Assembly (NCBI GenBank): GCA_026014735.1
Contig: JAOZHT010000002.1
Location: 496,001 to 560,000, forward strand
DNA from: Candidatus Bathyarchaeota archaeon
Lineage (GTDB): Archaea > Thermoproteota > Bathyarchaeia > Bathyarchaeales > Bathycorpusculaceae
Direction of reading: 5' to 3'
Length of the DNA stretch: 64,000 nucleotides
A program made the position numbers and the translations under genes. Positions 1 through 64,000 of this stretch are shown piece by piece. Under the pieces are notes generated by a model. The model searched no databases. It was not told the DNA's origin and was given only the letters and a program-made list of their open reading frames with translations. The first letter of the stretch is position 1. Every line of letters starts with the position of its first letter.

Positions 1-64
1 TACATGAAGTCAAGGATGAGTAAAATGCCGTTAAAACTAGATAAATGATTTACTAAAACGTAAC

Positions 65-676
65 TTAGATGATGTGTATCGCTTGTAATATTGTTAAGGC
101 AAACGCAAAACTTGAAACAGCAAAGGAAGCATAGGCTATTTTTACTGCTCTTGAAACCATAAGAATTTGGTAATATAAACTTGCATTATTGCATTGCTGC
201 TTTAGTGATTCAGAGTCTTTTTCTAATTCGTTTATTATTCTATTGATTAATTCTTTTAGTGAATTCCCTTTATTGACACAGGTAAGTTCTTTTCTTTTTT
301 TGCTGTCGTTTACAAAATCATCTGTATGGTATCTTATGCATTCTAATCCTCTGAGAGCAACATCGGCTGCAGTAATGCGAACCATAGTAATTTTCAATTG
401 TTTTCTATCAAAATTACCACAGAGTAATAATGTCATATCAACCTCCCTGCCCAGAGTTGAATAACCACCCTCTCCCCCTGATTCATTCCATTTTTCATAA
501 AAGGTCGATAACTGTTTAGCAATTTGTTCAATCTTATACAACCGCTCTTCAATTGAATCCTTACTTAAGTTAGACTTGTCTATATTGGCAGTAATATCTT
601 CTATCAAGCTAGCTGTCAAATCATTTGCTTTGTTAATAAAATCAAGCGCAACAAGCATTCTTTCTTCCTTAGTCAT
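65..676 (-). CDS. Unknown protein with C-terminal membrane helix
   Basis: The product is 203 residues and I do not recognise its family. The first two thirds are charged and probably helical, with many Lys, Glu and Asp. The last ~35 residues form one or two hydrophobic segments ending at the C-terminus, which suggests a tail-anchored membrane protein facing the cytoplasm. Codon use is AT-rich and unlike the GC-rich neighbours, so it may be recently acquired. A TATA-like stretch (minus strand, about 717-731) lies some 45 bases upstream of the ATG. It is divergent from pth2. The reading frame is clean and long for AT-rich DNA, so it is probably a real gene of unknown role. Confidence 0.6.
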   Translation of the reverse strand: MTKEERMLVALDFINKANDLTASLIEDITANIDKSNLSKDSIEERLYKIEQIAKQLSTFYEKWNESGGEGGYSTLGREVDMTLLLCGNFDRKQLKITMVRITAADVALRGLECIRYHTDDFVNDSKKRKELTCVNKGNSLKELINRIINELEKDSESLKQQCNNASLYYQILMVSRAVKIAYASFAVSSFAFALTILQAIHII

Positions 677-852
677 ACCGTATCAACGGTTGTTAGCTTA
701 ATTAGTTACCCATTTAAAGATATACTCTAAACTGAGTGACCTCAAATAGTATCGGAGAGAATTCTCCTAAGTGTGAAAAGAAAAGGGATTATCGCTTAAA
801 CATAAAAGCACCTTTTTAAGTATATGGTTGGATTTTAGAATGGGTAAGAAAA

Positions 853-1218
853 ATGTCCGACGAATTTGAGTATAAGCAAGTCATTGTTTTCCGCACGGAT
901 TTGCAGATGGGTAAGGGCAAGATCGCGGCGCAGGCAGGGCACGCAGCTATCTCCTCGGCGCAGGATGCTTATGTTCATCATAAGAAGTGGTGGGATGCAT
1001 GGCTTTTTGAGGGCCAAAAGAAGGTTGCGCTTAAAGTCGCCACGGAAAAGGAGCTCTGCGAACTTGAGGAGGCAGCCGAAGACCTGGGGTTGCCCCATGC
1101 GCTCATCGTGGACCGCGGCTTAACTCAGATTCCAGAGGGCAGCATCACCTGCCTTGGCATCGGACCCGCCCCAACCGGCATGATTGACCGCTTAACGGGA
1201 AAGCTTAAGCTGCTGTAG
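853..1218 (+). CDS. pth2: Peptidyl-tRNA hydrolase, Pth2 type
   Basis: Releases tRNA from prematurely dropped peptidyl-tRNA by hydrolysing the ester bond. The 121-residue product has the usual length for the archaeal/eukaryotic Pth2 family. It shows the family signature near residues 14-33 (FRTDLQMGKGKIAAQAGHA) and a C-terminal strand with GPAP, part of the fold that carries the conserved Asp/Thr site. The ATG at 853 follows a TATA-like box at about 819-826. truD starts 9 bases after the stop, a pairing seen in many archaea, so the two are probably one operon. It is unrelated to bacterial Pth1. Confidence 0.95.
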   Translation: MSDEFEYKQVIVFRTDLQMGKGKIAAQAGHAAISSAQDAYVHHKKWWDAWLFEGQKKVALKVATEKELCELEEAAEDLGLPHALIVDRGLTQIPEGSITCLGIGPAPTGMIDRLTGKLKLL

Positions 1219-1227
1219 GCGACTTTT

Positions 1228-2568
1228 TTGGCTGTTCCAGACATCGATCGGCTGCTGGGCATGGAGGTCTACGCCACCCATACCGTGGGCATCGGCGGCT
1301 CCATCAAGACTGCGCCAGAGGATTTTTTGGTGGAGGAGGTCCTGGTGGATGGCTCCAAAGCCAGCGTCGACTGCGAGGTTCCAAGCAGGGTTTTAGGCTC
1401 AAGCGCATCGCATCAGCGGTTTCTGCTCTGCATGCTAATTAAGCGTAACTGGGACACCTTCATCGCCACCAAAAACGTCGCGAAAGCACTGGGGATTGAG
1501 CCGCGGCGGCTGCAGTTCGCAGGCATCAAAGACGCCAAAGCCGTCACTGCCCAGTTCATCACGCTTGAGAACGTTTCGGTGGAGGAAGCCGCCAAAGTCG
1601 AGGTAACCGGCGTGCAGTTATTCCCCGTCGGTTATGTGCATGAGATGCTTTCGCTGTTCTATCTTCTGGGCAACCACTTCACAATCACAATCAAGGGCGC
1701 AGACGCCACAGTCGAGCAGATAAACGCGGCAATCAGCGAACTTGACGCTGCCGGGGGCATCCCCAACTTTTTTGGGCACCAACGCTTCGGCACCACCCGC
1801 CCCGTCACGCATCTGGTCGGCAAAGCCCTCACAGCCGGAGCCTTCGAGGAGGCAGCAATGCTGTTTCTGGCAAACCCCAGCAGCTACGAGCACCCCGCCT
1901 CGAGGCAGGCACGCCAGGAACTCGCAGATACCCATGACTTTAAACGCGCCGCTGAAGGTTACCCCAAGCAGCTGCGGTTCGAACGCCAAATGCTAGGCCA
2001 CCTCGCAGAGAACCCCACGGATTTCGTCGGCGCCTTCCAGCGGCTACCCCCCAAGCTCCAAGCGCTCTTTGTCCAAGCCCACCAAAGCTACCTCTTCAAC
2101 CGCTTCCTAAGCGGACGCATCAAAGCGGGGTTGCCTCTCAATGGGGCGTCGGTGGGGGATTTTGTGGTGGGTGTGGAGCGGTCGGGTTTGCCGTTGACTT
2201 CGATGCCGAAGGCTGTGACGGAGCAGAATCTGGGGCAGGTTAACTCTGCGGTGGCGGCGGGAAAGATGCGGGTTGCACTGCCAATTTTTGGGGTGAAGCA
2301 GAAGCTCAGCGGCGGCGTCATGGGGGAGGTGGAGCGGCGGGTGCTCTGTGAGGAGAACATCTCCGAGGAGGGGTTGCGGTTTAATGTGCTTTCAAGGGTC
2401 GGCGGCAAAGGCGGCTTGCGGACAGCTGCGACACCGGTTAAGGATTTCACTTATCAGATTTCAGATGGCACGGTGAAGGCATGTTTTATGCTGCTGCGGG
2501 GCTGCTACGCCACCGTGCTGTTGCGTGAACTCATCAAGCCCCAAGACCCCGTGGCAGCAGGCTTCTAA
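1228..2568 (+). CDS. truD: tRNA pseudouridine synthase D
   Basis: Isomerises uridine 13 of tRNA to pseudouridine. The 446-residue protein carries the TruD catalytic motif with its Asp (FAGIKDAKAVTAQ, about residues 97-109) and the second hallmark NFFGHQRFG around residue 180. The TTG start at 1228 is preferred to the ATG at 1261. It keeps the conserved N-terminal segment (P-D-x-x-LGM, then GGSIK..PEDFLVEE) and sits directly behind pth2. Length matches archaeal TruD, which has a large insertion domain between the catalytic halves. Cytoplasmic and presumably constitutive. Confidence 0.95.
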   Translation: MAVPDIDRLLGMEVYATHTVGIGGSIKTAPEDFLVEEVLVDGSKASVDCEVPSRVLGSSASHQRFLLCMLIKRNWDTFIATKNVAKALGIEPRRLQFAGIKDAKAVTAQFITLENVSVEEAAKVEVTGVQLFPVGYVHEMLSLFYLLGNHFTITIKGADATVEQINAAISELDAAGGIPNFFGHQRFGTTRPVTHLVGKALTAGAFEEAAMLFLANPSSYEHPASRQARQELADTHDFKRAAEGYPKQLRFERQMLGHLAENPTDFVGAFQRLPPKLQALFVQAHQSYLFNRFLSGRIKAGLPLNGASVGDFVVGVERSGLPLTSMPKAVTEQNLGQVNSAVAAGKMRVALPIFGVKQKLSGGVMGEVERRVLCEENISEEGLRFNVLSRVGGKGGLRTAATPVKDFTYQISDGTVKACFMLLRGCYATVLLRELIKPQDPVAAGF

Positions 2569-2629
2569 GCGCACTGCATAAACGCTGATAAATGGGAAGC
2601 TACTTCTCTACTGTCGGGAGCAGCTTTTA

Positions 2630-3193
2630 ATGGAGAATCCCCCTCAACCGCCGCCTCAATGCGTAATACCCATCCATAAACCCAGCCTACGAGAATACGC
2701 CTTCTTCTTTATAACAGGCATCGTAGTCAGCATCCCCTTCGCCGCCTTCTTCGAAAGCATCTACCCCTTCTCGATGGCGCTGCTGATTGTGGTGGTGGCG
2801 CCCTTCATCGAGGAACTCGCCAAGGTTTACCCCCTCTTCTACCGCCACGGAGAAACCGAACGCTCCATCGTCACGTTGGGGCTGCTAATCGGCCTGGGCT
2901 TTGGCATAGCTGAACTCGTCGAGTACACCATCATCGGCGGAGTCCCCTTCTACATCCGCATCCCCGGAGTGATCTTCCATGCCTCCAGCGCAACCATAAC
3001 TGCCTACGGCATCGCCAAAAAGAACCCGCTGCCCTACTACCTCATAGCGGTGTCGCTGCATGTAATCAACAACTTCTTCGCGCTAACAACCGACCTGCTT
3101 GCGTTGCTGGTGCAGCTTTTGGTGCTCATCGTCGTGTACTGGCTAGCCTGGCGCTTCTATCATAAGGCCAGACCCGACGTAATGGTGACTTAA
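2630..3193 (+). CDS. PrsW-like intramembrane metalloprotease
   Basis: A 187-residue membrane protein with about five hydrophobic segments. It shows the short motifs of the PrsW/CPBP-like glutamic protease superfamily: PFIEELAKV (EExxK-type, near residue 63), GFGIAELVEY (near 95), a membrane-embedded His in IFHASSAT, and SLHVINNFF near residue 140. In that family these residues form an intramembrane active site; bacterial PrsW cleaves an anti-sigma factor. Archaea lack that pathway, so the substrate here is unknown. The N-terminus is proline-rich. Its 3' end overlaps the convergent nadM gene by 4 bases. Confidence 0.75.
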   Translation: MENPPQPPPQCVIPIHKPSLREYAFFFITGIVVSIPFAAFFESIYPFSMALLIVVVAPFIEELAKVYPLFYRHGETERSIVTLGLLIGLGFGIAELVEYTIIGGVPFYIRIPGVIFHASSATITAYGIAKKNPLPYYLIAVSLHVINNFFALTTDLLALLVQLLVLIVVYWLAWRFYHKARPDVMVT

Positions 3194-3756
3194 CAGGCCC
3201 GGTCGGTCTGAGCTAAATCCTTAACCCTGTTCACGCCGTCGATTTCCAAAATAAACTCGGCGACGCTTCGGGGAACAAGCTGCTTCCAGCCCTCATCGTT
3301 TTTAACCATTTTTTCCCGCACAAGCGTGGACATGTAGAGTTTGCGGTCAAAATAGGGGATTTCACGCACGGGGTAACCTGCCTCCGTGAAAAGCCTGCGC
3401 GTCAAGGGCTCATTAGAGAATAACACGTCAAACTTGGGCGTGTAGCCTTCCACGGCGCTAACCCAGAGCATATGCAGATGCACATCGGGCACCGGTACAA
3501 TCCAGAGTTTGCCGTTTTCTACGCCTGCCTCCTCAAGTGCACGGCGAACCATAATCAACCGTTCCCCCGCTGTGAAGGGGTCATGGTGGGTGTGGCTGTA
3601 CTGGGCGCTGCCGATGACAACTACTAATTCATCAACCCTCTCCATGGCGTATTTGATGGCGTCTTGGTGTCCAATGTGGAAGGGCTGGAATCTGCCGACG
3701 TAGAGACCGCGAGTAACCAAGCTGTATCCCTGCTCTGTGGTTGGCTTTGGATACAT
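3190..3756 (-). CDS. nadM: Nicotinamide-nucleotide adenylyltransferase
   Basis: Transfers AMP from ATP to NMN (or NaMN) to make NAD(+) or its deamido form. The product shows the nucleotidyltransferase signature GLYVGRFQPFHIGH (HxGH) near residues 17-30 and a variant of the second ATP motif, MSTLVREKM, near 140. The annotated ATG adds about 14 residues to the usual archaeal N-terminus. A TTG about 13 codons downstream (start MVTRGLYVGRF) is an equally good start. NadC, which makes NaMN, is encoded 4 kb away at 7297-8151, so two successive NAD steps are present here. Confidence 0.93.
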   Translation of the reverse strand: MYPKPTTEQGYSLVTRGLYVGRFQPFHIGHQDAIKYAMERVDELVVVIGSAQYSHTHHDPFTAGERLIMVRRALEEAGVENGKLWIVPVPDVHLHMLWVSAVEGYTPKFDVLFSNEPLTRRLFTEAGYPVREIPYFDRKLYMSTLVREKMVKNDEGWKQLVPRSVAEFILEIDGVNRVKDLAQTDRAC

Positions 3757-3778
3757 TTATGATTTGCGCAGAGCCGCT

Positions 3779-4366
3779 TCAAATGTACTTTGCCAAGACA
3801 TCCTCAACGGGGAAAACCCTGAGGCAGCCGCCATCCACAGCGACCTCTTTGGGCTCCCTGTACCCTCGCCGTTCTCGCCTCAGAAACTCCAGCTTCACCC
3901 CAACTCCGCCAGCGCCATAGCCGCCCAATCCCAAATCAGACTTGACCACGCGGTGGCAGGGCACCACGATGGGGTAGCGGTTGCAGGCCATGGCGTTGCC
4001 CACAGCACGGGCGCCTCCACCTACCGCCACAGCGATTGCCCCGTAGCTGGTAACGTAGCCCACCGGTATCGCCATTGTGGCATGGAGCACCTTCTGGGTG
4101 TAGAGGGGCATATCCGCGGTTGATAAGCAAAAATCAACGTCAGTGTCTTTGCCCTCGTAGAGGCTTTGGAGGCCGCATAGCAGCGTCTGCGCGTGTGGGG
4201 TGGGTGTATGGAAAACTTGGAAGGGCAGGTTGAAGGGCAAGTTGATTAAGATGCTGTTTAGGGCTACTGGTTGGTGGCTGCTGAAGGCGCAGGCAACAGT
4301 TTCGCCTCCGCTTAGGGCAACTGCGAAGTGGACGCCTCCGAGGTTTTGGCTATAAATCTCGATCAA
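3779..4366 (-). CDS. ogt: Methylated-DNA-protein cysteine methyltransferase
   Basis: Repairs O6-alkylguanine by moving the alkyl group to its own cysteine in a suicidal reaction. The active-site motif VVPCHRVV lies near residue 150, followed by GLGGYGAG, and the helix-turn-helix region (GYVTSYGAIA) precedes it. The 195-residue length is normal, with a divergent N-terminal domain. It lies 23 bases upstream of nadM on the same strand, so the two may be co-transcribed, although the products are functionally unrelated. Confidence 0.93.
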   Translation of the reverse strand: MIEIYSQNLGGVHFAVALSGGETVACAFSSHQPVALNSILINLPFNLPFQVFHTPTPHAQTLLCGLQSLYEGKDTDVDFCLSTADMPLYTQKVLHATMAIPVGYVTSYGAIAVAVGGGARAVGNAMACNRYPIVVPCHRVVKSDLGLGGYGAGGVGVKLEFLRRERRGYREPKEVAVDGGCLRVFPVEDVLAKYI

Positions 4367-4403
4367 ACCTTACCCCTACGCAGGTTTGTTGGGCGCGTGG
4401 ATG

Positions 4404-4573
4404 TTAAAAGTTTCTGCGGAAAAAACCACTTGTGTCCCTGCAATCCATACAGGTTCCGACGACCGCGACATTGCTCAAGTTAGGTTTCTGCTCCAGCACA
4501 CTTCGCGCGTTTAAGGTGACGTAGCCGATGGTTTGCCGCATCTGTGGCATCTCAGCGGTTTATTCTCGCTCAT
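4404..4573 (-). pseudogene. Small zinc-ribbon protein split by a frameshift
   Basis: From the ATG at 4573 the frame reads MSENKPLRCHRCGK and stops after 20 residues. The overlapping frame continues as GYVTLNARSVLEQ and ends with GTCMDCRDTSGFF before a stop at 4404. One extra C in the CC of the AAACC context (about position 4530) would join them into a 56-residue protein with two CxxC pairs, CHRC and CMDC, a plausible zinc ribbon. The gene is therefore either interrupted in the organism or has one base missing in the assembly. It is divergent from the proteasome gene. Function unknown; small two-CxxC proteins are common in archaea. Confidence 0.6.
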
Positions 4574-4599
4574 GCTTGCTCGCCTAGCAGTTGTATAAT

Positions 4600-4640
4600 G
4601 GTTATAAGTAACCTTAATAGATTGTCTTGTGTATATCACA
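4600..4640 (+). promoter_or_regulatory. Promoter region of proteasome beta gene
   Basis: A TATA-like box (TTATAAG) lies at about 4602-4608 inside the palindrome GGTTA-TAAG-TAACC. About 20 bases downstream is a second dyad, GTGT-ATATC-ACAC (about 4629-4641), near the expected transcription start. The ATG at 4659 follows. Box position is read from sequence; that the dyads bind a regulator is inference. Confidence 0.45.
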
Positions 4641-4658
4641 CGAAAAGGCGAAAAACTT

Positions 4659-5372
4659 ATGGACAGATATGGATCACAAATTCCCACGCTCCCAACAATT
4701 CCACAGATTCCACTCACGCCCCAAGTGCAGATGCCAGAGCAGCAACAGCAGCCCCAACCCTATCAGGCTCCAAACGGGGGAGGCTGGATGCCGGGCGCCA
4801 CCACCGTCGGCGTCATCTTCAAAGGCGGTGTGCTTCTCGCCGCAGAGAAACGCGTCACCTACGGCTACTTCATAATGAGCCGAGGCGGCAAAAAAGTTTT
4901 CAAAGTTACAGATCGAATCGGCGTTGCCTGCGCAGGCCTCGTCGGAGACATGCAGATCCTTGCAAGAGAAATGGAGGCGCAAGCCAAACTCTACAGCATG
5001 GACGTAGGCAGACCCATAAGTGTACACTCATCCGCGAAGTTGCTGGCTAACGTGCTCTTTAACCGTCGCTACGCGCCACTCATCACCCAAACCATCGTGG
5101 GCGGATTAGACGAGGACGGCCCATCAATCTATGTTCTTGACGTTTTAGGCTCCCTTATCCCCGACAAATACGCGGCGGTCGGCTCAGGCACAGAAATCGC
5201 CATCGGAGTCATCGAGGAAGGCTACAAAGAAGACCTTACCCTCGAGGAAGCCAAAGCCCTCGTTAAACGCGCGGTTAAATCAGCCATCACCCGCGACGCG
5301 ACAAGCGGCGACGGCGTTGACTTTTTGGTCATCACCAAAGACGGCGTCGCTGAAGAATCCGCAAAATTCTAA
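4659..5372 (+). CDS. psmB: Proteasome beta subunit lacking Thr1
   Basis: A 20S proteasome beta-type subunit of the Ntn-hydrolase fold, part of the cytoplasmic protein-degrading barrel. The fold is clear: EKRVTYG after the first strands, GKKVFK carrying the equivalent of Lys33, GLVGDMQ, and RDATSGDGVDF with the conserved Asp/Ser. Where active subunits read G|TTTVG, this one reads PGATTVGV, so the nucleophilic Thr1 is Ala. It also has a Gln/Pro-rich leader of about 47 residues that probably stays uncleaved. I infer a non-catalytic beta subunit that pairs with an active beta encoded elsewhere, as proposed for one crenarchaeal beta. The ATG at 4659 is preferred to the one at 4629, which would lie at or before the transcription start. 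Confidence 0.88.
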   Translation: MDRYGSQIPTLPTIPQIPLTPQVQMPEQQQQPQPYQAPNGGGWMPGATTVGVIFKGGVLLAAEKRVTYGYFIMSRGGKKVFKVTDRIGVACAGLVGDMQILAREMEAQAKLYSMDVGRPISVHSSAKLLANVLFNRRYAPLITQTIVGGLDEDGPSIYVLDVLGSLIPDKYAAVGSGTEIAIGVIEEGYKEDLTLEEAKALVKRAVKSAITRDATSGDGVDFLVITKDGVAEESAKF

Positions 5373-5438
5373 ACCCACCTTTCCCCCAATTCTTTTAGTT
5401 ACATAGCAGGCAGCGGCTACCCCGCGTAGGTGTAAACT

Positions 5439-6062
5439 ATGACGTTTGAACTGAGTCAGCAGGAAGGAGAATTCCTCATAAAACTCGCCCGAGGTACCGT
5501 GAATGCTTACCTTGAAAACGGCGCCGCAACCCAGCCGCCCAAGGGCACCCCCAAAAAGCTCTTTGAGCGATGCGGCGTCTTTGTCACCATCAACACGCAG
5601 CAGGCAGATGAGAAGATGCTGCGGGGCTGCATCGGCTACCCCTACCCCACCAGTCCCCTGGTGAATGCAGTTATAGACTCCGCTATAAACGCCGCAACCG
5701 AGGACCCCCGCTTTGAACCTCTATCAATAGAGGAACTTGAAAGGGTTGTTTTTGAGGTCAGCGTGCTAACGCCGCCTGAAAAAGTCGAAACCAGCAACCC
5801 TAAAGAGTACATTTCCAAAATCAAAGTCGGCGAAGACGGCTTAATCATCGAACGCGGCTACAGTAAGGGACTACTGCTGCCCCAAGTGCCCATCGAGTGG
5901 GGCTGGTGCGAAGAAGAATTCCTCTGCCAATGCTGCATGAAAGCAGGCTTACCCCCCGACAGCTGGCTAACCCGCGACGCCAAAATCTACAAGTTCCACG
6001 CCATAATCTTCGAGGAACAAACCCCAAACGGCAAAATAGAACGCCTAAATTTAAAGCCCTAA
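5439..6062 (+). CDS. AMMECR1-domain protein
   Basis: A 207-residue member of the AMMECR1 family, found in archaea and eukaryotes and of unsettled biochemical role. The family hallmark is the segment MLRGCIGYPYPT near residues 58-69 (LRGCIG motif). Other conserved parts are AATEDPRFEPLS and the C-terminal cysteine-containing stretch EEFLCQCCMKAGL. In many archaea this gene travels with MEMO-like and radical SAM genes; none is adjacent here. It starts 66 bases after the proteasome beta stop and may be read from the same or its own promoter. Confidence 0.9.
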   Translation: MTFELSQQEGEFLIKLARGTVNAYLENGAATQPPKGTPKKLFERCGVFVTINTQQADEKMLRGCIGYPYPTSPLVNAVIDSAINAATEDPRFEPLSIEELERVVFEVSVLTPPEKVETSNPKEYISKIKVGEDGLIIERGYSKGLLLPQVPIEWGWCEEEFLCQCCMKAGLPPDSWLTRDAKIYKFHAIIFEEQTPNGKIERLNLKP

Positions 6063-7198
6063 TTCAGCAGGGTTTCAATGATTTCCACCGTGCGGTCCAG
6101 CCCCTGATACTTGCCTGAGAATCGGCTGATCTCCTCGGCTTTTTGGGTGTAGCCCTCAAGGTTTGCCTCCATCTTCTCCACGGCACGCTGAAGTTGCTTT
6201 CTGTTTTTTGCCACAATCGAGCAGCCCATTTTCTCCAGCTTCGCCGCGTTGCCCAACTGCTCAGGCTGCGTGGGCAGGCAGATGCTGGGTTTGCCGTACT
6301 TGAGGGTTTCAAAGCAGGTTGCGTGTCCACCGCTGAAAATCACGTATTTGGCATTTCGCAGCGCTTCCGCTCGCTCCTCCGCGGTGAGCCAAGTGTGGAG
6401 TTGGTAGTTAGCGATGGACGCGGAGGTTTTCTTGCCCGGCGTGCCTATGCTGATGACGCATTTGCTCTTGGTTTTCTCAAGCACAGGCAGGATGGTTTTA
6501 AGCAGGTGCGCTCGGCTTCCGACGGGTCCGCTGATGGGCGCAAAAATGTGCTCTGAAGCGCCGCTTTCGGGTTTGGTGTCTACGAAACTGCCGACGTACT
6601 CGGTTTTATCCGCTATACCCATGTGCGCTATGTTGCCGATGCTGAATTCTGAGACGGTGTAGGGCGGGGGGTTGTCGGGGATTACGATTTTTGTGGATGC
6701 CTTGTAGTAGCGTTCGATGAAGCGCTCGCCGGGGCTAAGCAGCGAGTTGAAGCCGTAGCTGGGGCGAATCATGTTTTCCACGTAGACCGAGGGGATTTTC
6801 CATCTGCTGGCGAGTCGAAGCGCGTTTATGTCGCCGTCGGCTATCAGAACGTCGGGGGCTATGTTGCGGATGTTTTCTCGGAGGTCATAGTAGCGGTGGA
6901 TGGTTTCGTAGGCGTTGGAGTTTTTGATTTCCATGCGGTTCTGCTCTAAATTGAAAAGGGGCAGCGGCAGAAACAGGTTAAGCAGCGACGCCGACGTGAG
7001 GATGCCATGTGCGTTCTCATACCATGAGATTGGTGTGCAGGGATAAACCTGCTTGAATTCTTTTTTAAGCAACTCGTATGCTTTGCCGCCGGAGAAAAAA
7101 TGCATGTCGTGTCCATGCTGCTCCAGCCGTTTCCCTAGGGGAATTAGCCTTGAAACGTGGCCCAAGCCCAACTCTGAGCAGCTCAGTAGCAGTCGCAT
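6059..7198 (-). CDS. MurG/UGT-like glycosyltransferase
   Basis: A GT-B fold glycosyltransferase of 379 residues. The N-terminus (MRLLLSCSELGLGHVSR) has the glycine-rich turn of nucleotide-sugar transferases. The C-terminal donor-binding part reads VIFSGGHATCFETL and LPTQPEQLGNAAKLEKMGC, typical of the MurG/UGT superfamily. I start it at the ATG at 7198, because the 62 extra residues of the longer frame have no family resemblance and run into the nadC promoter. Donor and acceptor cannot be told from sequence; archaeal relatives act in glycolipid or surface-glycan synthesis. It overlaps the AMMECR1 gene end by 4 bases (convergent). Confidence 0.82.
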   Translation of the reverse strand: MRLLLSCSELGLGHVSRLIPLGKRLEQHGHDMHFFSGGKAYELLKKEFKQVYPCTPISWYENAHGILTSASLLNLFLPLPLFNLEQNRMEIKNSNAYETIHRYYDLRENIRNIAPDVLIADGDINALRLASRWKIPSVYVENMIRPSYGFNSLLSPGERFIERYYKASTKIVIPDNPPPYTVSEFSIGNIAHMGIADKTEYVGSFVDTKPESGASEHIFAPISGPVGSRAHLLKTILPVLEKTKSKCVISIGTPGKKTSASIANYQLHTWLTAEERAEALRNAKYVIFSGGHATCFETLKYGKPSICLPTQPEQLGNAAKLEKMGCSIVAKNRKQLQRAVEKMEANLEGYTQKAEEISRFSGKYQGLDRTVEIIETLLN

Positions 7199-7296
7199 AC
7201 ATTTAACTGTTAAATGGATGATTCTATTTGAACTATAGCTTGCTTTAAGTGGGGAAAGGCAAGCATTTTTTAGATTAAGCCGCATGAATAGCATGT

Positions 7297-8151
7297 ATGT
7301 TTGTTCCCAGACGGATTGTAGAGGAAAAGCTTCTATCCCTCCTCGCCGACGACGTGGGGCAGGGAGATGTGACTGCAGCCGCAATAATCCCCGCAGACGC
7401 AGCGGCGCAGGCGGAGGTCGTAGCCAAAGCCGACGGCGTCGCAGCAGGCATCACAGAAGCCATTATCCTCGCCGAGGCATTAGGGCTAAAGGCAGAAGCC
7501 AAAGTTTTGGATGGCGCCGAAATCAAAAACAAGCAAGTCCTCATCAAACTCAGAGGCAACGCCCAAACCGTCCTCGCCGCGGAACGCACCATGCTTAATC
7601 TGCTCTCGCGGATGAGCGGCATCGCAACCCAAACCCGCAGCCTAACCCAAAAACTCACAAAAGCCCGTGCTAAAGCCAGAATCGCCGCCACACGCAAATC
7701 GGCGCCTGGGCTGCTCTACTTTGACAAGAAAGCCGTGGCGCTGGGCGGAGGCGACCCGCATCGGCTGCACCTCGACGATATGCTACTCATCAAGGACAAC
7801 CACCTGGCAATCGTGGGAGGCGTAGAGAAGGCAGTTGCATGCGCCAAGGCAGCTGCGTCTTTTTCCAAGAAAATCGAGGTTGAAGTCGCCACTGCCGAGG
7901 ATGCACTTGTAGCGGCTGGGGCAGGAGCAGACATCGTGATGCTCGACAACTTTACGCCGCAGCAGGCGCATGAGGCAGGCGTGAAGCTTCGACAGGCGGG
8001 ATTTGCCCATGTGCTTTTGGAGGTCAGCGGCAACATAACCGCCGAGAACCTGCTTGATTACGCAGCGGCAGAGGTGGACATCATCAGCATGGGCGCGTTA
8101 ACGCATAGCGTCAAAGCGTTGGATATAAGCCTGGAAATTGTGAAAAAATAG
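7297..8151 (+). CDS. nadC: Nicotinate-nucleotide pyrophosphorylase
   Basis: Quinolinate phosphoribosyltransferase: quinolinate plus PRPP gives NaMN, CO2 and PPi, the entry into de novo NAD synthesis. The 284-residue protein has normal length. It shows the N-terminal EDVGQGD-like segment (ADDVGQGDVT), the conserved TRKSAPGL, the run GGGDPHRLHLDDMLLIKDNH near residues 148-168, and EVEV-type strands of the barrel. nadA and nadB are not in the window; nadM is 4 kb upstream. An ATG four bases earlier is out of frame, so 7297 is taken as start. No clear ribosome-binding site is seen. Confidence 0.95.
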   Translation: MFVPRRIVEEKLLSLLADDVGQGDVTAAAIIPADAAAQAEVVAKADGVAAGITEAIILAEALGLKAEAKVLDGAEIKNKQVLIKLRGNAQTVLAAERTMLNLLSRMSGIATQTRSLTQKLTKARAKARIAATRKSAPGLLYFDKKAVALGGGDPHRLHLDDMLLIKDNHLAIVGGVEKAVACAKAAASFSKKIEVEVATAEDALVAAGAGADIVMLDNFTPQQAHEAGVKLRQAGFAHVLLEVSGNITAENLLDYAAAEVDIISMGALTHSVKALDISLEIVKK

Positions 8152-8157
8152 CTGTGC

Positions 8158-8748
8158 TTAGGCCCCTATAGAAAGCGTGTAGGTCTCCACCACGGCGCCG
8201 ATTATCAGCAGCAACGCGACGATACCGATGAATATGGCAAGGTACTTGAGTTCCCCCATCAAGCGTTTCTCACCCTGCATTATCCTCCTAAACAGCCAGA
8301 TGCTCTCCGCCATCCCAATCGAGTAAGACACGTATTCAAGCAGGAAAACCGCGCCAATTAGCGCCAAAGCCAGAAACGCCGTCGCCGCAGAAATCTCAGG
8401 GGTGGCTGTGGTTGCTCCGCTGGCGGCTTGGATTTCAAACACTGCCCGAAACGCCTGTCCCGTGCTGAAGAGTATGAACATGCCTATGCCGAATCCTGCA
8501 AGCGGCACAAACATGAGCAGGCAAAGTGGGAAGTTGTTGAGGAAGATATCTTGGACGAGGGTTCCCTGTTCATTGCCCTGCGTGAGGGTTTGGTTTAGCT
8601 GGTCACTTATCATTTTTGCCTGCGTTGGGCTCATGGGCACCATAAGACCGATTAATGTGGCTAAGACGGCAAGTACCAAAACGAAGAGGATTGAGTAGAT
8701 TCTTCTTTGTCGAAGCGAAGCCTTAATCCAGAACTGCGGATAATTCAT
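8158..8748 (-). CDS. SpoIIM-like integral membrane protein
   Basis: A 196-residue protein with about five transmembrane segments, resembling the SpoIIM/DUF95 family. After an N-terminal basic amphipathic stretch come a first helix (about 19-37), an extracellular-like loop, and the conserved NNFPLCLLMFVPLAGFGIG. The terminal helices include EYVSYSIGMAESIWLF. Bacterial SpoIIM acts in sporulation; archaeal homologues have no established role and cannot be sporulation proteins in the strict sense. It ends 7 bases from the convergent nadC stop. Confidence 0.75.
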   Translation of the reverse strand: MNYPQFWIKASLRQRRIYSILFVLVLAVLATLIGLMVPMSPTQAKMISDQLNQTLTQGNEQGTLVQDIFLNNFPLCLLMFVPLAGFGIGMFILFSTGQAFRAVFEIQAASGATTATPEISAATAFLALALIGAVFLLEYVSYSIGMAESIWLFRRIMQGEKRLMGELKYLAIFIGIVALLLIIGAVVETYTLSIGA

Positions 8749-8765
8749 GTCGTTTCCTCCAAACG

Positions 8766-9463
8766 TTATTTCGACGTGATTGTTAGAGCGCGAAAACCTC
8801 TCGCTACAGGGTTTAAGGTTTCACACAATTTAACCTTTCCCAGCAACCCGTCCGTATCCACCGCGAAGCTACATAGGTCATGCTCCCCGTTAAGCAGCGA
8901 ATGCAAATACACGCGGTCCCCAAGCACGGTGGGTCTGCAGTTCAGCGGCAACCCCAAAAGAAGCGGCGCGCCAGATTCCACTGCCCTCTTAGCCGCATAG
9001 AGAATGGCTTCTGCCCCCACGGTTAACTCGGCCACCCGCACAGGCACGCTTTCCTTGCCGATTGCCAGCATCTCGATGCCGTAGAGCCGCTTGATTTCAG
9101 CTGCGGTTTTGCGTAGTCGCGGCAGAATCTTTAGGATGTTTTGGCGCCCCGCCTTTGATGCGCGCATGTTTAAGAGCTCCACGGGCGAGAGGTCCTCGAT
9201 GGTGACGCCGCCTAAGGTCATGTCCAGATGCACCGCGTCCGCTTGGTTTGGGCAAGCAGCTGCAGGCACAGGGTGGCTTCATGCACAATCACTTCTAATC
9301 CGTTGTCGACTTCGCGGAAAATCGGCTCAGCTAACCGCAGAGTGGGTTCCCGGTAGGGGGGCTCAACTAGGACTGCAACTGAGGCAACAAGGTGAGTGGG
9401 CTGGAAAGTGGGGTCGAGGAGGGCTGCGCCTGAATCCGCCGCGATAACCTTCAAAGCTTTCAC
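8766..9463 (-). pseudogene. DUF4152-like archaeal protein, split by frameshift
   Basis: Two overlapping frames together give one protein. The first (9463 down to 9218) begins MKALKVIAADSGAALLDP and reaches EATLCLQLLAQTK. The second continues as ADAVHLDMTLGGVTIEDL to the stop at 8766. The join lies near 9240, and one added base (for example at AAGCGG) would fuse them into about 232 residues. The combined protein resembles an archaeal family of unknown function (DUF4152, named from memory). The downstream part alone could start at the Met at 9269, but that would place non-family residues before the conserved ADAVHLD. Either an assembly deletion or a true lesion. Confidence 0.7.
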
Positions 9464-9490
9464 TAAACAACAGGTGGGCTGCGTACAGAA

Positions 9491-10132
9491 TTAGGTTTCT
9501 GTTTGCCCCTCACATTTGGTCTTAAGGCCCAGAGCTAACAGGTACATTTCCGAGCTTTTCTGGCGGCTGGCCTGTGGCTTAACCAGCTGCACGGATTCAA
9601 AGTTGGCTTTGACCTCTGCGATGTAGTCGTTGAGTAAGTCGCCTTCGAAGACTTTAACAAAAAAGTTGCCGCCGTCTTTTAGGAGGCACCGCGCGATCTC
9701 CATGGCTTTGGTGGCTAAGTCAATTTGGCAGGCGTGGTCAACTTCCCAGATGCCTGTGACGTTGGGGGCTGCGTCGGATATGACGACGTCTGGTCTGCGG
9801 GGTAGAAACGAGAGAATCTGCTGGGCGATGTCGGGTTCTGTTAAGTCAGCTACGATGGTACGGATGTATTCCTGCGTGAATGGCTCGATGGGTTTCAGGT
9901 CGACGCCTAAAACGAAGCCGTGTTTCCCCGTCATTTTGCGGGCTGCCTGAATCCATCCGCCCGGCGCCGCGCCAAGATCCACCACGACGTCGCGGAATTT
10001 GATGAAGCCATATTTGCTGTTGGCTTGCACTAGCTTGTAGGTGCTTCGGCTACGGTAGTTTTCGGCTTTAGCTTTCTTGTAGTAAAACTCGTTTTTACGT
10101 TCACGTATCCATGCTTTCGGCGTCGGAATCAT
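9491..10132 (-). CDS. rlmE: rRNA 2'-O-methyltransferase, RlmE/FtsJ family
   Basis: SAM-dependent methyltransferase expected to methylate a ribose 2'-hydroxyl in 23S rRNA. The 213-residue protein shows the SAM-binding motif VVDLGAAPGGWIQAA near residues 49-63. The catalytic K-D-K-E set appears as YRSRSTYKL, SDAAPNVTG, and FFVKVFEG. Its start overlaps the end of the upstream TFE-beta-like gene by 32 bases, so the two are translated from one message. This pairing places an RNA-modification gene under the same control as a transcription factor gene. Confidence 0.93.
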   Translation of the reverse strand: MIPTPKAWIRERKNEFYYKKAKAENYRSRSTYKLVQANSKYGFIKFRDVVVDLGAAPGGWIQAARKMTGKHGFVLGVDLKPIEPFTQEYIRTIVADLTEPDIAQQILSFLPRRPDVVISDAAPNVTGIWEVDHACQIDLATKAMEIARCLLKDGGNFFVKVFEGDLLNDYIAEVKANFESVQLVKPQASRQKSSEMYLLALGLKTKCEGQTET

Positions 10133-10544
10133 CCTCGGACAGAATAGGTTCAGCAGTTACGCTTAGAGCCTCAGGTGCTGCTGCGGGTGCGGGTTCTTTT
10201 CCCAGATTAAGTATCCAGTCGGTGAGGCGCTGGCAGTTTTTGGGGGAAATGGCGGTTGTGGGGTCGCATCGTGCGTTGTCGGGGCAGAGCAGGCAGGGGC
10301 AGTCAATGATGGTTTCGATGGATGCGGGAAGCCGTTTGGGGTAGAGCCTATAGGTCCATCTGCCTTCCTGAAGTTCCTTTTCCCGGCGGATAAGGCCCTT
10401 CTCTTCGAGTTTGATGCTGACGCGGCTGCCTTCGCGGCTGCTTGCGCCTAGTTCCCGCCATAAATCTGATTGAAGCACTCCCTGATAGCCGGTGCCTACA
10501 ACATAGTGGAGTGCTTTCTGTTCAAGGTCGTTACGCTTTGGCAT
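10101..10544 (-). CDS. TFE-beta / RPC39-like winged-helix Fe-S protein
   Basis: A 147-residue protein with an N-terminal winged helix (about 1-75: DLEQKALHYVV, QSDLWRELG, KLEEKGLIRRE). A four-cysteine cluster follows at about 82-105: CPCLLCPDNARC and, ten residues on, SPKNC before TDWIL. This arrangement matches the archaeal TFE-beta / eukaryotic RPC39 family, in which the cysteines hold a cubane Fe-S cluster and the protein joins TFE-alpha to open the promoter for RNA polymerase. The acidic C-terminal tail is unusual. Alternative: a generic MarR-like regulator, made less likely by the cysteine pattern followed by W-I-L. Confidence 0.72.
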   Translation of the reverse strand: MPKRNDLEQKALHYVVGTGYQGVLQSDLWRELGASSREGSRVSIKLEEKGLIRREKELQEGRWTYRLYPKRLPASIETIIDCPCLLCPDNARCDPTTAISPKNCQRLTDWILNLGKEPAPAAAPEALSVTAEPILSEDDSDAESMDT

Positions 10545-10627
10545 GTTAGGGTCAATTCCAAATAATACAGTAATATAAGCGTTGGATTCAAATAAAAATA
10601 TGTATCCCCACAGTAGTGTGGAACCAA

Positions 10628-11650
10628 ATGAATAACACAGTGCAACAGAGGGGCAAATTCTGCCTAGGCATCGAATCCTCAGCAGATGACTTCGGCGTCG
10701 GAGTCGCCGACTTCAACGGCGAAATCTTAGCCAACGTCTCCGACAGCTACATCCCAGCGGAAGGCGGCATACACCCCCGGGAGGCAGCAAGGCACCATGC
10801 CGAAGTCGCCGACCAAGTCGTCAGCGAAGCCCTCCTAAAAGCAAACGTAAAAGCCTCCCAGTTAACCTGCATCGCGTTCTCGCAGGGCCCCGGCTTGGGA
10901 CCCAGCCTCCGAACAGGCGCAACCGTCGCCCGAGCCCTCGCCTCCTACCTGTCTGTGCCGCTGGTCGGCGTAAACCACTCCGTGGCGCATATCGAAATCG
11001 GCAAACTCCAAACCGGCGCCGCCGACCCCGTAACGCTCTACGCCTCAGGAGGCAACACCATGGTCACCGCCTATGAGTCAGGCAGATACCGCATCTTCGG
11101 AGAAACCCTCGACATCGCATTGGGCAACTGCCTAGACGTGTTTGCCAGGGAAGCGGGGCTTAAGCACAAAAAGGGGTTGCCGCTGGGCGCCGCCATCGAG
11201 CAACTTGCATTGAAAGGCAAAAAACTCGTTCCGCTGCCCTACGTGGTGAAAGGGATGGATTTATCTCTCAGCGGATTGTTGACGGCGGCTACGGCGGCGC
11301 TGCAGAAGGGCGCTGGACTGGAGGATGTTTGCTTTAGCCTTCAGGAACACGCGTTTTCGATGGTGACGGAGGTGACGGAGCGGGCGCTGGCTCACACCGA
11401 AAAACGGGAGGTGCTGCTCACCGGCGGCGTCGCGGCGAATAAGCGGCTGCAGGGGATGCTTTCTGTCATCGCGGGGGAGCATGGCGCCAAATTCAGTGTG
11501 GTTCCAATGCAGTATGCCACGGATAATGGCGCGATGATTGCTTGGACAGGAACGCTTGCGTATAGGTATGGGTTGACGGTGCCGCTTGAGGAAAGCATGG
11601 TTCGGCTGCGGTGGCGGGCTGACAGGGTGGATGTGCCATGGATACAATAG
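10628..11650 (+). CDS. kae1: KEOPS subunit Kae1, tRNA t6A transferase
   Basis: Catalytic ASKHA-fold subunit of KEOPS; it transfers the threonylcarbamoyl group to A37 of ANN-decoding tRNAs. The metal-site histidines are visible in the conserved region NHSVAHIEIG near residue 118. Other family segments are GIESSADDFGVG at the N-terminus, GPGLGPSLRTG, and LTGGVAANKRL near residue 260. The ATG at 10628 is favoured over GTG 10616; a TATA-like box lies at about 10570-10577. Bud32 starts 13 bases before its stop, so the two are translationally coupled; in some archaea they are fused. Confidence 0.96.
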   Translation: MNNTVQQRGKFCLGIESSADDFGVGVADFNGEILANVSDSYIPAEGGIHPREAARHHAEVADQVVSEALLKANVKASQLTCIAFSQGPGLGPSLRTGATVARALASYLSVPLVGVNHSVAHIEIGKLQTGAADPVTLYASGGNTMVTAYESGRYRIFGETLDIALGNCLDVFAREAGLKHKKGLPLGAAIEQLALKGKKLVPLPYVVKGMDLSLSGLLTAATAALQKGAGLEDVCFSLQEHAFSMVTEVTERALAHTEKREVLLTGGVAANKRLQGMLSVIAGEHGAKFSVVPMQYATDNGAMIAWTGTLAYRYGLTVPLEESMVRLRWRADRVDVPWIQ

Positions 11651-12306
11651 ATAAGACGCCGCGGGCGCGGCTAATCAAAAAAGGCGCCGAAGCCAGCCTC
11701 TTCCAAACAGAGTGGCACGGCAAAGAGGCAGTGCTGAAAGTCCGCGTGCCCAAACGTTACCGCCCCGCCGAGTTGGACCGGCAAATCCGCAGCTACCGCA
11801 CCATCCATGAACCCCAGCTAATGCATGAAGCCAAAGCCGCAGGCGTACCTACACCGCTGATTTACATGGTTAACGTGCCCGACGCCACCATAGTTATGGA
11901 GTACATCGAGGGCAGACAGGTAAAGCAGGTCCTCAATCAAGCCTCCCAGCAGATTCGCCAGCAGCTTTGCATCCAAATCGGGGAAGCCACAGCCAAACTC
12001 CACAAATCTGGGTTAATCCACGGCGACTTAACCACCTCCAACATGATCCTGGCAGGCGACGGCAGAATCTTCTTTGTCGACTTCGGGCTGGGCGAGAAAA
12101 ACCTGGAAGTGGAAGCCCGAGGCGTGGATTTGCATTTGCTTAAACGTGCCCTGCAGAGCACCCATTTTGGTTTCTGGGAGGAATGCTTCCAGGGGGTGCT
12201 TTGTGGCTATGGCACCGTGTTGGGCGTGGAGGCGGCGGAAAAGGTTTATGAGAAAATCCGTGAGATAGAGAGGCGTGGACGCTATGTTGAGGAACGCAGG
12301 CAGTAA
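11638..12306 (+). CDS. bud32: KEOPS subunit Bud32, atypical kinase/ATPase
   Basis: The small RIO-like kinase of KEOPS; it hydrolyses ATP to support Kae1. The 222-residue protein has a Lys-containing strand (GKEAVLKVRVPKRYR), the catalytic loop IHGDLTTSNMIL near residue 126, and the metal-binding DFG equivalent FVDFGLGE near 145. It lacks large kinase lobes, as the family does. It overlaps kae1 by 13 bases and the following nucleotidase gene by about 20, so three genes form one compact operon. Confidence 0.96.
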   Translation: MDTIDKTPRARLIKKGAEASLFQTEWHGKEAVLKVRVPKRYRPAELDRQIRSYRTIHEPQLMHEAKAAGVPTPLIYMVNVPDATIVMEYIEGRQVKQVLNQASQQIRQQLCIQIGEATAKLHKSGLIHGDLTTSNMILAGDGRIFFVDFGLGEKNLEVEARGVDLHLLKRALQSTHFGFWEECFQGVLCGYGTVLGVEAAEKVYEKIREIERRGRYVEERRQ

Positions 12307-12925
12307 TGGGCTACTTGGGGGCAAAGTGGTGCTTTTCGCCACCGGCAACGTTAACAAATTCAACGAAGCCCGCGCTATCCTTGGCGCATATGGCGTCTCG
12401 GTGGGGATGCTTCGGCTTAAAGGCGACGAAATCCAAAGCGACAGCCTCATGGAAATCGCCCAGAAAAGCGTCCGCTACGCCTACGGGCGATGTGGATTGC
12501 CCATTTTTGTAGAGGACGCAGGCTTATTCATCGATGCACTCGGCGGCTTCCCGGGGCCCTACGCAGCCTACGCGTACAGAACCATCCATAACAGCGGCAT
12601 CCTCAAACTCATGGAGGACAAAGCCGACAGAAACGCCACTTTCCGATCCGTTATATCCTACCTCGACGGCAGCGTCCCCTGTCAACCCAAGAGTTTTCTG
12701 GGTGAATCCAGAGGCACAATCACGGTGGCGGAGCGGCGTGAGGCGGGCAAGTCAGGTTTTGGCTTTGACCCCATCTTTCAGCCGGAGGGCAGCAGGAAAA
12801 CCTTCGCGGAGATGACTATCGGCGAGAAGAATGGTTTTTCGCATCGGGCCTGTGCGCTCCGCAGATTCGCGGAGTGGTACCAAACCCATGTTGCATCTGA
12901 GGCGGCTTCTTCAGCGGTTGAATAA
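12284..12925 (+). CDS. XTP/dITP pyrophosphatase (Ham1/RdgB)
   Basis: Hydrolyses non-canonical purine nucleoside triphosphates (XTP, ITP, dITP) to the monophosphates, keeping them out of nucleic acids. Seen motifs: LFATGNVNKFNEAR near the N-terminus, VEDAGLFIDALGGFPGPY near residue 75, and GKSGFGFDPIF near 160. The family usually starts just before the first of these, so a GTG near 12326 is an alternative to the ATG at 12284, which overlaps bud32. Third gene of the kae1 operon. Confidence 0.94.
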   Translation: MLRNAGSNGLLGGKVVLFATGNVNKFNEARAILGAYGVSVGMLRLKGDEIQSDSLMEIAQKSVRYAYGRCGLPIFVEDAGLFIDALGGFPGPYAAYAYRTIHNSGILKLMEDKADRNATFRSVISYLDGSVPCQPKSFLGESRGTITVAERREAGKSGFGFDPIFQPEGSRKTFAEMTIGEKNGFSHRACALRRFAEWYQTHVASEAASSAVE

Positions 12926-12969
12926 AACGTTATAAGCGTCAGCTATCCCCATTGCTGGAGGAACCAATC

Positions 12970-13545
12970 TTGAATGCCAACCGAGCGGTTAAGGGAAACA
13001 TGCTGAGTACAGTGGCGGCTTTGCTGGCTGTCGCGTTAGTTGCATGCGCAAGCATGATCTGCGTAGTCTATTCGCCTCAGATTGATTCGCAGGCAAAAAC
13101 CATAACAGAGCAGAACCAGCAGAAATGGAAAATGAACCAAACCATCGGCGACCTTGAGGGGCAGGTGGAGGATTTGCAGGGTCAACTGCAGTCGCTGCGG
13201 GAGAGATACACCGCTAACCTCGTCACCGCGTTGGGCGTCGCCGACGTGGCATCCAACGACTCTAGCCTGCGGCACCTCTTCATACAGGGCACCGTCATGA
13301 ACACGGGTGTGGTGGCAGCCGCCAACGCGGGTTTGCACGTCAAGGGCTACGGCGCCAGCCATGAAGTGCTCATTGACCTGACAACTTCTCTTGACAGCTA
13401 CGCAACCTACCAGAATGGCTTCGCCTCTGCCCAGTCGCTGTCAACGCTGTATCCGACCCAGATCCAGACCATCAACATAGCCATCTACCACGAGGGAACC
13501 GTCGTGGACTGGAGCATAACGCCCCTCTGCGACGACGCCTCCTAA
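12970..13545 (+). CDS. Signal-anchored coiled-coil envelope protein
   Basis: Unrecognised family, 191 residues. An N-terminal transmembrane segment (about residues 11-33, MLSTVAALLAVALVACAS) is followed by a short coiled coil rich in Gln, Glu and Leu (about 45-75). A C-terminal beta-rich domain contains FIQGTVMNTGVVAAANAGL, which looks like the immunoglobulin-like fold of FxLYD-type domains. It probably faces the outside of the cell. The TTG start at 12970 is chosen because a strong GGAGG lies at 12957-12961, eight bases before it; the earlier TTG at 12952 overlaps that site. Confidence 0.6.
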   Translation: MNANRAVKGNMLSTVAALLAVALVACASMICVVYSPQIDSQAKTITEQNQQKWKMNQTIGDLEGQVEDLQGQLQSLRERYTANLVTALGVADVASNDSSLRHLFIQGTVMNTGVVAAANAGLHVKGYGASHEVLIDLTTSLDSYATYQNGFASAQSLSTLYPTQIQTINIAIYHEGTVVDWSITPLCDDAS

Positions 13546-13616
13546 ACGCTGCTCTAAGCAGGGGGCTAAAAAGTGTTATATTGCTAATGCTGCATATTTG
13601 CAAATGGGCATTGGGC

Positions 13617-14114
13617 ATGAGTAACCATACAAAGAAAGACCGCGACTGGGGCTGGCATGAAGGCTTAATCTCCGCCCTCGCATTCGGCGGCTTCCTCATT
13701 ATTTTGGGCGTCGTCTTTGGGTTAACCCCTGGGATTTCAGGGCAAACCATCGACTTCTTCACCGACATAACCGCCGTTAGCTACCCCGCAATCAACGGCA
13801 ACATCATCCTGCCTGCACCCGCCGACCCCTCAGCCCACCTGGGATTCTACGTTGCAGTCCTAAGTTTCTTTGTCGGCATCGCGGTTCTGCAGGTAGTTAT
13901 CTTGGCGCTTCGACTCTGGTACCACTCACGCCTTGGACGCATAGCGGAAACCGTGGGCAACCTGGTTTTCTGGGCAGGCGGCGCTGTGGCAGCGTACGTG
14001 TTTCTGCTGGCGGGCACCTTGACGGGGTGGTTTACGTTCTGGGCGATGCTGCTTATAATCGTGGGTATCTCGCTGATTGTAAGGGGCCTTATCATCTTTG
14101 CTAAGAGACATTAA
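13617..14114 (+). CDS. Polytopic membrane protein, unknown family
   Basis: A 165-residue protein with four predicted membrane helices: about 17-38, 75-100, 110-132 and 137-160. A polar 35-residue loop lies between the first two (PGISGQTIDFFTDITAV and beyond). The N-terminus is charged (MSNHTKKDRDWGWHEG) and likely cytoplasmic. It follows the coiled-coil envelope gene by 70 bases on the same strand, with a TATA-like sequence at about 13575-13581 that may give it its own promoter. No catalytic motif seen, so function is left open. Confidence 0.65.
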   Translation: MSNHTKKDRDWGWHEGLISALAFGGFLIILGVVFGLTPGISGQTIDFFTDITAVSYPAINGNIILPAPADPSAHLGFYVAVLSFFVGIAVLQVVILALRLWYHSRLGRIAETVGNLVFWAGGAVAAYVFLLAGTLTGWFTFWAMLLIIVGISLIVRGLIIFAKRH

Positions 14115-14233
14115 ACCTCCCCTGACATCTACTCTTGGGCTGTGGAGGATTCATTTTCTTTTTTTCGGCGGCTTAGACTAGCTACTTTTAAATATTGGTG
14201 CAGTGTGGTTAAGGTGCACAATGTGGTGTAACG

Positions 14234-14674
14234 ATGCCAAAGCAAGAAAAAGGGAAATCACATTCAGTTCGTCCAGTCAGCAGGCGCCCACCTAGCTGGT
14301 GCAAGTACCAGCCTGAGGAAGTTGAAGCCTTCATCATTAAACTCGCCAAGGAAGGCCACAGCATGAGCAGTATAGGCACGGTTCTACGTGACCAATACGC
14401 GATTCCATTGGCTAAGCCGATTACGGGTAAAAGCATAAGCGACACGCTTAAAGCCTCAAATCTGGCTCCGCCTATGCCTGAGGACCTATCTGACCTCATG
14501 AAGAAAGCCACACGCCTCGCCGTCCACATGGACAAAAACAAGAAAGACCTCCATAACAAACGCAACATGCAGATCATCGAAGCCCGCATCCACAAACTCA
14601 GCCGCTACTACAAACGCGAAGGCGTAGTTGACAAGAGCTTCAAGTACAAGGCAAAAATCGCCTCAGTAACCTAA
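14234..14674 (+). CDS. rps15: Ribosomal protein uS15
   Basis: Small-subunit ribosomal protein S15, archaeal/eukaryotic form of 146 residues with the N-terminal extension missing from bacteria. Conserved segments include SRRPPSWCKYQPEEVEAFI, MSSIGTVLRDQYAIP and RIHKLSRYYKREG. It binds 16S rRNA in the platform. A TATA-like TTTAAATA lies about 45 bases upstream. It is followed by a strong palindromic terminator-like site and then recJ and pcc1, a neighbourhood conserved in many archaea. Confidence 0.97.
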   Translation: MPKQEKGKSHSVRPVSRRPPSWCKYQPEEVEAFIIKLAKEGHSMSSIGTVLRDQYAIPLAKPITGKSISDTLKASNLAPPMPEDLSDLMKKATRLAVHMDKNKKDLHNKRNMQIIEARIHKLSRYYKREGVVDKSFKYKAKIASVT

Positions 14675-14685
14675 ACTATCTCTTT

Positions 14686-14721
14686 CCCCAAATTTGGGGC
14701 TTTTAGTTTTTCTTATTCTTC
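14686..14721 (+). terminator. Hairpin plus T-rich terminator after rps15
   Basis: The perfect 14-base palindrome CCCCAAATTTGGGG (14686-14699) is followed by CTTTTAGTTTTTCTTATTCTT, twelve bases after the rps15 stop. This resembles an intrinsic terminator; in archaea the T-run alone is often enough. A TATA-like TTTAAAT at about 14732 then serves recJ. Confidence 0.6.
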
Positions 14722-14773
14722 TATGCGCCAGCTTTAAATCTGGAAAACGCCACTCATAGCAGAAGTGAATTGC

Positions 14774-16237
14774 ATGGCGCAGAACGATTCCATCGAGAAA
14801 TTCATAGCACAATCCAAAGAAGCAGCCAAAGTCATCGTGGAAACCGCAAAAAACGACGGCTTCATCAGCTGCTTTAGCCACCTCGACGCTGACGGCGTAG
14901 CCGCCGCAGGCATCATGGGCAAGATGCTTAGCCGCCTCGACGCACGCTTCCGCATCCGCGTCATGCAATGGGTAGATGAGAAAATCATTGAGGAAGTCAC
15001 CGCCGGCAAGCCGCAGCTGGTCATCTTGACGGATTTTGGCAGCGGCTACCTGGATTTACTCAACGAAAAAATTCCGGGCAGCAAAATCGTTATCCTCGAC
15101 CATCACCAAATCACCGGAGACGCCAAAAACCCCAACTTTACCATGCTCAACCCCCACGTCTACGGCATAGACGGCGCAACCGAGGTCAGCGGCTCAGGCG
15201 TGGCATACTTCGCAGCCAAAGCAGTCAACCCCGCCAACGTGGACTTAGCCCCCATCGCCATAGTCGGCGCATTGGGCGACATGCAGGACAAGTATGAGCA
15301 ACGCAGCCTCAAAGGCCTAAACGAAATCATAGTCCAAGACGGCCAAGCCGCCGGCTTAGTCAAAGTCGTAAAAGACCTCACCTTCTTCGGCCGTGAAACC
15401 CGCCCCATCCACAAGATGCTCGCCTCCACCACCAACCCCTTCATCCCCGGCCTCAGCGGCCAAGAAACCGAATCCCTCAACTTCGTAACAAACCTCGGCT
15501 TCCCCCTCAAGGCTGGCGAGAAGCTCCGCAGCCTCTGCGACTTAACCGCTGAGGAACGCAAAACCCTCTGCTCGGCGCTGGCGGACTATTTGCTCTCCAA
15601 GGGACTGCATCTTGAAGTCGAGAACCTCATCGGCAACATCTACATCCTCGCCAAAGAGGAACCCAACACTGCCCTGCGGGATGGACGCGAGTTCTCGGTG
15701 CTTTTGAACTCCACGGGCCGCATGGATCGCCCAAGCCTTGGCATAGCCATCTGTATGGGAGACCGCAAAGCCGCCCTTGAAGACGCTAACAAGCTGCTGG
15801 AGGATTATCGCCGAAGCATCAACAAGTATCTGGGCTGGGTAGCAGAGAAACCTGAGCGCCTCCGCGAGTTCCAGAACGTGTACGTTATTTTTGGGGAGGA
15901 CCAGATTAACGAGAAAATCATCGGAACTGTCAGCAGCATCCTTGTCTCGACGCTTGCCAACAACCTTAAGCCGCTGCTGGCGTTCGCCAACATCAAAGAG
16001 GAGAACGCCGCCAAATTCTCTGGGCGAACCACCGAGGCAGCAGTGCAGGCGGGCGTGAACCTCGGCGACGTCATGCGCATTGCCTCTGAGCAGAACGGCG
16101 GCAAAGGCGGTGGACACAACATCGCAGCGGGCTCGCAGGTTCCGCTTGACAAAATCGAGGCGTTCCTAAAAACAGCCGACGAATTGGTGGGGCGGCAGCT
16201 GAAGGGGGAGAAGCTTGCAGGCGACAGTCACGCTTAG
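14774..16237 (+). CDS. recJ: RecJ-like DHH-family phosphoesterase
   Basis: An archaeal DHH/DHHA1 protein of 487 residues, related to RecJ and to the GINS-associated nuclease/Cdc45 group. The N-terminal metal-binding motifs are SHLDADGVAAAG near residue 33, VILTDFGSGYLD near 83 and VILDHHQITGD near 103 (DHH). The C-terminal DHHA1-type motif is GGKGGGHNIAAGS. Family members hydrolyse single-stranded DNA or RNA; those bound to GINS take part in replication. Motifs appear complete, so it should be active. The ATG at 14774 is preferred to the one at 14765. It overlaps pcc1 by 23 bases. Confidence 0.9.
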   Translation: MAQNDSIEKFIAQSKEAAKVIVETAKNDGFISCFSHLDADGVAAAGIMGKMLSRLDARFRIRVMQWVDEKIIEEVTAGKPQLVILTDFGSGYLDLLNEKIPGSKIVILDHHQITGDAKNPNFTMLNPHVYGIDGATEVSGSGVAYFAAKAVNPANVDLAPIAIVGALGDMQDKYEQRSLKGLNEIIVQDGQAAGLVKVVKDLTFFGRETRPIHKMLASTTNPFIPGLSGQETESLNFVTNLGFPLKAGEKLRSLCDLTAEERKTLCSALADYLLSKGLHLEVENLIGNIYILAKEEPNTALRDGREFSVLLNSTGRMDRPSLGIAICMGDRKAALEDANKLLEDYRRSINKYLGWVAEKPERLREFQNVYVIFGEDQINEKIIGTVSSILVSTLANNLKPLLAFANIKEENAAKFSGRTTEAAVQAGVNLGDVMRIASEQNGGKGGGHNIAAGSQVPLDKIEAFLKTADELVGRQLKGEKLAGDSHA

Positions 16238-16457
16238 CTACAGCGATGCAAAGATGGCGGAGGCAGTTGCCAAGGCGGTGTCGCCTGACAACCACAAGAC
16301 GCCCCCGGGGCTAAGCATTGTTACGGTTCAACAGGACAAAAAAGTGGTTACGGAAATAGTCTGCAGCGGCAAACTCGCCACCTTCACCGCCACCATCGAC
16401 GATTTGCTTTCCTGCGCATCCACAGCGGAGAAAACAGTTAAAGCAATAACAAAATAA
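16215..16457 (+). CDS. pcc1: KEOPS subunit Pcc1
   Basis: An 80-residue dimerising subunit of the KEOPS tRNA-modification complex. It has the beta-alpha-beta-beta-alpha layout of the family: an initial strand (QATVTLSYSD), an early helix (KMAEAVAKAVSPDN), the central VVTEIVCSGKLATFTATIDD and a final helix (CASTAEKTVKAI). The TTG at 16215 is used as start and is preceded by a GGGGGAG site inside the end of recJ, showing translational coupling. With kae1 and bud32 at 10.6-12.3 kb, three of the four core KEOPS genes are in this window; Cgi121 is not. Confidence 0.9.
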   Translation: MQATVTLSYSDAKMAEAVAKAVSPDNHKTPPGLSIVTVQQDKKVVTEIVCSGKLATFTATIDDLLSCASTAEKTVKAITK

Positions 16458-16500
16458 TTCTTCGTAGAGCAGGGACTAACAGACAGAAAAGAAAACCGTT

Positions 16501-16598
16501 TTTGCCTATAAATAGAGGGGGGTAGAGGCTGCTGGAGCAGCAGACACCCCGCTTATGTCGCCATAGGCAGGGGGAATGACGTAGAGAGCAGCAGGATC
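16501..16598 (+). repeat. Dispersed TATA/G-run repeat, copy A
   Basis: Plus-strand copy of a four-copy intergenic element. Box TATAAATA at 16507-16514 is followed by AGGGGGGTAGAG, a GCTGCT-GG-AGCAGC hairpin (about 16529-16542), CAGACACCCC and GCTTATGTCGC. A degenerate second box (CATAGGCAGGGGG) sits 55 bases after the first and is followed by GAGAGCAGCAG. It lies between convergent genes, so it is not a promoter for either. Confidence 0.7.
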
Positions 16599-17943
16599 AG
16601 CGCAGCTTCATAAGCACCATTTCAGCCGCTAGAACCATGGGTTCCCAGGTTTCGCAGAGGGGTGGCGCGTAGGCTGTGTCGGCTTTGGCGAGTTCCCGCA
16701 CCGTCATGCCCTTCTGGATGGCGAAGGAGAGGCTGTTTATGCGTTGGGTAACTTCTTCTCCTCCTACAACCTGTGCTCCGATGATGCGTTGGCTTTCTTT
16801 CTCTACGACCAGCTTGACTTTGATGGGTTTGGAGCCTGGGAAGTAGTCAGCGCGGGTTTTGCTGCTAATTGCGCCGGTAACCACTTCAATGTGGTTGCGT
16901 GCTGCAGCAGCCTCCGTTAACCCCGTGTTACCAGCCTCAACCTCAAAGAGCTTGGTGACCGCCGAAGACAACACGCCGCTAAACAGGCTGTAGCTGCCAG
17001 CCGCATTGGCGCCGCCAACCTTGCCCATCCGCACAGCCACAGTGCCTAGCTGTGGACAGCAGACCCGGTGAGTTATCAAGTTGAAGGCTTCGGCGCAGTC
17101 GCCCACGGCATAGACGTCTTTGACTTCGGTTTCCATGCGGGCGTTGGTTTTGATGGCTCGGGTTTCGCCCAGCGGTATACCGGCATCCGCGGCAAGCTTG
17201 GTAGATGCGCGTACGCCAAAGGCGCTGACGAACAAGTCGGCTTCGATGACTTCGCCGCCTGCCCTAACCGCGGTGACTTTGCCCTCGCCCAGAAACTCCT
17301 CTACGGCTTTGTTAAGCAGAATCGTCATGCCGTTTGCTTCAAGATGCTCCTGCACAAGCTTAGCCATGTCTGCGTCTAGGAGCTGCGGGAGAATCTGAGG
17401 CAGCATCTCCACCACAGTGACCTTCAATCCCCGCTCGATCAAGCCCACTGCCAACTCCAACCCAATTAAGCCTGCGCCCATAATAACCGCGGATTTGGCG
17501 CCTGCCTTAACAGCGGCGTCGACGCGTTCGCCGTCTTCGATTCCGCGTAGACTCAGGATGCCCCCTTTCTCTTTGCCCTTAATCGGCGGCATAAAGGCAT
17601 CTGCGCCCGTCGCGATTATGAGGCTATCGTAGGGGAGGGTTTCGGTTTTGCCGTCAACTGCTTGGATGGTGACGGTTTTGGTTTGGGTGTTGATGGCGGT
17701 GGCGCTGGTTTGGAGACGCAGATCCAGCTTGAGCATCTGGAAATAGGCAAGGGGATAAACCGTTAAGTCAGCGAAGCACTTTATGTGTCCACCGACGACG
17801 AAGGGCAAGCCGCAGCGGCTGTACCCCGCGGTTTTCTCCTGCGTGATAAGGGTGATTTCGGCGGCGCGGTCTTTTTTGCGTGCTGCAGAAGCCGCTTCCA
17901 CCCCCGCTGCGTTTGCGCCGATGATAACGATGCGCCTAGCCAT
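16597..17943 (-). CDS. FAD-dependent CoA-disulfide reductase-like enzyme
   Basis: A flavoprotein of the pyridine nucleotide-disulfide oxidoreductase family, 448 residues. The N-terminal FAD site reads IIGANAAGVEAASAARK and the internal NAD(P) site IMGAGLIGLELAVGLIERG. The active-site segment has a single cysteine, SRCGLPFVVGG near residue 44, as in CoA-disulfide reductase and NADH oxidase, not the CxxxxC of dihydrolipoamide dehydrogenase. It is 9 bases downstream of a gcvH-like gene and surely co-transcribed with it. The link hints at a thiol or lipoyl-linked redox role; substrate not determinable. Confidence 0.88.
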   Translation of the reverse strand: MARRIVIIGANAAGVEAASAARKKDRAAEITLITQEKTAGYSRCGLPFVVGGHIKCFADLTVYPLAYFQMLKLDLRLQTSATAINTQTKTVTIQAVDGKTETLPYDSLIIATGADAFMPPIKGKEKGGILSLRGIEDGERVDAAVKAGAKSAVIMGAGLIGLELAVGLIERGLKVTVVEMLPQILPQLLDADMAKLVQEHLEANGMTILLNKAVEEFLGEGKVTAVRAGGEVIEADLFVSAFGVRASTKLAADAGIPLGETRAIKTNARMETEVKDVYAVGDCAEAFNLITHRVCCPQLGTVAVRMGKVGGANAAGSYSLFSGVLSSAVTKLFEVEAGNTGLTEAAAARNHIEVVTGAISSKTRADYFPGSKPIKVKLVVEKESQRIIGAQVVGGEEVTQRINSLSFAIQKGMTVRELAKADTAYAPPLCETWEPMVLAAEMVLMKLR

Positions 17944-17955
17944 CATGCTCGCCGC

Positions 17956-18375
17956 TTAGCATTTACCTGCCGCTTGGGCTCGATGCCACTCAACGGCTGC
18001 ATTAAAATCCATAAGGTTAGCTAGGTCTGCTTGGAGGTTTGTGGGTTTCACGACGAGCAGCCAGCCTTTGCCGAAGGGGTCTTCGTTTAAGGTTTCGGGT
18101 TTAGACTGCACTTCCTCGTTAACTTCCTCTATGGTGCCTGTGACGGCGCTGACCAGATCCGAGACGGCTTTAACTGATTCGAGGGTGCCGTAGGGTTCGC
18201 CCTGCTTAACCTGTGACCCAGCGCTGGGTAATTCGGCGTAGACGATTTCGCGGAGCGATTTTTGGGCGTAGTCGGTGATGCCGACGCGGACTTTGTTGTT
18301 TTCGATTTTTATCCATTCGAAATCTTTGGAGAAGTAGAGGCCTTCGGGGACTTCGTACTGTTCAACTTTTACCAT
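17956..18375 (-). CDS. gcvH: Glycine cleavage H-like lipoyl carrier protein
   Basis: A 139-residue lipoyl-domain protein. The lipoylation motif GTLESVKAVSDLVS places the modified Lys near residue 69. FEWIKIENNKVRVGITDYAQ and the C-terminal NEDPFGKGWL are family features. In glycine cleavage it shuttles the aminomethyl group between P, T and L proteins, but no gcvP, gcvT or lipoyl synthase gene is in the window. GcvH-like carriers also serve in sulfur metabolism and protein lipoylation. The TATA-like TTTTATAG on the minus strand at about 18425-18432 lies 50 bases upstream. The frame ends in Gly-Lys-Cys, which is unusual. Confidence 0.92.
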   Translation of the reverse strand: MVKVEQYEVPEGLYFSKDFEWIKIENNKVRVGITDYAQKSLREIVYAELPSAGSQVKQGEPYGTLESVKAVSDLVSAVTGTIEEVNEEVQSKPETLNEDPFGKGWLLVVKPTNLQADLANLMDFNAAVEWHRAQAAGKC

Positions 18376-18503
18376 GAGCTTGGACCTTCATTGTTTTCTT
18401 GAAAAACATGTAAGTGGTGTGAGGCTATAAAAGGTTTAAGCGGCTTGTGGTGGGTGTTTGTTTTGTGGGTGCTTTTTTGTTTGGACATCCGTAAACCTAA
18501 AAT

Positions 18504-18523
18504 ATGTAATCATTTAATTACAT
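18504..18523. promoter_or_regulatory. Inverted repeat, likely ArsR autoregulatory operator
   Basis: Perfect dyad ATGTAAT-CATTTA-ATTACAT, 27 bases before the ATG of the ArsR-like gene and overlapping its probable promoter. ArsR-family repressors commonly bind such 7-bp half-sites in their own promoter. Binding here is inferred. Confidence 0.55.
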
Positions 18524-18549
18524 GTTATCATTAGGATACAGGTGGCTGT

Positions 18550-18852
18550 ATGTCGCAACTAACCGAACTCGCAACAAAACTCAACGCTCTAGGCCACCCC
18601 CTCAGACTAAAAATAATCGCCACCCTCAACCAACAAGACCTCTACCTCAACGAAATAGCAAACAAAAACGGCATAAGCAGAGCCCTAGCCAAAATACACC
18701 TGAAAAAACTAGAAAAAGCAGGCATAGTCAAAAGCCGCATAGTCACCGCCCAAAACGAAGCAAAAGCACTGCGCTACTACACACTCATCCCCTTCGACAT
18801 ACAAGTCTCACCGCAGATACTTCAAAAGGAGGTGGAAAAGAATGGACAGTAG
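18550..18852 (+). CDS. ArsR-like winged-helix transcriptional regulator
   Basis: A 100-residue winged-helix protein. The DNA-binding core is GHPLRLKIIATLNQQDLYL, then NGISRALAKIHLKKLEKAGI and a wing with VKSRIVTAQNEAKALRYY. No metal-binding CxC motif is seen, so it may sense something other than a soft metal. It is the first gene of a probable two-gene operon with a membrane protein whose ATG overlaps its stop, and it has a dyad in its promoter. I infer that it represses this operon. Confidence 0.85.
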   Translation: MSQLTELATKLNALGHPLRLKIIATLNQQDLYLNEIANKNGISRALAKIHLKKLEKAGIVKSRIVTAQNEAKALRYYTLIPFDIQVSPQILQKEVEKNGQ

Positions 18853-19134
18853 AGCCGCAGTAGCGCAAGCGCCTGGTTTGCAGTCGCCATAATCAGCGCC
18901 ATGTACCTCTATATCGGCGGCATAACCCTCACTACAAACATAGTGGTGGGGCTGCTGGTTTTTGTAGCCTTCATCATAACCTTCGCTGTTACCTTCGGCT
19001 TAGAGGGCATGCGTCAAGAGAGTCCCCAAACCAAAGCTAAACTGCAGCAGACCACAGAGCTTGCCGAAATCAAAGCAGCAGTCACCGACTTAACAAAGAA
19101 AGTCGATGCAATCAAAAAGGAATTAGAGGAATAA
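18842..19134 (+). pseudogene. Small two-helix membrane protein, frame interrupted
   Basis: A strong ribosome-binding site (AAGGAGGTGG, 18827-18836) precedes the ATG at 18842, which overlaps the ArsR stop. That frame stops after 16 residues at 18892. The next frame encodes SAWFAVAIISAMYLYIGG, a second helix NIVVGLLVFVAFIITFAVTFG and a charged coiled-coil tail (KAAVTDLTKKVDAIKKELEE). One inserted base near 18860 would give about 97 residues starting MDSRAA. Alternatively the second frame starts at the ATG at 18901 (77 residues) but without a ribosome-binding site and with the first helix cut. Function unknown; probably the target or sensor partner of the ArsR-like regulator. Confidence 0.6.
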
Positions 19135-19156
19135 AGCCCATAAGGGCATTCTGTTT

Positions 19157-20239
19157 TTATCTTTCCCGTTTACCCGCAATCCAATCTTCGGTGTTTTGGC
19201 GGGCTTGGCTGTCGGGAACCTGCACCGGCGGATGCTTAAACGCGTAAGAGGGCATGCTGATGAGGGCGCCGCTGATTTTGCGGTCCAACGCGATTTTGGC
19301 TGCGCGGATAAGGTCGATGACCACACCGCCGCTGTTTGGAGAGTCTTCGACTTCGAGTTTTACGCTGATGTTTATGGGGCGGTCGCCGAATTTGCGTCCT
19401 TTCAGGCTGATGTAGCAGATTTTTTTGTTCTTCAGAAATGGAACGTAGTCGCTGGGTCCGATGCGGGTGGGTAACGCGTAGGGCACCAGGCTGGTGACGG
19501 CTTCGGTTTTGCTGATGCGTTTGCTTTTGAGTCTGCCTTCGACGGTCATGTTTTGGAAGTCGGTGTCGCCGCCCAGGTTGAGCTGGTAGGTTTCGTCGAC
19601 GATGACGCCACGATCCAGGCAGAGCCGCACGAGGTTGCGGTGCAGGATGGTTGCGCCTACTTGGCTTTTGATGTCGTCGCCTAGCACGGGTAAGCCGGCT
19701 TTTTCGAATTTTTTGGGCCACTCGCCGCTGGCGTCAGAGCCGATGAATTCGGGCATGCAGTTGACGAAGGCGCATCCGGCGTCGATGGCGCATTGGGCGT
19801 AGAAGCGGACTGCGTCGTGGCTGCCGACTGGGAGGTAGTTAACGAGGATTTGGGCTTTGGTGTCTTTGAGGGTTTGCACCACGCTTTCTTTGGTGGCGCT
19901 GCCGTCGTAGACGTTGAAGGTTTCCCGCATGTGGGGTGCGACGCCGTCTAGGATGGGTGCAGGTGATACGGTGACGCCCAGGTTGGGGACGTCGCTGAAT
20001 TTTTCGCAGCAGTTGGGTTTTACCCAGATGGCTTCGGAGAGGTCTTTGCCGATTTTGGCTTTGTTAACTTCGAAGGCTGCGACGAATTTGATGTCTGAGA
20101 TGTGGTAGCCGCCATAGTTCACGTGCATAAGGCCTGGCACAACTTCGTTTTCTTTTGCGTTCTTATAGTATTGGGTTCCCTGGATGAGGGCACATGCGCT
20201 GTTGCCAACGCCCACGATTGCTACACGGATTTGCGGCAT
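19157..20239 (-). CDS. ino1: Myo-inositol-1-phosphate synthase
   Basis: Converts glucose 6-phosphate to inositol 1-phosphate with NAD as catalytic cofactor, the first step to inositol phospholipids and some compatible solutes. The 360-residue archaeal-type enzyme has the N-terminal NAD site VAIVGVGNSACALIQG. Conserved segments follow: FVNCMPEFIGSD, LGDDIKSQVGATI, LNLGGDTDFQNM, and IGPSDYVPFLKNKK. The internal ATG at 20239 (MPQIRVA) is preferred to the one at 20251. A glycosyltransferase gene lies just upstream on the same strand, which suggests use of inositol in lipid or glycan synthesis. Confidence 0.95.
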   Translation of the reverse strand: MPQIRVAIVGVGNSACALIQGTQYYKNAKENEVVPGLMHVNYGGYHISDIKFVAAFEVNKAKIGKDLSEAIWVKPNCCEKFSDVPNLGVTVSPAPILDGVAPHMRETFNVYDGSATKESVVQTLKDTKAQILVNYLPVGSHDAVRFYAQCAIDAGCAFVNCMPEFIGSDASGEWPKKFEKAGLPVLGDDIKSQVGATILHRNLVRLCLDRGVIVDETYQLNLGGDTDFQNMTVEGRLKSKRISKTEAVTSLVPYALPTRIGPSDYVPFLKNKKICYISLKGRKFGDRPINISVKLEVEDSPNSGGVVIDLIRAAKIALDRKISGALISMPSYAFKHPPVQVPDSQARQNTEDWIAGKRER

Positions 20240-20291
20240 AGAGATAACCATTCCACTGCAATGTTGATTGTAGGCTTAATGTGCACCTGCG

Positions 20292-21044
20292 CTATAACTT
20301 TTTCCCATCCGACTGCTTTTCTCTAAGAAGCTCCTTTGCCCAACCCGCGATGAATTCCACGTTGAGTCTGGTGAGGTAAACAAGGGTGGTTAGGCTCAGG
20401 TTGGAGAGCGCTGCGTAGGGGGTGAAGATGAAGCGTGCTGCCATGCGCCTGGCGAGTTTGTAGAGGCTAAAATGCCCGTAGCGCCGATAGGATATGCCGA
20501 TGGTGACGTAGTTTTTGGAGGTTCCCAGATGCGTGGCGCCCAGAAAAGGCAGCACCACCCAGCGGTACCCTGTCTTCTGCACGTAGCGTTTGAAAACTTG
20601 GTCTTCGCCGAAAAAGAGCCTGGGCGGATTGTAGCCTTCCATGAGTTTTCGGCGGATGAGGATGTTGTTGATGTGGGGGTTAGTGTCGAGTTTGCTGAGG
20701 TTATATACTGTGCCTACCACGCGTTCGTAGGCTGCTGCATGCGGGTTTTTGTGGACGGCTACGGTTCCGATTGCGCCGACTTTGGGGCCGATGGCGCAGC
20801 TGACTTTCTCCAGCCAATCCTGCGGCAGCAGCATATCATCATCCACCATCGCCACCCACTCGGTCTTCGCCGACAATACCCCATGTTTACGCGCCACAGA
20901 AAGCGGTTTCTCATGGGTGTTGATGACTTGGCCTGCAAGGGGCATAGCGCGGATTTGTCGTAGCAGCTGCGGGTTGGCTTGGTCGCGGCTGGGCACCACG
21001 AAGTCGGCTTTGAAATCCTTGGTTGGGCAGGATGGCATAGGCAA
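20292..21044 (-). CDS. Family 2 glycosyltransferase
   Basis: A GT-A fold transferase of 250 residues. FVVPSRDQANPQLL starts the nucleotide-binding fold and the metal-binding DxD is in WVAMVDDDMLLPQDW near residue 70. FFGEDQVFKRYVQKTGYRW near residue 146 carries the acidic residue expected of the catalytic base. The C-terminal region is amphipathic with one weak hydrophobic segment, consistent with membrane association. Copy B of the dispersed repeat lies 60-150 bases upstream and its TATA box is oriented to drive this gene. It is followed by ino1 after 52 bases. Confidence 0.8.
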   Translation of the reverse strand: MPMPSCPTKDFKADFVVPSRDQANPQLLRQIRAMPLAGQVINTHEKPLSVARKHGVLSAKTEWVAMVDDDMLLPQDWLEKVSCAIGPKVGAIGTVAVHKNPHAAAYERVVGTVYNLSKLDTNPHINNILIRRKLMEGYNPPRLFFGEDQVFKRYVQKTGYRWVVLPFLGATHLGTSKNYVTIGISYRRYGHFSLYKLARRMAARFIFTPYAALSNLSLTTLVYLTRLNVEFIAGWAKELLREKQSDGKKL

Positions 21045-21095
21045 TATGTTTTGGAGGGGCAGATAAAAAGCTTCGCAAACCCAGCCTCCCCCATC

Positions 21096-21192
21096 GCTGT
21101 TGCTCTGCCATGATAGACCCCCCTCTATTTATAGCAACATAGCCTAGACGTCAGCTGCTCTGCCACCTATAGACCCCCTTATATAAAGCAGC
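21096..21192 (-). repeat. Dispersed TATA/G-run repeat, copy B
   Basis: Minus-strand copy with two full units. The first box (TATATAA, about 21179-21186) is followed by GGGGGTCTATAGGTGGCAGAGCAGC. The second (CTATAAATA, about 21126-21134) is followed by GAGGGGGGTCTATC, then ATGGCAGAGCAACAGC. The shared part of the two units is GGGGGTCTAT and TGGCAGAGCA. Boxes are about 53 bases apart. It sits upstream of the glycosyltransferase gene and could act as its promoter. Confidence 0.75.
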
Positions 21193-21206
21193 CAACCTGT
21201 GGGCGG

Positions 21207-21809
21207 CTAGGCGGTGCGTTTGGCGCCGCAGTTAGGGCAGAAAGTGTCCAGCTGATTAAACAGGGTTTGGCAGTAGCGGCAGGGAATCTTGACGATGACT
21301 TCCTTTATGATCTGGGGTTGACTGGCAACAGGGGGCGGCGCCACCACCTGGAACTCGAAGGTATCCGTGGCCAGGTCGGGGCGTCCATCCACCGCGACGA
21401 CGGCCTTGATTTTCCAAACCAGGCTCTGCCCGATGCCGCTAAAGGTCAAGCGGGAAGCCGGCGGAATCAACAGGTTAACTGGGAAACTGCGGTTTTCGCC
21501 CCTTGCAAAATGCGCGGGTCCATGCAGGGTAGGCCGAAGAGAGAGGAGAACCGCGGACTCGGTGGTCTGGTGGGGAATGGAGCGGCGGAGATTAGCGTCA
21601 TAGACGGAGCGGATGACCTGCGCGGTTTCGACGCATTCAACCTCTAGGCGGACCTCGGTGCAGGCAAAATCCTCCTCGGCACTAAACGCCAAAGACCCCG
21701 TCAGGCTCTGCCCAACCGGCACCGCCCAACTGTCCAATCTAAGCTGAAGATTGCCATCTGGAACCGTAACCTTATCCGTTAACTTCTTAAGGAAACCCAA
21801 ATACCCCAC
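21207..21809 (-). CDS. Arrestin-like protein with C-terminal zinc ribbon
   Basis: A 200-residue protein. Residues about 10-155 form a beta-rich domain like the arrestin/Spo0M fold: GNLQLRLDSWAVPVGQSLTG, then EVRLEVECVETAQVIRS, and FPVNLLIPPAS followed by LVWKIKAVVAVDG. The C-terminus ends in a zinc ribbon with CRYCQTLFNQ and CPNCGAK. Spo0M-type proteins act as scaffolds in bacteria; archaeal versions have no known partner. Cytoplasmic, with no signal peptide. The upstream region carries a C- and A-rich stretch and a TATA-like TCTATAAAG on the minus strand at about 21890-21898. Confidence 0.7.
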   Translation of the reverse strand: MGYLGFLKKLTDKVTVPDGNLQLRLDSWAVPVGQSLTGSLAFSAEEDFACTEVRLEVECVETAQVIRSVYDANLRRSIPHQTTESAVLLSLRPTLHGPAHFARGENRSFPVNLLIPPASRLTFSGIGQSLVWKIKAVVAVDGRPDLATDTFEFQVVAPPPVASQPQIIKEVIVKIPCRYCQTLFNQLDTFCPNCGAKRTA

Positions 21810-21940
21810 CCTGATAGGTTCTGAGGCGCCGAAACAATTTAAAGATAACCCCCAACAACCCCAAAAAAACCCCCCAGCAGCCCCACCCCTTTATAGACCC
21901 AGTGCTTCATGTCCCATTACATATCATTAAGCATTATAGG

Positions 21941-21962
21941 TTTGGACTTAAAAAAATCCAAA
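21941..21962 (-). terminator. Inverted repeat with T-run downstream of MinD-like gene
   Basis: TTTGGA and TCCAAA arms enclose a ten-base loop. Read on the minus strand, a seven-T run lies in the loop, about 150 bases after the stop of the MinD-like gene. It may end that transcript. The rest of 21810-22110 is AT-rich and holds nothing else I can support, apart from the promoter of the arrestin-like gene. Confidence 0.35.
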
Positions 21963-22110
21963 TTGATTTTACTCAAAACAGTAACGTGCTAAGTGAATCA
22001 GGAAGAAAATACCTACCAAGAACGAATTAGGAAAAACATCCAAACAGCTGAAATACTAAAAATGAACTGATAGGAAAGGGTAGTCAGCTAGTTTTCAGAC
22101 ATTAGAACAA

Positions 22111-23163
22111 CTATCTCCGTCTAAAGAAGCTGTAAGCTATAATAATAATGCCAATAATCGCATAGCTATAACCTAAAGTTATTATTGGATTTTCAAAAAG
22201 TACTTGAGGGTTTGTACCAAATAGCACAGCAAAAATACCCGTAATAAGCATAATAATACCTAATGCTTGGTACATCATGCTCTTTTTTGAAGTAGCTGGT
22301 CTCAGTCTTCGATTAATAAATTTGATTTCGCCCTCGTCAAAATCTAATATTCTTAAATTTTCGCTTTTAACTTCTTCTTTAAACAAATCAGCTTTATCTT
22401 TTAACAAATCGTAGGCAAGCAATTTCAACTTCTGTGAAAAAACACTTTTAGGAAATTCATCAGTTACAAACATAACTTCTCCAAAACTCTCAAAAATCTG
22501 ATATTCAAATGGAATAAATGCCATAATTTTAAGGTTTTTAAGTAGGCCCCCAATTTTATTTTCATAATAATCATCTAGGTTACCAAAATTAAATTTTTTA
22601 GGTATTTTGTTAAGCAGAAAATAAAATTGTTTCTCATTACCATATGCGTTTTGTAAATAAGATCTAAAGTTTAGAGTACCATCCCAAGTTACAGGGTCGG
22701 CCTCACTAACAATTACAGTTTTATCTGCTATTCCCGCTATACCAATTGATAGAGCATGGGGACCAGCCTCAGAGTCTATGATAATCACTTGTGGGCCGTA
22801 TTTCTCGATGATTTCATTTATTATTTCTTGAAGTATTGCTTTCCAAGTTAAATAATCAACAGGTAATTCCTTCAAATTTAAAATCTGACCCGTTGCAGAC
22901 GAAGGAAGGAATAGAACCTTTCCAATCTCAACTAGGTTTATATCTTTGTATTTTTCAAGAACCAGATTTTTCAAAGTTGAATTATCCTTAATCGAGGGCT
23001 GCAAAAGAGCAGTTGCGCCTCTGTTTAATAAATCACAATCGAGTAAAACTGTCTTAAGTCCAGATGTTGCCGTCAAGTTTGCGAGATTTACAGACAAAAG
23101 GGTCTTTCCAACGCCACCTTTGCCGCTTACAAAAGCAACTACAGAGCATGTTTTAGACTTCAT
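22111..23163 (-). CDS. MinD/ParA-like ATPase with membrane anchor
   Basis: A 350-residue P-loop ATPase of the MinD/ParA class. It has the deviant Walker A motif SGKGGVGKTLLSVNLA at residue 14, the second strand VLLDCDLLNRGAT, and VIIIDSEAGPHALSIG in place of the usual IDxPPG switch. Uncommonly, residues about 290-345 hold two transmembrane helices (MYQALGIIMLITGIFAVLFG and LGYSYAIIGIIIIAYS), so the ATPase is fixed in the membrane. Its AT-rich codons differ from the flanks. It overlaps the upstream small membrane-protein gene by 11 bases. No ParB, Mrp or flagellar gene is near. Role unknown; possibilities are membrane patterning or a defence-type island. Confidence 0.8.
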   Translation of the reverse strand: MKSKTCSVVAFVSGKGGVGKTLLSVNLANLTATSGLKTVLLDCDLLNRGATALLQPSIKDNSTLKNLVLEKYKDINLVEIGKVLFLPSSATGQILNLKELPVDYLTWKAILQEIINEIIEKYGPQVIIIDSEAGPHALSIGIAGIADKTVIVSEADPVTWDGTLNFRSYLQNAYGNEKQFYFLLNKIPKKFNFGNLDDYYENKIGGLLKNLKIMAFIPFEYQIFESFGEVMFVTDEFPKSVFSQKLKLLAYDLLKDKADLFKEEVKSENLRILDFDEGEIKFINRRLRPATSKKSMMYQALGIIMLITGIFAVLFGTNPQVLFENPIITLGYSYAIIGIIIIAYSFFRRR

Positions 23164-23500
23164 TATTTTTCTCTCCGTATTTGGTTGTTTTTTCCTCTAT
23201 CTTTTTTAGAGAATCAGTCCTTGACTTCTCATCCTTGTGTGAATCATAAAAGCACATCGCCAATATGATAATTATCATTATAGCAAAAGATACTGCAAGA
23301 AGAACTATTTCGAGTGACTGATTTGTTGCACTAACAAACGCGAAAATAAAAATCAGCGAAACTATGCATAAACCTGCTATTCTATAACCAGGAGGCGATT
23401 TCGATACACCTTCAGCAAGAGTAAGGAAAGCTCTGCCGATGCTCTCCCAGCCTCTGGCAAGAGTCTTCCATGCAGATTCATCACTTGGCGTTTTAGGCAT
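23153..23500 (-). CDS. Small membrane partner of MinD-like ATPase
   Basis: A 115-residue protein of unknown family. The N-terminal part (SAWKTLARGWESIGRAFLTL) is a probable amphipathic helix, followed by two transmembrane helices (about 41-58 and 64-84) and a charged, Lys/Glu-rich C-terminal tail. The AT-rich composition matches the MinD-like gene, whose ATG lies inside its 3' end. The overlap indicates a co-translated pair that probably assembles in the membrane. The gene pair is bounded by about 180-300 bases of AT-rich DNA on each side. Confidence 0.65.
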   Translation of the reverse strand: MPKTPSDESAWKTLARGWESIGRAFLTLAEGVSKSPPGYRIAGLCIVSLIFIFAFVSATNQSLEIVLLAVSFAIMIIIILAMCFYDSHKDEKSRTDSLKKIEEKTTKYGEKNNEV

Positions 23501-23682
23501 TCATTTCACTCTAGATAGATGAAATTAGATTGCTATGATACCTATTTAACTCTAACTTGTTTTGCATTTTCCACTCTAAAGTGTTTCATTAAATAGAGAC
23601 TTGAGTTTTTACTGATCCCCTTTTCGCTCAACTTGAAGGATAATAAGTTTTTAACCTTAGTAATAGTTTGGTTTGGCCGCCA

Positions 23683-25074
23683 CTACATGTTTAGTATTTT
23701 TGTTACTTTTTGTGCGGCTCGTTTCTGTCCTTTCCCCGTTATCATGCCTTTCTGTATGCCGTTTAGCAGCTGCAGTATCATGCCCTGCTTGACGTGCTCC
23801 ACCATCTGCTGCTCGGATATGCCGGGGAGGTGCATGCAGTTACCGATTTTGACGTTATACGCCGCTATGCCGTGTCGGGCGGCGATGTCGTGGAGTTTTG
23901 AGCCGATGATGGGGTTGGTTATGCTCCAGCTGATGTATTCGATGAGGTTTTCGCGTAGGCACATTTTGGCGAAATCCAGCGTGTTTTGGACTTCCGCCGG
24001 CGTTTCGTATTCGAGTTTGCCGTTGGTTTCCCAGGCGTTGTAGAGCATCAAAAAGCCGTAGACTTTTATGCCGTGCGCCCGGAGGATCTCGAGGGTGCGC
24101 TGGTTGTCGGCTTGCGATGCGTTTTTGCCGATGCCCCGCAGGACGCGGTCGTTGGCGGATTCGAGTCCGATGTGGGTGAGCCACACGTGGGTATCATGCA
24201 GTTTCTGTGCGAGTTCGTCGGTCATTTTGTCGGCGCGCAGATTGCACTGGAACACCATGCCGCGGAGCTTGAGCTTCTGGATTTCAGTGAGCGTCTCCAT
24301 GCACCATTTGATGTCCACGTTGAAGGTGTCGCTGCGCAGATAGATCTCGCGTATGCCCCTGCCGTAGAGGTAGGCGACTTCCTCGGCGATGTTTTTGGGG
24401 CTGCGCTGGCGTATCCAGGGCTTCTCGAGTTTCCACACGGGGTTGCTGCAGTACGTGCAGTAGTTGGGGCAGCCGCGGATGGGCAAAAGATAGGCCATTC
24501 GCCGTTTGCGGCTCACCGCCACCTCGTAGTCCTCGAAGTTTATCATTTCCCAAGCGGGGAAAAAGTCGATGTCTGCCAGCAGCGGACGCAGACCGTTGTC
24601 TTTTTGGCGGTTAACCGTGCCCACGATGCCGCTTATGGGCGCATCGGTCTGGATGGCTTTGATTAGTTCAGTGAAGGTTTCCTCGCCCTCGCCTCGAACG
24701 CACACTTCGACGGCGGTGTTTTCCAGCACATCTTTGGGGTCGATGGTGGGATGCGCTCCGCCTGCAACCATCAGCATCGGCAGCCCCAGCGCCTTCACTT
24801 CTGCGATGGTCTGGAAGGAGAGGTCGCGTCTGGGGGTAGTGAAGGATATGGCGTAAACGTCGGGTTTTATCGCCTTGACTTTCTCTAGGTGCTCCTGAGG
24901 GGAAAGGAAGGGCTCCAGATAAGTGAACTCGACGTTTTGCAGCCTTGGCTTGGCGTAGCCGATGAGGTAGAGGATGCCTAGGTTCGGTGACTCTGTGACG
25001 GCTTCGCCTTTGGATTCTCTGCCGAAGGGGGGGTCAGCGAAGACCACTTTGAGTTTTCTTTGCTTGGATGCCAT
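23683..25074 (-). CDS. B12-binding-domain radical SAM enzyme
   Basis: A 463-residue protein of the B12-dependent radical SAM class (BchE/P-methylase type). Residues 1-150 form a Rossmann-like cobalamin-binding domain (KVVFADPPFGRESKGE, then MLMVAGGAHPTIDP). The radical SAM core has the 4Fe-4S ligating motif GCPNYCTYCSNP near residue 180. The start at 25074 (MASKQRK) is supported by a TATA-like box at about 25123-25130 on the minus strand, too close for the longer start. Such enzymes methylate or rearrange unactivated carbons; the substrate is unknown. It lies 3' of a glycosyltransferase gene on the same strand, suggesting a role in lipid or glycan modification. Confidence 0.85.
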   Translation of the reverse strand: MASKQRKLKVVFADPPFGRESKGEAVTESPNLGILYLIGYAKPRLQNVEFTYLEPFLSPQEHLEKVKAIKPDVYAISFTTPRRDLSFQTIAEVKALGLPMLMVAGGAHPTIDPKDVLENTAVEVCVRGEGEETFTELIKAIQTDAPISGIVGTVNRQKDNGLRPLLADIDFFPAWEMINFEDYEVAVSRKRRMAYLLPIRGCPNYCTYCSNPVWKLEKPWIRQRSPKNIAEEVAYLYGRGIREIYLRSDTFNVDIKWCMETLTEIQKLKLRGMVFQCNLRADKMTDELAQKLHDTHVWLTHIGLESANDRVLRGIGKNASQADNQRTLEILRAHGIKVYGFLMLYNAWETNGKLEYETPAEVQNTLDFAKMCLRENLIEYISWSITNPIIGSKLHDIAARHGIAAYNVKIGNCMHLPGISEQQMVEHVKQGMILQLLNGIQKGMITGKGQKRAAQKVTKILNM

Positions 25075-25176
25075 GTTTTGTTGCTTCACCGAAACCGACT
25101 CTATACCATCTTCCATGCGCAGGTATATATCTTGCTGCCCAACGTCCAAGCCGCCCCAAACCATAGCGCGATGCAT

Positions 25177-26142
25177 CTAGCTCGGAGGCACCCAGCCAGA
25201 GCGGTTCTGACGCTTCGAAAGAATCTCGCGGAGCCGCCGCAGATTAAACAGCCAGCCGCACAAGTTAATTTTTAGCCGCACAAGCAACTCGCCCCCGCCC
25301 CGCAGCTTAACAGGCAAAACGCCGCCCCTGTTTCTTGCCACAAAAACGCCAAAGAGAATCCGCGCCTCAACCGCAACGCGCCTAAGCAGCCATTTTGCAG
25401 GATAGTTTAGGAGCATGAAGCGGATGAGGTTGCGCCTCACTATGTATTCTACTTGGGCAGGCTGGACTTTGCCGATGGAGGCTTTCCAGTGATGGGTCAC
25501 CTGGGCGTCAAGCAGGATGCGGCTGCGGTACCCCGCATGCTTTGCCCGGAGGCAGTAGTCGGATTCTTCATGCACATAAGGCGAGAAGCCCACGTCGAGA
25601 AACCCGATTTTGTCGATGACGCCCCGCTTAATCAGAAAGCAGGCGCCCAAGGTGGCGTCGACGTCAAAGGCGCGGGGGCATTGGGGCTCGGATGCGGGGT
25701 TAATCCAGGATAAGCCGGCGACGCCGATTTTGGTGCCTAAGTACTGCGTTTTTCCGTCTGGGTAGACGAGTTTGCAGCCGACTACTCCGATGTCGGAGGC
25801 GGATTGGGCGGCATCAACCATTTTGGTTAGCCAGTTTGGCTGCGCTATTTCGGTGTCGTTGTTGAGCAGCAGCACATACTGCGGATTATACTTTTTTAGG
25901 GCGTAGACTATGCCTTGGTTGTTGCCCACGGAGAAGCCATAGTTGCGGTCCAACACCACCAAATCTGCCCAGCCGAATTGCTGCCTAACCCGCTCTGCGG
26001 AGCCGTCGCCGCTGCCGTTATCAACTACTATGGTGTAGTAGTTGCTGTAGTCGGTTCTGCTTTTCAGCGAGGACAGACAGGCTTCTAAACGGTTTTTCTG
26101 GTTCCAGTTAACGATGATTACCGCGACGGCTTTTTGCTCCAA
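25177..26142 (-). CDS. Family 2 glycosyltransferase, rhamnosyltransferase-like
   Basis: A 321-residue GT-A enzyme. VAVIIVNWNQKNRLEACLSS opens the fold, YTIVVDNGSGDGSAERV holds the first acidic pair, and YVLLLNNDTEIAQPNW the DxD-like NND motif. SPYVHEESDYCLRAKHAGY near residue 187 matches the WbbL/rhamnosyltransferase subgroup. The C-terminal basic region may lie on the membrane. It is divergent from a GT4 gene and marks the left end of the glycan cluster at 25.2-31.9 kb. Confidence 0.88.
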   Translation of the reverse strand: MEQKAVAVIIVNWNQKNRLEACLSSLKSRTDYSNYYTIVVDNGSGDGSAERVRQQFGWADLVVLDRNYGFSVGNNQGIVYALKKYNPQYVLLLNNDTEIAQPNWLTKMVDAAQSASDIGVVGCKLVYPDGKTQYLGTKIGVAGLSWINPASEPQCPRAFDVDATLGACFLIKRGVIDKIGFLDVGFSPYVHEESDYCLRAKHAGYRSRILLDAQVTHHWKASIGKVQPAQVEYIVRRNLIRFMLLNYPAKWLLRRVAVEARILFGVFVARNRGGVLPVKLRGGGELLVRLKINLCGWLFNLRRLREILSKRQNRSGWVPPS

Positions 26143-26278
26143 TATGCCACCTTGCCAGTGTATATGCCAAGAATGCTATATGTGCAGATGCAGGTATTTT
26201 AGTTTGGTACATCAGGGACGCGTCATGCTTTTATTTCCAAAGACCGATTAAGATGCATCAAGGCATACACAGAAGGGC

Positions 26279-27415
26279 ATGAATATGGCACGCTTCCTCA
26301 TAGTGCATCCGTACCTAGACATCTACGGCGGCGGCGAACGCGTCTGCCACAACGTAATCAAAACCCTACTAAGCAAAAACCAAGAAGTGCAGCTTTTAAC
26401 CTTCGACTTCGACCCCGAACGCTACCAAGACATCGTCGGCGAACCCTTCCCAACGCAGGTCAAAGTGCACTCGCTGGGCAAACGCACCCAGGAAGCGCCG
26501 CCCTTCACCATCTACAAGCGCCACCGCAACTTCGTAAAACTCCTCAAAAAATACCGCAGCCAACTCAGCTATGATTACCTCTTCTCCACCCAGTCCAGCT
26601 CGCCCTTTGAACCCAGCTTTCTTGACAAAGCCAAAGCCAACATCGCCTACGTGCACTTCCCCGAAATCCACTACGACTACAACCGCGGCAGCTTCAAACG
26701 CAAACTGTACCTGTGGCTGTTTAAGCACTGGGTCGAGGCGGGCATAGGCAAATTAGACGTGGTTTTCTGCAACAGCAACTACACCAAAGAGGCGCTGATG
26801 CAACTCTGGAAACGCCATGGAGCCAAAGAACCCATCGTGGTGTATCCCCCCGTGAACCTAAGCCGCTTCTGGTGCGACACCCCTCTGCAGCAGCGACGGA
26901 AACGCGTGGCCTATGTGGCACGCTTCATCCCCGCAAAACGCCACGAAATCCTCAAACGCCTCGCCGCGGAGCTGCCCCAATACGAATTCGTCAGCATCGG
27001 CGGCTTAATCGAAGCCGAGAAACCCTGGTTTAACCGCTTCCAAGAGAACCTCCCAGCCAACTACACCCTTAAAACCAACCTGCCTGGACCCGACCTGCTC
27101 AGAATCCTCCAGGACAGCCGAATCTACGTGCACCTCATGGAGGGCGAACACTTCGGCATCGCACCCGTGGAGGGACTGGCAAGCGGATGCGTCACGCTGG
27201 TGCATGACAGCGGCGGCATGCGCGAGTTTATTCCTGAAAATTTCCGCTGGCAAAACTTCGAGGACCTGAAATCCAAAGTCGTCGCCAACATGGAAAACCC
27301 AAACTGGGACCAGACACGGCGGATGCTGTGGAGCAAAATCAAGGAGCTCTCGCCCGAGAACTTCCAAAACAGCATCTGGCAGCATCTCAAGGATACAGTT
27401 GGCCTTCGGGGGTAA
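26279..27415 (+). CDS. Family 4 glycosyltransferase
   Basis: A GT-B retaining glycosyltransferase of 378 residues. The N-terminus LIVHPYLDIYGGGERVCHN is typical of mannosyltransferases in the ALG11 neighbourhood. The C-terminal donor site shows VAYVARFIPAKRHEIL and HFGIAPVEGLASGCVTL (the E-x7-E motif). It likely adds hexoses to a lipid-linked or surface glycan. Start is at the ATG 26279 or the one two codons on (26285). It is first of four plus-strand genes of the glycan cluster. Confidence 0.88.
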   Translation: MNMARFLIVHPYLDIYGGGERVCHNVIKTLLSKNQEVQLLTFDFDPERYQDIVGEPFPTQVKVHSLGKRTQEAPPFTIYKRHRNFVKLLKKYRSQLSYDYLFSTQSSSPFEPSFLDKAKANIAYVHFPEIHYDYNRGSFKRKLYLWLFKHWVEAGIGKLDVVFCNSNYTKEALMQLWKRHGAKEPIVVYPPVNLSRFWCDTPLQQRRKRVAYVARFIPAKRHEILKRLAAELPQYEFVSIGGLIEAEKPWFNRFQENLPANYTLKTNLPGPDLLRILQDSRIYVHLMEGEHFGIAPVEGLASGCVTLVHDSGGMREFIPENFRWQNFEDLKSKVVANMENPNWDQTRRMLWSKIKELSPENFQNSIWQHLKDTVGLRG

Positions 27416-27552
27416 TGGTTTTCTGGTATTATGGTATGCTTTAATCTGGTTAGGTGGTTTTAGCAAAACTTTAAATCAAGTTTTTCATTTACTCTGTTTG
27501 CCTTGCGTAGAGAGGCTTTGGCCTTTAAAACAAGGGGGCTATCGCTAAAGAA

Positions 27553-29046
27553 ATGAATGGAAAAAAAATGGCAGCTTTTAGAAGATCAGTTCTTCTAAGT
27601 GGAAAACTTGCGAAGTCCTCACAGGGATCCATTGACGCCAAAGGTAAAGAGGGCAGGTTTAACCATAAAACGTGGAGGCTTAACCGGAAAGAAAAGATTC
27701 TGGTTGGAGTCATCCTGATAGCGGTCATTCTGATTCCCACGGTCATACTTTTTCCAAGAGAAAACCTAACTCAGCAGCCCTCCACAGATAAACCGGACGT
27801 CTCAAATACCGCGCAAAGAGATAACAGCACTGCCACCCCCGCCCCAAACCCCCTTGCAGAAATAGACAAAGCTATCCAGCAGGCAGGCCAAGCGATAAGC
27901 GAGGCAGTTACCGGTAAAAAAGTAGGCCCCATCGAAGGCGCCCAAACCATGAACAGCTCGGTCTGGCGAACAGTCGCCACTAACGCATGGAACTATTTCC
28001 GGCCTGGCGTAGGCGTGGACGGCAACACGGGGCTTCCATGGTCAGGCAACTCGTATCCATACTTTACAGATTGGGATTTGGGCATTTATGTTCAAGCAAC
28101 CATAGACGCATCCAAGCTGGGTTTAATCAAGAAGGACGGCGACTGGGGATTCAACGACAGAATGAATAAAGTGTTAATTTTCTGTGAAACACGCGAACTC
28201 AACAACGCCACTTACCCCTACTGGTTCTATCAATCCATCGACGGCAAAGTCTTCCGAGATAACTCCAACGACCCCAACTTCGTCGCCGACGTCGCCGACA
28301 CAGGCAGACTACTTGTTGCCCTAAACAACCTAAGAAACTACGACTCCGCCTTAGCGGTCCGCGTCAACAACTTGGTTTACAACTTCTATGGCAACCGCTC
28401 AAACTACGAGGGACTAGTTGCAGGCATCAAAGCAGAGAGCCTTACTTCAAAGAGCGTCTATGCCTACTACGCCGCAAGCGGGTTTGCAAGCTTTTGGCCA
28501 AGCCTACTCCCCGACGCAACCTCAAAAATCCTCAGTAACATTTACTCATCAGAAAACATAACCGTTAACGGCGTCGAATTGCCTAAAGCCAAAATTACAA
28601 GTGATGTGCTGCTGGCTCTGCTCTTTGAAACAACCCCAAACGATCGGCTTACAAGCCTTACTCGCCAAGTGTATCTGGCACATCAGAACTACAACCAGCA
28701 AACCGGTAAATTCCGGGCATATGGGGAAGGCTCTGGGATCTCAAGCTGGGTTTGGGAATATGTTGTTCTGCCCGATGGAAGAACCTGGAACGTTACGGAT
28801 GGCGATCAGATAGAAATCAAAAGTGCCCCCATGATGTTCACGAAGGTTTCACTGGGCTTTCTAGCGGTCTACAACTCAGCATTTGCCAAGAACATGTCAG
28901 GATACATCGAGAGAGCACTCGACAGTAGCGATCAAGGCTACTATGAGGGCGTCGATGAAATTGGTCAGCCAAACTTCTCGCTGGGCGTTCATACCAACGG
29001 GCTGATTGTCGGGGCGGCACGCTACGCCATAGAGGCAAGACCCTAA
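27553..29046 (+). CDS. DUF3131-type membrane-anchored glycan enzyme-like protein
   Basis: A 497-residue protein. After a cytosolic basic N-terminus comes one transmembrane helix (about 55-73, ILVGVILIAVILIPTVILF), a Thr/Pro/Asn-rich linker, then an extracellular domain from about residue 145. FTDWDLGIYVQATIDASKLG and FVADVADTGRLLVALNNL are characteristic of the DUF3131 family, which is related to glycoside-hydrolase toroids. The protein probably processes the surface polysaccharide made by adjacent genes. It has its own upstream gap of 137 bases. Confidence 0.8.
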   Translation: MNGKKMAAFRRSVLLSGKLAKSSQGSIDAKGKEGRFNHKTWRLNRKEKILVGVILIAVILIPTVILFPRENLTQQPSTDKPDVSNTAQRDNSTATPAPNPLAEIDKAIQQAGQAISEAVTGKKVGPIEGAQTMNSSVWRTVATNAWNYFRPGVGVDGNTGLPWSGNSYPYFTDWDLGIYVQATIDASKLGLIKKDGDWGFNDRMNKVLIFCETRELNNATYPYWFYQSIDGKVFRDNSNDPNFVADVADTGRLLVALNNLRNYDSALAVRVNNLVYNFYGNRSNYEGLVAGIKAESLTSKSVYAYYAASGFASFWPSLLPDATSKILSNIYSSENITVNGVELPKAKITSDVLLALLFETTPNDRLTSLTRQVYLAHQNYNQQTGKFRAYGEGSGISSWVWEYVVLPDGRTWNVTDGDQIEIKSAPMMFTKVSLGFLAVYNSAFAKNMSGYIERALDSSDQGYYEGVDEIGQPNFSLGVHTNGLIVGAARYAIEARP

Positions 29047-29114
29047 GCTGAGCCTGAAGGCTGGCATAGGGTTTATTACCAAAAGTTGCCCTCATAGGTG
29101 ACAACTGAACACGC

Positions 29115-30605
29115 ATGATAAAGCTAAGAATCGACGTTGACTACCCCTACACCTCAAGGGCAAAGAGCTTCCTCTACATAGCCCTGCGTAGGAAAAGCCC
29201 AGGGGGCAGCGATTACCTGAGGAACGCACGCATCGTTGCACAGATGATTAACCAGTCCCCCAAGCAGGTTTTCGCTTACTGGTTCTTTACGCCCTACACC
29301 ATCCCCGACCAAAACATGCTTTCTCTGCTGGACCCACGGCGGCATGAAGTCGCGCTTCACGTGGCAACCCACGCAGTTGCTGAGTGGCATACGCTGGAAG
29401 AGAAAACCAACCGCAAAATCCAAACCTACACGATGCATGGAACCGCAGGAAAACTCAACCGGCTGCTGTGGGGACGTAAACTCAGCCAAGCCCAACCCAG
29501 CATTCCAAAGGATTTCCCCCTTAAATCACTCCATGAAGTCCCAACTATGAGCCTTGACCGGGAACGCTACCTCCACGGCTACGAAAAAACCCTATCCGAC
29601 ATCAACATCTGGGTTGAGGAAGGCGTGGTAATATCGATTCATCCAGACTGGCTTTTTGCCCAGACAAAAAAAACCCAGCGAGGCCCCTACTACGATACAC
29701 TAAAAACAGCGCTGGAGGTAGATGGCGACTTAGAAACCATCAGCACCCGCAAAACGCTCAACGTACGCATAGCCCGAGATTTCCGGGAGTACCACAAAAA
29801 AATCTTGCCCACCGACACCTTCCTCGATAAACTGCGGCTGCGGGGCTTTGACATCTTTACCTTTATCGAACGCAAATGGTGCTGCCCCATCCCCAACCCC
29901 CCCGCGGATTGGGTGAAAGTTGAAGATAACATCGGCTTGCTGGAGATAGCGGATTACCAGAGCTGGTGGAACCAAATCGGCAAGAAAACCCGCAACATGG
30001 TGCGTAAAGCAGAAAAAGAAGGCATAAAAGTCGATGTGGCACCGCCAAGCGACCGCCTCGCAGAAGGCATCTACCACATCTACCATGAGACCCCGATTCG
30101 GCAGGGCCGCGCTTTCCCCCACTACGGCGAATCGTTGGAGACCGTGGCTGGGAACATGTACGCTGAGAAGAAATCCACTTTCATCGTGGCCTACCTTGGC
30201 GACGAGTTAGCAGGGTTTATTCAGATTCTGCACGGCGACGAGTTAGCCATACTCTCCAACATCCTCTCGATGCAGAAGCACTGGGATAAATCCGTCAACA
30301 ACGCGCTCCTCGCCAAAGCCGTCGAAGTCTGCGCCTCGAAGGGGGAGCGGTGGCTTATGTATGGGCGCATCGGCAACCATCCGTCCCTCGACAAGTTCAA
30401 GGAAAGCAACGGCTTTGTCAAGTACCCCGTCGCCCGCTACTACATCCCCCTCACCTCCAAAGGCAGATGGGCAATTAAGCTGGGGCTGCATCAGGAACTC
30501 AAAGATGCCTTGCCCGACGCCGTCAAATATCCGCTTCTGCCCGCGGTAAACTGGGTAAGCCGAACCAAAGCCACCGTGAAGCTTGCCCTAAGAAAACACC
30601 GATAG
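29115..30605 (+). CDS. Deacetylase-like / GNAT-like acyltransferase fusion
   Basis: A 496-residue two-domain protein. Residues about 1-210 resemble the NodB-type polysaccharide deacetylase fold: LRIDVDYPY (acidic site), VALHVATHA (His pair) and VISIHPDWLF. Residues about 255-480 form a GNAT/FemAB-like acyltransferase half, with WNQIGKKTRNMVRKAEKEGI, IVAYLGDELAGFIQIL and GRIGNHPSLDKFKESNGF. A sugar-editing role is inferred: one half removes an N-acetyl group and the other adds a new acyl group. No signal peptide, so it acts in the cytoplasm on precursors. It follows DUF3131 by 68 bases. Confidence 0.7.
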   Translation: MIKLRIDVDYPYTSRAKSFLYIALRRKSPGGSDYLRNARIVAQMINQSPKQVFAYWFFTPYTIPDQNMLSLLDPRRHEVALHVATHAVAEWHTLEEKTNRKIQTYTMHGTAGKLNRLLWGRKLSQAQPSIPKDFPLKSLHEVPTMSLDRERYLHGYEKTLSDINIWVEEGVVISIHPDWLFAQTKKTQRGPYYDTLKTALEVDGDLETISTRKTLNVRIARDFREYHKKILPTDTFLDKLRLRGFDIFTFIERKWCCPIPNPPADWVKVEDNIGLLEIADYQSWWNQIGKKTRNMVRKAEKEGIKVDVAPPSDRLAEGIYHIYHETPIRQGRAFPHYGESLETVAGNMYAEKKSTFIVAYLGDELAGFIQILHGDELAILSNILSMQKHWDKSVNNALLAKAVEVCASKGERWLMYGRIGNHPSLDKFKESNGFVKYPVARYYIPLTSKGRWAIKLGLHQELKDALPDAVKYPLLPAVNWVSRTKATVKLALRKHR

Positions 30606-30691
30606 CCCGCGGGGAAATCTTGATTAGCACAAAAACAAATAGCTCAGTGGATGGCACAGTTGGCAAGCGTAAGCAATCCTAAGTGAGTTAA

Positions 30692-31906
30692 ATGAAAATC
30701 ACCTTTATACTACAAGAGAAAGGCGCAGGCATGGTGGGAGGCATCAGGGTTGTCTACGAATACGCTAACCACCTAACCCAAAGGGGACACCAAGTGACCA
30801 TCGTTTACCCTTTGACGCCTTATGTGCCAAGACCCAAACTGCAATTAAGCAACCTGAAGAATCAACTGCGTTGGCTTAAAGGTCAAGCCCGCTGGCTAAA
30901 GCTGAACCTGAAAAGCGGCAAGAAAGTCGGCTGGTTTGACGTCAAAGCGCGCCTCGTCACTATCCCATCCACCAGCCCCAGCTTAAGTTGGCTGTCACAG
31001 CGGTTCATCCCCGACGCCGACGTGGTGCTGGCGACTGCATGGGAAACAGCTTACCTTGTCAGTAAACTCAACCAGCATAAAGGCAAGAAATATTATTTTA
31101 TCCAGAACTACGAGATCTGGCCGGTCTGGGACAGCGAGGAAGCATGGGCCGAGGCCGAAGCCCTTGAATCTGACCCCGACAAGCTGTGCCTAGCCATGCA
31201 TGACGTCGCCTTAGATAACCCTAAGCTAAGAGACTTCAAAGAGAGAGTCGATGCCACATACAAGTTACCCCTCAACAAAATCGTGATTTCCAGCTGGCTT
31301 AAAGAATTAGTTGAGGCTAAATTCGGTGAAGCCGCCAATGGACCAATACCTAACGGCACCAACTTTGAAACCTTCCACTTAGAAGACACCCCCCGTTTTG
31401 GCAAGCGGGTGTTGATGCCTTGGCGACCCGCAAAATGGAAAGGCACCCAAGATGGGCTTAAAGCGTTGGCGATGGCGAGGCAGCGTCATCCTGAAGCGGA
31501 GTTCGGCGTGCATGGCAACCCCGCCGACGCCGATTTACCCGATTGGATCACAGGGTACGGCAGGGTTTCAGATGACGAATTACGGCACCTCTACAATCAG
31601 GCAGGCATCTACGTTATTCCCAGCTGGGTGGAGGGCTCGCAGTTGCCCCCGATGGAGGCGATGGCATGCGGCTGCGCGGTTGTGGCAACCAACGTGGGGG
31701 GAGTAACCGATTATGCAGTCGCAGACAAAACCGTGCTGGTTTCTCCGCCCCGAAACCCTGAAGCGTTAGCCGCTAACATCTCGGCGCTGTTGGAAGATGC
31801 CGAGCGGCGGGCAAGGATGGCGCAAGCCGGAAACAAATACATTGCACAGTTCACTTGGGAGCGGGCTACAGATAATTTAGAAAAAATCCTGCAAGCCAAC
31901 CCCTAA
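30692..31906 (+). CDS. Family 4 glycosyltransferase
   Basis: A GT-B fold protein of 404 residues. The N-terminus has AGMVGGIRVVYEYANHL, where the Gly-rich turn binds the acceptor side. The C-terminal donor half reads VPSWVEGSQLPPMEAMACG (near residue 308), followed by AVVATNVGGVTDY. The E-x7-E pair is shifted to E-x7/8-E and looks intact. It is the last gene of the glycan cluster. The 86-base gap before it holds a weak TATA-free spacer. Confidence 0.86.
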   Translation: MKITFILQEKGAGMVGGIRVVYEYANHLTQRGHQVTIVYPLTPYVPRPKLQLSNLKNQLRWLKGQARWLKLNLKSGKKVGWFDVKARLVTIPSTSPSLSWLSQRFIPDADVVLATAWETAYLVSKLNQHKGKKYYFIQNYEIWPVWDSEEAWAEAEALESDPDKLCLAMHDVALDNPKLRDFKERVDATYKLPLNKIVISSWLKELVEAKFGEAANGPIPNGTNFETFHLEDTPRFGKRVLMPWRPAKWKGTQDGLKALAMARQRHPEAEFGVHGNPADADLPDWITGYGRVSDDELRHLYNQAGIYVIPSWVEGSQLPPMEAMACGCAVVATNVGGVTDYAVADKTVLVSPPRNPEALAANISALLEDAERRARMAQAGNKYIAQFTWERATDNLEKILQANP

Positions 31907-31924
31907 AGCCAAGATGCCGGGCCG

Positions 31925-32194
31925 TTAAAGCAGCAACTTAGCCAAAAAATCCATCAAAGCTGCTTTGCTGGGGAAGCCCCGGAATATGGCTTTGCCGCTG
32001 GTGTAGAGCCTAAAGGAGACGCCCTCAAAAGTTAACTCGAAAATGATTCCTGCCAACGAGTTCTTCAACGTGGCTTTTTTGAGGATAACCGCGATAACCT
32101 CGTCTTTTTTTTCGAACTTGAAGTTCACGATTACGTCCTGGTCTGCGCCGCAGGTGCCTTCGAGGCGGGACACGTAGTCGGCGACAGTGGACAT
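31925..32194 (-). CDS. Small protein linked to cysteine desulfurase
   Basis: An 89-residue cytoplasmic protein of no recognised family. It has a beta-rich core (DQDVIVNFKFEKKDEVIAVI, then GIIFELTFEGVSFRLYTSG) and a C-terminal helix (SKAALMDFLAKLLL). Its single Cys is in the N-terminal TCGADQD. Start abuts the sufS stop (one shared base), so it is the last gene of the Fe-S cassette. A role as small accessory or regulatory subunit of the desulfurase is inferred only from position. Confidence 0.6.
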   Translation of the reverse strand: MSTVADYVSRLEGTCGADQDVIVNFKFEKKDEVIAVILKKATLKNSLAGIIFELTFEGVSFRLYTSGKAIFRGFPSKAALMDFLAKLLL

Positions 32195-33414
32195 TACTTA
32201 TCGAGCTCCCCTATGATTTCTACGAAGCGATCCACTTCTTGGCGGGTGTTGTAGAGGTAGAAGCTTGCCCGCGCGGAGGAGCTCAGCTTGAAGATTTCAT
32301 GCAGGGGCTGGGCGCAGTGGTAGCCGCTGCGTAGGGCAACGCCGTATTCGTCGAAGAACGCGGCTGTCTCATGCGAGCTGAAGCCTTTGAGCCCGAAGGG
32401 TATGATGCCGCATTTCTTGGAGTCCGTGGGGCCATAGAGGGTAACTTTCTCTAAGCCGCTGAGTTTACTGTAAGCATATTTGGTGAGTTCTTTTTCGTGG
32501 CAAAACACGTTCTCCATGCCCAAGTTCTTCAGGTACCTAACCGCAGCGCCCAGGCCGATGGCGCCTGAAATGTTAGGGGTCCCTGCCTCGAATTTGTAGG
32601 GCACATCATTCCATGCTATGCTGCATTGGCCCCCTTGGACTGAGACCTCTTTGATCATTTCGCCTCCGCCCTGGAAAGGCGTCATCTTCTCCAGTTGCTC
32701 CTTTCTGCCATAAAGGACGCCGATGCCTGTGGGCGCCAGCATCTTATGCCCCGAAAACGCCAAGAAATCCATGCCGATATCCTGCACGTCCACGGGCATA
32801 TGCGGCACGGATTGGGCGCCGTCCACCAGCATCAAAGAGCCGTTGTCGTGGGCAGCTTTGGTTACACGTTTCACGTCGTTTATGACACCTGTGACGTTGC
32901 TGACTTGGCTTAGGCAGCAGATGCGGGTGTTCTTGGTGATTTTGGCTTCGAAGTCCCCGTAATCGAGTGTGCCATCCTCAAAGACGTTGGCGTATTTGAT
33001 TTTGAAGCCGCGGCATCGAGCGAGGATTTCCCAGGGCACGATGTCGCTGTGATGCTCCATAAGCGAAACCAGCACTTCGTCGCCTTCGGTCAGCGTGCTG
33101 CAGCCTAATGAGTGCGCGACGAGGTTGATGGCTTCGGTTGTGCCGCGGACAAACACGACTTCGCTGGTTGATTTGGCGTTGATGAAGGTGGCTGTTTGCT
33201 CTCGGGCTTGCTCGTAGAGATCGGTTGCCTCCGTGGAGAGTTTATGGATGCCGCGGTGGACGTTAGCGTTGTGGCTGCTGTAGTATTCTACGATGGCATC
33301 TATGACTTGGCGGGGTTTCTGGGTGGTTGCTGCGTTATCGAAGTAGATGAGGGGGTAGCCGTTGATTTTCTTCTCCAGAATGGGGAAGTCTCGGCGGAGG
33401 GCTTGGCTGTCCAC
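32194..33414 (-). CDS. sufS: Cysteine desulfurase, SufS-type
   Basis: PLP-dependent class V enzyme that takes sulfur from cysteine for Fe-S clusters. It is 406 residues, of normal length. Conserved features: YFDNAATTQKP, VLVSLMEHHSDIVPW (PLP-stacking His), MLVDGAQSVPHM, FLAFSGHKMLAPTGIG with the Lys of the internal aldimine, and RSGYHCAQPL with the reactive Cys in the short SufS-type loop. It lies between the IscU-like scaffold gene (the ATG follows the scaffold stop directly) and the small protein, in one operon. Confidence 0.95.
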   Translation of the reverse strand: MDSQALRRDFPILEKKINGYPLIYFDNAATTQKPRQVIDAIVEYYSSHNANVHRGIHKLSTEATDLYEQAREQTATFINAKSTSEVVFVRGTTEAINLVAHSLGCSTLTEGDEVLVSLMEHHSDIVPWEILARCRGFKIKYANVFEDGTLDYGDFEAKITKNTRICCLSQVSNVTGVINDVKRVTKAAHDNGSLMLVDGAQSVPHMPVDVQDIGMDFLAFSGHKMLAPTGIGVLYGRKEQLEKMTPFQGGGEMIKEVSVQGGQCSIAWNDVPYKFEAGTPNISGAIGLGAAVRYLKNLGMENVFCHEKELTKYAYSKLSGLEKVTLYGPTDSKKCGIIPFGLKGFSSHETAAFFDEYGVALRSGYHCAQPLHEIFKLSSSARASFYLYNTRQEVDRFVEIIGELDK

Positions 33415-33924
33415 TTACTTTTCTGCCTCAGGTTTCTGCCTCTTAGAAAGCGTCTTGGCTAGTTCCTCTTCTTCAAGCGCCTGTTTCTCCTCGTAAGTGT
33501 GCTCTTTAGACAGCCAGCTTGGTAGCTCTGCACCCTTCTGGGTGAAGTACTGGCGGATGGCACGTTTGAGGGCGCCGACGGCGAGGACGCCGCAGTGGAA
33601 CTTCACGCTGGGCAAGCCGCCGATTTCCTCAGTGACTTTTTTCCAGGTGATGTCAATCCAGGCTTTCTCCAGCGTTAAGCCCTTTATCATTTCGGTAACT
33701 ATGCTGCTGGTGGCGATGTTGGCGGCACATCCGTAACTTTCAAACTGGGCTTTCTCGATAACTTGGGTTTGCTCGTTGATTTTCAGGTAGAAGGTTATCA
33801 TGTCTCCGCATGCAGGGTTACCTGCGACTGCGACGACGGTGGCGTCTTCCATTTTGCCTAGGTTTTTGGGGTTACGGAATAGATCCATGACTTTGGGGTT
33901 GTAGGGTAAGGGTATACGTGACAT
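33415..33924 (-). CDS. iscU: Fe-S cluster scaffold protein, IscU/SufU/NifU-N type
   Basis: A 169-residue scaffold on which Fe-S clusters are built. Three cluster-ligand cysteines are seen in VAGNPACGDMITF, SYGCAANIATSS and KFHCGVLAVGA. The Asp beside the first Cys is present, as in IscU/SufU. An extra charged C-terminal tail of about 35 residues follows the core. The gene stands between two cysteine desulfurase genes, and either could be its sulfur donor. Adjacent genes are separated by 0-2 bases. Confidence 0.93.
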   Translation of the reverse strand: MSRIPLPYNPKVMDLFRNPKNLGKMEDATVVAVAGNPACGDMITFYLKINEQTQVIEKAQFESYGCAANIATSSIVTEMIKGLTLEKAWIDITWKKVTEEIGGLPSVKFHCGVLAVGALKRAIRQYFTQKGAELPSWLSKEHTYEEKQALEEEELAKTLSKRQKPEAEK

Positions 33925-33926
33925 GT

Positions 33927-35150
33927 TTAGTGCACTCCTGTCGAGCCAACTATCCCTCTGATACGATTAACTGCTGTAGGTAGAACGTCTAGAACGTAAG
34001 ATATATCGTCTTCTGTGTGGCTGCGGGTAACCTTCATCAGTATGCTGCCATGCGCTTCCTCGAAGATGCGGCCGATAGCGATGAGCACGTGGCTGGGCTG
34101 CAAGAGACGGCGGCTACAGGCGCTTCCACTGGACACATAGACGCCCTTGAGGCTCAGCTCGATGGTTAAGGCTTCGCCCTCCGCACGCAGGATGCTTATG
34201 TTGGCGTTGTCTGGGCTGCGTTTCTCGCCCCTGGGACCGTTAAAGCGCAGATCGGTGAGTTCAGCGAAGATGCCGTCTACGAGTTTGTCGCGGAGGCTAC
34301 GCATTTTGGCAACGGTGGCATCGAAGTCTGTGAAGGCAAGCTCGGTGGCTTTGGTGAAGCCCACAATCAACGGTGTATTCTCTATGCCGGGCCACAGTTT
34401 CTGGGTGCCGATGGGCCCCTCCAGGATACGTTCGAGGCTGACGCCTTCTTTAAGGTAGAATGCGCCGACTCCGCGGGGACCCTGGATTTTATAGCTGCTT
34501 GCAGATGCCATGTCTACGCCGAGGCGCTGGACACTGAAGGGAATTCTGGCGAAGGCGTCGGAGGCGTCGGTGTGGAAGAGCACATCGGGGTTTTGGCTTT
34601 TAGCGATGTCGACGGCTTCTTTGATGGGCTGGATGGTGCCGACTTCGTTGTTGACAGCGGATATGCTGACAAGGATGGTTTCTTTGTCAACTGCCGCTTT
34701 GAGTTTTTCAAGGTTGACAAAGCCCTCGTGGTCCACTGGGATTTTGGTTGTTGAGAAGCCGAATTTACCCATCAATTCGGCGACCTGCAGCACGTTAATG
34801 GGTTCGATTTCAGATATGACTATTTTTTTGCCTTTGGCTTTTTTTGCGAAGCAGGCGGCTTGGATGGCGAGGTTGTTGGCTTCGGTTTCGCTTGGTGTGA
34901 AGGTGAGTTCCTCGGGGTTTTTTGCGCCCATGAAGCGGCTGATTTTGGTGAAGCAGCCCATGACGGTTTCAAAGGCTTCCCAGCCGGGTTTATGGGTTAA
35001 GGTGGGGTTGCCGTAGGCTTTCTGGTTCCAGTAGGGCGCCATGGCGTCGATGACTTCCGCTGGCACTTGGCTGCTGTTTTCGTTGTCTAGGTAAACTTCG
35101 CGTTGGATGCCTTCATGGAGTTTGAGTAACTCTCTTACGTTTTCAACCAT
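33927..35150 (-). CDS. NifS/IscS-like cysteine desulfurase with altered PLP site
   Basis: A 407-residue class V aminotransferase. Conserved: TPSETEANNLAI (cofactor phosphate loop), SSYKIQGPRGVGA with the PLP Lys, and SSGSACSRRLL with the reactive Cys. Two usual residues differ. The EH of the PLP-stacking segment reads SEIEPINVLQ, with Pro in place of His. HTDAVQA reads HTDASDAFAR, so the Gln is Asp. The enzyme may therefore be specialised or slow. The ATG at 35150 (MVENVRE) is preferred to the one at 35165. First gene of the cassette nifS-iscU-sufS-small protein; two desulfurases around one scaffold is unusual. Confidence 0.85.
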   Translation of the reverse strand: MVENVRELLKLHEGIQREVYLDNENSSQVPAEVIDAMAPYWNQKAYGNPTLTHKPGWEAFETVMGCFTKISRFMGAKNPEELTFTPSETEANNLAIQAACFAKKAKGKKIVISEIEPINVLQVAELMGKFGFSTTKIPVDHEGFVNLEKLKAAVDKETILVSISAVNNEVGTIQPIKEAVDIAKSQNPDVLFHTDASDAFARIPFSVQRLGVDMASASSYKIQGPRGVGAFYLKEGVSLERILEGPIGTQKLWPGIENTPLIVGFTKATELAFTDFDATVAKMRSLRDKLVDGIFAELTDLRFNGPRGEKRSPDNANISILRAEGEALTIELSLKGVYVSSGSACSRRLLQPSHVLIAIGRIFEEAHGSILMKVTRSHTEDDISYVLDVLPTAVNRIRGIVGSTGVH

Positions 35151-35372
35151 ACAGTATCCTACCATAAGTTTGTGGATAGATAACTCGTCACAGTTGGTAA
35201 TGCCACATCTAATAGAAAAATGTAGCTGAAAAACAGCGCTTAAGCGTTTTTAGGGGAAGAAACCAGTTGCACCTGTTTCTGTCTTATCTGTCAGGTTGGC
35301 GTGATTGCCCAACGTGAAGTAGAGCTCAATTTCCGTTTATTCAACCTGTGTTTAACTTTTTTTAAACTAGAG

Positions 35373-35396
35373 TTTATATGGTTGGATTATCCAACC
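35373..35396 (+). promoter_or_regulatory. TATA box with palindromic operator
   Basis: A TATA-like TTTATAT (35373-35379) runs into the near-perfect dyad GGTTGGAT-T-ATCCAACC at 35380-35396. Such placement between box and start would block initiation when bound. It precedes the binding-protein gene, so a metal- or cofactor-responsive repressor is plausible. The region 35166-35372 otherwise shows only the divergent cassette promoter. Confidence 0.55.
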
Positions 35397-35412
35397 TATT
35401 CAGGTAATAAAA

Positions 35413-36701
35413 ATGCAAAATAAGCCAACACCCTTACCGCCGCACAGAAACACATCACTAAACAACAAAAATACCCGCCTAAACAGGCGACGCACCGGAG
35501 GCACCGCCCTCTGAAACGAAACAGCATCATCCTGGTCTCGACGGTACTTATCGTAGTAATCTGCGGATCCGCCTTCGGAGCCCTCTCACTTTTATCCGCC
35601 CCTTCATCGAACCAAACTGCAACCCCAACAGCGCAACCAACAACCTCACCCACAACAAATCCACCCACGCCGACCACGCCTACAACATCCACGGCAACGC
35701 CGTCTGCCACGTCTTTGTCGTCAACAACTGCGTCTAATCCGCTGCCGATTACAACCCCTGAACCCACTGGCCCCGTCACGGTAGTAGATGCCAACGGAGC
35801 AAAAGTTACCGTGCAGCGTCCAGTAAACCGGATTGTCTGCTTGACTTCCGTTGAAATCGTATATGCCCTGGGTGCAGGAAGCAAAATCGTGGGGATAGCT
35901 GGGATGTTAACTACGGATGTTAAAGATGTTTTGCCCTCTTGGATTCTGAATTTACCCGCTGTCGGTGACAAAGACACCTCGCCTAACATCGAGGTTATCT
36001 TGGAGTTGAAGCCTGATTTGATTCTTGCAAGCCAAAGATTAACTGATGAAAACAGAAAACGGTTCGAAGACGCAGGCATAGCGGTGATTGAAGATACCTC
36101 AACGGGCACCCGACGCAACGAGTACTTTACTAATCTGGGTTTAATCCTGAGCAAAGAGGCTAGAGCTAGCGAAATCATCAGCTACGAACAGTACTACTGG
36201 AACCTAGTTGAGCAACGCGTGGCGAATCTGCCGCGGAGCCAAAAGCCCCTGGTGTGCTTTGAATGGTATATGCCATGGTTTAGCACCGGCCCCGGAGGCT
36301 CCTACACTTTACTCATTGAAACCGCAGGCGGCATAAATCTGGGGGAAAACGCTTCAGTATCTAGCCCCCAGTTAAGCAGCGAGTTTGTGATGGAGAAAAA
36401 CCCCGACTACGTCATCCGCATGCTAGACGTTACTTCCGGAGAAACATACAGTGCCTTCCAAAACCTCTACAGTAGCGTCACAAGTAGGACAGGGATGAGT
36501 AACCTAAACGCAGTTAAAAACAACAACGTTTACGTCATCAAAAGCACCTTGCTTGTTGAGAGAGACGTTATTGGGCTGCTTTACTTTGCAAAATGGTTCC
36601 ACCCCGACTTGTTCACCGACATAGATCCAGCGGCAGTGCATTCAGAGATGGTTCAGAAGTACTACGGCTCCACCGTTTCAAGCGTTTACCTGTACCCCTA
36701 A
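35413..36701 (+). CDS. Periplasmic-type binding protein for iron or cobalamin
   Basis: A class III substrate-binding protein (BtuF/FepB-like). From 35511 the frame encodes a signal segment (KRNSIILVSTVLIVVICGSA), a long Thr/Pro linker, then the binding domain: VTVQRPVNRIVCLTSVEIVYA, ILELKPDLILASQRLT, and a C-terminal segment VYVIKSTLLVERD. The start is unclear. A CTG at 35511 follows GGAGG by nine bases. An ATG at 35413 opens another frame of 33 residues that ends at an overlapping TGA; one added base would join it. No permease or ATPase gene is adjacent. Ligand is inferred from the fold class only. Confidence 0.8.
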
Positions 36702-36853
36702 GCCTTCAATGCCTACTTTCCCCCTCTTTTTTTAACCAACCCTACGGTTCTTCTACCAAAAGTTTACCCGCAAAAGATGCTTTGAAAACTAAAAACTCTA
36801 ATAACCCACACAAACCCATAGTAGCAGCACAGACATTTATAGGTCGATACCAG

Positions 36854-39139
36854 TTGAAGATTGCAGAGTTATCCGTGCCCCAATCCGTCAAAGATGTCCT
36901 CGACTCGCAGGGGATTTGCGAGTTGTTTCCGCCTCAGGAGGACTGTATACGGGCAGGAGTGCTCGAGGGGCAAAACATCGTGCTTGCCAGCCCCACCGCC
37001 TCGGGCAAGACGCTCATAGCGGAGCTCTGCGCGATGAAGCATGTACTGGAGGGCGGCGGCAAAGTCATCTATCTCTCTCCGCTGCGTGCGCTTGCAAGCG
37101 AGAAGTTTGAGGAGTTCCAGAAGTACACGGGCATCACTAAACCCGACGGCAGAAACGTTTCTGTCGGAATCAGCACAGGCGACTTCGACACCGCCGACAA
37201 CTGGCTTGCCCGCTACGACGTAATCGTCACCACCAACGAGAAAGCTGACTCGCTGCTCCGACACCGCGCCAAGTGGATGGAGAGCATCAGCGCCGTAGTC
37301 GCCGACGAAGTGCACTTGCTTAACGAAGCCGACCGCGGACCAACACTGGAAATCGTGCTGGCAAGGCTGATGCAATGCAACCCCCACATCCAAATCCTCG
37401 CCCTATCCGCCACCATCAATAACGTGGATGAGATTGCGGGGTGGCTGTCGGCTAAGCACATCGTCACGACTTGGCGGCCCATTAACCTTAAGGAAGGCGT
37501 GATTCTGCAGGATGAAATCCAGTACCGCGACGGGGAATCAAGGCGGATCGAGCAGGAAACCCGCTTCACCGTCATCAACATGGTCCTCAGCACGCTGCGG
37601 GGCGGGGGGCAAGCGCTGATTTTCGCGTCCACCCGCAAAAACGCGGTTTCCGCCGCCAAAACCGTCGCCAGCCACATGGACAAGGTGCTGGTGCCTAAAA
37701 GCGGCAGCAAACTGGTTAAAAAAAGCCTTGAAGAGCAAACCAAAGGCGCCCTCGAGAAGGAGGCACACAAGATACTGGAGGCAGGCGAGCATACCCAGAT
37801 GAGTGATGAACTCGCTGAGTTGGTGCGATGCGGCGTGGCTTATCACCATGCTGGGCTGTCGGGGGCTCACCGCAAAATCATCGAGGACGCCTTCAAAGAA
37901 CGCAAAATCAAGGTTTTAACGGCGACTCCGACGCTGGCATGGGGCGTAAATTTACCCGCGCGTACCGTGATTATTCAGGATTACCGCCGCTTCGAAGCAG
38001 GCCTTGGCAACTATCCCATCCCCGTTTTGGACTATAAGCAGATGGCGGGTCGGGCGGGGCGGCCTAAATACGACAAATTCGGGGAATCGGTGCTTATCGC
38101 CAAAACCGCCGACGAAGCCGACTACCTCATGGAAAGCTACGTACTCGCCAAGCCCGAACGCATCTGGTCGCGGCTCGCCGTGGAGAAAATCATCCGCACC
38201 CACGTGCTCGCCACCGTCGCCTCAGATTATGCGCATACCGAGCGGGGCATCTATGAGTTCTTCGGCAAAACCTTCTATGCCTACCAGTATGACGTGAAAG
38301 CCATCGAGGCGGTTATCCGAAAAATCCTCAAGTTCCTCCACGACCAAGAAATGATATATGTGGTGGGCAGCGATGACATCCGCGCAACCAGTTTTGGCCG
38401 CCGCATAAGCGAACTCTACATCGACCCGCTGTCCGGCGTGATTATCCGTGATGCGTTGCAGACTAAGCCGCCAATGCTAACCGAGTTCAGTCTGCTCCAG
38501 CTTATCGCGCATACCCCTGATATGGGGCCCATCATGCGGCCGTACCAGCGGGAAGTCGATAAACTCTCCGTTGAACTCGAAGGCCACCGAGACGAACTCT
38601 TCGTGGAGCCCCCCGAGCAGGCCGACTACATCGGCTACGCAGAATTCCTCGGCGAAGTCAAAACCGCCATGGTCCTCAACAACTGGATAGAGGAGCTGCC
38701 CGAGGACAAGCTGATGGAGCGCTTCAGCGTGCAGCCCGGCGACCTCTACCGCATCATCGAGAACGCGAAGTGGCTGCTGCATGCCACCGAGGAGCTCTCG
38801 CCTGTAGTTGCCAAAAACCGGGAGGTCACTGCCCTAAGCCTTGAACTGGTGGAGCGGGTAGGCAAGGGCATTAAGCGGGAGCTGATGCCGATTGTGGCAC
38901 TTGAGGGCGTGGGCAGAGTCCGCGGCAGAATCATCTATAACTCGGGCTTCCAAACCATCGAGGATCTGAGGCGCGCCTCGGTTGAGGAATTAACGGCGCT
39001 GCCATCGGTGGGGCCGCGTTTGGCAAAGAAAATCAAGGAGCAAGTCGGCGGCTACATCAAAAAAGACGAGTGGGAAAGCCTGCAAAGCGCCGCTAAGGCG
39101 CCTCAGGAAGCGCAGCAGAAAGGACTGTTTGATTTTTAG
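36854..39139 (+). CDS. hel308: Superfamily 2 DNA helicase Hel308
   Basis: ATP-dependent 3'-5' helicase that works on stalled replication forks. The 761-residue protein has FPPQEDCIRAG (Q motif), VLASPTASGKTLIAE (Walker A), AVVADEVHLLNEADRG (DExH), LSATINN and MAGRAGRPKYD (motif VI). The C-terminus bears a helix-hairpin-helix (GVGRVRGRIIYNSGFQ, then LTALPSVGPRLAKKI). The TTG at 36854 starts the conserved MKIAELSVP-like N-terminus; the longer frame would begin inside the upstream gene. A TATA-like box at 36835-36841 implies a leaderless message. Its end overlaps the convergent membrane gene by 47 bases. Confidence 0.93.
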   Translation: MKIAELSVPQSVKDVLDSQGICELFPPQEDCIRAGVLEGQNIVLASPTASGKTLIAELCAMKHVLEGGGKVIYLSPLRALASEKFEEFQKYTGITKPDGRNVSVGISTGDFDTADNWLARYDVIVTTNEKADSLLRHRAKWMESISAVVADEVHLLNEADRGPTLEIVLARLMQCNPHIQILALSATINNVDEIAGWLSAKHIVTTWRPINLKEGVILQDEIQYRDGESRRIEQETRFTVINMVLSTLRGGGQALIFASTRKNAVSAAKTVASHMDKVLVPKSGSKLVKKSLEEQTKGALEKEAHKILEAGEHTQMSDELAELVRCGVAYHHAGLSGAHRKIIEDAFKERKIKVLTATPTLAWGVNLPARTVIIQDYRRFEAGLGNYPIPVLDYKQMAGRAGRPKYDKFGESVLIAKTADEADYLMESYVLAKPERIWSRLAVEKIIRTHVLATVASDYAHTERGIYEFFGKTFYAYQYDVKAIEAVIRKILKFLHDQEMIYVVGSDDIRATSFGRRISELYIDPLSGVIIRDALQTKPPMLTEFSLLQLIAHTPDMGPIMRPYQREVDKLSVELEGHRDELFVEPPEQADYIGYAEFLGEVKTAMVLNNWIEELPEDKLMERFSVQPGDLYRIIENAKWLLHATEELSPVVAKNREVTALSLELVERVGKGIKRELMPIVALEGVGRVRGRIIYNSGFQTIEDLRRASVEELTALPSVGPRLAKKIKEQVGGYIKKDEWESLQSAAKAPQEAQQKGLFDF

Positions 39140-39797
39140 TTATTTTAGTTTTTTCTGTGTAAAATTCGTCGAATACGCAGAGTAACATTGCTCTGTATTC
39201 CTCTATGTTGGATCGGATTTTTGCGGGGCGAAGCGGCCATCCAACGTAGTAGCTGAAAAGACATGTTGCCGCGGATATAGTTGCTAACTGTACCGCTGCG
39301 AGGGCTGTTTGATTAGTGTACCAAATGACTATGCTGATAATAACCATTAAGGATACTAGAAAAATATGTAGAAGACGAATAGCTGGATAGAATGCATTGG
39401 CGTCAGGGATGTTTTCTGGCTCTAATTTCTTCGCTATCAATTGGTTGGCGTCTTTTAGCTTTGAATGGCGCTTTTTCCATTGGCGGTAAATTCTAAGTGT
39501 ACTCTCCCAACCGAACCATTTGCTATTATACTCGCCCTCATGCACCAAGAGAATATACGCAACGATTCTGCCATCGCTTCTCAAGCGGTTAGCTATGAAC
39601 CACATATTAAAAGTCAAAATGAAAATAACTGAAGCAGCCAGGAAACCACTTAATGTTGAGCCTAAAAAGTATTGCAGAACAACTGAAACCACACCCAAAA
39701 TGAGGATTGGTCTATCGAAAATGTAGCTTCTGTTACGTCTATGTTCCTCCTGTAGGTTTCTGTATTCTTCCAGCTTTAACTCATCTAAATAATCCAT
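39093..39797 (-). CDS. Four-helix membrane protein, unknown
   Basis: A 234-residue protein. The first 27 residues are charged (ELKLEEYRNLQEEHRRNRS), followed by two helices at about 30-65. A cytosolic-looking middle (WKKRHSKLKDANQLIAKKLE) and two more helices (about 143-190) follow, then a C-terminal soluble tail. Composition is more AT-rich than the neighbours. It is convergent with Hel308, sharing its last 47 bases. No family recognised. Confidence 0.6.
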   Translation of the reverse strand: MDYLDELKLEEYRNLQEEHRRNRSYIFDRPILILGVVSVVLQYFLGSTLSGFLAASVIFILTFNMWFIANRLRSDGRIVAYILLVHEGEYNSKWFGWESTLRIYRQWKKRHSKLKDANQLIAKKLEPENIPDANAFYPAIRLLHIFLVSLMVIISIVIWYTNQTALAAVQLATISAATCLFSYYVGWPLRPAKIRSNIEEYRAMLLCVFDEFYTEKTKITKNQTVLSAALPEAP

Positions 39798-39875
39798 GAG
39801 ATTGTATTCAAGCTATATACTAATAGAATTTTCTCATACCAAACGTGACAGCCCAAAAAAGGAAGAGAAGCCGCC

Positions 39876-41228
39876 TTAGCTAGCTGCGGCGAAGCGTTTA
39901 GCTTGGGCAACGGCTGTGCCGAGGTAGTTTTTGGGGTCCAGCGCCGCGTCGATTTCTTTCTCCGACAGTTTGCTGCCGACGAGTTTGTCCTCGATGAGCA
40001 CTTGCCGGAAGGGTTTGTCGTCGAGGGCGCTTCTGATGGTGAGTTGGCGGAGCATCTCATGGGCTTCCTGTCGGTTCACTCCCACTTTAACCAGCGCCAT
40101 CATCACTGACTCCGACATGGCGCGTCCCTGTGTCGCCGACATATTCACGAGCATGCGCTCCTTGTCGACACGCAGGTTCGCAACGATGTTGCACATGAGG
40201 CTCAATATGTAGTCGAGCAGTATGGAGGATTCGGGCAATATGAAGCGTTCCGCCGAGGACTGGGTTAGGTCGCGTTCATGCCAAGTCACCATATCCTCCA
40301 ACGCCGGCACCGAGAGGCTCCGCACAATCCGCGCCAATCCGCAGACGCGCTCGCAGGTCTCGGGGTTCTGCTTGTGCGGCATCGTGCTGCTGCCCACCTG
40401 CTTTTCTTTCTCGAAGGATTCGAAGACCTCACCGATTTCGGGGCGCTGCAACTCGCGGATTTCGGTGGCGAAATTCTCCAGCGAAGAAGCCACCATGGCG
40501 TAGATGGAGATGAGTTCGGCGTAGCGGTCCCGCTGCACGATCTGCGTGGAAATCTCCGCGGCTGCGATACCCAGACGCTTCATAACCAAAGCTTGGATTT
40601 CCGCGGCGTGCTCGCCTAGCCCCGCCTGCGTGCCCACGGCGCCGCTAACTTTGCCTGCTACCACGCGTTTTTTGCATTCGTCGAGGCGCTGCAGGTGCCG
40701 GTTAACTTCGTAGCCCCAAACCGCGAACTTGAAGCCCAGCGTGATGGGCAAGGCGTGTTGGCCGTGGGTTCTGCCAATCATGACTGTGCCGCTGTGCTGG
40801 GCCGCCTGCTTTTTGAGGATAAGCTTGAAGGCGGCGAGGCGGTCTTCGAGGACGGCTATGGCGTCTTTAAGCTGCAACGCGTTGGCGGTGTCCACGATGT
40901 CGTAGCTGGTTGCGCCAAGATGCACATAGGCGCCGCTTGAGCCGCACTGCTCCGAGAGCGCACGCACCAGCGAGGCGATGTCATGCTTGATTTCCCGCTC
41001 GATGGCTTTAACACGCTCCACCTTAACGTATTCGGTGGATGCCTTAGAAGCGATTTGTTCCGCGTCCGCTTTGGGGATGTTGCCGACTTCTGCGTGTGCC
41101 AAAGCAAGGGCGGCTTCGACATCCAAAAGTTTCTGCACGCGGGTTTGCTCATCGAAGATTTTTAGCATTTCAGGCGTACCGTAACGCCCAGTGTCTATTG
41201 GTAAGATAGGCAAGCTGTGATTCCTCAA
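39876..41228 (-). CDS. purB: Adenylosuccinate lyase
   Basis: Splits SAICAR and adenylosuccinate, two fumarate-releasing steps of purine synthesis. It is 450 residues. The fumarase/aspartase-superfamily signature GSSTMPHKQNPETCE near residue 280 is intact with its catalytic Ser loop, and VMIGRTHGQHALPITLG holds the catalytic His. VHLGATSYDIVDTAN is the third conserved block. Stand-alone on the minus strand. Start at the ATG 41228; no other pur gene in the window. Confidence 0.96.
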   Translation of the reverse strand: MRNHSLPILPIDTGRYGTPEMLKIFDEQTRVQKLLDVEAALALAHAEVGNIPKADAEQIASKASTEYVKVERVKAIEREIKHDIASLVRALSEQCGSSGAYVHLGATSYDIVDTANALQLKDAIAVLEDRLAAFKLILKKQAAQHSGTVMIGRTHGQHALPITLGFKFAVWGYEVNRHLQRLDECKKRVVAGKVSGAVGTQAGLGEHAAEIQALVMKRLGIAAAEISTQIVQRDRYAELISIYAMVASSLENFATEIRELQRPEIGEVFESFEKEKQVGSSTMPHKQNPETCERVCGLARIVRSLSVPALEDMVTWHERDLTQSSAERFILPESSILLDYILSLMCNIVANLRVDKERMLVNMSATQGRAMSESVMMALVKVGVNRQEAHEMLRQLTIRSALDDKPFRQVLIEDKLVGSKLSEKEIDAALDPKNYLGTAVAQAKRFAAAS

Positions 41229-41330
41229 GGGAAGGTATTGTCGATTAAAGATTAATGTTTTGCCAGTTAAGAAAACGCTTTTGATTGTTGAGGGAACATT
41301 TATGGGGGGTTAGTTTGAATTTTGGTTTCT

Positions 41331-41474
41331 TTATTTTTCCTCTTCTGTTCTGAGCTTGTAGACTGCGTATTCGAAGGCGTGGCTTACGTCTTTGAATCGC
41401 TTGCATTTGATTTGTTCGTTAATCCAGTCTAGGAGGTCCTTATCTATGGTGATCGAGCGGCGGATTCGTGACAT
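41331..41474 (-). CDS. Ribbon-helix-helix DNA-binding protein
   Basis: A 47-residue reading frame: MSRIRRSITIDKDLLDWI, then NEQIKCKRFKDVSHAFEYAVYK and a Glu-rich tail. The pattern of a basic beta strand (RRSITIDKD) followed by two short helices is that of CopG/Arc-type repressors. It sits in a gene gap between purB and a small plus-strand gene. A TATA-like stretch lies upstream on the minus strand (TTTAAAAAG, about 41527-41535). It may regulate the divergent 41616-41783 gene, with which it shares the intervening 141 bases. Confidence 0.65.
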   Translation of the reverse strand: MSRIRRSITIDKDLLDWINEQIKCKRFKDVSHAFEYAVYKLRTEEEK

Positions 41475-41615
41475 GTATGTTTAATTTACACATGTTCCTT
41501 TTAATTTTAGTGGTTAATGTAGGGTACTTTTTAAATGTAAATGATGCGCATTTGTGGCATAGATGTATACAAAGGGTGATATAAGCTTATAAGCGGTGAC
41601 TAACAGTAGGATACC

Positions 41616-41783
41616 ATGGCTATCATTACCATCGACGTCACAAACCTAAAAGAATCCGTGAAAAAACAGATATTCAAAAAATTCTTCCTAAAAGAAGGCT
41701 TCACAGGATTCTCAAGAAACACCAACAGCAGCGAACACTACGTTTTCTACTTTCGAGGAAGCTCAACTAACGCCGAGTTTTAG
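41616..41783 (+). CDS. Small basic protein, unknown
   Basis: A 55-residue open frame starting MAIITIDVTNLKESVKKQI. It has a beta-helix-like start, a Lys/Phe-rich middle (FKKFFLKEGFTGFS) and ends RGSSTNAEF. A TATA-like GCTTATAAGC palindrome lies about 30 bases before the ATG (41584-41593). It is divergent from a ribbon-helix-helix gene and followed 55 bases later by the AsnB-like gene. Toxin-antitoxin pairing is possible in size and arrangement but the two are divergent, which argues against it. Function unknown. Confidence 0.5.
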   Translation: MAIITIDVTNLKESVKKQIFKKFFLKEGFTGFSRNTNSSEHYVFYFRGSSTNAEF

Positions 41784-41838
41784 CAATAAAAATAAGTCCA
41801 GCGCACCACTACTAAAACATGTACAGAGGTTCTCAGAG

Positions 41839-43290
41839 ATGAAAGTTACAGTTGCAGTGTTGGATAAGAATGGGGACAGCGTGGTCACCCGGGTTTTGGA
41901 TGCTCTTCAGAGCTTTGATGCTGGGCAGGTGTCGCATTTCGGCGTCGTCACGCCCAAACGGTGCGTGCTTGAGAAACCCCTCGGCATCATCAACCGCCAG
42001 GGACTGGAGACCTCCGCGATGCTGGGCTACATCAGCAGCCGCCCCGCCGTCTCCAGCAACTACGAGTTCCAGCAGTTAGGCGACACCGCAGCCGCGTTTG
42101 AGGGCAGAATCTACAAGCCCCTCTCCAAAACCGCCCTAACCGAGCAACTCGGCAAAACCCCCAGCCACTGCGAAGCCAGCCTGCAAACCCTCATCGAGCA
42201 AGCCGACGGCGACTACGCATTCTGGATGCTACGCGAGGGCTGGATAGCGGCGGGACGCGACCCCATCGGCGTACAACCCCTCTACTATGGCGAAAACCGC
42301 GACGTAGCCGCATACGCCACCAACAAAACGGCGCTGTGGCAGCTGGGCATAGAGGAACCGCAGAGTTTTCCGCCGGGCACATTGGGCTTTGCCGACAAAG
42401 ACGGCTTCAAATTCAAGCCAGTGCGAACCCTCAGCTACAACCCGCCCCGACAAGTTAGCCTCGATGAGGCAGCCGACCAGTTGCTGACACTCCTCACCGA
42501 ATCGCTGCGGCGCCGCGTGGCAGGGCTGGAGAAGGCGGCAGTGGCGTTTTCAGGGGGCCTAGACAGCAGTCTCGTGGCGTTTTTGGCTAAGAAGCTGGGC
42601 GTGAAGGTGCAGCTTTTGCATGTGAGTTTGGAGAATCAGCCTGAAACCGAGGAAGCCATCCAAGCCGCGGAGGCGCTGGATTTGCCCATGTCGGTGCATC
42701 TCTTCAAAGACTCCGATGTGGAAGCCGCCTTGCCCCATGTGGTGGAGCTCATCGAGGAAGCTGACCCCGTTAAAGCAGCCATAGGCGTGCCCTTCTACTG
42801 GACCGCCCAGAAAGCCGCAGAAGCCAAGTACCGTGCGGTGTTGGCTGGGCAGGGCGCAGATGAACTCTTCGGCGGCTACCAACGCTACGTCAATGAGCAC
42901 TGCAGCGGAGGCGCAGAGAAGGTTGCCCGAACCATGTTTGGCGACGTCATCAACATTCACCAAAGCAACCTTGAACGCGACCTAAAAATCACTGGTTCCT
43001 TCGATGTGGAGCTGAGGTTGCCCTTTGCATGCTACGAGTTGGCGGAGTTTGCGTTGGGGTTGCCGGTGGAATGCAAAATCGAAGCCAAAGCCGACACGCT
43101 GCGTAAGCTGGTGCTGCGAAAAGCCGCCCAGAACGCCGGTGTCCCCAGCCTCATAGTGGTTAAGCCCAAAAAAGCCGTGCAGTACTCCACAGGCATCAAC
43201 GACGCAGTGAAGCGCATTGCTAAGCTGCAGGATAAAACCGTCGGCGATTACGTTGCTGGGCTGTTTGAGAGAACAAAAAGCGGCGTCTAA
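41839..43290 (+). CDS. Asparagine-synthetase-like protein without glutaminase Cys
   Basis: A 483-residue protein with the AsnB two-domain layout. The C-terminal ATP pyrophosphatase domain has VAFSGGLDSSLVAFLAKK (P-loop) and GQGADELFGGYQRYV, both complete. The N-terminal class II amidotransferase domain starts MKVTVAVLDK: the essential Cys right after Met is missing. A glutaminase-like fold remains (ADGDYAFWMLREGWIAAGRDPIG). It probably uses free ammonia or another amine, or adenylates a different substrate. Preceded by a short gap with GAGG-like site. Confidence 0.88.
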   Translation: MKVTVAVLDKNGDSVVTRVLDALQSFDAGQVSHFGVVTPKRCVLEKPLGIINRQGLETSAMLGYISSRPAVSSNYEFQQLGDTAAAFEGRIYKPLSKTALTEQLGKTPSHCEASLQTLIEQADGDYAFWMLREGWIAAGRDPIGVQPLYYGENRDVAAYATNKTALWQLGIEEPQSFPPGTLGFADKDGFKFKPVRTLSYNPPRQVSLDEAADQLLTLLTESLRRRVAGLEKAAVAFSGGLDSSLVAFLAKKLGVKVQLLHVSLENQPETEEAIQAAEALDLPMSVHLFKDSDVEAALPHVVELIEEADPVKAAIGVPFYWTAQKAAEAKYRAVLAGQGADELFGGYQRYVNEHCSGGAEKVARTMFGDVINIHQSNLERDLKITGSFDVELRLPFACYELAEFALGLPVECKIEAKADTLRKLVLRKAAQNAGVPSLIVVKPKKAVQYSTGINDAVKRIAKLQDKTVGDYVAGLFERTKSGV

Positions 43291-43335
43291 CTCTGCGGGT
43301 ACCCATGCCAGAAGCGGCAGCTGGGCAACCTGCAG

Positions 43336-44763
43336 CTATGCTTTTCTGGTTCTTCGCTTGAAAACCAGAGCGCCCGCGATTAACGCCGCAACAACAGCCG
43401 CCAACACGACGCCTAGGATGAAGCTGCCGTCGTCGACGCCAGTCACTATTCTTGCCTGCGACACCGTGTTTACGGTGACCTGATGGGTGCTGTGGCTATA
43501 CGTGAACTCCAGAATCCAGTAGTCAGATGAGGAGGTAACGGAGTAAACCATTTCTTTCCCATCTAAAGCAACCGCAAAGTCCGCGCCGTCCGCGACAAGG
43601 GTTTTAGCCACCGTAACCTGCGTTTGGCCCTTTGTGCCTGACTCGCCGGTGACGTTGAAGCTTAAGATGCGGTTTTGGCTGTCGAATTTAAGCTCGGTTA
43701 TGGTGCTGTTGCTTTCCACAAAAAACACTGCTTGATCGCTGTAGGGCAAAAAGGACACTGCCGTTATGGCGTTTGAGCCGCTGTAAGCGTTGTTTCCAGC
43801 CCACTCCGCCTTTAAGCTGAAGGTGCCTGAAGCCTGAATTAGCCACTGGATACTGTACTGCCCCGATGCGTCTGTTTTGCCTGAGCCGACAGGTAACCAT
43901 GTTTCGCCGCCGTCCAGCGAGGAAGAAAGAACCACGGTTTCGCCGCTGAAGGGGGTTTCGCTTTGACTCGTCAGGTTTCCTTTAACGGTTAAGGTTGAGC
44001 CCACCTGGTAGGAGGAGGCTTCTGTGGATATGGACAACGTGGTTGAGGGCAAAATTGGCTTTGGAGTTGGAGTGGGGGTGGGGTTTTGGGTTGGATTGGT
44101 TGTGGGTGCGCTTGTAGGCGGGGCTGTTGGGGCGGGTGTCGGCTGGGCGGTGCTTACGGTTATGTTCTTGTTAAGGTTGCTGTTAACTGCGAAGCTGTAC
44201 TCGTAATAGGTGGTGAAGGGGGTGCAGGGACCATTATAGCTGGGGTTGTAGGCTGTTTGGGGGTGGGCATCAATGGTGTAGGTTCCCTCGGGGACGTTTA
44301 TGTAGTAGTAGCCTAAGCTGTTTGTGAACCATCCTGAACCGTAGACTCTGCCTGCGGTCTTGAAGAGAACTGAAGCCCCCACCATCGGTGATCCTGAGGC
44401 GTTAATGACGTAGCCCGAGATTTTGTAGCCCGTCTGAAGAGTTACATTCTTCACCAGATTCGAGGACACCTGCACTCCTGATTCATCGTAGTTGATGTAG
44501 TTTGAGTCGAAGGGCGGCCACACATACATCTGGTAGCTGCCTGCGGGGGCAGAGGTAACGTAGTAGCCCTGGCTGTTAGTTTGGGCGGTTGGGATTACAC
44601 CGTTAAAGTTAACGTAGGCTCCCGCCACGCCATGGCCGTTTGAATCCAGAACGTACCCGCTGAAGCTATAGGTTGCCTGACCAGACAGAGGCACCATAAA
44701 CATTGAAGCAGCCAACATGCTTGAAATTAACAAAAACAGGCCTGATGAATGCGATTTTTTCAT
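43336..44763 (-). CDS. Secreted surface protein with carboxypeptidase-regulatory-like domains
   Basis: A 475-residue cell-surface protein. It has a signal peptide (about 1-30), two carboxypeptidase-regulatory-like beta domains (FSGYVLDSNGHGVAGAYV and ISGYVINASGSPMVGASVLF), a Pro/Thr linker of about 30 residues, and an Ig-like repeat (SGTFSLKAEWAGNNAYSG). A C-terminal membrane helix is followed by RRTRK, so it is anchored. Start is taken at the ATG 44763 (MKKSHSSG), which fits the signal peptide. Function is structural or adhesive by inference. Confidence 0.75.
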   Translation of the reverse strand: MKKSHSSGLFLLISSMLAASMFMVPLSGQATYSFSGYVLDSNGHGVAGAYVNFNGVIPTAQTNSQGYYVTSAPAGSYQMYVWPPFDSNYINYDESGVQVSSNLVKNVTLQTGYKISGYVINASGSPMVGASVLFKTAGRVYGSGWFTNSLGYYYINVPEGTYTIDAHPQTAYNPSYNGPCTPFTTYYEYSFAVNSNLNKNITVSTAQPTPAPTAPPTSAPTTNPTQNPTPTPTPKPILPSTTLSISTEASSYQVGSTLTVKGNLTSQSETPFSGETVVLSSSLDGGETWLPVGSGKTDASGQYSIQWLIQASGTFSLKAEWAGNNAYSGSNAITAVSFLPYSDQAVFFVESNSTITELKFDSQNRILSFNVTGESGTKGQTQVTVAKTLVADGADFAVALDGKEMVYSVTSSSDYWILEFTYSHSTHQVTVNTVSQARIVTGVDDGSFILGVVLAAVVAALIAGALVFKRRTRKA

Positions 44764-44880
44764 ATTTCCGCCGAATTTGCCTAAGGCTGCGCAGCCATAT
44801 AAGGTTTTAGATGCCACCGCCAACGCTCCACAGACGCATAGTCAACTTTGGAAAGCACTCGTCGAGTTCAACGGCAATCT

Positions 44881-44935
44881 AGACTATATATAGAGGGGGG
44901 GTAGAGAGGTGCACGCAACAGACCTCGCCGCTCCC
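44881..44935 (+). repeat. Dispersed TATA/G-run repeat, copy C
   Basis: Single-unit copy: TATATATAG (44885-44893) followed by AGGGGGGGTAGAG and then GTGCACGCAACAGACC, aligning with the TATAAATAGAGGGGGGTAGAG and GCAGCAGAC of copy A. It lies between two minus-strand genes but reads on the plus strand, so it does not act as their promoter in the copy B sense. Confidence 0.6.
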
Positions 44936-44978
44936 TCGCTAAAATAGATTAGATAGACTCTATGGAAAGCAAACGTGG

Positions 44979-47321
44979 CTAGGCTGCCCTTTTGCGCCGC
45001 TTTGAGTGGGCTAATTGCCCCAGCTGATAGAGTAGGCTGCCGATCGATAATGCAAAGGCGGGGAAAACCGGCAGGATATACCATTCAAGCTTGGTCTGTA
45101 TGAGGCTAAATACAGATAGCACAAGAAGCATCCAGCCTAAAACAAACAGGTCGCTTTGGGAACGCCGAAAAACCCCCCTGAACAATGCAAGACCCACAGC
45201 AAAGGGCAGCAGAAGCATCCACCACCACTCGGCGCCCCACAGGTAGCTAAAATAGTAAAACAAGCCGCCAGCATGGCCCTCAAGCGCACCTGCTGCACGC
45301 GAAAAATCAGAGAAAACAAAAAACCAATCCAAAAAACCCCCTCCGTAAACCGCTGTCATGTAGAGTGGCCAGGGCAGAAAAATCAGCATCGCCACACCCC
45401 AAAACCGCAGCGCATACTGCCTGCTAAAGAGGAGCTTGATGCTCTTTTTGGTTGCCAACAGGTAGAGGAGAATCAGCAGCGGCACCGCAAACGCCACCAC
45501 CTGCTTAGTCATCAGCGCCAACCCAAAAAACACGCCGCATAGGAGGATGTAGCGGCTGCTCGGGGTTTTCTGGTGTTTAACTGCGAAGGTGAGGCTGGAG
45601 AGAACAAAGAACAGAAAAGCCATATCGGTCATGGCTAGCCGCGCAAAACAGAAGAAGGTGCTAAAGGTGCCCAGCACCAGCGCGGAGGCAAATCCAGATG
45701 CGCGATTGTAGAGGGTTTTGCCCAAAAAATAAACGGCAACCATCGCTAACCCCGCAAATATGGGGCTCCAGAATCGGGCTGCAAAGTTGGTTGCGCCAAA
45801 CACCTGAAACGACAGCGAGAGCAGCCACATGAAAAGCGGCGGCTTGCCAATCCACAGCGCCACGGTTCCCGACGCCCAGGGCGTGATGTAGTCGCCGCTT
45901 CGGTACATATGAAACGCCCACTGCACATAGGTCTGCTCATCCGCTGCCCAAAGGTGCCCACTGGACAGGTTCAGGTAGAAAACAGTGGAAAACGCCAAAA
46001 TCGCAACGACGCAAGCAGCGTCGAGGTGCCGAGTAATCCAGCTATCCCTTTTAGCGTCACCAGCCGAGGAAACCTGCCTTTGCCCCCTATAAGCGCCCAC
46101 TGCAAGGTAAGCAAACGCCGCCGCCACAGCCAAGAAGACGGCGTCAAAGAGCACCGTTGACCAATTCACAGATGCCTGTGTAGGCAGAGTCTGCGCGGAA
46201 CCTCCAAGACGCAAAGCATAGAGGTGCCCATCAGCGGAGCCCACGTAGAGGACGCCATCGGCGCAGGCGGGGGAAGAATCCACATAGCTGCCGGTCTCAA
46301 ACCTCCATAGCACTGCGCCGCTTTGGGCATCAAGGCAATAGAGATAGTAATCCTGCGAGCCCACATACACCCTGCCATCCACGATTGCCGGCGAAGACCT
46401 AACCCAGAAACCCGTCGGCGCCCGCCAAACCAGCGTCCCCTCTGCAGCATCCAGACAGTACAGGAAGTTGTCGTCTGACCCCGCATACACGCAGCCAGAT
46501 GCAGCTGCAGGCGAAGAAACCACGCAGCCGCCGGTGAGGTATCTCCAGATGGCTTCGCCGCTTGACGCGTTGAGGGCACAGATGTATCCGTCGTAGGAAC
46601 CCGTGTAAACGACGCCGCCTAAAAGGCAGGGCGAGTCGGTTTGGCTGCCGGTATGGCTGCTCCATAACTCGGCTCCAGTTGTGGCGTTGAGGGCATACAC
46701 AAAGTAGTTGTCGGCGGCAAAGTAAACCACGCCGTCGGCGACCACGGGGGAAGAGTATACTCTGGCGGGCAGCGGATGCTTCCAGAGCAATGAACCATCG
46801 GTGGCGTTGAAGCAGAAAAATTCATGCTTGCCCGAGCCCACATAGACTGCTCCATCGGCGACCGCGGGGGAAGACTGCACTTTTCCCTCAACCACCGACG
46901 CCCACAATGGCACCCCAGAGGCAAGGTTTAGGCAGTAAAGCCAGCCGTCACCTGAACCCACAAAGACAAAGCCGCCCCAAATGGCGGGTGACGAATCAAC
47001 CTCCGCGCAGGTGGTGAAGTTCCAAACAGGCTGCCCAGACGTTGCGTTTAGGCAGTATATGTTGTAGTCTTTGGAGCCAAAGCAGACGTAGCCGTCGCTG
47101 ACTGCGGGGGAGGAGGTGACGGCGGCGTTGGCGGTGAAGTTCCAGAGCAACTGGGGGTTATTTTCCAAGGTGACATTAGAGGCGGCACCGCTGTGGGCTG
47201 GGTCATGACGAAACATCGGCCACCCTCCGTTTACGCTGCAGACTGCGGAGTTGAGGCTGAGGCAGCTTTGGAGAAGAACCAGTACAAGGAGGCTGATTAG
47301 CAGCCAGAGGCGTTTGCTCAT
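44979..47321 (-). CDS. Beta-propeller / GT39-type glycosyltransferase fusion
   Basis: A 780-residue membrane protein. After a signal helix, residues about 35-375 carry at least seven PQQ/BamB-type beta-propeller blades, each like VSSPAAASGCVYAGSDDNFL followed by YCLDAAEGTLVWR. One transmembrane helix, a linker, then residues about 440-770 form a PMT/ArnT-like glycosyltransferase with about ten helices. The typical luminal acidic motif is present (WAADEQTYVQWAFHMY) and so is RFWSPIFAGLAMVAVYFLGK. It probably transfers a sugar from a dolichyl-type lipid outside the membrane. The propeller would bind the acceptor. This fusion is not a standard arrangement. Confidence 0.85.
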   Translation of the reverse strand: MSKRLWLLISLLVLVLLQSCLSLNSAVCSVNGGWPMFRHDPAHSGAASNVTLENNPQLLWNFTANAAVTSSPAVSDGYVCFGSKDYNIYCLNATSGQPVWNFTTCAEVDSSPAIWGGFVFVGSGDGWLYCLNLASGVPLWASVVEGKVQSSPAVADGAVYVGSGKHEFFCFNATDGSLLWKHPLPARVYSSPVVADGVVYFAADNYFVYALNATTGAELWSSHTGSQTDSPCLLGGVVYTGSYDGYICALNASSGEAIWRYLTGGCVVSSPAAASGCVYAGSDDNFLYCLDAAEGTLVWRAPTGFWVRSSPAIVDGRVYVGSQDYYLYCLDAQSGAVLWRFETGSYVDSSPACADGVLYVGSADGHLYALRLGGSAQTLPTQASVNWSTVLFDAVFLAVAAAFAYLAVGAYRGQRQVSSAGDAKRDSWITRHLDAACVVAILAFSTVFYLNLSSGHLWAADEQTYVQWAFHMYRSGDYITPWASGTVALWIGKPPLFMWLLSLSFQVFGATNFAARFWSPIFAGLAMVAVYFLGKTLYNRASGFASALVLGTFSTFFCFARLAMTDMAFLFFVLSSLTFAVKHQKTPSSRYILLCGVFFGLALMTKQVVAFAVPLLILLYLLATKKSIKLLFSRQYALRFWGVAMLIFLPWPLYMTAVYGGGFLDWFFVFSDFSRAAGALEGHAGGLFYYFSYLWGAEWWWMLLLPFAVGLALFRGVFRRSQSDLFVLGWMLLVLSVFSLIQTKLEWYILPVFPAFALSIGSLLYQLGQLAHSKRRKRAA

Positions 47322-47445
47322 CTGCAGACCTTACGCTAAGTGCATGGAACCGAGAATATATTAAAGCTACCCAACCCCGCCGAAGCGGTTCCTATTAAAA
47401 ACCTCAAGGAAATTAAGAGAAAATAAAGGTAAAAGAGATAGCAGG

Positions 47446-48123
47446 TTACTCTCTGCTGGAGAGCACCAGTATGTAGTCAGCTGTGTCCGCACACATGTCC
47501 GCTGCCTGCTCGATGAACTCGATTAAATCATCAAAGATAACCAGGGCGCCGCAGTTGATTTCTGCACCATACTTCACAAAGAGGCTTTTGGCTCTAAGAT
47601 ACTCTTCGTCAATGGCATGCTCGATTTCACCCACTTTCTTTGCTTCACGTATCGCCTCGTTGGGCGCAGAGGAGATTTTCTCGATGCTGTTACGCAGAGT
47701 CTGAGCAGTATCAACCAGCTTGGAGGTCATGATAACGGTTTTATCCGTCAGCTCCGATGGAATGTCTGAGCCAAGCAGCATCTCAAGGCAACGCGCAGCA
47801 TCCTTTGTGTGGTCAGCCAATGTGTCGAGTCGCTTGACTAAGTGCAGAAGGTCCTCGCGGTAATCCGCAACCAAAGCTGCACCCTTTGAAAGCTCCATAA
47901 ACACGTCGGTGCGTAGAGTATCAACCTCTTCTTCGGCTTTGTAGAGGTTTTCGACGTACTTTTTGGCATCCTTCATGTTTTTCTCAGAGAAGCTTTTGGT
48001 TGCCTTCTGAAGCCAGGTTACCGTATCAAACGCCTTTGTTATCTGGTCATGTGCAAGTTCTAAACCGCGGGTTCTTCGGCGTTGCTCAAACCAATCGTAA
48101 CTTTTTCTTTCCACAGACGACAT
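47446..48123 (-). CDS. PhoU-like protein, DUF47 family
   Basis: A 225-residue all-helical cytoplasmic protein of the DUF47/PhoU-like group, linked in other organisms to Pit-type phosphate transport. Family segments are LHLVKRLDTLADHTKDAARC near residue 90 and FDDLIEFIEQAADMCADTAD near the C-terminus (metal-binding ExxxD-type helices). The ATG at 48123 (MSSVERK) is preferred to the one 60 bases upstream, which adds a tail of unrelated residues. No transporter gene is adjacent. Confidence 0.85.
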   Translation of the reverse strand: MSSVERKSYDWFEQRRRTRGLELAHDQITKAFDTVTWLQKATKSFSEKNMKDAKKYVENLYKAEEEVDTLRTDVFMELSKGAALVADYREDLLHLVKRLDTLADHTKDAARCLEMLLGSDIPSELTDKTVIMTSKLVDTAQTLRNSIEKISSAPNEAIREAKKVGEIEHAIDEEYLRAKSLFVKYGAEINCGALVIFDDLIEFIEQAADMCADTADYILVLSSRE

Positions 48124-48232
48124 CTCCAAGATATACAACCAATATTTCAAATTGGAGATATAACCCTTATCTAAAAACCGCATAGAAAGCCAAGGCTACA
48201 GCCTACAAAAAAGGGCTTCTAAAGGCGTAACC

Positions 48233-48328
48233 TTAGGCTAAACCTGCATCGATGGCTAAGATCCAATCAAGCAGATCAGAGTCTAATGCGTTGGCTTGTT
48301 TATTCTCATCTATTTCCTGCTTCAACAT
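48233..48328 (-). CDS. Possible 31-residue open frame
   Basis: A short frame (MLKQEIDENKQANALDSDLL, then DWILAIDAGLA) preceded by a GAGGGG ribosome-binding-like site. It lies in the 300-base gap between the PhoU-like gene and cofD. It may be a small acidic peptide or chance; no family recognised. The rest of 48184-48487 shows nothing else I can support. Confidence 0.3.
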   Translation of the reverse strand: MLKQEIDENKQANALDSDLLDWILAIDAGLA

Positions 48329-48487
48329 TTTCCCCTCGAATATGCTTAAACATGGATAAAATACCATGCTGAATCAACTTTTGCACGCTGCTTTTTAGGC
48401 TTCTTTGATTGCATGGCGATACAAGTAGAATTGTTGCCTACCTACCCTATTTAGACTGCCCACATAATCTATAGAGACACCGATATT

Positions 48488-49417
48488 CTATAGCTTAGCC
48501 TTAGCCGCCAGAACCGCCTGCGCCAACAAAACCTTATCCGATAAACTCTTCATCACCGTATTCTCCACTGCAACATAAACCCCCAGTGCCTCAATGCACC
48601 CCTTGAGGGCAGAGTCTTGCCTGTCAATCACGATGGCATCCAAGAAATCTGAGTAATACTGCGCCACACCAAAAGCGGAAACCTCCAAACCGAAACACCG
48701 CATCATCTTATCCGCCGGACCCTTAAGGGGGGAACCCGCCACGATGGGACTAACCGCCGCAACCTTCGCATCAGTTTGCCGCAGCGCCTGTCTAACTCCA
48801 GCCACCGAGAGTATTGTGCCGATGCTTACGATGGGGTTGCTTGGGCAAACCACAACAAGCTCAGCGTCCGAAATCGCTTCCAAGACACCTGGCGCTGGCT
48901 CAGCATCGGAGGCACCCCTAAATTCTACGCCTAAAACGTCCTCTCTGCATTGATGCTTTACAAAGTATTCCTCGAAATGCATCGTGCCCCTTGGCGTGGT
49001 TATGTAGGTTTGGAAGGGATTGTTGCTCATGGGGAGAACGGTGGCTTTCACGTTTAAGGCACGGCGGATTTGGTCAGTGACCTCTGTGAGTGTTTTGCCC
49101 TGCCTGAGCTGCTGTGTACGAAGAATATGTGTGGCTAGGTCTCTGTCGCCTAAGTTAAACCATGCGTCTGCGCCATGCTGCCGCATCATGTCTAAGCAGT
49201 GGAAGCTGTCATCTTTGATTCCCCAGCCCTTGGCTTCATCCACGATGCCGGCTAGCGTGTAGGTGACTATGTCTACGTCAGGGGAAATATGCAGACCAAA
49301 CAGGTCAATGTCATCGCCGGTGTTAACGATAACCACCAATTCCTCCTCGGCTACGCAACGTGCCAGCCCAGTTAGAAACCGTGCTGCACCCACGCCTCCA
49401 GCTAACGCTACAATCAC
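48488..49417 (-). CDS. cofD: 2-phospho-L-lactate transferase CofD
   Basis: Transfers the phospholactyl (or related) group to the deazaflavin Fo in coenzyme F420 synthesis. The 309-residue enzyme shows VALAGGVGAARFLTGLA at the N-terminus and NTGDDIDLFGLHISPD. VCPSNPIVSIGTIL and VSPIVAGSPLKGPADKM are its substrate-binding loops. The GTG start at 49417 follows a GGAG site by eight bases and fits the family N-terminus; the longer frame adds 15 residues. It indicates F420-dependent redox metabolism. No other cof gene in the window. Confidence 0.95.
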   Translation of the reverse strand: MIVALAGGVGAARFLTGLARCVAEEELVVIVNTGDDIDLFGLHISPDVDIVTYTLAGIVDEAKGWGIKDDSFHCLDMMRQHGADAWFNLGDRDLATHILRTQQLRQGKTLTEVTDQIRRALNVKATVLPMSNNPFQTYITTPRGTMHFEEYFVKHQCREDVLGVEFRGASDAEPAPGVLEAISDAELVVVCPSNPIVSIGTILSVAGVRQALRQTDAKVAAVSPIVAGSPLKGPADKMMRCFGLEVSAFGVAQYYSDFLDAIVIDRQDSALKGCIEALGVYVAVENTVMKSLSDKVLLAQAVLAAKAKL

Positions 49418-49526
49418 ATTGAATTCTCCAAGAGGGGGTTTTGTGCTGCCATAGGGCACCAAGGGTAACTTGGGTGGTTGTGCCTAAAACTGTTTACGGT
49501 AAAAGGGAAAGAGAAAAGAAAGGTGT

Positions 49527-50240
49527 TTATTCTGTTGGGGCAGCAGCTTCTTCTGCTTCTTCGGGTGATTCTGGCTCGGGCTCTTCTTCTTCGTCCTCTT
49601 CTTCTGGTGCGGCGCCTAGGTTTGTAACGGGGCCTTCAGGGGGCAGAACTGCGGGGGGTGCGATGAGTTTGGATTTGCGTATGCCGACGTGGCGTAGGGG
49701 TGCGACGAGTTTTGCTTGGTTGTAGATGTCTGAGGCGATTTTGCCTAGAACCATCTCTTGGACAAATTGGTCAAGGGTTAATGCTGCGGCTTTGTCTTTG
49801 ATGATCTTCTGCATCATGTCACGGATGATTTTTTCCTGTGAGGTCTTTATGCGGGAAAGCGTAAGCGCTGAGACGGATATGCGGAGTTTGAAGCCGTCTT
49901 TTGTTACGAGGTTGAATAATCCGTCGACTTTGGTGGTTCGTCTGCGGACGAGGCTTCTTAGGTAGTCACGTGAGTATTCATGTCCCTTAAAGAGAGTGTG
50001 AGCGGTTTTGGCGTCTATACGGTTGATTTGGAAGAACATTTTCAGGTAGTGATGCGAGAAGTCGCCTGTTATATCGTAAAGTGTGGCTTCGACGACTCTG
50101 CCGATTAACATCTGCTCTTCCTGAGATGGAATGGAACCTAACTCTATGTTACCGAAGAACGAGGGCGCAACTACCATGTACCAGGTTTTAGAGCGCCACT
50201 TATCGCGAATATGCTTTGCTGATTTAGTTTTGGAAGACAA
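49527..50240 (-). CDS. rps3ae: Ribosomal protein eS1 (S3Ae)
   Basis: Archaeal small-subunit protein S3Ae of 237 residues. KDKWRSK-like start (HIRDKWRSKTWYMVVAPSFF), EATLYDITGDFSHHYLKM and HEYSRDYLRSLVRRRTTKVDG are typical. The C-terminus ends in a long acidic tail (about 30 residues mainly Glu/Pro), common in archaeal eS1. It lies 51 bases downstream of serS on the same strand. In many archaea it follows the rps15-recJ-pcc1 string, which here is 33 kb away. Confidence 0.95.
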   Translation of the reverse strand: MSSKTKSAKHIRDKWRSKTWYMVVAPSFFGNIELGSIPSQEEQMLIGRVVEATLYDITGDFSHHYLKMFFQINRIDAKTAHTLFKGHEYSRDYLRSLVRRRTTKVDGLFNLVTKDGFKLRISVSALTLSRIKTSQEKIIRDMMQKIIKDKAAALTLDQFVQEMVLGKIASDIYNQAKLVAPLRHVGIRKSKLIAPPAVLPPEGPVTNLGAAPEEEDEEEEPEPESPEEAEEAAAPTE

Positions 50241-50291
50241 GCTAATTTCTCCAAGACGCCTCAGAACATTCTCAAAGCCATATTAAAACTT

Positions 50292-51581
50292 TTAGCGTTT
50301 TCTGCAAATTTTCTCTCTACCGCCCATGTATTTACGCAGAACCTCAGGCACGTTTATGGTTCCATCCTCGTTTTGATTGTTCTCCAGCAACGCCACAATG
50401 GTTCTGCCCGTGGCGATGGCAGTGGAGTTTAGAGTATGCACAAAGCCCTTGGGCGCCGCTCCTTCTTTTTCTCGGTAACGTACACCGAGGCGACGGGCTT
50501 GGTAGTCGGTGCAGTTGCTGCAGGACACCACTTCGCGGTAGCCGTTCTGCGCGGGCATCCAGGCTTCTATGTCGTATTTTTTGGCTGCTACGGTGCCGAT
50601 GTCGCCTGTGCAGACATTGACCACACGGTAGGCTAAGCCGAGTTTCTGCAGCAGGACTTCAGCGTTTTCCAGCAGTTCCTCATGGAGTTTAGTAGAGTCC
50701 TCTGGAGCGCAGAAGATGAACTGCTCGATTTTGTTGAATTGGTGGGTTCGGAAGATGCCGCGTGTGTCTTTGCCGTGTGCGCCGGCTTCCTTGCGGAAAC
50801 AGGTGCTGGCTCCTGCGAGCTTGATGGGTAAGTCGGTTTGCTTGAGGGTTTCGTTCATGTACATTGCTGCCATCGGATGCTCAGATGTCGCGATCAGGTA
50901 GAGGTCTTCGCCTTCCACCTTGTAGAGGACATCGACGAAGTCTGCAAGCGCAGTTACACCCTCGTAGGCGTCATGGTTTAGCAGGTAAGGCGGCACGATG
51001 GGTGTGTAGCCGCGTTTGTCAAGTTCCTCGATGGCAAAACTCATCAACGCCATATCAAGCATCGCGACTTCGTTTTTGAGGTAAAAGAATCTTGCGCCGC
51101 TAACTTTACCCGCTCGCTCCATATCGATTTGTCCCAGCGCCAACGCAAGGTCAATATGGTTTTTGACGGGGAAAGAGAATTCTGGCGGGTTACCCCATGT
51201 TTTAACGGTGACGTTATCGTTTGAGTCCACTCCGATTGGCACCGAATCATCCAGCAGGTTAGGCAGGTTCAGGAGGTAATCGCGGATTTTAGCTTCCTGC
51301 TCAGACACCTGCTTCTCCAGCGCGGTGACTTCCACATCTATTTCCTGTGCCCGGGCAACTTGGGCATCAGCTTCTTTGCCTGCCTTTTTTAGTTTAGCGA
51401 CTTCGATGGTGCATTGCTTGCGGCTGTGGCGTAAATCGTTTAGTTTGGTGTTGTTTTGCCGCCAGGCACGGTCGAGGCTGATTAGTTCGTCGAGCATCAG
51501 GAGGCATTTTGGGTCGTTGCGTTTTGCCAAGTTCGCTTTTACCAGCTCTGGGTTTTCCCGGATAAGCTTGATGTCTAACAT
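50292..51581 (-). CDS. serS: Seryl-tRNA synthetase
   Basis: Class II aminoacyl-tRNA synthetase charging tRNA-Ser, 429 residues and the bacterial-like common type (not the methanogen-specific form). The N-terminal coiled-coil arm is seen (about 30-105, DLRHSRKQCTIEVAKLKKAG). Motif 2 is in GIFRTHQFNKIEQFIF near residue 265, and motif 3 in NSTAIATGRTIVALLENNQN. The ATG at 51581 (MLDIKLIRENPE) is the family start. Copy D of the dispersed repeat lies 75-160 bases upstream with its TATA boxes pointing this way. Confidence 0.95.
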   Translation of the reverse strand: MLDIKLIRENPELVKANLAKRNDPKCLLMLDELISLDRAWRQNNTKLNDLRHSRKQCTIEVAKLKKAGKEADAQVARAQEIDVEVTALEKQVSEQEAKIRDYLLNLPNLLDDSVPIGVDSNDNVTVKTWGNPPEFSFPVKNHIDLALALGQIDMERAGKVSGARFFYLKNEVAMLDMALMSFAIEELDKRGYTPIVPPYLLNHDAYEGVTALADFVDVLYKVEGEDLYLIATSEHPMAAMYMNETLKQTDLPIKLAGASTCFRKEAGAHGKDTRGIFRTHQFNKIEQFIFCAPEDSTKLHEELLENAEVLLQKLGLAYRVVNVCTGDIGTVAAKKYDIEAWMPAQNGYREVVSCSNCTDYQARRLGVRYREKEGAAPKGFVHTLNSTAIATGRTIVALLENNQNEDGTINVPEVLRKYMGGREKICRKR

Positions 51582-51659
51582 GGGGGTCACACTGAATGAT
51601 TCTCTAACAGGTCGATGTGATATTTAACTTTACCATACCCCTAAGGCTCTGCTTCTCCC

Positions 51660-51745
51660 CGCAGCCTATCCCCCTCTATTTATAGCGACATAGCTGGGGC
51701 GTCTGCTGCTCACCCGCTTCTATACCCCCTTATATATAGCAACTC
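51660..51745 (-). repeat. Dispersed TATA/G-run repeat, copy D
   Basis: Minus-strand copy with two boxes: TATATATAA (about 51730-51738) then GGGGGTATAGAAGC and GAGCAGCAGACGCCCC; and CTATAAATA (about 51676-51684) then GAGGGGGATAGGCTGC. Spacing of boxes is about 53 bases. It closely matches copy B (GCTATAAATAGAGGGGG). It lies between serS and the divergent radical SAM gene and could supply the serS promoter. Confidence 0.75.
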
Positions 51746-51888
51746 TGCAATGGCTCGGGGCACCCTGTTTTTTGTTATGTGGCTTTGCGGTTTAGTAATG
51801 GTTAATAATGCTTCTTTACTTAACTTCTATTGGAGCTTTTGGGTTTTTGTTGAGTTCAGAGACCTGTCTGTCTTTTTCCGTCGGCGGC

Positions 51889-53337
51889 ATGGACTGCAAA
51901 GGCGAGGTGCTACTGGTTTACCCCGGCAAATACCATGCCCCTGACCCGCAGGTTCCCCTCGCCCTGCTCTATCTGGCATCCGCGCTCCAGAAAGAGGGCT
52001 TCGCGGTGCGCCTCTTTGACATGCGCCTAAACGATTACCGACGCCTCAACGTAGGCACCCCCGTGTTTGTAGGCATAAGCGCCATGAGCGGAGCCCAAAT
52101 CAAGTACGCCCTCAAATTCGCCGAGCACGTACGTAAGCAGGACTCCTCTGTTCCCCTGGTCTGGGGCGGCGTGCATCCTACTCTTCTGCCCGAGCAAACA
52201 GCCGCCAGCGACCTCGTGGACGTGGTGGTCCGCGGAGAAGCCGACTTAACCATCGGGGATCTCGCCAACGCCCTCTCAGAGAAGAGGTCCCTCGATGAGG
52301 TGGCCGGCGTCACCTACAAAGTCAACGGGGTAATCCAGAGTAACCACCCCGGCAAACTCGTTGACCTCGACGAGATACCCGTCGACTTGCCCTATAACCT
52401 GCTTGAGTTGGAGCGGTACCCATCTTTTCGGGCAGGCCGATTCCACATCCAAACCAGCCGCGGCTGCCCCCATCGCTGCGGATTCTGCTACAACACCAAG
52501 TTTAACCACAACAAATGGCGGGGTAAAAGCTCACGGCGTGTACTTGAAGAAATAGCGTACATAAAACATGCTTATCCCCACATAAAAATCATTGACCCCA
52601 TCGACGACAACGTCTTTGTTGACGAGTTTCGCATTCAAGAAATCTGTCAGGGACTCATCAAGCAGCAACTCGGCGTTCACTGGCGCGGTAACTGCCGATT
52701 CGACTACTTGGCAAATTACTCGCGGGGTTTTCTGGAGCTTTTAGAGCAGTCAGGCTGTGTGGAGCTTGATTTCGGCGGCGAATCCGGCTCGGAGCGTCTT
52801 CAGCAGCTAATCTGCAAAGACGTCACCGTCGAGGATATGTTGGTGTCCGTGGATAATCTGCGGCGATTTGCCCCCTCGATTGAGCCCTATGTTTCTTGGA
52901 TGAGCGGTTTGCCCGAGGAGTCCGATGCTGATTTAGCGGAGACGTTTGATTTGATGGATAGACTTAAGGAGGTTAACCCTAAAACCCAGCATTACGGCAT
53001 CTTCGTCTACACGCCCTTCCCCAGCAGCCTCACCGACGGTTTAGTGGAGTTTACGGCGCCGCAGTCCCTGGAGGAATGGGGCAACATCGAAGTTTTCCGT
53101 TTCAACGCGCCCTGGCACAGCAAATCCCAACTGAGGCGGCTGCACACCATATCCGCGGTTACCCGCATAGCCTTCTATCCCCATGCAAGAATAAATGAAC
53201 GGGACATCGTTTTCAAAGCCGCCTACACACTGATAAATAAGATTGAGAAGTACCGATGGCGGCACCGCGCGTTTTGGTTCCCACTGGAAATCACCCTTGT
53301 CGATGCCCTTTCTCAGCGATTTAAGGGGTTTCTTTAG
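51889..53337 (+). CDS. B12-binding-domain radical SAM enzyme
   Basis: A second B12-dependent radical SAM protein, 482 residues. The N-terminal cobalamin domain has VLLVYPGKYHAPDPQVPLAL and PLVWGGVHPTLLPEQ. The radical SAM core carries TSRGCPHRCGFCYNTKF near residue 190 (CxxxCxxC). It has a C-terminal extension of about 100 residues. The Met at 51889 is chosen because the 27 extra upstream residues are hydrophobic and unlike the family. Substrate not evident; related enzymes methylate lipids, tRNA or natural products. A similar gene is at 23683-25074, but the two share only family-level features. Confidence 0.83.
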   Translation: MDCKGEVLLVYPGKYHAPDPQVPLALLYLASALQKEGFAVRLFDMRLNDYRRLNVGTPVFVGISAMSGAQIKYALKFAEHVRKQDSSVPLVWGGVHPTLLPEQTAASDLVDVVVRGEADLTIGDLANALSEKRSLDEVAGVTYKVNGVIQSNHPGKLVDLDEIPVDLPYNLLELERYPSFRAGRFHIQTSRGCPHRCGFCYNTKFNHNKWRGKSSRRVLEEIAYIKHAYPHIKIIDPIDDNVFVDEFRIQEICQGLIKQQLGVHWRGNCRFDYLANYSRGFLELLEQSGCVELDFGGESGSERLQQLICKDVTVEDMLVSVDNLRRFAPSIEPYVSWMSGLPEESDADLAETFDLMDRLKEVNPKTQHYGIFVYTPFPSSLTDGLVEFTAPQSLEEWGNIEVFRFNAPWHSKSQLRRLHTISAVTRIAFYPHARINERDIVFKAAYTLINKIEKYRWRHRAFWFPLEITLVDALSQRFKGFL

Positions 53338-53765
53338 CGGCTGTAATCTCTGCCTTCAGGTTTTGTGCTGGGCGGCTTTGCACCTGCCTGCGGAATCTGG
53401 GGCAGCGGAATCGGCGGGGGTATGTTGAGGGTGCGTGAGATAAAGACGGATTCTATGAAGACCACGTTAGATATGGACTGCATAATAATGGGTGCCGGAG
53501 GCTTCTTCTGCTCGTAATCTTTAAGCACCCCGTCGAGTTCGTTTTTGTCGCCCATGACGTATGCGTTGCCTTTGAGGCTAAGCTGCGCTATGGACGGATT
53601 GTAGACGATTGAGAGGACAAAGGGCACATCGAGGGATTCATCGGGCTTCCTCTCCATCCCCACCACGTTGATGTTGGTGTTAATTTGGATGGGCGGAACA
53701 GGCTTATGGATGTCCCAGAAGCGCTCAGCTGAGATGCTTGAAATAACAACGTTTACTCTAAGCAT
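53334..53765 (-). CDS. SecB-like small archaeal protein, unknown role
   Basis: A 143-residue conserved-looking archaeal protein. A beta-rich core (LRVNVVISSISAERF, VLSIVYNPSIAQLSLKGNAY) is followed by a helix and a proline-rich end (NIPPPIPLPQIPQ). The core order loosely resembles SecB-type chaperones, a tentative match of mine only. It is the distal gene of the eS24-eS31 string, 44 bases after eS31. Its stop overlaps the convergent radical SAM gene by 4 bases. Confidence 0.5.
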   Translation of the reverse strand: MLRVNVVISSISAERFWDIHKPVPPIQINTNINVVGMERKPDESLDVPFVLSIVYNPSIAQLSLKGNAYVMGDKNELDGVLKDYEQKKPPAPIIMQSISNVVFIESVFISRTLNIPPPIPLPQIPQAGAKPPSTKPEGRDYSR

Positions 53766-53809
53766 GATGGGTCAAAAAAGAATAGTGCAGTGGGGGAATT
53801 TAAAACTGC

Positions 53810-54052
53810 TTATTTCTGCTTGTAGCGTGTAAAGCCACAGTGACCGCAGGTGTAGCGGTCATGATGGTCAGCCATGAAGTAGCCGGGGCCACAGCGCTCG
53901 CAGGTTGGACGTGCACGTGAAACCTTGCTGCCTTCAACCTTGTACATAACATGGACGCCTCCAGCACCTTTCTTTGCGCCCTTGCTTTTCGGGGCTTTGG
54001 CTGCTGGGGCTGCTGCTGCATCTGGCTTTTTAGCGTCGGGTGTTTTGGACAT
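53810..54052 (-). CDS. rps27ae: Ribosomal protein eS31 (S27Ae)
   Basis: An 80-residue archaeal S27Ae with a zinc-ribbon C-terminus: CERCGPGYFMADHHDRYTCG then CGFTRYKQK. The N-terminal 45 residues are Lys/Ala/Pro-rich (basic tail reaching into the ribosome), longer than in many archaea. It is coupled to eS24: its start abuts the eS24 stop. Ubiquitin is not fused, as expected in archaea. Confidence 0.94.
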   Translation of the reverse strand: MSKTPDAKKPDAAAAPAAKAPKSKGAKKGAGGVHVMYKVEGSKVSRARPTCERCGPGYFMADHHDRYTCGHCGFTRYKQK

Positions 54053-54357
54053 TATGCAGTCTCCTCTTTAGGTTTAGCTGGAGAGTTTCGTTTGCGTATG
54101 TATTCGGGTTCAACGATGTTGGCTTGAGCGACGGATTCGTAGACGTTGGCGACTCCTTGGGTGATGTTGGTGCCGGTTTTGGTGCGCATGCGTTTAACGA
54201 AGACAACGTCGCTGCCGATCTTCATTTCTGCGGCAACGGCTTTTTTGACTTCTAACCTTGCGGGTGTCTTCTCTTTTGGACCCTGAATAATTGTGAAGCC
54301 TACTTCTTTCCGTTTCAGAAGCGGGTTATCCTTGGTTGATTCAATTTTGATTTGCAT
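54052..54357 (-). CDS. rps24e: Ribosomal protein eS24
   Basis: A 101-residue small-subunit protein. KDNPLLKRKEVGFTI starts the family fold and VVFVKRMRTKTGTNITQGVA holds the conserved basic core, with a C-terminal basic helix (YIRKRNSPAKPKEE). In archaea it is encoded with eS31 and close to DUF359; here both neighbours are kept. It begins 43 bases after the dephospho-CoA kinase gene. Confidence 0.95.
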   Translation of the reverse strand: MQIKIESTKDNPLLKRKEVGFTIIQGPKEKTPARLEVKKAVAAEMKIGSDVVFVKRMRTKTGTNITQGVANVYESVAQANIVEPEYIRKRNSPAKPKEETA

Positions 54358-54400
54358 TAATCTTCACTTGAGGCGTAAGTTCATACAATCTTCTTCTTAT

Positions 54401-54928
54401 TTAGCTTTTCGAAGCTTTCATCTCTTTTAGGAACTCTTTAACCTGTTCTTTCTTCTCAGCAGACGCAGAAACCACCACAATGCCCACATGGGGCTGCCCA
54501 TAAACCACAAAACTGCCCTCGGGCGCGTATAGCACCGCCGCCAACGTAAGCAGGTCCTCTTCGCCCTCCACAACGATATGCGTATGCACATCCCCCTCCA
54601 GTGCTAACTTAACAGCAACGAGGGCTTCCTCCGTTATGGTTCCCTGCGGGTTCTTCACATACACCGTCTTCTCCACAGGCACCTCTTTAGGCATAACTTG
54701 ATTGCGCAAAGAAACGTAGTCGACCACGGAGAGCTGGGGATGCAGGCCGCTTTCATGGAGGTTTTTGGTGACTACATCGCCCACCGACACGAGTTTCGGC
54801 GGCTTCTTCTGGGCTACAAGCACACCAAGTTTAGCCATGGTCTGCTCTGGGGTACCCTCGATTAATGCTCCGAAGGGCTCCTTAAGAAACAGCCGCAGCC
54901 GCTCAGTAAGAACGTACTCTGCCTTCAT
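54401..54928 (-). CDS. GTP-dependent dephospho-CoA kinase
   Basis: Phosphorylates dephospho-CoA with GTP, the last CoA step in archaea (DUF359 family). The 175-residue protein has VSVGDVVTKNLHESGL and SVVDYVSLRNQ. The glutamate-rich site GEEDLLTLAAVLYAPEGS is followed by YGQPHVGIVVV, the family's catalytic core. It is located between Spt4 and eS24, the usual archaeal site, here separated from Spt4 by an opposite-strand kelch gene. Confidence 0.92.
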   Translation of the reverse strand: MKAEYVLTERLRLFLKEPFGALIEGTPEQTMAKLGVLVAQKKPPKLVSVGDVVTKNLHESGLHPQLSVVDYVSLRNQVMPKEVPVEKTVYVKNPQGTITEEALVAVKLALEGDVHTHIVVEGEEDLLTLAAVLYAPEGSFVVYGQPHVGIVVVSASAEKKEQVKEFLKEMKASKS

Positions 54929-55061
54929 CGGTTAAACCTGACAAAATAGATGAGCGCAGCCCAGTTAAGAAGCTAACCCCTGTTACGAGTCTCTTAGTCA
55001 AAGTTTCTTGACGAAAAAACTTAAATTTCCGCCCGCCCGACCAGCCTTCTTGGAGATACCT

Positions 55062-56207
55062 ATGCGTAAAGTTGCTGCTCTGCTATTTGTTGCATCGTTT
55101 CTTGTAGCGTGCTTTTTGTGCTTGGCTGAGCCTGCTTCGTGTAATACTGGTGCAAACGAGAGTCCCTGGGTGACAAAGGAGCATATGCCGACTGCCGGCA
55201 GCGAATTTAAAGCCGGCGTTGTAAACGAGAAAGCTTACCTGTTCAAGTTTAACCTCACCTATGAGTATGACCCCCCTAACTGGGCAACCAAAGCATCTAT
55301 GCCTACATCCAGAGACTATTTTGCGCTGGCAAGCTATCAAAACAAGCTTTACTGCATCGGCGGCAGGCATAGCAGCGGGCTATCCGCGGCAAATGAGGTC
55401 TATGAACCCAAAACTGACTCTTGGGCAAATAAGGCTGCAATGCCCACGGCAAGGTCCGGGATGGAGGGGGTTTTGGTTGACGGGAAAATCTATGTAATCA
55501 GCGGTGTCGTTAAAGACCCCAAATATCCAAACATTGAGGGCTTATATGTACCTACGAAGGTAAATGAGGTCTACGATATTGCCACTGACACATGGAGCAC
55601 CGCAGCACCCATCCCCCAAGCCGCCAGCTACTACGCCTCGGCAGCGGTAGGAACCAAAATCTACATCATCAAGGGAACAACCCAAATTTATGACACACAA
55701 ACAGATACATGGAGCAACGGAACCGCTCCCCCCGCATCGCTAGAGATGACTGGCTGTGCTACAGTCAGCGGATTAGATTCTCAGCGGATATATGTTCTGG
55801 GCGGCAGAGTTTACCTCGAAGAGGATTACCTTCAAATTTACGACGCAGAAACCGATACATGGAGCTATGGAACGCCTCTGCCCACTGCCCGCTTCGGTTT
55901 AGCCACCGCAGTTTTAAATAACAAAATATACGCGATAGGCGGAATGAAAGGCAGCTTCTATAACGTAATCCGGCTGGACGTCATCGAGGTGTATGACCCC
56001 CTAAAAGACGCCTCTGCGCCACCTCTGCCAACGCAAACCCCTAAGCCTACTTCAGTGCCGCCAGCAGCCCAGCCAGTAGGGGGCAGCCTCGAAATCACAA
56101 TAGTTGCTGTTGCAATTGCAGTATTTGCGGTAGAAGTATGCCTTGGCTATATGATCTATAAACGGAAGCGTAATCAAAAAGCAGGAACTGAAATGGGGCG
56201 CCAATGA
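55062..56207 (+). CDS. Kelch-repeat surface protein
   Basis: A 381-residue protein. Signal peptide MRKVAALLFVASFLVACFLC is followed by about five to six kelch blades, each with a Gly-Gly-Arg-like turn: YQNKLYCIGGRHSSGLSA, VDGKIYVISGV, VGTKIYIIKG, SQRIYVLGGRVY and LNNKIYAIGGMKG. A Pro-rich linker and a C-terminal membrane helix with KRKRN end it. It probably forms a beta-propeller outside the cell. The ATG at 55062 has a GGAG site; it is inserted on the opposite strand between Spt4 and dephospho-CoA kinase, splitting an otherwise conserved gene string. Confidence 0.75.
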   Translation: MRKVAALLFVASFLVACFLCLAEPASCNTGANESPWVTKEHMPTAGSEFKAGVVNEKAYLFKFNLTYEYDPPNWATKASMPTSRDYFALASYQNKLYCIGGRHSSGLSAANEVYEPKTDSWANKAAMPTARSGMEGVLVDGKIYVISGVVKDPKYPNIEGLYVPTKVNEVYDIATDTWSTAAPIPQAASYYASAAVGTKIYIIKGTTQIYDTQTDTWSNGTAPPASLEMTGCATVSGLDSQRIYVLGGRVYLEEDYLQIYDAETDTWSYGTPLPTARFGLATAVLNNKIYAIGGMKGSFYNVIRLDVIEVYDPLKDASAPPLPTQTPKPTSVPPAAQPVGGSLEITIVAVAIAVFAVEVCLGYMIYKRKRNQKAGTEMGRQ

Positions 56208-56229
56208 AAAGCGCCAAAAATGGGTTGGA

Positions 56230-56415
56230 TCAGCGGACTTTGAGTGCGTAGCGTCCTTTCTCTTTGACGTCCATGGCTTTGGCGATGGCGCTTTGCTCGG
56301 GGTCAAACACAACCACTAAGCCGGCGTAGTCCTCGCTGAAGCTGGTGGATTTGCATTTTGGACACGTGTTTTCTTTAGTTAACGCGTGGCAGTTAGTGCA
56401 TGATTTCTCGCTCAT
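56230..56415 (-). CDS. spt4: Transcription elongation factor Spt4
   Basis: A 61-residue Spt4 (RpoE'') with the zinc ribbon CTNCHALTKENTCPKC and the conserved GLVVVFDPEQSAIAKAM. It forms a dimer with Spt5 and promotes elongation by RNA polymerase. It is 11 bases downstream of rpo7, in the typical archaeal order. Confidence 0.95.
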   Translation of the reverse strand: MSEKSCTNCHALTKENTCPKCKSTSFSEDYAGLVVVFDPEQSAIAKAMDVKEKGRYALKVR

Positions 56416-56426
56416 AACGCTCTCTC

Positions 56427-57011
56427 CTACGCTGCCTTCTCGGGGGCTTCAGGCTTCTTACCGGTGCCTTTGCCCTGATCCTCTTTGAGCCAGTCCAGCT
56501 TGCCCAGAAACGGCTGCCGTGCAGTGACGCCGATTTTGCCGCTGCTGCCTGCCCTGCCCAGCGAAACCGCGGTGATGCGGACGCGTACTTGGTCGCCGCT
56601 GCTGAGTTTACGCTTGGTTTCCTTGCCCAACAGGACGCCCTGTTTCTCGTCGTAGCTGATGTAGTCGTCCATAAGTTGGCTGACGTGTAGGAGTGCGTCG
56701 ACTGGTCCGATGCGGACGAATGCGCCGAAATCAGCGATTTCCACAACGTCGCCTTCCACGACTTCCTGGATTATGGGGTAGAAGGTTAAGAGGGAAAAGT
56801 TTACTTTATGGTAGGTTGCGCCGTCGCCGGGGATGATTTTTCCTATGGGGCTAACTTCTATGCCCGTTACGGCTATGACGTAACCTAATTCCTCATCCAC
56901 GATGCCTTCGTATTTGTGTTTAACTTGGTCGCGACCCACCTGCTCGAGGGGGTTGCCGAAGGTTTCGGGCGGGATGCGAATTGTATCTTGAAGAGTAATC
57001 AGCTTGAACAT
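56427..57011 (-). CDS. rpo7: RNA polymerase subunit Rpo7 (E')
   Basis: A 194-residue subunit of the archaeal RNA polymerase stalk, partner of Rpo4. The N-terminal RNP-like domain begins MFKLITLQDTIRIPPE; the S1 domain is seen as VVEIADFGAFVRIGPVDALL, with KIGVTARQPFLG closing it. A C-terminal Lys/Glu-rich extension of about 20 residues is present. Its ATG follows the PIN-domain stop directly. Confidence 0.95.
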   Translation of the reverse strand: MFKLITLQDTIRIPPETFGNPLEQVGRDQVKHKYEGIVDEELGYVIAVTGIEVSPIGKIIPGDGATYHKVNFSLLTFYPIIQEVVEGDVVEIADFGAFVRIGPVDALLHVSQLMDDYISYDEKQGVLLGKETKRKLSSGDQVRVRITAVSLGRAGSSGKIGVTARQPFLGKLDWLKEDQGKGTGKKPEAPEKAA

Positions 57012-57431
57012 CTACGATATCAACCCGTCAATGTCTAGACGTGATTTTTGTCTCAGATAAATCACTGGCACACTTATATCTCTTAGCCTCCTCCGCAGCT
57101 CCCTATCATTCGTAAACACCAACGCGTGCCAGCTTTTGGCTACCCGCAAGATAACATCATCCACCGCTTCGCCCCGCGAATCCACCGCCACAAACAGGCA
57201 CCTCTCCGACAACCGCAGCGCAAAGCTGGCCTGCCGACGCAGCTTAGGCTCCTCGCCCCCTGCAAGCAGCTCCAGCTCATGCTTGACTGGCGAAAGCAGC
57301 ACAAACTCGACGTTTCGTCCCAAAAGCGCCTGCGCCTGCTCGAAGATGTCCATTCGGAATTCAAGGGGCACAAACAGAGCGTTTGCATCTAAAATGATTC
57401 TGAGGGGTTCTTTTGTGTGTTGAGCCGTCAC
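57012..57431 (-). CDS. PIN-domain nuclease, Fcf1/Utp24-like
   Basis: A 139-residue PIN domain. Acidic metal-binding residues are visible in RIILDANALFVPLEFR, EAVDDVILRVAKSW and VFTNDRELRRRLRD. In archaea a PIN protein of this kind lies upstream of rpo7 and is considered homologous to Fcf1/Utp24, which acts in rRNA maturation. No antitoxin is adjacent, so a toxin role is unlikely. Two distinct features support the call: position and the acidic set. Confidence 0.8.
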   Translation of the reverse strand: MTAQHTKEPLRIILDANALFVPLEFRMDIFEQAQALLGRNVEFVLLSPVKHELELLAGGEEPKLRRQASFALRLSERCLFVAVDSRGEAVDDVILRVAKSWHALVFTNDRELRRRLRDISVPVIYLRQKSRLDIDGLIS

Positions 57432-57559
57432 GGCGGGGCTCCCTGAATCTATTGGTTGCTTTGCTGGGCTTTAAGGTTTGCCTGTTTAGGGTAGCCTGAT
57501 ATTTACTATTACTTTAAATATTAAGCAGCTATGATTTGGTGCAGAATAGAGGTAAATGT

Positions 57560-57991
57560 ATGCTTCACGAAAAATCCTGCGGCGCCGTCATATACCTAAA
57601 CAACCAGCAGAGAACCCGCTACCTGCTCCTCAACTATGCAGCGGGCCACTGGGACTTCGTGAAGGGCAACGTGGAGCCAAACGAAACCGAGCGGCAGACA
57701 GTCAAGCGGGAGCTGCAGGAGGAAACCGGCATAACCGACGCCCACTTCATCGAGGGCTTCCGCGAATCCATCAGCTACTTCTATCGCCGCCAAGGCGCAA
57801 CAATCAACAAAGAAGTGGTCTTCTTCCTCATGCAGTCCAACGTGGAAGAAGTCCAAATATCCTTCGAGCACATCGGTTTCATATGGCTCGAGTATGAGCC
57901 GGCGATGGAGAAGTTAACCTTCAAAAACGCAAAGGATACTCTGCAGAAAGCCCACGATTTCCTGCAGAAGAAAGGCTCAGTTAAAGACTAA
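57560..57991 (+). CDS. Nudix hydrolase, Ap4A-type
   Basis: A 143-residue Nudix enzyme with the full box GNVEPNETERQTVKRELQEE then TGI at about residues 35-57. The N-terminal start KSCGAVIYLNNQ and the tyrosine-containing SYFYRRQGATINK match diadenosine polyphosphate hydrolases, which cleave Ap4A to AMP and ATP or similar. The ATG at 57560 is the family start. It is on the opposite strand between aIF2-gamma and the PIN gene. Confidence 0.88.
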   Translation: MLHEKSCGAVIYLNNQQRTRYLLLNYAAGHWDFVKGNVEPNETERQTVKRELQEETGITDAHFIEGFRESISYFYRRQGATINKEVVFFLMQSNVEEVQISFEHIGFIWLEYEPAMEKLTFKNAKDTLQKAHDFLQKKGSVKD

Positions 57992-59256
57992 GCCTGCATA
58001 ATTAAACCGAAGCCGATGAGTCTCCAGCGCGCAGTGATTTTTCTGCTTATGGCCACGCGGGAATTAGGCAACGCGCAGATGGGCCGGGTTAACTTGACTT
58101 TAATGATGTTCTGCTTGATGTAGGTTACTTTGCCCACGTTCACCGCCGCGCCGATGTGCAGCAGCAACGTTTCATCCGGATTGATTTTCTCGACTTTCTG
58201 CAGCTCCTTGGTGCCTACCACCCGCTCCAGCACATGGGTTTCCAACGTAAGTTCGGTGAGGGTCGGCGGGAGCATACCGGTTTTGCCCGCGATGCTGCCG
58301 GTTAAGCCATCTGCTTTAGAGTAGGAGGGATCTAGGAGTGTGCCGACGCCGACTAGGCCGCCGCAGGTTGCCTCCTTCACGCTCTGTTCGCCGGCGTGTA
58401 AACTGACGATTTCGCTGATAAGGGGATCATAGACAACTCTGCCTTCCCGCTCAGCCATGATGCCGGGGCGAATTTCGATTTCTTCGCCCACCACGAATTT
58501 GCCCTGAGCGATAGTGCCGCCTATGATGCCGCCGTCGAGGCCCTCAATCGTTGTTCCCGGCTTGTTAACGTCGAAGGATCGCACGATGTACATGAGAGGC
58601 GGCAGTGTGGGGTCACGGTGGGGTGTGGGAATGATTGTTTGGATGGCTTCGAGGAGCACGTCGATGTTTATGCCTCGCTGCGCCGAAATCGGGATAATCG
58701 GGGCGTTCTCCGCTACGGTGCCCTTCACGAAGGCTTTGATTTCCTTGTAGCTTTCCAGCGCGCGCTTGTTATCGACTATGTCGATTTTGTTCTGGACCAA
58801 GATGAGGTTTTTTATGCCGCTGACTTCCGCCGCTGCCAGATGCTCGCGTGTCTGAGGCTGCGGACAGGGCTCATCAGCTGCGATGACCAGTATAGCGCCG
58901 TCCATGATGGCTGCGCCTGAAAGCATAGTTGCCATGAGCGCTTCATGTCCGGGGGCATCGACGAAGCTTATGGCTCGGACAAACTCGGTTGGGCTACTGC
59001 ATTTTTCGCAGACCGGATGGATGGTGTAGTTGTTGGGTCCTGGACATTTGGGGCATCTGTAGATGGGCATGTCTGCGTAACCGAGTTTGATGGTGATGCC
59101 ACGTTTAAGTTCTTCACTGTGCCGTGAAGCCCACGTGCCTGTTAAGGCTTGGACAAGCGTGGTTTTGCCGTGGTCAACGTGCCCGATGGTGCCGATGTTA
59201 ACCTCTGGTTGTCGCGGCAGTGATTTGGTTTTTCCCTTTTCTGAATTTTCAGCCAT
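57988..59256 (-). CDS. eif2g: Translation initiation factor aIF2, gamma subunit
   Basis: The GTPase core of the aIF2 ternary complex that brings initiator tRNA to the ribosome, 422 residues. G1 is GTIGHVDHGKTTLVQ, G3 VDAPGHEALM and G4 LVQNKIDIVD. A zinc knuckle (CPKCPGPNNYTIHPVCEKC) lies between. The Met at 59256 (MAENSEKG) is the usual start. It ends next to the convergent Nudix gene by a 4-base overlap. Confidence 0.97.
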   Translation of the reverse strand: MAENSEKGKTKSLPRQPEVNIGTIGHVDHGKTTLVQALTGTWASRHSEELKRGITIKLGYADMPIYRCPKCPGPNNYTIHPVCEKCSSPTEFVRAISFVDAPGHEALMATMLSGAAIMDGAILVIAADEPCPQPQTREHLAAAEVSGIKNLILVQNKIDIVDNKRALESYKEIKAFVKGTVAENAPIIPISAQRGINIDVLLEAIQTIIPTPHRDPTLPPLMYIVRSFDVNKPGTTIEGLDGGIIGGTIAQGKFVVGEEIEIRPGIMAEREGRVVYDPLISEIVSLHAGEQSVKEATCGGLVGVGTLLDPSYSKADGLTGSIAGKTGMLPPTLTELTLETHVLERVVGTKELQKVEKINPDETLLLHIGAAVNVGKVTYIKQNIIKVKLTRPICALPNSRVAISRKITARWRLIGFGLIMQA

Positions 59257-59351
59257 TACAAACGCCCTTAAGCTCAAGCTTCTCTTATTATTCACTGTTT
59301 AAGTTTAACCTTTCTATGGCAGATAAATAGTTTGAGGCGGCAATCGATTGA

Positions 59352-59585
59352 ACATCGGCGTTTAGGTTGCTTAAAGATGGAAAGATTAAAATCTGCAACC
59401 AAATAAACAACAGCCTATGGCTACGGCCTAAAGTGACAATTAAACCAAAAGAGCTTTTGCTTGTTTGCCCCAGTAGTATCCACCAAATAGTGGACTTATC
59501 AGACGATATTGATTTCTTGGTTATACGTTCGCCTATATCAAACGATGAAACCAAAAAAGTAGTAAAAATGGAAAGAACCCGCTAG
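59352..59585 (+). pseudogene. Cupin-like fragment
   Basis: A 72-to-78-residue frame with no Met before a TTG at 59367. LLVCPSSIHQIVDLSDD and DIDFLVIRSPISND look like the last strands of a cupin barrel; earlier it has LKDGKIKI and the turn of a beta strand. The usual first half of the cupin is absent and the codons are AT-rich. It may be a remnant of a larger gene or a tiny active cupin. It lies on the opposite strand between aIF2-gamma and eS6. The opposite-strand frame shows no family resemblance. Confidence 0.35.
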
Positions 59586-59625
59586 CAGAGAAAAGCTATG
59601 CAAAGAGCAACTGAGGTGCAGGTGC

Positions 59626-60012
59626 CTACTCTGGCGCCGGCGCTTCAGGGGTCTTTGCGCCTGCTGGGCGCTCAGTTATTTTCACGTTTATCTGCACGAT
59701 TTCGTCGGTTACGACGCTGCCGCGGACTGTTTTTCGTCGGCGTTCGCCTTCCCGTTTGGGTTTAAAGCCTGCTCCGCCGCTGAGAACTACGCTTCTGCGT
59801 ACACCGCCATGCACGTTGGGCCTCATGGGGACGCCGTCTTTGTCGGAGCCGCCTAGGAGTTGCACTTTGTGTGCTGGTAACTCGACGACTGCGCCGTCGA
59901 TTGTTTCGCCTAGTTTTCTTCCGATGAATGGGGCAGCGCGTGCTTCTTCTACTTCAACTACTTTGGATGTTCCCGTTTGTGGATCGGAAACTATGACCTT
60001 GAACTTTGCCAT
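59626..60012 (-). CDS. rps6e: Ribosomal protein eS6
   Basis: A 128-residue archaeal S6e. MAKFKVIVSDPQTGTSKVVE is the family start. The conserved basic stretch is GGSDKDGVPMRPNVHGGVRR. It is shorter than the eukaryotic version and has no phosphorylation tail. In archaea eS6 is regularly found with aIF2-gamma; here a cupin-like fragment lies between. Confidence 0.96.
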   Translation of the reverse strand: MAKFKVIVSDPQTGTSKVVEVEEARAAPFIGRKLGETIDGAVVELPAHKVQLLGGSDKDGVPMRPNVHGGVRRSVVLSGGAGFKPKREGERRRKTVRGSVVTDEIVQINVKITERPAGAKTPEAPAPE

Positions 60013-60110
60013 CTATGATTTACTCTCCAGCGGAGTATCAAGTTGGACGGTCTCTCTATTAAGTATTTATCCCATCGAATCCGCAAATCATCCCAAACAA
60101 CTCTTACAGG

Positions 60111-61277
60111 TCAAACTGTGGCTGTCTTGGAAACACATGAATCATCAAGTGTAACTGCTTTTTCGGGTAACAGAGGCATGATGCCTTCCAGACCACTTTC
60201 ACGGTCAGAGTCGGTGCTGCCGCTGTTTTGGCGGTTGCTTTTCCTAGGTGATATAACCGTGAAGTGAAACGCCGTGTAGGAGATGACGGTTTTAAAGAGG
60301 AAAAACACGACGCCGCCCAAAAGCGCCACCGACGCACCTATAGCGAAGGAGACGCCTAGAGCCCGGTAGATTTCGCTGGTAATGATCTGGGCGTACCCCA
60401 CAAAAGCGTATCCCTGCGACTCCACGTTGCCCGCGATGGAATGCACAATCACCACTTTATCTACGGCGATAAGCTGTGCAAGCGAAGCAAACACCAAAAG
60501 CAAGGTTATGATTTCGAAAATCCAGCCTAGAAAAGAGAAGATGATGGGTTTGGTGAGCATGCGGGGGTTTTTGAGCAGAATCTCCATGCCCTCATGGTAG
60601 TCGCCTAGCGCCTTGTCTATTTTGCCTTCAAGGCTGGTGAGGGCTTTGCGGTTTTTGTATATGTGGCTTATGCCCTCTATTATGTTGGCGACGATTTTTT
60701 TGGCTGCGACAGGGTGGAAGCTGGCAAGCAACAGCACAACCAGCGGCAACGTGAGAAGCAGCATAATTCCGCCTAGGCCAATAAGCAGCGAAGTTTCCAA
60801 GCGATAATTGAGCAGAAGCAGCGCCAATGCAAAGATCATGCCGCCTAAGTTGAATATGGCTTCATACATGTTTTTGGCAACGACGGAGGCGACGGCTTTG
60901 CCGCTTTGGATATTTGGGTCCTTGTTTAGCAGGTAGGCCTTGAAGAGGTCGCCGGACCAACCTCCGGGAATCAGGTTATCCACGAATAAGCCGACCCAAT
61001 AGAGCGTGAAGGCCCGACGCATGGTGATATTAATTTGCAGGGAACTGAGGAGTTGACGCCACACGATGGTGTTAAAGAAGATGGAGGCAACAAGGCTTAG
61101 GATGGCTAAAGCGTATAATCCTAAACTGGCTTTGGCGATGACGCCGACTAACTGGGCTATCCCCACGACGTAGAGAAGATAAAAAATCAGCGCTGCGTAG
61201 CCAAACAATGTCGTGACTAGTATCAGCTTCTTAACAGAAGAAGTAAGCACGAAGGGTCTATCAGCTACGTCTCCCAT
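60111..61277 (-). CDS. Lysylphosphatidylglycerol-synthase-like flippase
   Basis: A 388-residue membrane protein of the UPF0104/LPG_synthase_TM type with about eight helices. WVGLFVDNLIPGGWSGDLFK near residue 85 and the Tyr/Phe-rich C-terminal helix (LLGGVVFFLFKTVISYTAFH) are typical. Archaeal relatives include AglD-like proteins implicated in lipid-linked sugar handling. It has a Lys/Ser-rich cytosolic tail. It is divergent from the MFS gene with about 140 bases between starts. Confidence 0.8.
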   Translation of the reverse strand: MGDVADRPFVLTSSVKKLILVTTLFGYAALIFYLLYVVGIAQLVGVIAKASLGLYALAILSLVASIFFNTIVWRQLLSSLQINITMRRAFTLYWVGLFVDNLIPGGWSGDLFKAYLLNKDPNIQSGKAVASVVAKNMYEAIFNLGGMIFALALLLLNYRLETSLLIGLGGIMLLLTLPLVVLLLASFHPVAAKKIVANIIEGISHIYKNRKALTSLEGKIDKALGDYHEGMEILLKNPRMLTKPIIFSFLGWIFEIITLLLVFASLAQLIAVDKVVIVHSIAGNVESQGYAFVGYAQIITSEIYRALGVSFAIGASVALLGGVVFFLFKTVISYTAFHFTVISPRKSNRQNSGSTDSDRESGLEGIMPLLPEKAVTLDDSCVSKTATV

Positions 61278-61419
61278 GCCTCAATTAAGCGTCGTGACAA
61301 TATTTCAGTTTTTTCTAGCTTGCCTTGCTAGGGAGAAAGTGCTGCTGAAAAGCAGTTCAAAGGCAATCTGCCCTGCCGCGGCTAAACATTTTAATCCTTC
61401 CAGTGTGTGGTGCTTGGCT

Positions 61420-62649
61420 ATGTGGCGTTTGGGGTTCTTCTTTCACGAAATCGCTTTCGGACTGCTAACTGTGTTTGTACCCCTCTACCTAGTCGCCTTC
61501 AGCGACACCAGCATCCTGGGGGGACCACTGGTGGCTTTAGGCATCATGATGTCCGCCGCCATCTTCTGCTCTATCCCCGCCTCTTTCCTATGGGGTTACC
61601 TCTGCGACCGCACCCGCCACTACAAAGCCTTCATACTGCTTTCGTTTCTTTCCTCAGCAATCCTGCTGTTTCTGATGACCCTGCCCTTCGCAAAAAATGT
61701 CCTCGTTTTCGTCGCCCTCTATGTTGTCATGCAGATGCTGCATGTCGCACATGAACCACCCAAAAACGTCCTGATAACTGAACATTACAGCCGCAGAGAC
61801 TGGGAACGATCCTTTGGCTTCTATGAGGGACTCACCGAAATCGGATTCATAGCTGGCCTAGCCCTTGGGCTAGTGTTAAGCATAGGGTTATTCACCTTCA
61901 CCACGGCGCTCAGCCCAGCGGTGTTGGCGAATTATACGCTGTACCTCTGCAGCGCGCTAAGTGTAGTGGCTTTAATTTTGGCGGTTGCTTTGATTGCTGA
62001 TCCGTTGATGATTTTTGAGCGCCGGCTAGTAGGCATCGAACGCAATGTTGATTTCGCTTACCGCGGAGCCCAGTCTTTTGAGTCAAACTGGAATGGCTCT
62101 TTAAAGAGAGAAAGCTTTGCCGGCTTCGCGTTCGCCATCGTTATGTTTACTTTGGCAACAAGCATTTTCTCCACGCCGCTGCCGCTATTTATACATCAAG
62201 CCCTAAACTTGCCTGCCTACATGGTTTATGTCGCCTACATCCTTATGTCCGTTGGCGCAACAACCGGGTACTTTGTGATTCGAAGCAAAGCACGCTCAAT
62301 GGACCTGCGAAAGCAAATGCCTCGGTTTCTGCTGCTGCGCGGCCTGCTAATCTTCTCGTTAGTTGCCGCCATCTGGCTTGCCATCCAGCCTGTCCTGATG
62401 ACAGGGGTGATACTGGTTATCTTCGGGTTTGCCTTCGCCATGTTCTATATCATGATGATTTCTGTTTCCATGGAGCTTATTCCCCCGGGTAAAAGCGGGC
62501 TCTTCGACGTGCTGGTGGGTTTAGGCACCGGCATAGGCTCCTTCCTTGGTCCCTTCTTAGCGTCCTACATCAGCTATCTGCCGACGTTTATGGTGGCAGC
62601 CGCCATTTTCGTTGTAGCGTTTGTAAGCTTAAAAATAGCAACAAGATAA
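61420..62649 (+). CDS. Major facilitator superfamily transporter
   Basis: A 409-residue transporter with 11-12 membrane helices. Loop 2-3 carries the MFS signature in shortened form (WGYLCDRTRHYKAFI). FYEGLTEIGFIAGLALGL and a central loop of about 40 residues separate the halves. The Met at 61420 (MWRLGFFFHEIAFG) begins the first helix; the upstream extension overlaps the divergent promoter region. Substrate not determinable. Confidence 0.82.
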   Translation: MWRLGFFFHEIAFGLLTVFVPLYLVAFSDTSILGGPLVALGIMMSAAIFCSIPASFLWGYLCDRTRHYKAFILLSFLSSAILLFLMTLPFAKNVLVFVALYVVMQMLHVAHEPPKNVLITEHYSRRDWERSFGFYEGLTEIGFIAGLALGLVLSIGLFTFTTALSPAVLANYTLYLCSALSVVALILAVALIADPLMIFERRLVGIERNVDFAYRGAQSFESNWNGSLKRESFAGFAFAIVMFTLATSIFSTPLPLFIHQALNLPAYMVYVAYILMSVGATTGYFVIRSKARSMDLRKQMPRFLLLRGLLIFSLVAAIWLAIQPVLMTGVILVIFGFAFAMFYIMMISVSMELIPPGKSGLFDVLVGLGTGIGSFLGPFLASYISYLPTFMVAAAIFVVAFVSLKIATR

Positions 62650-62693
62650 ATAAAAGAAAATTTTTGGTGGAGCGGTTTTCCGCTCGCTCCGGT

Positions 62694-63926
62694 TTACTCG
62701 GTGTGGACGCGGTAGAGGTCTACGTCTTCACGCATTGCCGGTGTTAACTCAAGGAAGTCCCGGACTGAGCGTTCAACATCTTTGGATTGGGTGACGTAGC
62801 GGCCGACTATGAGTATATCTGCGCCCTGCTCGAGTGCTTCTTTAGCGGTTTCTGGAACGATGCCGCCTGCGACTGCGATGAGTAGTTTCTTGTTGGGGAA
62901 GGCTTTGCGGATCATCTGTATGCGTTCAAGCCCGCAGCTTCTGCCTGTTTCCTGATCGATACCCCGGTGCAAGATAACGATGTCGGGTAAATCGTTAATC
63001 GACTTGAGTTTAGCTAATACGTCTTCCACGTTAAGCATGTCGATGACTGCGTAGATGCCTAGCCGCCTGGCTTCCTGTACCGTGGCGTCAAGGGTTTCCG
63101 GTGGAGCAAGCCCAGCTGCGACAACCGCATCAGCTGTATCCTCGTATGCGATGTCTGCCTCGACTTTGCCGACGTCGAGGGTTTTAAGGTCAGCAATGAT
63201 GAATTTATCAGAGGCCAATTTGCGGAGTTCGCCGATGACGCGGGTGCCGTAGCGTTTGATAAGTGGGGTTCCGACTTCAAGGATGATTCGGTCGCTTCCC
63301 GGCAGCTGCTCGATAACTTTCTTTGCTCCCTCCAAGGATGGCGCGTCGAGTGCAATCTGCAGGTACGGTGGCCTCCAGAGGCGTGGAACTTTAAAGCCCA
63401 TTATGGGGTGCTTGGCGCGGTCTTTGTCGTAGATGATTTTGTCCAGCGAGGGGTACTTCTTGAGGGCACGCTGCAGCGCCATCTTGGTTGCGCCGTAGTT
63501 GTACTGGTAGATTCTGCGGTAATCCGTTGCCTGCGGATGAATGAAGACACTGCAGATGATAACCCATTCGTCGAGTTTGTCAACGGGGATTACGCCTTCC
63601 TCGGCTGAGTCAGCGATGGCTTTGGCAACCGCGGCTTGGGCGGGACCGAAGATTTTGCCGGTGTCCTCCATGTTTTTAACTGTGACTTTTGGCACGATAA
63701 GCGTGTGGGGTTTAGGCGGCAGGTTAGGGCGGATGACTGCAAGCAGCGGTGTGTGGCCTGCTGAGAGGCTGGTGAGGCCGTTGGCGAATGCTTGGCCAAC
63801 TGGACCTGACTTGTCGCCTATCATGAGGTCAACATGCGCAACTTCGTTTCCTTCCCCGACCAGTGATTCACCAATCAAGTAAACGGGTGCTGAATTTTCT
63901 TTTTTATCATCATTTATTGTCGGCAT
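62694..63926 (-). CDS. fae-hps: Formaldehyde-activating enzyme / hexulose-6-phosphate synthase fusion
   Basis: A 410-residue bifunctional enzyme. Residues 1-165 are Fae (LIGESLVGEGNEVAHVDLMI, GPAQAAVAKAIAD), which condenses formaldehyde with tetrahydromethanopterin. Residues about 185-400 are Hps (QIALDAPSLEGAKKVIEQL, IIADLKTLDVGKVEAD, AVAGGIVPETAKEAL), which runs between ribulose 5-phosphate plus formaldehyde and hexulose 6-phosphate. In archaea the fusion serves pentose synthesis or formaldehyde detoxification. The ATG at 63926 matches the family; the same frame stays open upstream to the window edge. Confidence 0.95.
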   Translation of the reverse strand: MPTINDDKKENSAPVYLIGESLVGEGNEVAHVDLMIGDKSGPVGQAFANGLTSLSAGHTPLLAVIRPNLPPKPHTLIVPKVTVKNMEDTGKIFGPAQAAVAKAIADSAEEGVIPVDKLDEWVIICSVFIHPQATDYRRIYQYNYGATKMALQRALKKYPSLDKIIYDKDRAKHPIMGFKVPRLWRPPYLQIALDAPSLEGAKKVIEQLPGSDRIILEVGTPLIKRYGTRVIGELRKLASDKFIIADLKTLDVGKVEADIAYEDTADAVVAAGLAPPETLDATVQEARRLGIYAVIDMLNVEDVLAKLKSINDLPDIVILHRGIDQETGRSCGLERIQMIRKAFPNKKLLIAVAGGIVPETAKEALEQGADILIVGRYVTQSKDVERSVRDFLELTPAMREDVDLYRVHTE

Positions 63927-64000
63927 ACCATTAACGATCTCCTTAAAATCGACATTAAACTCCTTTAACCATGAATAAACTGTATCTCTGTGGATGTTCA

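Follow-up and report, generated by a model that had tools for sequence, protein, structure and literature searches.

Between a radical-SAM gene and a family-2 glycosyltransferase gene of a Candidatus Bathyarchaeota archaeon, we find an accessory module of two horizontally acquired genes. They encode a MinD/ParA-type ATPase, ending in a predicted membrane hairpin, and a small membrane protein. The pair is real, was acquired horizontally and is so far unique, and host protection is our leading guess at its role. The window analysed here is a stretch of 64,000 nucleotides; the features of the insertion site are collected in Table 1.

Table 1. Features at the insertion site (window positions; a dot marks a feature without strand).
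Feature	Position	Strand	Remarks
Family-2 glycosyltransferase gene	20292..21044	-	Conserved; other boundary of the slot
Gene for a 200-aa protein	21207..21809	-	C-terminal zinc-ribbon-like CxxC motifs; second insert of the slot
AT-rich 3' intergenic part of the insert	21830..22110	.	From the ATPase stop to the 200-aa zinc-ribbon-like gene
MinD/ParA-type (deviant Walker A) ATPase, 350 aa	22111..23163	-	Predicted C-terminal two-helix membrane hairpin; end FFRRR
115-aa membrane protein	23153..23500	-	Predicted amphipathic N-terminal helix (6-33), two TM helices, charged helical tail
AT-rich leader	23501..23682	-	From the radical-SAM stop codon to the first gene of the pair; sequence reading
B12-binding radical-SAM gene	23683..25176	-	Conserved; one boundary of the slot; homology to 17 relatives ends at its stop codon

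Judged by its homology, the ATPase reading frame is genuine beyond doubt. The protein scores above the cut-off of the Pfam models AAA_31 and CbiA, and its motifs can be read directly: Walker A SGKGGVGKT, A' LLDCD and switch II IIDSEAG. With its deviant Walker A, A' aspartate, switch II and predicted fold, it belongs to the MinD/ParA superfamily of SIMIBI P-loop ATPases. An AF2 model (pLDDT 70.8), computed from an alignment with resident MinD-like sequences, shows a MinD/ParA fold over ~260 residues, followed by a low-confidence linker at 265-291. Foldseek searches with this model retrieved FleN, FlhG, MinD, Soj and McdA in alignments that extend over approximately the ATPase domain; FleN was also the top PDB match by sequence, in a list that includes MinD and FlhG (E about 1e-7 to 1e-3). 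At the C-terminus, two TM helices are predicted to start near residues 295 and 325, in accord with the helices at 293-315 and 326-349 in the model. Positive residues stand at both edges of this hairpin (RRLRPATSKK before, FFRRR after), so both of its ends are expected to face the cytoplasm.

The small protein is predicted to start with a helix whose hydrophobic moment is about 0.7 over residues 8-25, followed by TM helices that begin near residues 38 and 63 and are separated by a loop of only ~8 residues. Its AF2 model (helices 6-33, 37-59 and 63-114) agrees with this topology. A run matching the length of its open reading frame was obtained in only 32 of 3000 first-order shuffles. No family in Pfam, NCBIfam or PADLOC matched it above noise, and Foldseek gave no fold match (E at least 1.6). 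Weak Pfam and NCBIfam matches, QacH and ABC2 among them (E about 0.002), were attributed to TM composition, and two distant genomes gave matches to frames of 55 and 72 aa (28-35% over the TM helices, E about 5e-4 to 8e-4) that were likewise dismissed as noise.

The 3' end of the small gene shares 11 bases with the start of the ATPase gene, the likely order of translation being small protein then ATPase, with the small gene upstream. GGAG precedes the ATPase ATG. In the sequence of the leader, GTTAAATAGG reads as a putative TATA-like stretch, and the ATG is preceded by GAGTGA. Scans for bacterial-type promoters and terminators stayed at chance level, and a search for RNA families found none. 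The GC content of the pair is 0.32-0.36 against 0.53-0.57 in the flanks, and GC3 drops from 0.69-0.73 in neighbouring genes to 0.27 and 0.33. The first-pass annotation of the window agrees with these results on most points: both reading frames, their overlap and the complete Walker A are exactly as it gave them, and two C-terminal helices on the ATPase, a two-helix small protein with an amphipathic N-terminus and a composition sharply unlike that of the flanks had all been proposed there. It had also called switch II a variant; the motif is present, but it is not very unusual, DSPAG being the MinD form of switch II, from which DSEAG differs at one residue. Elsewhere, at the window edge, an AT-rich ORF of 203 aa (65-676) without a Pfam or PADLOC match is a candidate foreign gene.

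Comparison with related genomes delimits the insertion. The radical-SAM gene has an orthologue in 18 genomes, its own genome counted, and in most relatives nucleotide homology to the window ends at 23682-23684, at the radical-SAM stop codon; the pair begins immediately past it. The gene order from radical-SAM to family-2 glycosyltransferase is kept in the genus. Ten relatives (G004, G012, G013, G014, G015, G016, G022, G023, G024 and G028) have an empty slot, with a gap of 60-90 bp to the glycosyltransferase, and others carry different tenants. The 4.2-kb slot of G018 contains an N6/N4 methylase and a CfrBI-type endonuclease (Type II restriction-modification, R-M; genes confirmed by PADLOC), VapB and a PIN toxin; 2 kb with a MazE/AbrB-like gene occupy that of G006, and a DUF1428 gene that of G009. 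A MazE/AbrB-PIN (VapBC-like) pair follows the radical-SAM gene in G011, where the boundary glycosyltransferase was not found within the 18 kb read. The order of the two boundary genes was not seen in the stretches read of G031 and G029. In its own right, the run in G018 (L036:5046-8389, G018:C9), CfrBI-type endonuclease and methylase followed by VapBC, forms a compact archaeal defence cassette.

The AT-rich pair shares the slot of its own genome with the 200-aa protein, which is of normal composition and has no Pfam match. In G007 a homologue of this protein (68% aa identity) sits at the same place in the slot, next to a NosD beta-helix protein in the place of the pair; the 200-aa protein is separate from the pair. 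PIN toxins were observed in two occupied slots, one of which bears the R-M system as well, against an expectation of ~0.05 PIN genes per about 10 kb of inserts, a rough figure since its base rate is the 15 PIN genes of the pair's own 2.91-Mb genome and accessory slots are generally enriched in such genes. For that genome (G000) itself, 15 PIN-domain genes in 2.91 Mb amount to a high toxin-antitoxin load. Because relatives have the site either vacant or occupied by other genes, defence genes included, the pair is one among several interchangeable cargoes of a variable chromosomal slot for accessory genes that often takes defence or toxin-antitoxin genes, and the closeness to glycosyltransferases belongs to the site, not to the pair.

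The pair was present in 1 of the 32 genomes of its genus, and it was found neither in the 31 others nor in 29 further relatives searched. Across the class (257 genomes), no relative with matching architecture was recovered: the best ATPase matches are MinD-like proteins of 25-30% identity whose alignments end near residue 250-260, and none of the 32 best matches checked has the C-terminal hairpin. One of them, L093, exceeded the TM threshold at residues 214-217, which lie within the ATPase domain and so form no hairpin, and a query with the hairpin alone returned only TM noise from the same 257 genomes. In about 400 genomes of the phylum, the query itself was the only ATPase match at 1e-12, and no match to the small protein was credible. 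Searches of 85,000 species genomes, viral contigs, phages and plasmids yielded nothing past superfamily level; the species genomes were scanned with short exact peptide or DNA patterns that distant relatives would escape, and outside the phylum the pair is therefore 'not found' rather than shown to be absent. Scanning genome and viral collections for exact peptides of both proteins, or of alignments, revealed no relative, and neither did one scan whose patterns had been relaxed with artificial variants placed around presumed motifs of the family. Seven loci matched a DNA pattern for [hydrophobic]D[ST]EAG, 18 residues and [ST]E[AP]xP; all were rejected, superfamily ATPases occurring at one locus only and being CooC-like there. 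Plasmids gave weak ATPase matches, the best to a CpaE-like ATPase adjoining a Tad pilus. In a tree the query ATPase falls outside the resident ATPases on a long branch, and its join with the plasmid CpaE-like protein, where two long branches meet, was not trusted.

Taken with the foreign composition and the empty or otherwise filled site, this absence from 31 congeners lends good support to the first-pass view of the pair as transferable. A search for co-occurring pairs across archaea, which the same annotation had proposed, turned up no second pair. No partition or secretion system adjoins the pair, and no search recovered the small protein by itself.

As a rule, MinD/ParA ATPases are soluble switches whose binding to membrane or DNA is reversible. 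The ATPase described here resembles MinD, FlhG (FleN) and ParA in fold, deviant Walker A, A' aspartate and DSxAG-type switch II, at about 20% identity over about 250 residues. Unlike them, it has a predicted integral C-terminal TM hairpin where they bind DNA or carry a reversible amphipathic tail, and no MinC/E, ParB or FleQ partner lies near it. All of its NCBIfam matches fall under the cut-off, and none of the curated subfamilies tested fits. It scores 41 and 31 bits against the 202 and 213 required by the cell-division MinD models TIGR01969 and TIGR01968, which it also fails by its tail, a TM hairpin rather than an amphipathic one, and 31.7 bits against 180 for the ParA partition ATPase, with no adjacent ParB-like ORF. 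The best curated match, ahead of minD_arch (41 bits against 202), is NF047398, the KGGVGR conflict-associated ATPase (residues 7-165, E 3.6e-14, 53.5 bits against a cut-off of 90), yet our protein carries the canonical GKGGVGKT, with the Walker A lysine and not R. Among curated defence families, PADLOC reported only PDC-M28B (2.3e-9) and weaker P-loop matches, and no two-gene system; the PDC-M28B match is unspecific, as a resident paralogue matches too (5e-7).

The nearest proteins in the phylum are the resident SYKGGTGKT MinD-like ATPases of the class, at 27-30% over the ATPase domain, most of which stop near residue 260. This class-wide family (e.g. L076:4957-5736) carries SYKGGTGKT and FDTSPGLQYSSINAI motifs, was near a small winged-helix gene in two loci read and stays under the cut-off of the NCBIfam models tried. 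The nearest relative within the genus, at 27%, is a divergent SYKGGSGKT MinD-like ATPase (L078:4036-5607, G007:C1); 60 bp downstream of it lies a gene whose product has a TIR domain, a TRASH-like domain at the C-terminus and weak ThsB/SAVED-TIR matches. In bacteria, MinD/ParA-like domains predicted to be inactive are reported to serve as effectors in NTP-dependent conflict systems (PMC7159879). We suspect these to be of the KGGVGR type; the ATPase described here differs from them in its intact active site and in having no such neighbours. The small protein is like the small two-TM effectors of abortive infection, for instance CRISPR-linked membrane effectors, in size and topology; there is no sequence match above noise, no sensory domain and no Cas gene, and the likeness is one of resemblance only.

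Overall, we tentatively propose as the best explanation that a membrane-tethered ATP switch controls a small membrane partner, most plausibly for host protection. The ATPase would be a MinD/ParA-fold switch held permanently in the membrane by its predicted hairpin, and its cytoplasmic domains may dimerise with ATP, as the intact Walker A, A' and switch II suggest. The target of the switch would then be its translationally coupled neighbour in that membrane, the small protein, whose assembly or amphipathic helix it perhaps controls. The ATPase might sense or gate, and the small protein, once a virus or plasmid triggers it, might disturb or seal the membrane. Motifs, fold, topology, the 11-base overlap, GGAG, foreign composition and absence in 31 congeners count for this explanation. 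The weakest step is the role in host protection, which is drawn from the other tenants of the slot. Defence, which the first-pass annotation had raised as a possibility, gains indirect support from the Type II R-M and VapBC-type genes in the same slot of sibling genomes; on the other side, no curated defence family specifically matches the pair, the NosD (G007) and DUF1428 (G009) tenants indicate a slot that is not purely one of defence, and the searched data hold no second copy. We regard with some doubt the narrower proposal of a new two-component archaeal defence or conflict module in which a hairpin-bearing MinD/ParA switch gates a small two-TM effector.

The frequency of ParA/MinD ATPases on plasmids, the weak plasmid matches, the AT-rich foreign composition and the one-genome distribution would also fit a fragment or passenger of a plasmid or virus, the ATPase serving partition, positioning or membrane remodelling of that element. 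We consider such an origin possible if somewhat improbable: phage, plasmid and viral-contig collections gave no match past superfamily level, the inserted stretch lacks ParB-like, integrase, replication and capsid genes as well as tRNAs and clear flanking repeats, and being an integral membrane protein is unusual for a ParA. An unlikely alternative, patterning having also been raised in the first-pass annotation, makes the ATPase a MinD/CpaE/FlhG-like positioner for spatial patterning or a surface structure, and the small protein its partner in the membrane or its activator. FleN, FlhG and MinD are indeed the closest solved structures, and the best plasmid match stands beside a Tad pilus; nevertheless, the identified neighbours include no pilus, archaellum or division gene, in keeping with the first-pass statement that no ParB or flagellar gene is near, and the pair's non-conservation in the genus speaks against a core positioning role. 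MinD patterning, moreover, needs a cycle on and off the membrane that a permanent TM anchor would block.

Selection itself could be lacking, the pair being orphan cargo without a selected function or a decaying gene pair. Its occurrence in one genome, with no second copy to reveal purifying selection, is compatible with this; we think it quite improbable given intact frames and ATPase motifs, overlapping genes and a ribosome-binding-like sequence before the ATPase start. Least credible to us, and disfavoured, is a regulator of surface polysaccharide akin to the CapA/CapB or CpsC/CpsD adaptor-kinase pairs. The order of a small two-TM protein and then a P-loop ATPase, flanked on either side by glycosyltransferases, recalls such pairs, but the neighbouring cluster is conserved and exists without the pair in ten relatives. 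Models of BY-kinases (CpsD/EpsG/Wzc) score far under cut-off (eps_fam 23 bits against 108), the FFRRR end has no tyrosine-rich tail or cluster, and the short loop between the TM helices of the small protein leaves no room for a Wzz-like outer domain.

The comparison defines a genus-wide insertion slot, and its list of tenants could yield further candidates. No ParA/MinD ATPase with a C-terminal TM hairpin and a small two-TM partner is described in the open-licence papers searched. If a membrane-tethered switch for host protection is the right reading, the MinD/ParA fold would gain a new use, permanently anchored in the membrane beside a coupled partner, and archaea a defence candidate; it would mean immunity at the level of the membrane by this ATPase family, a use undescribed in that literature.
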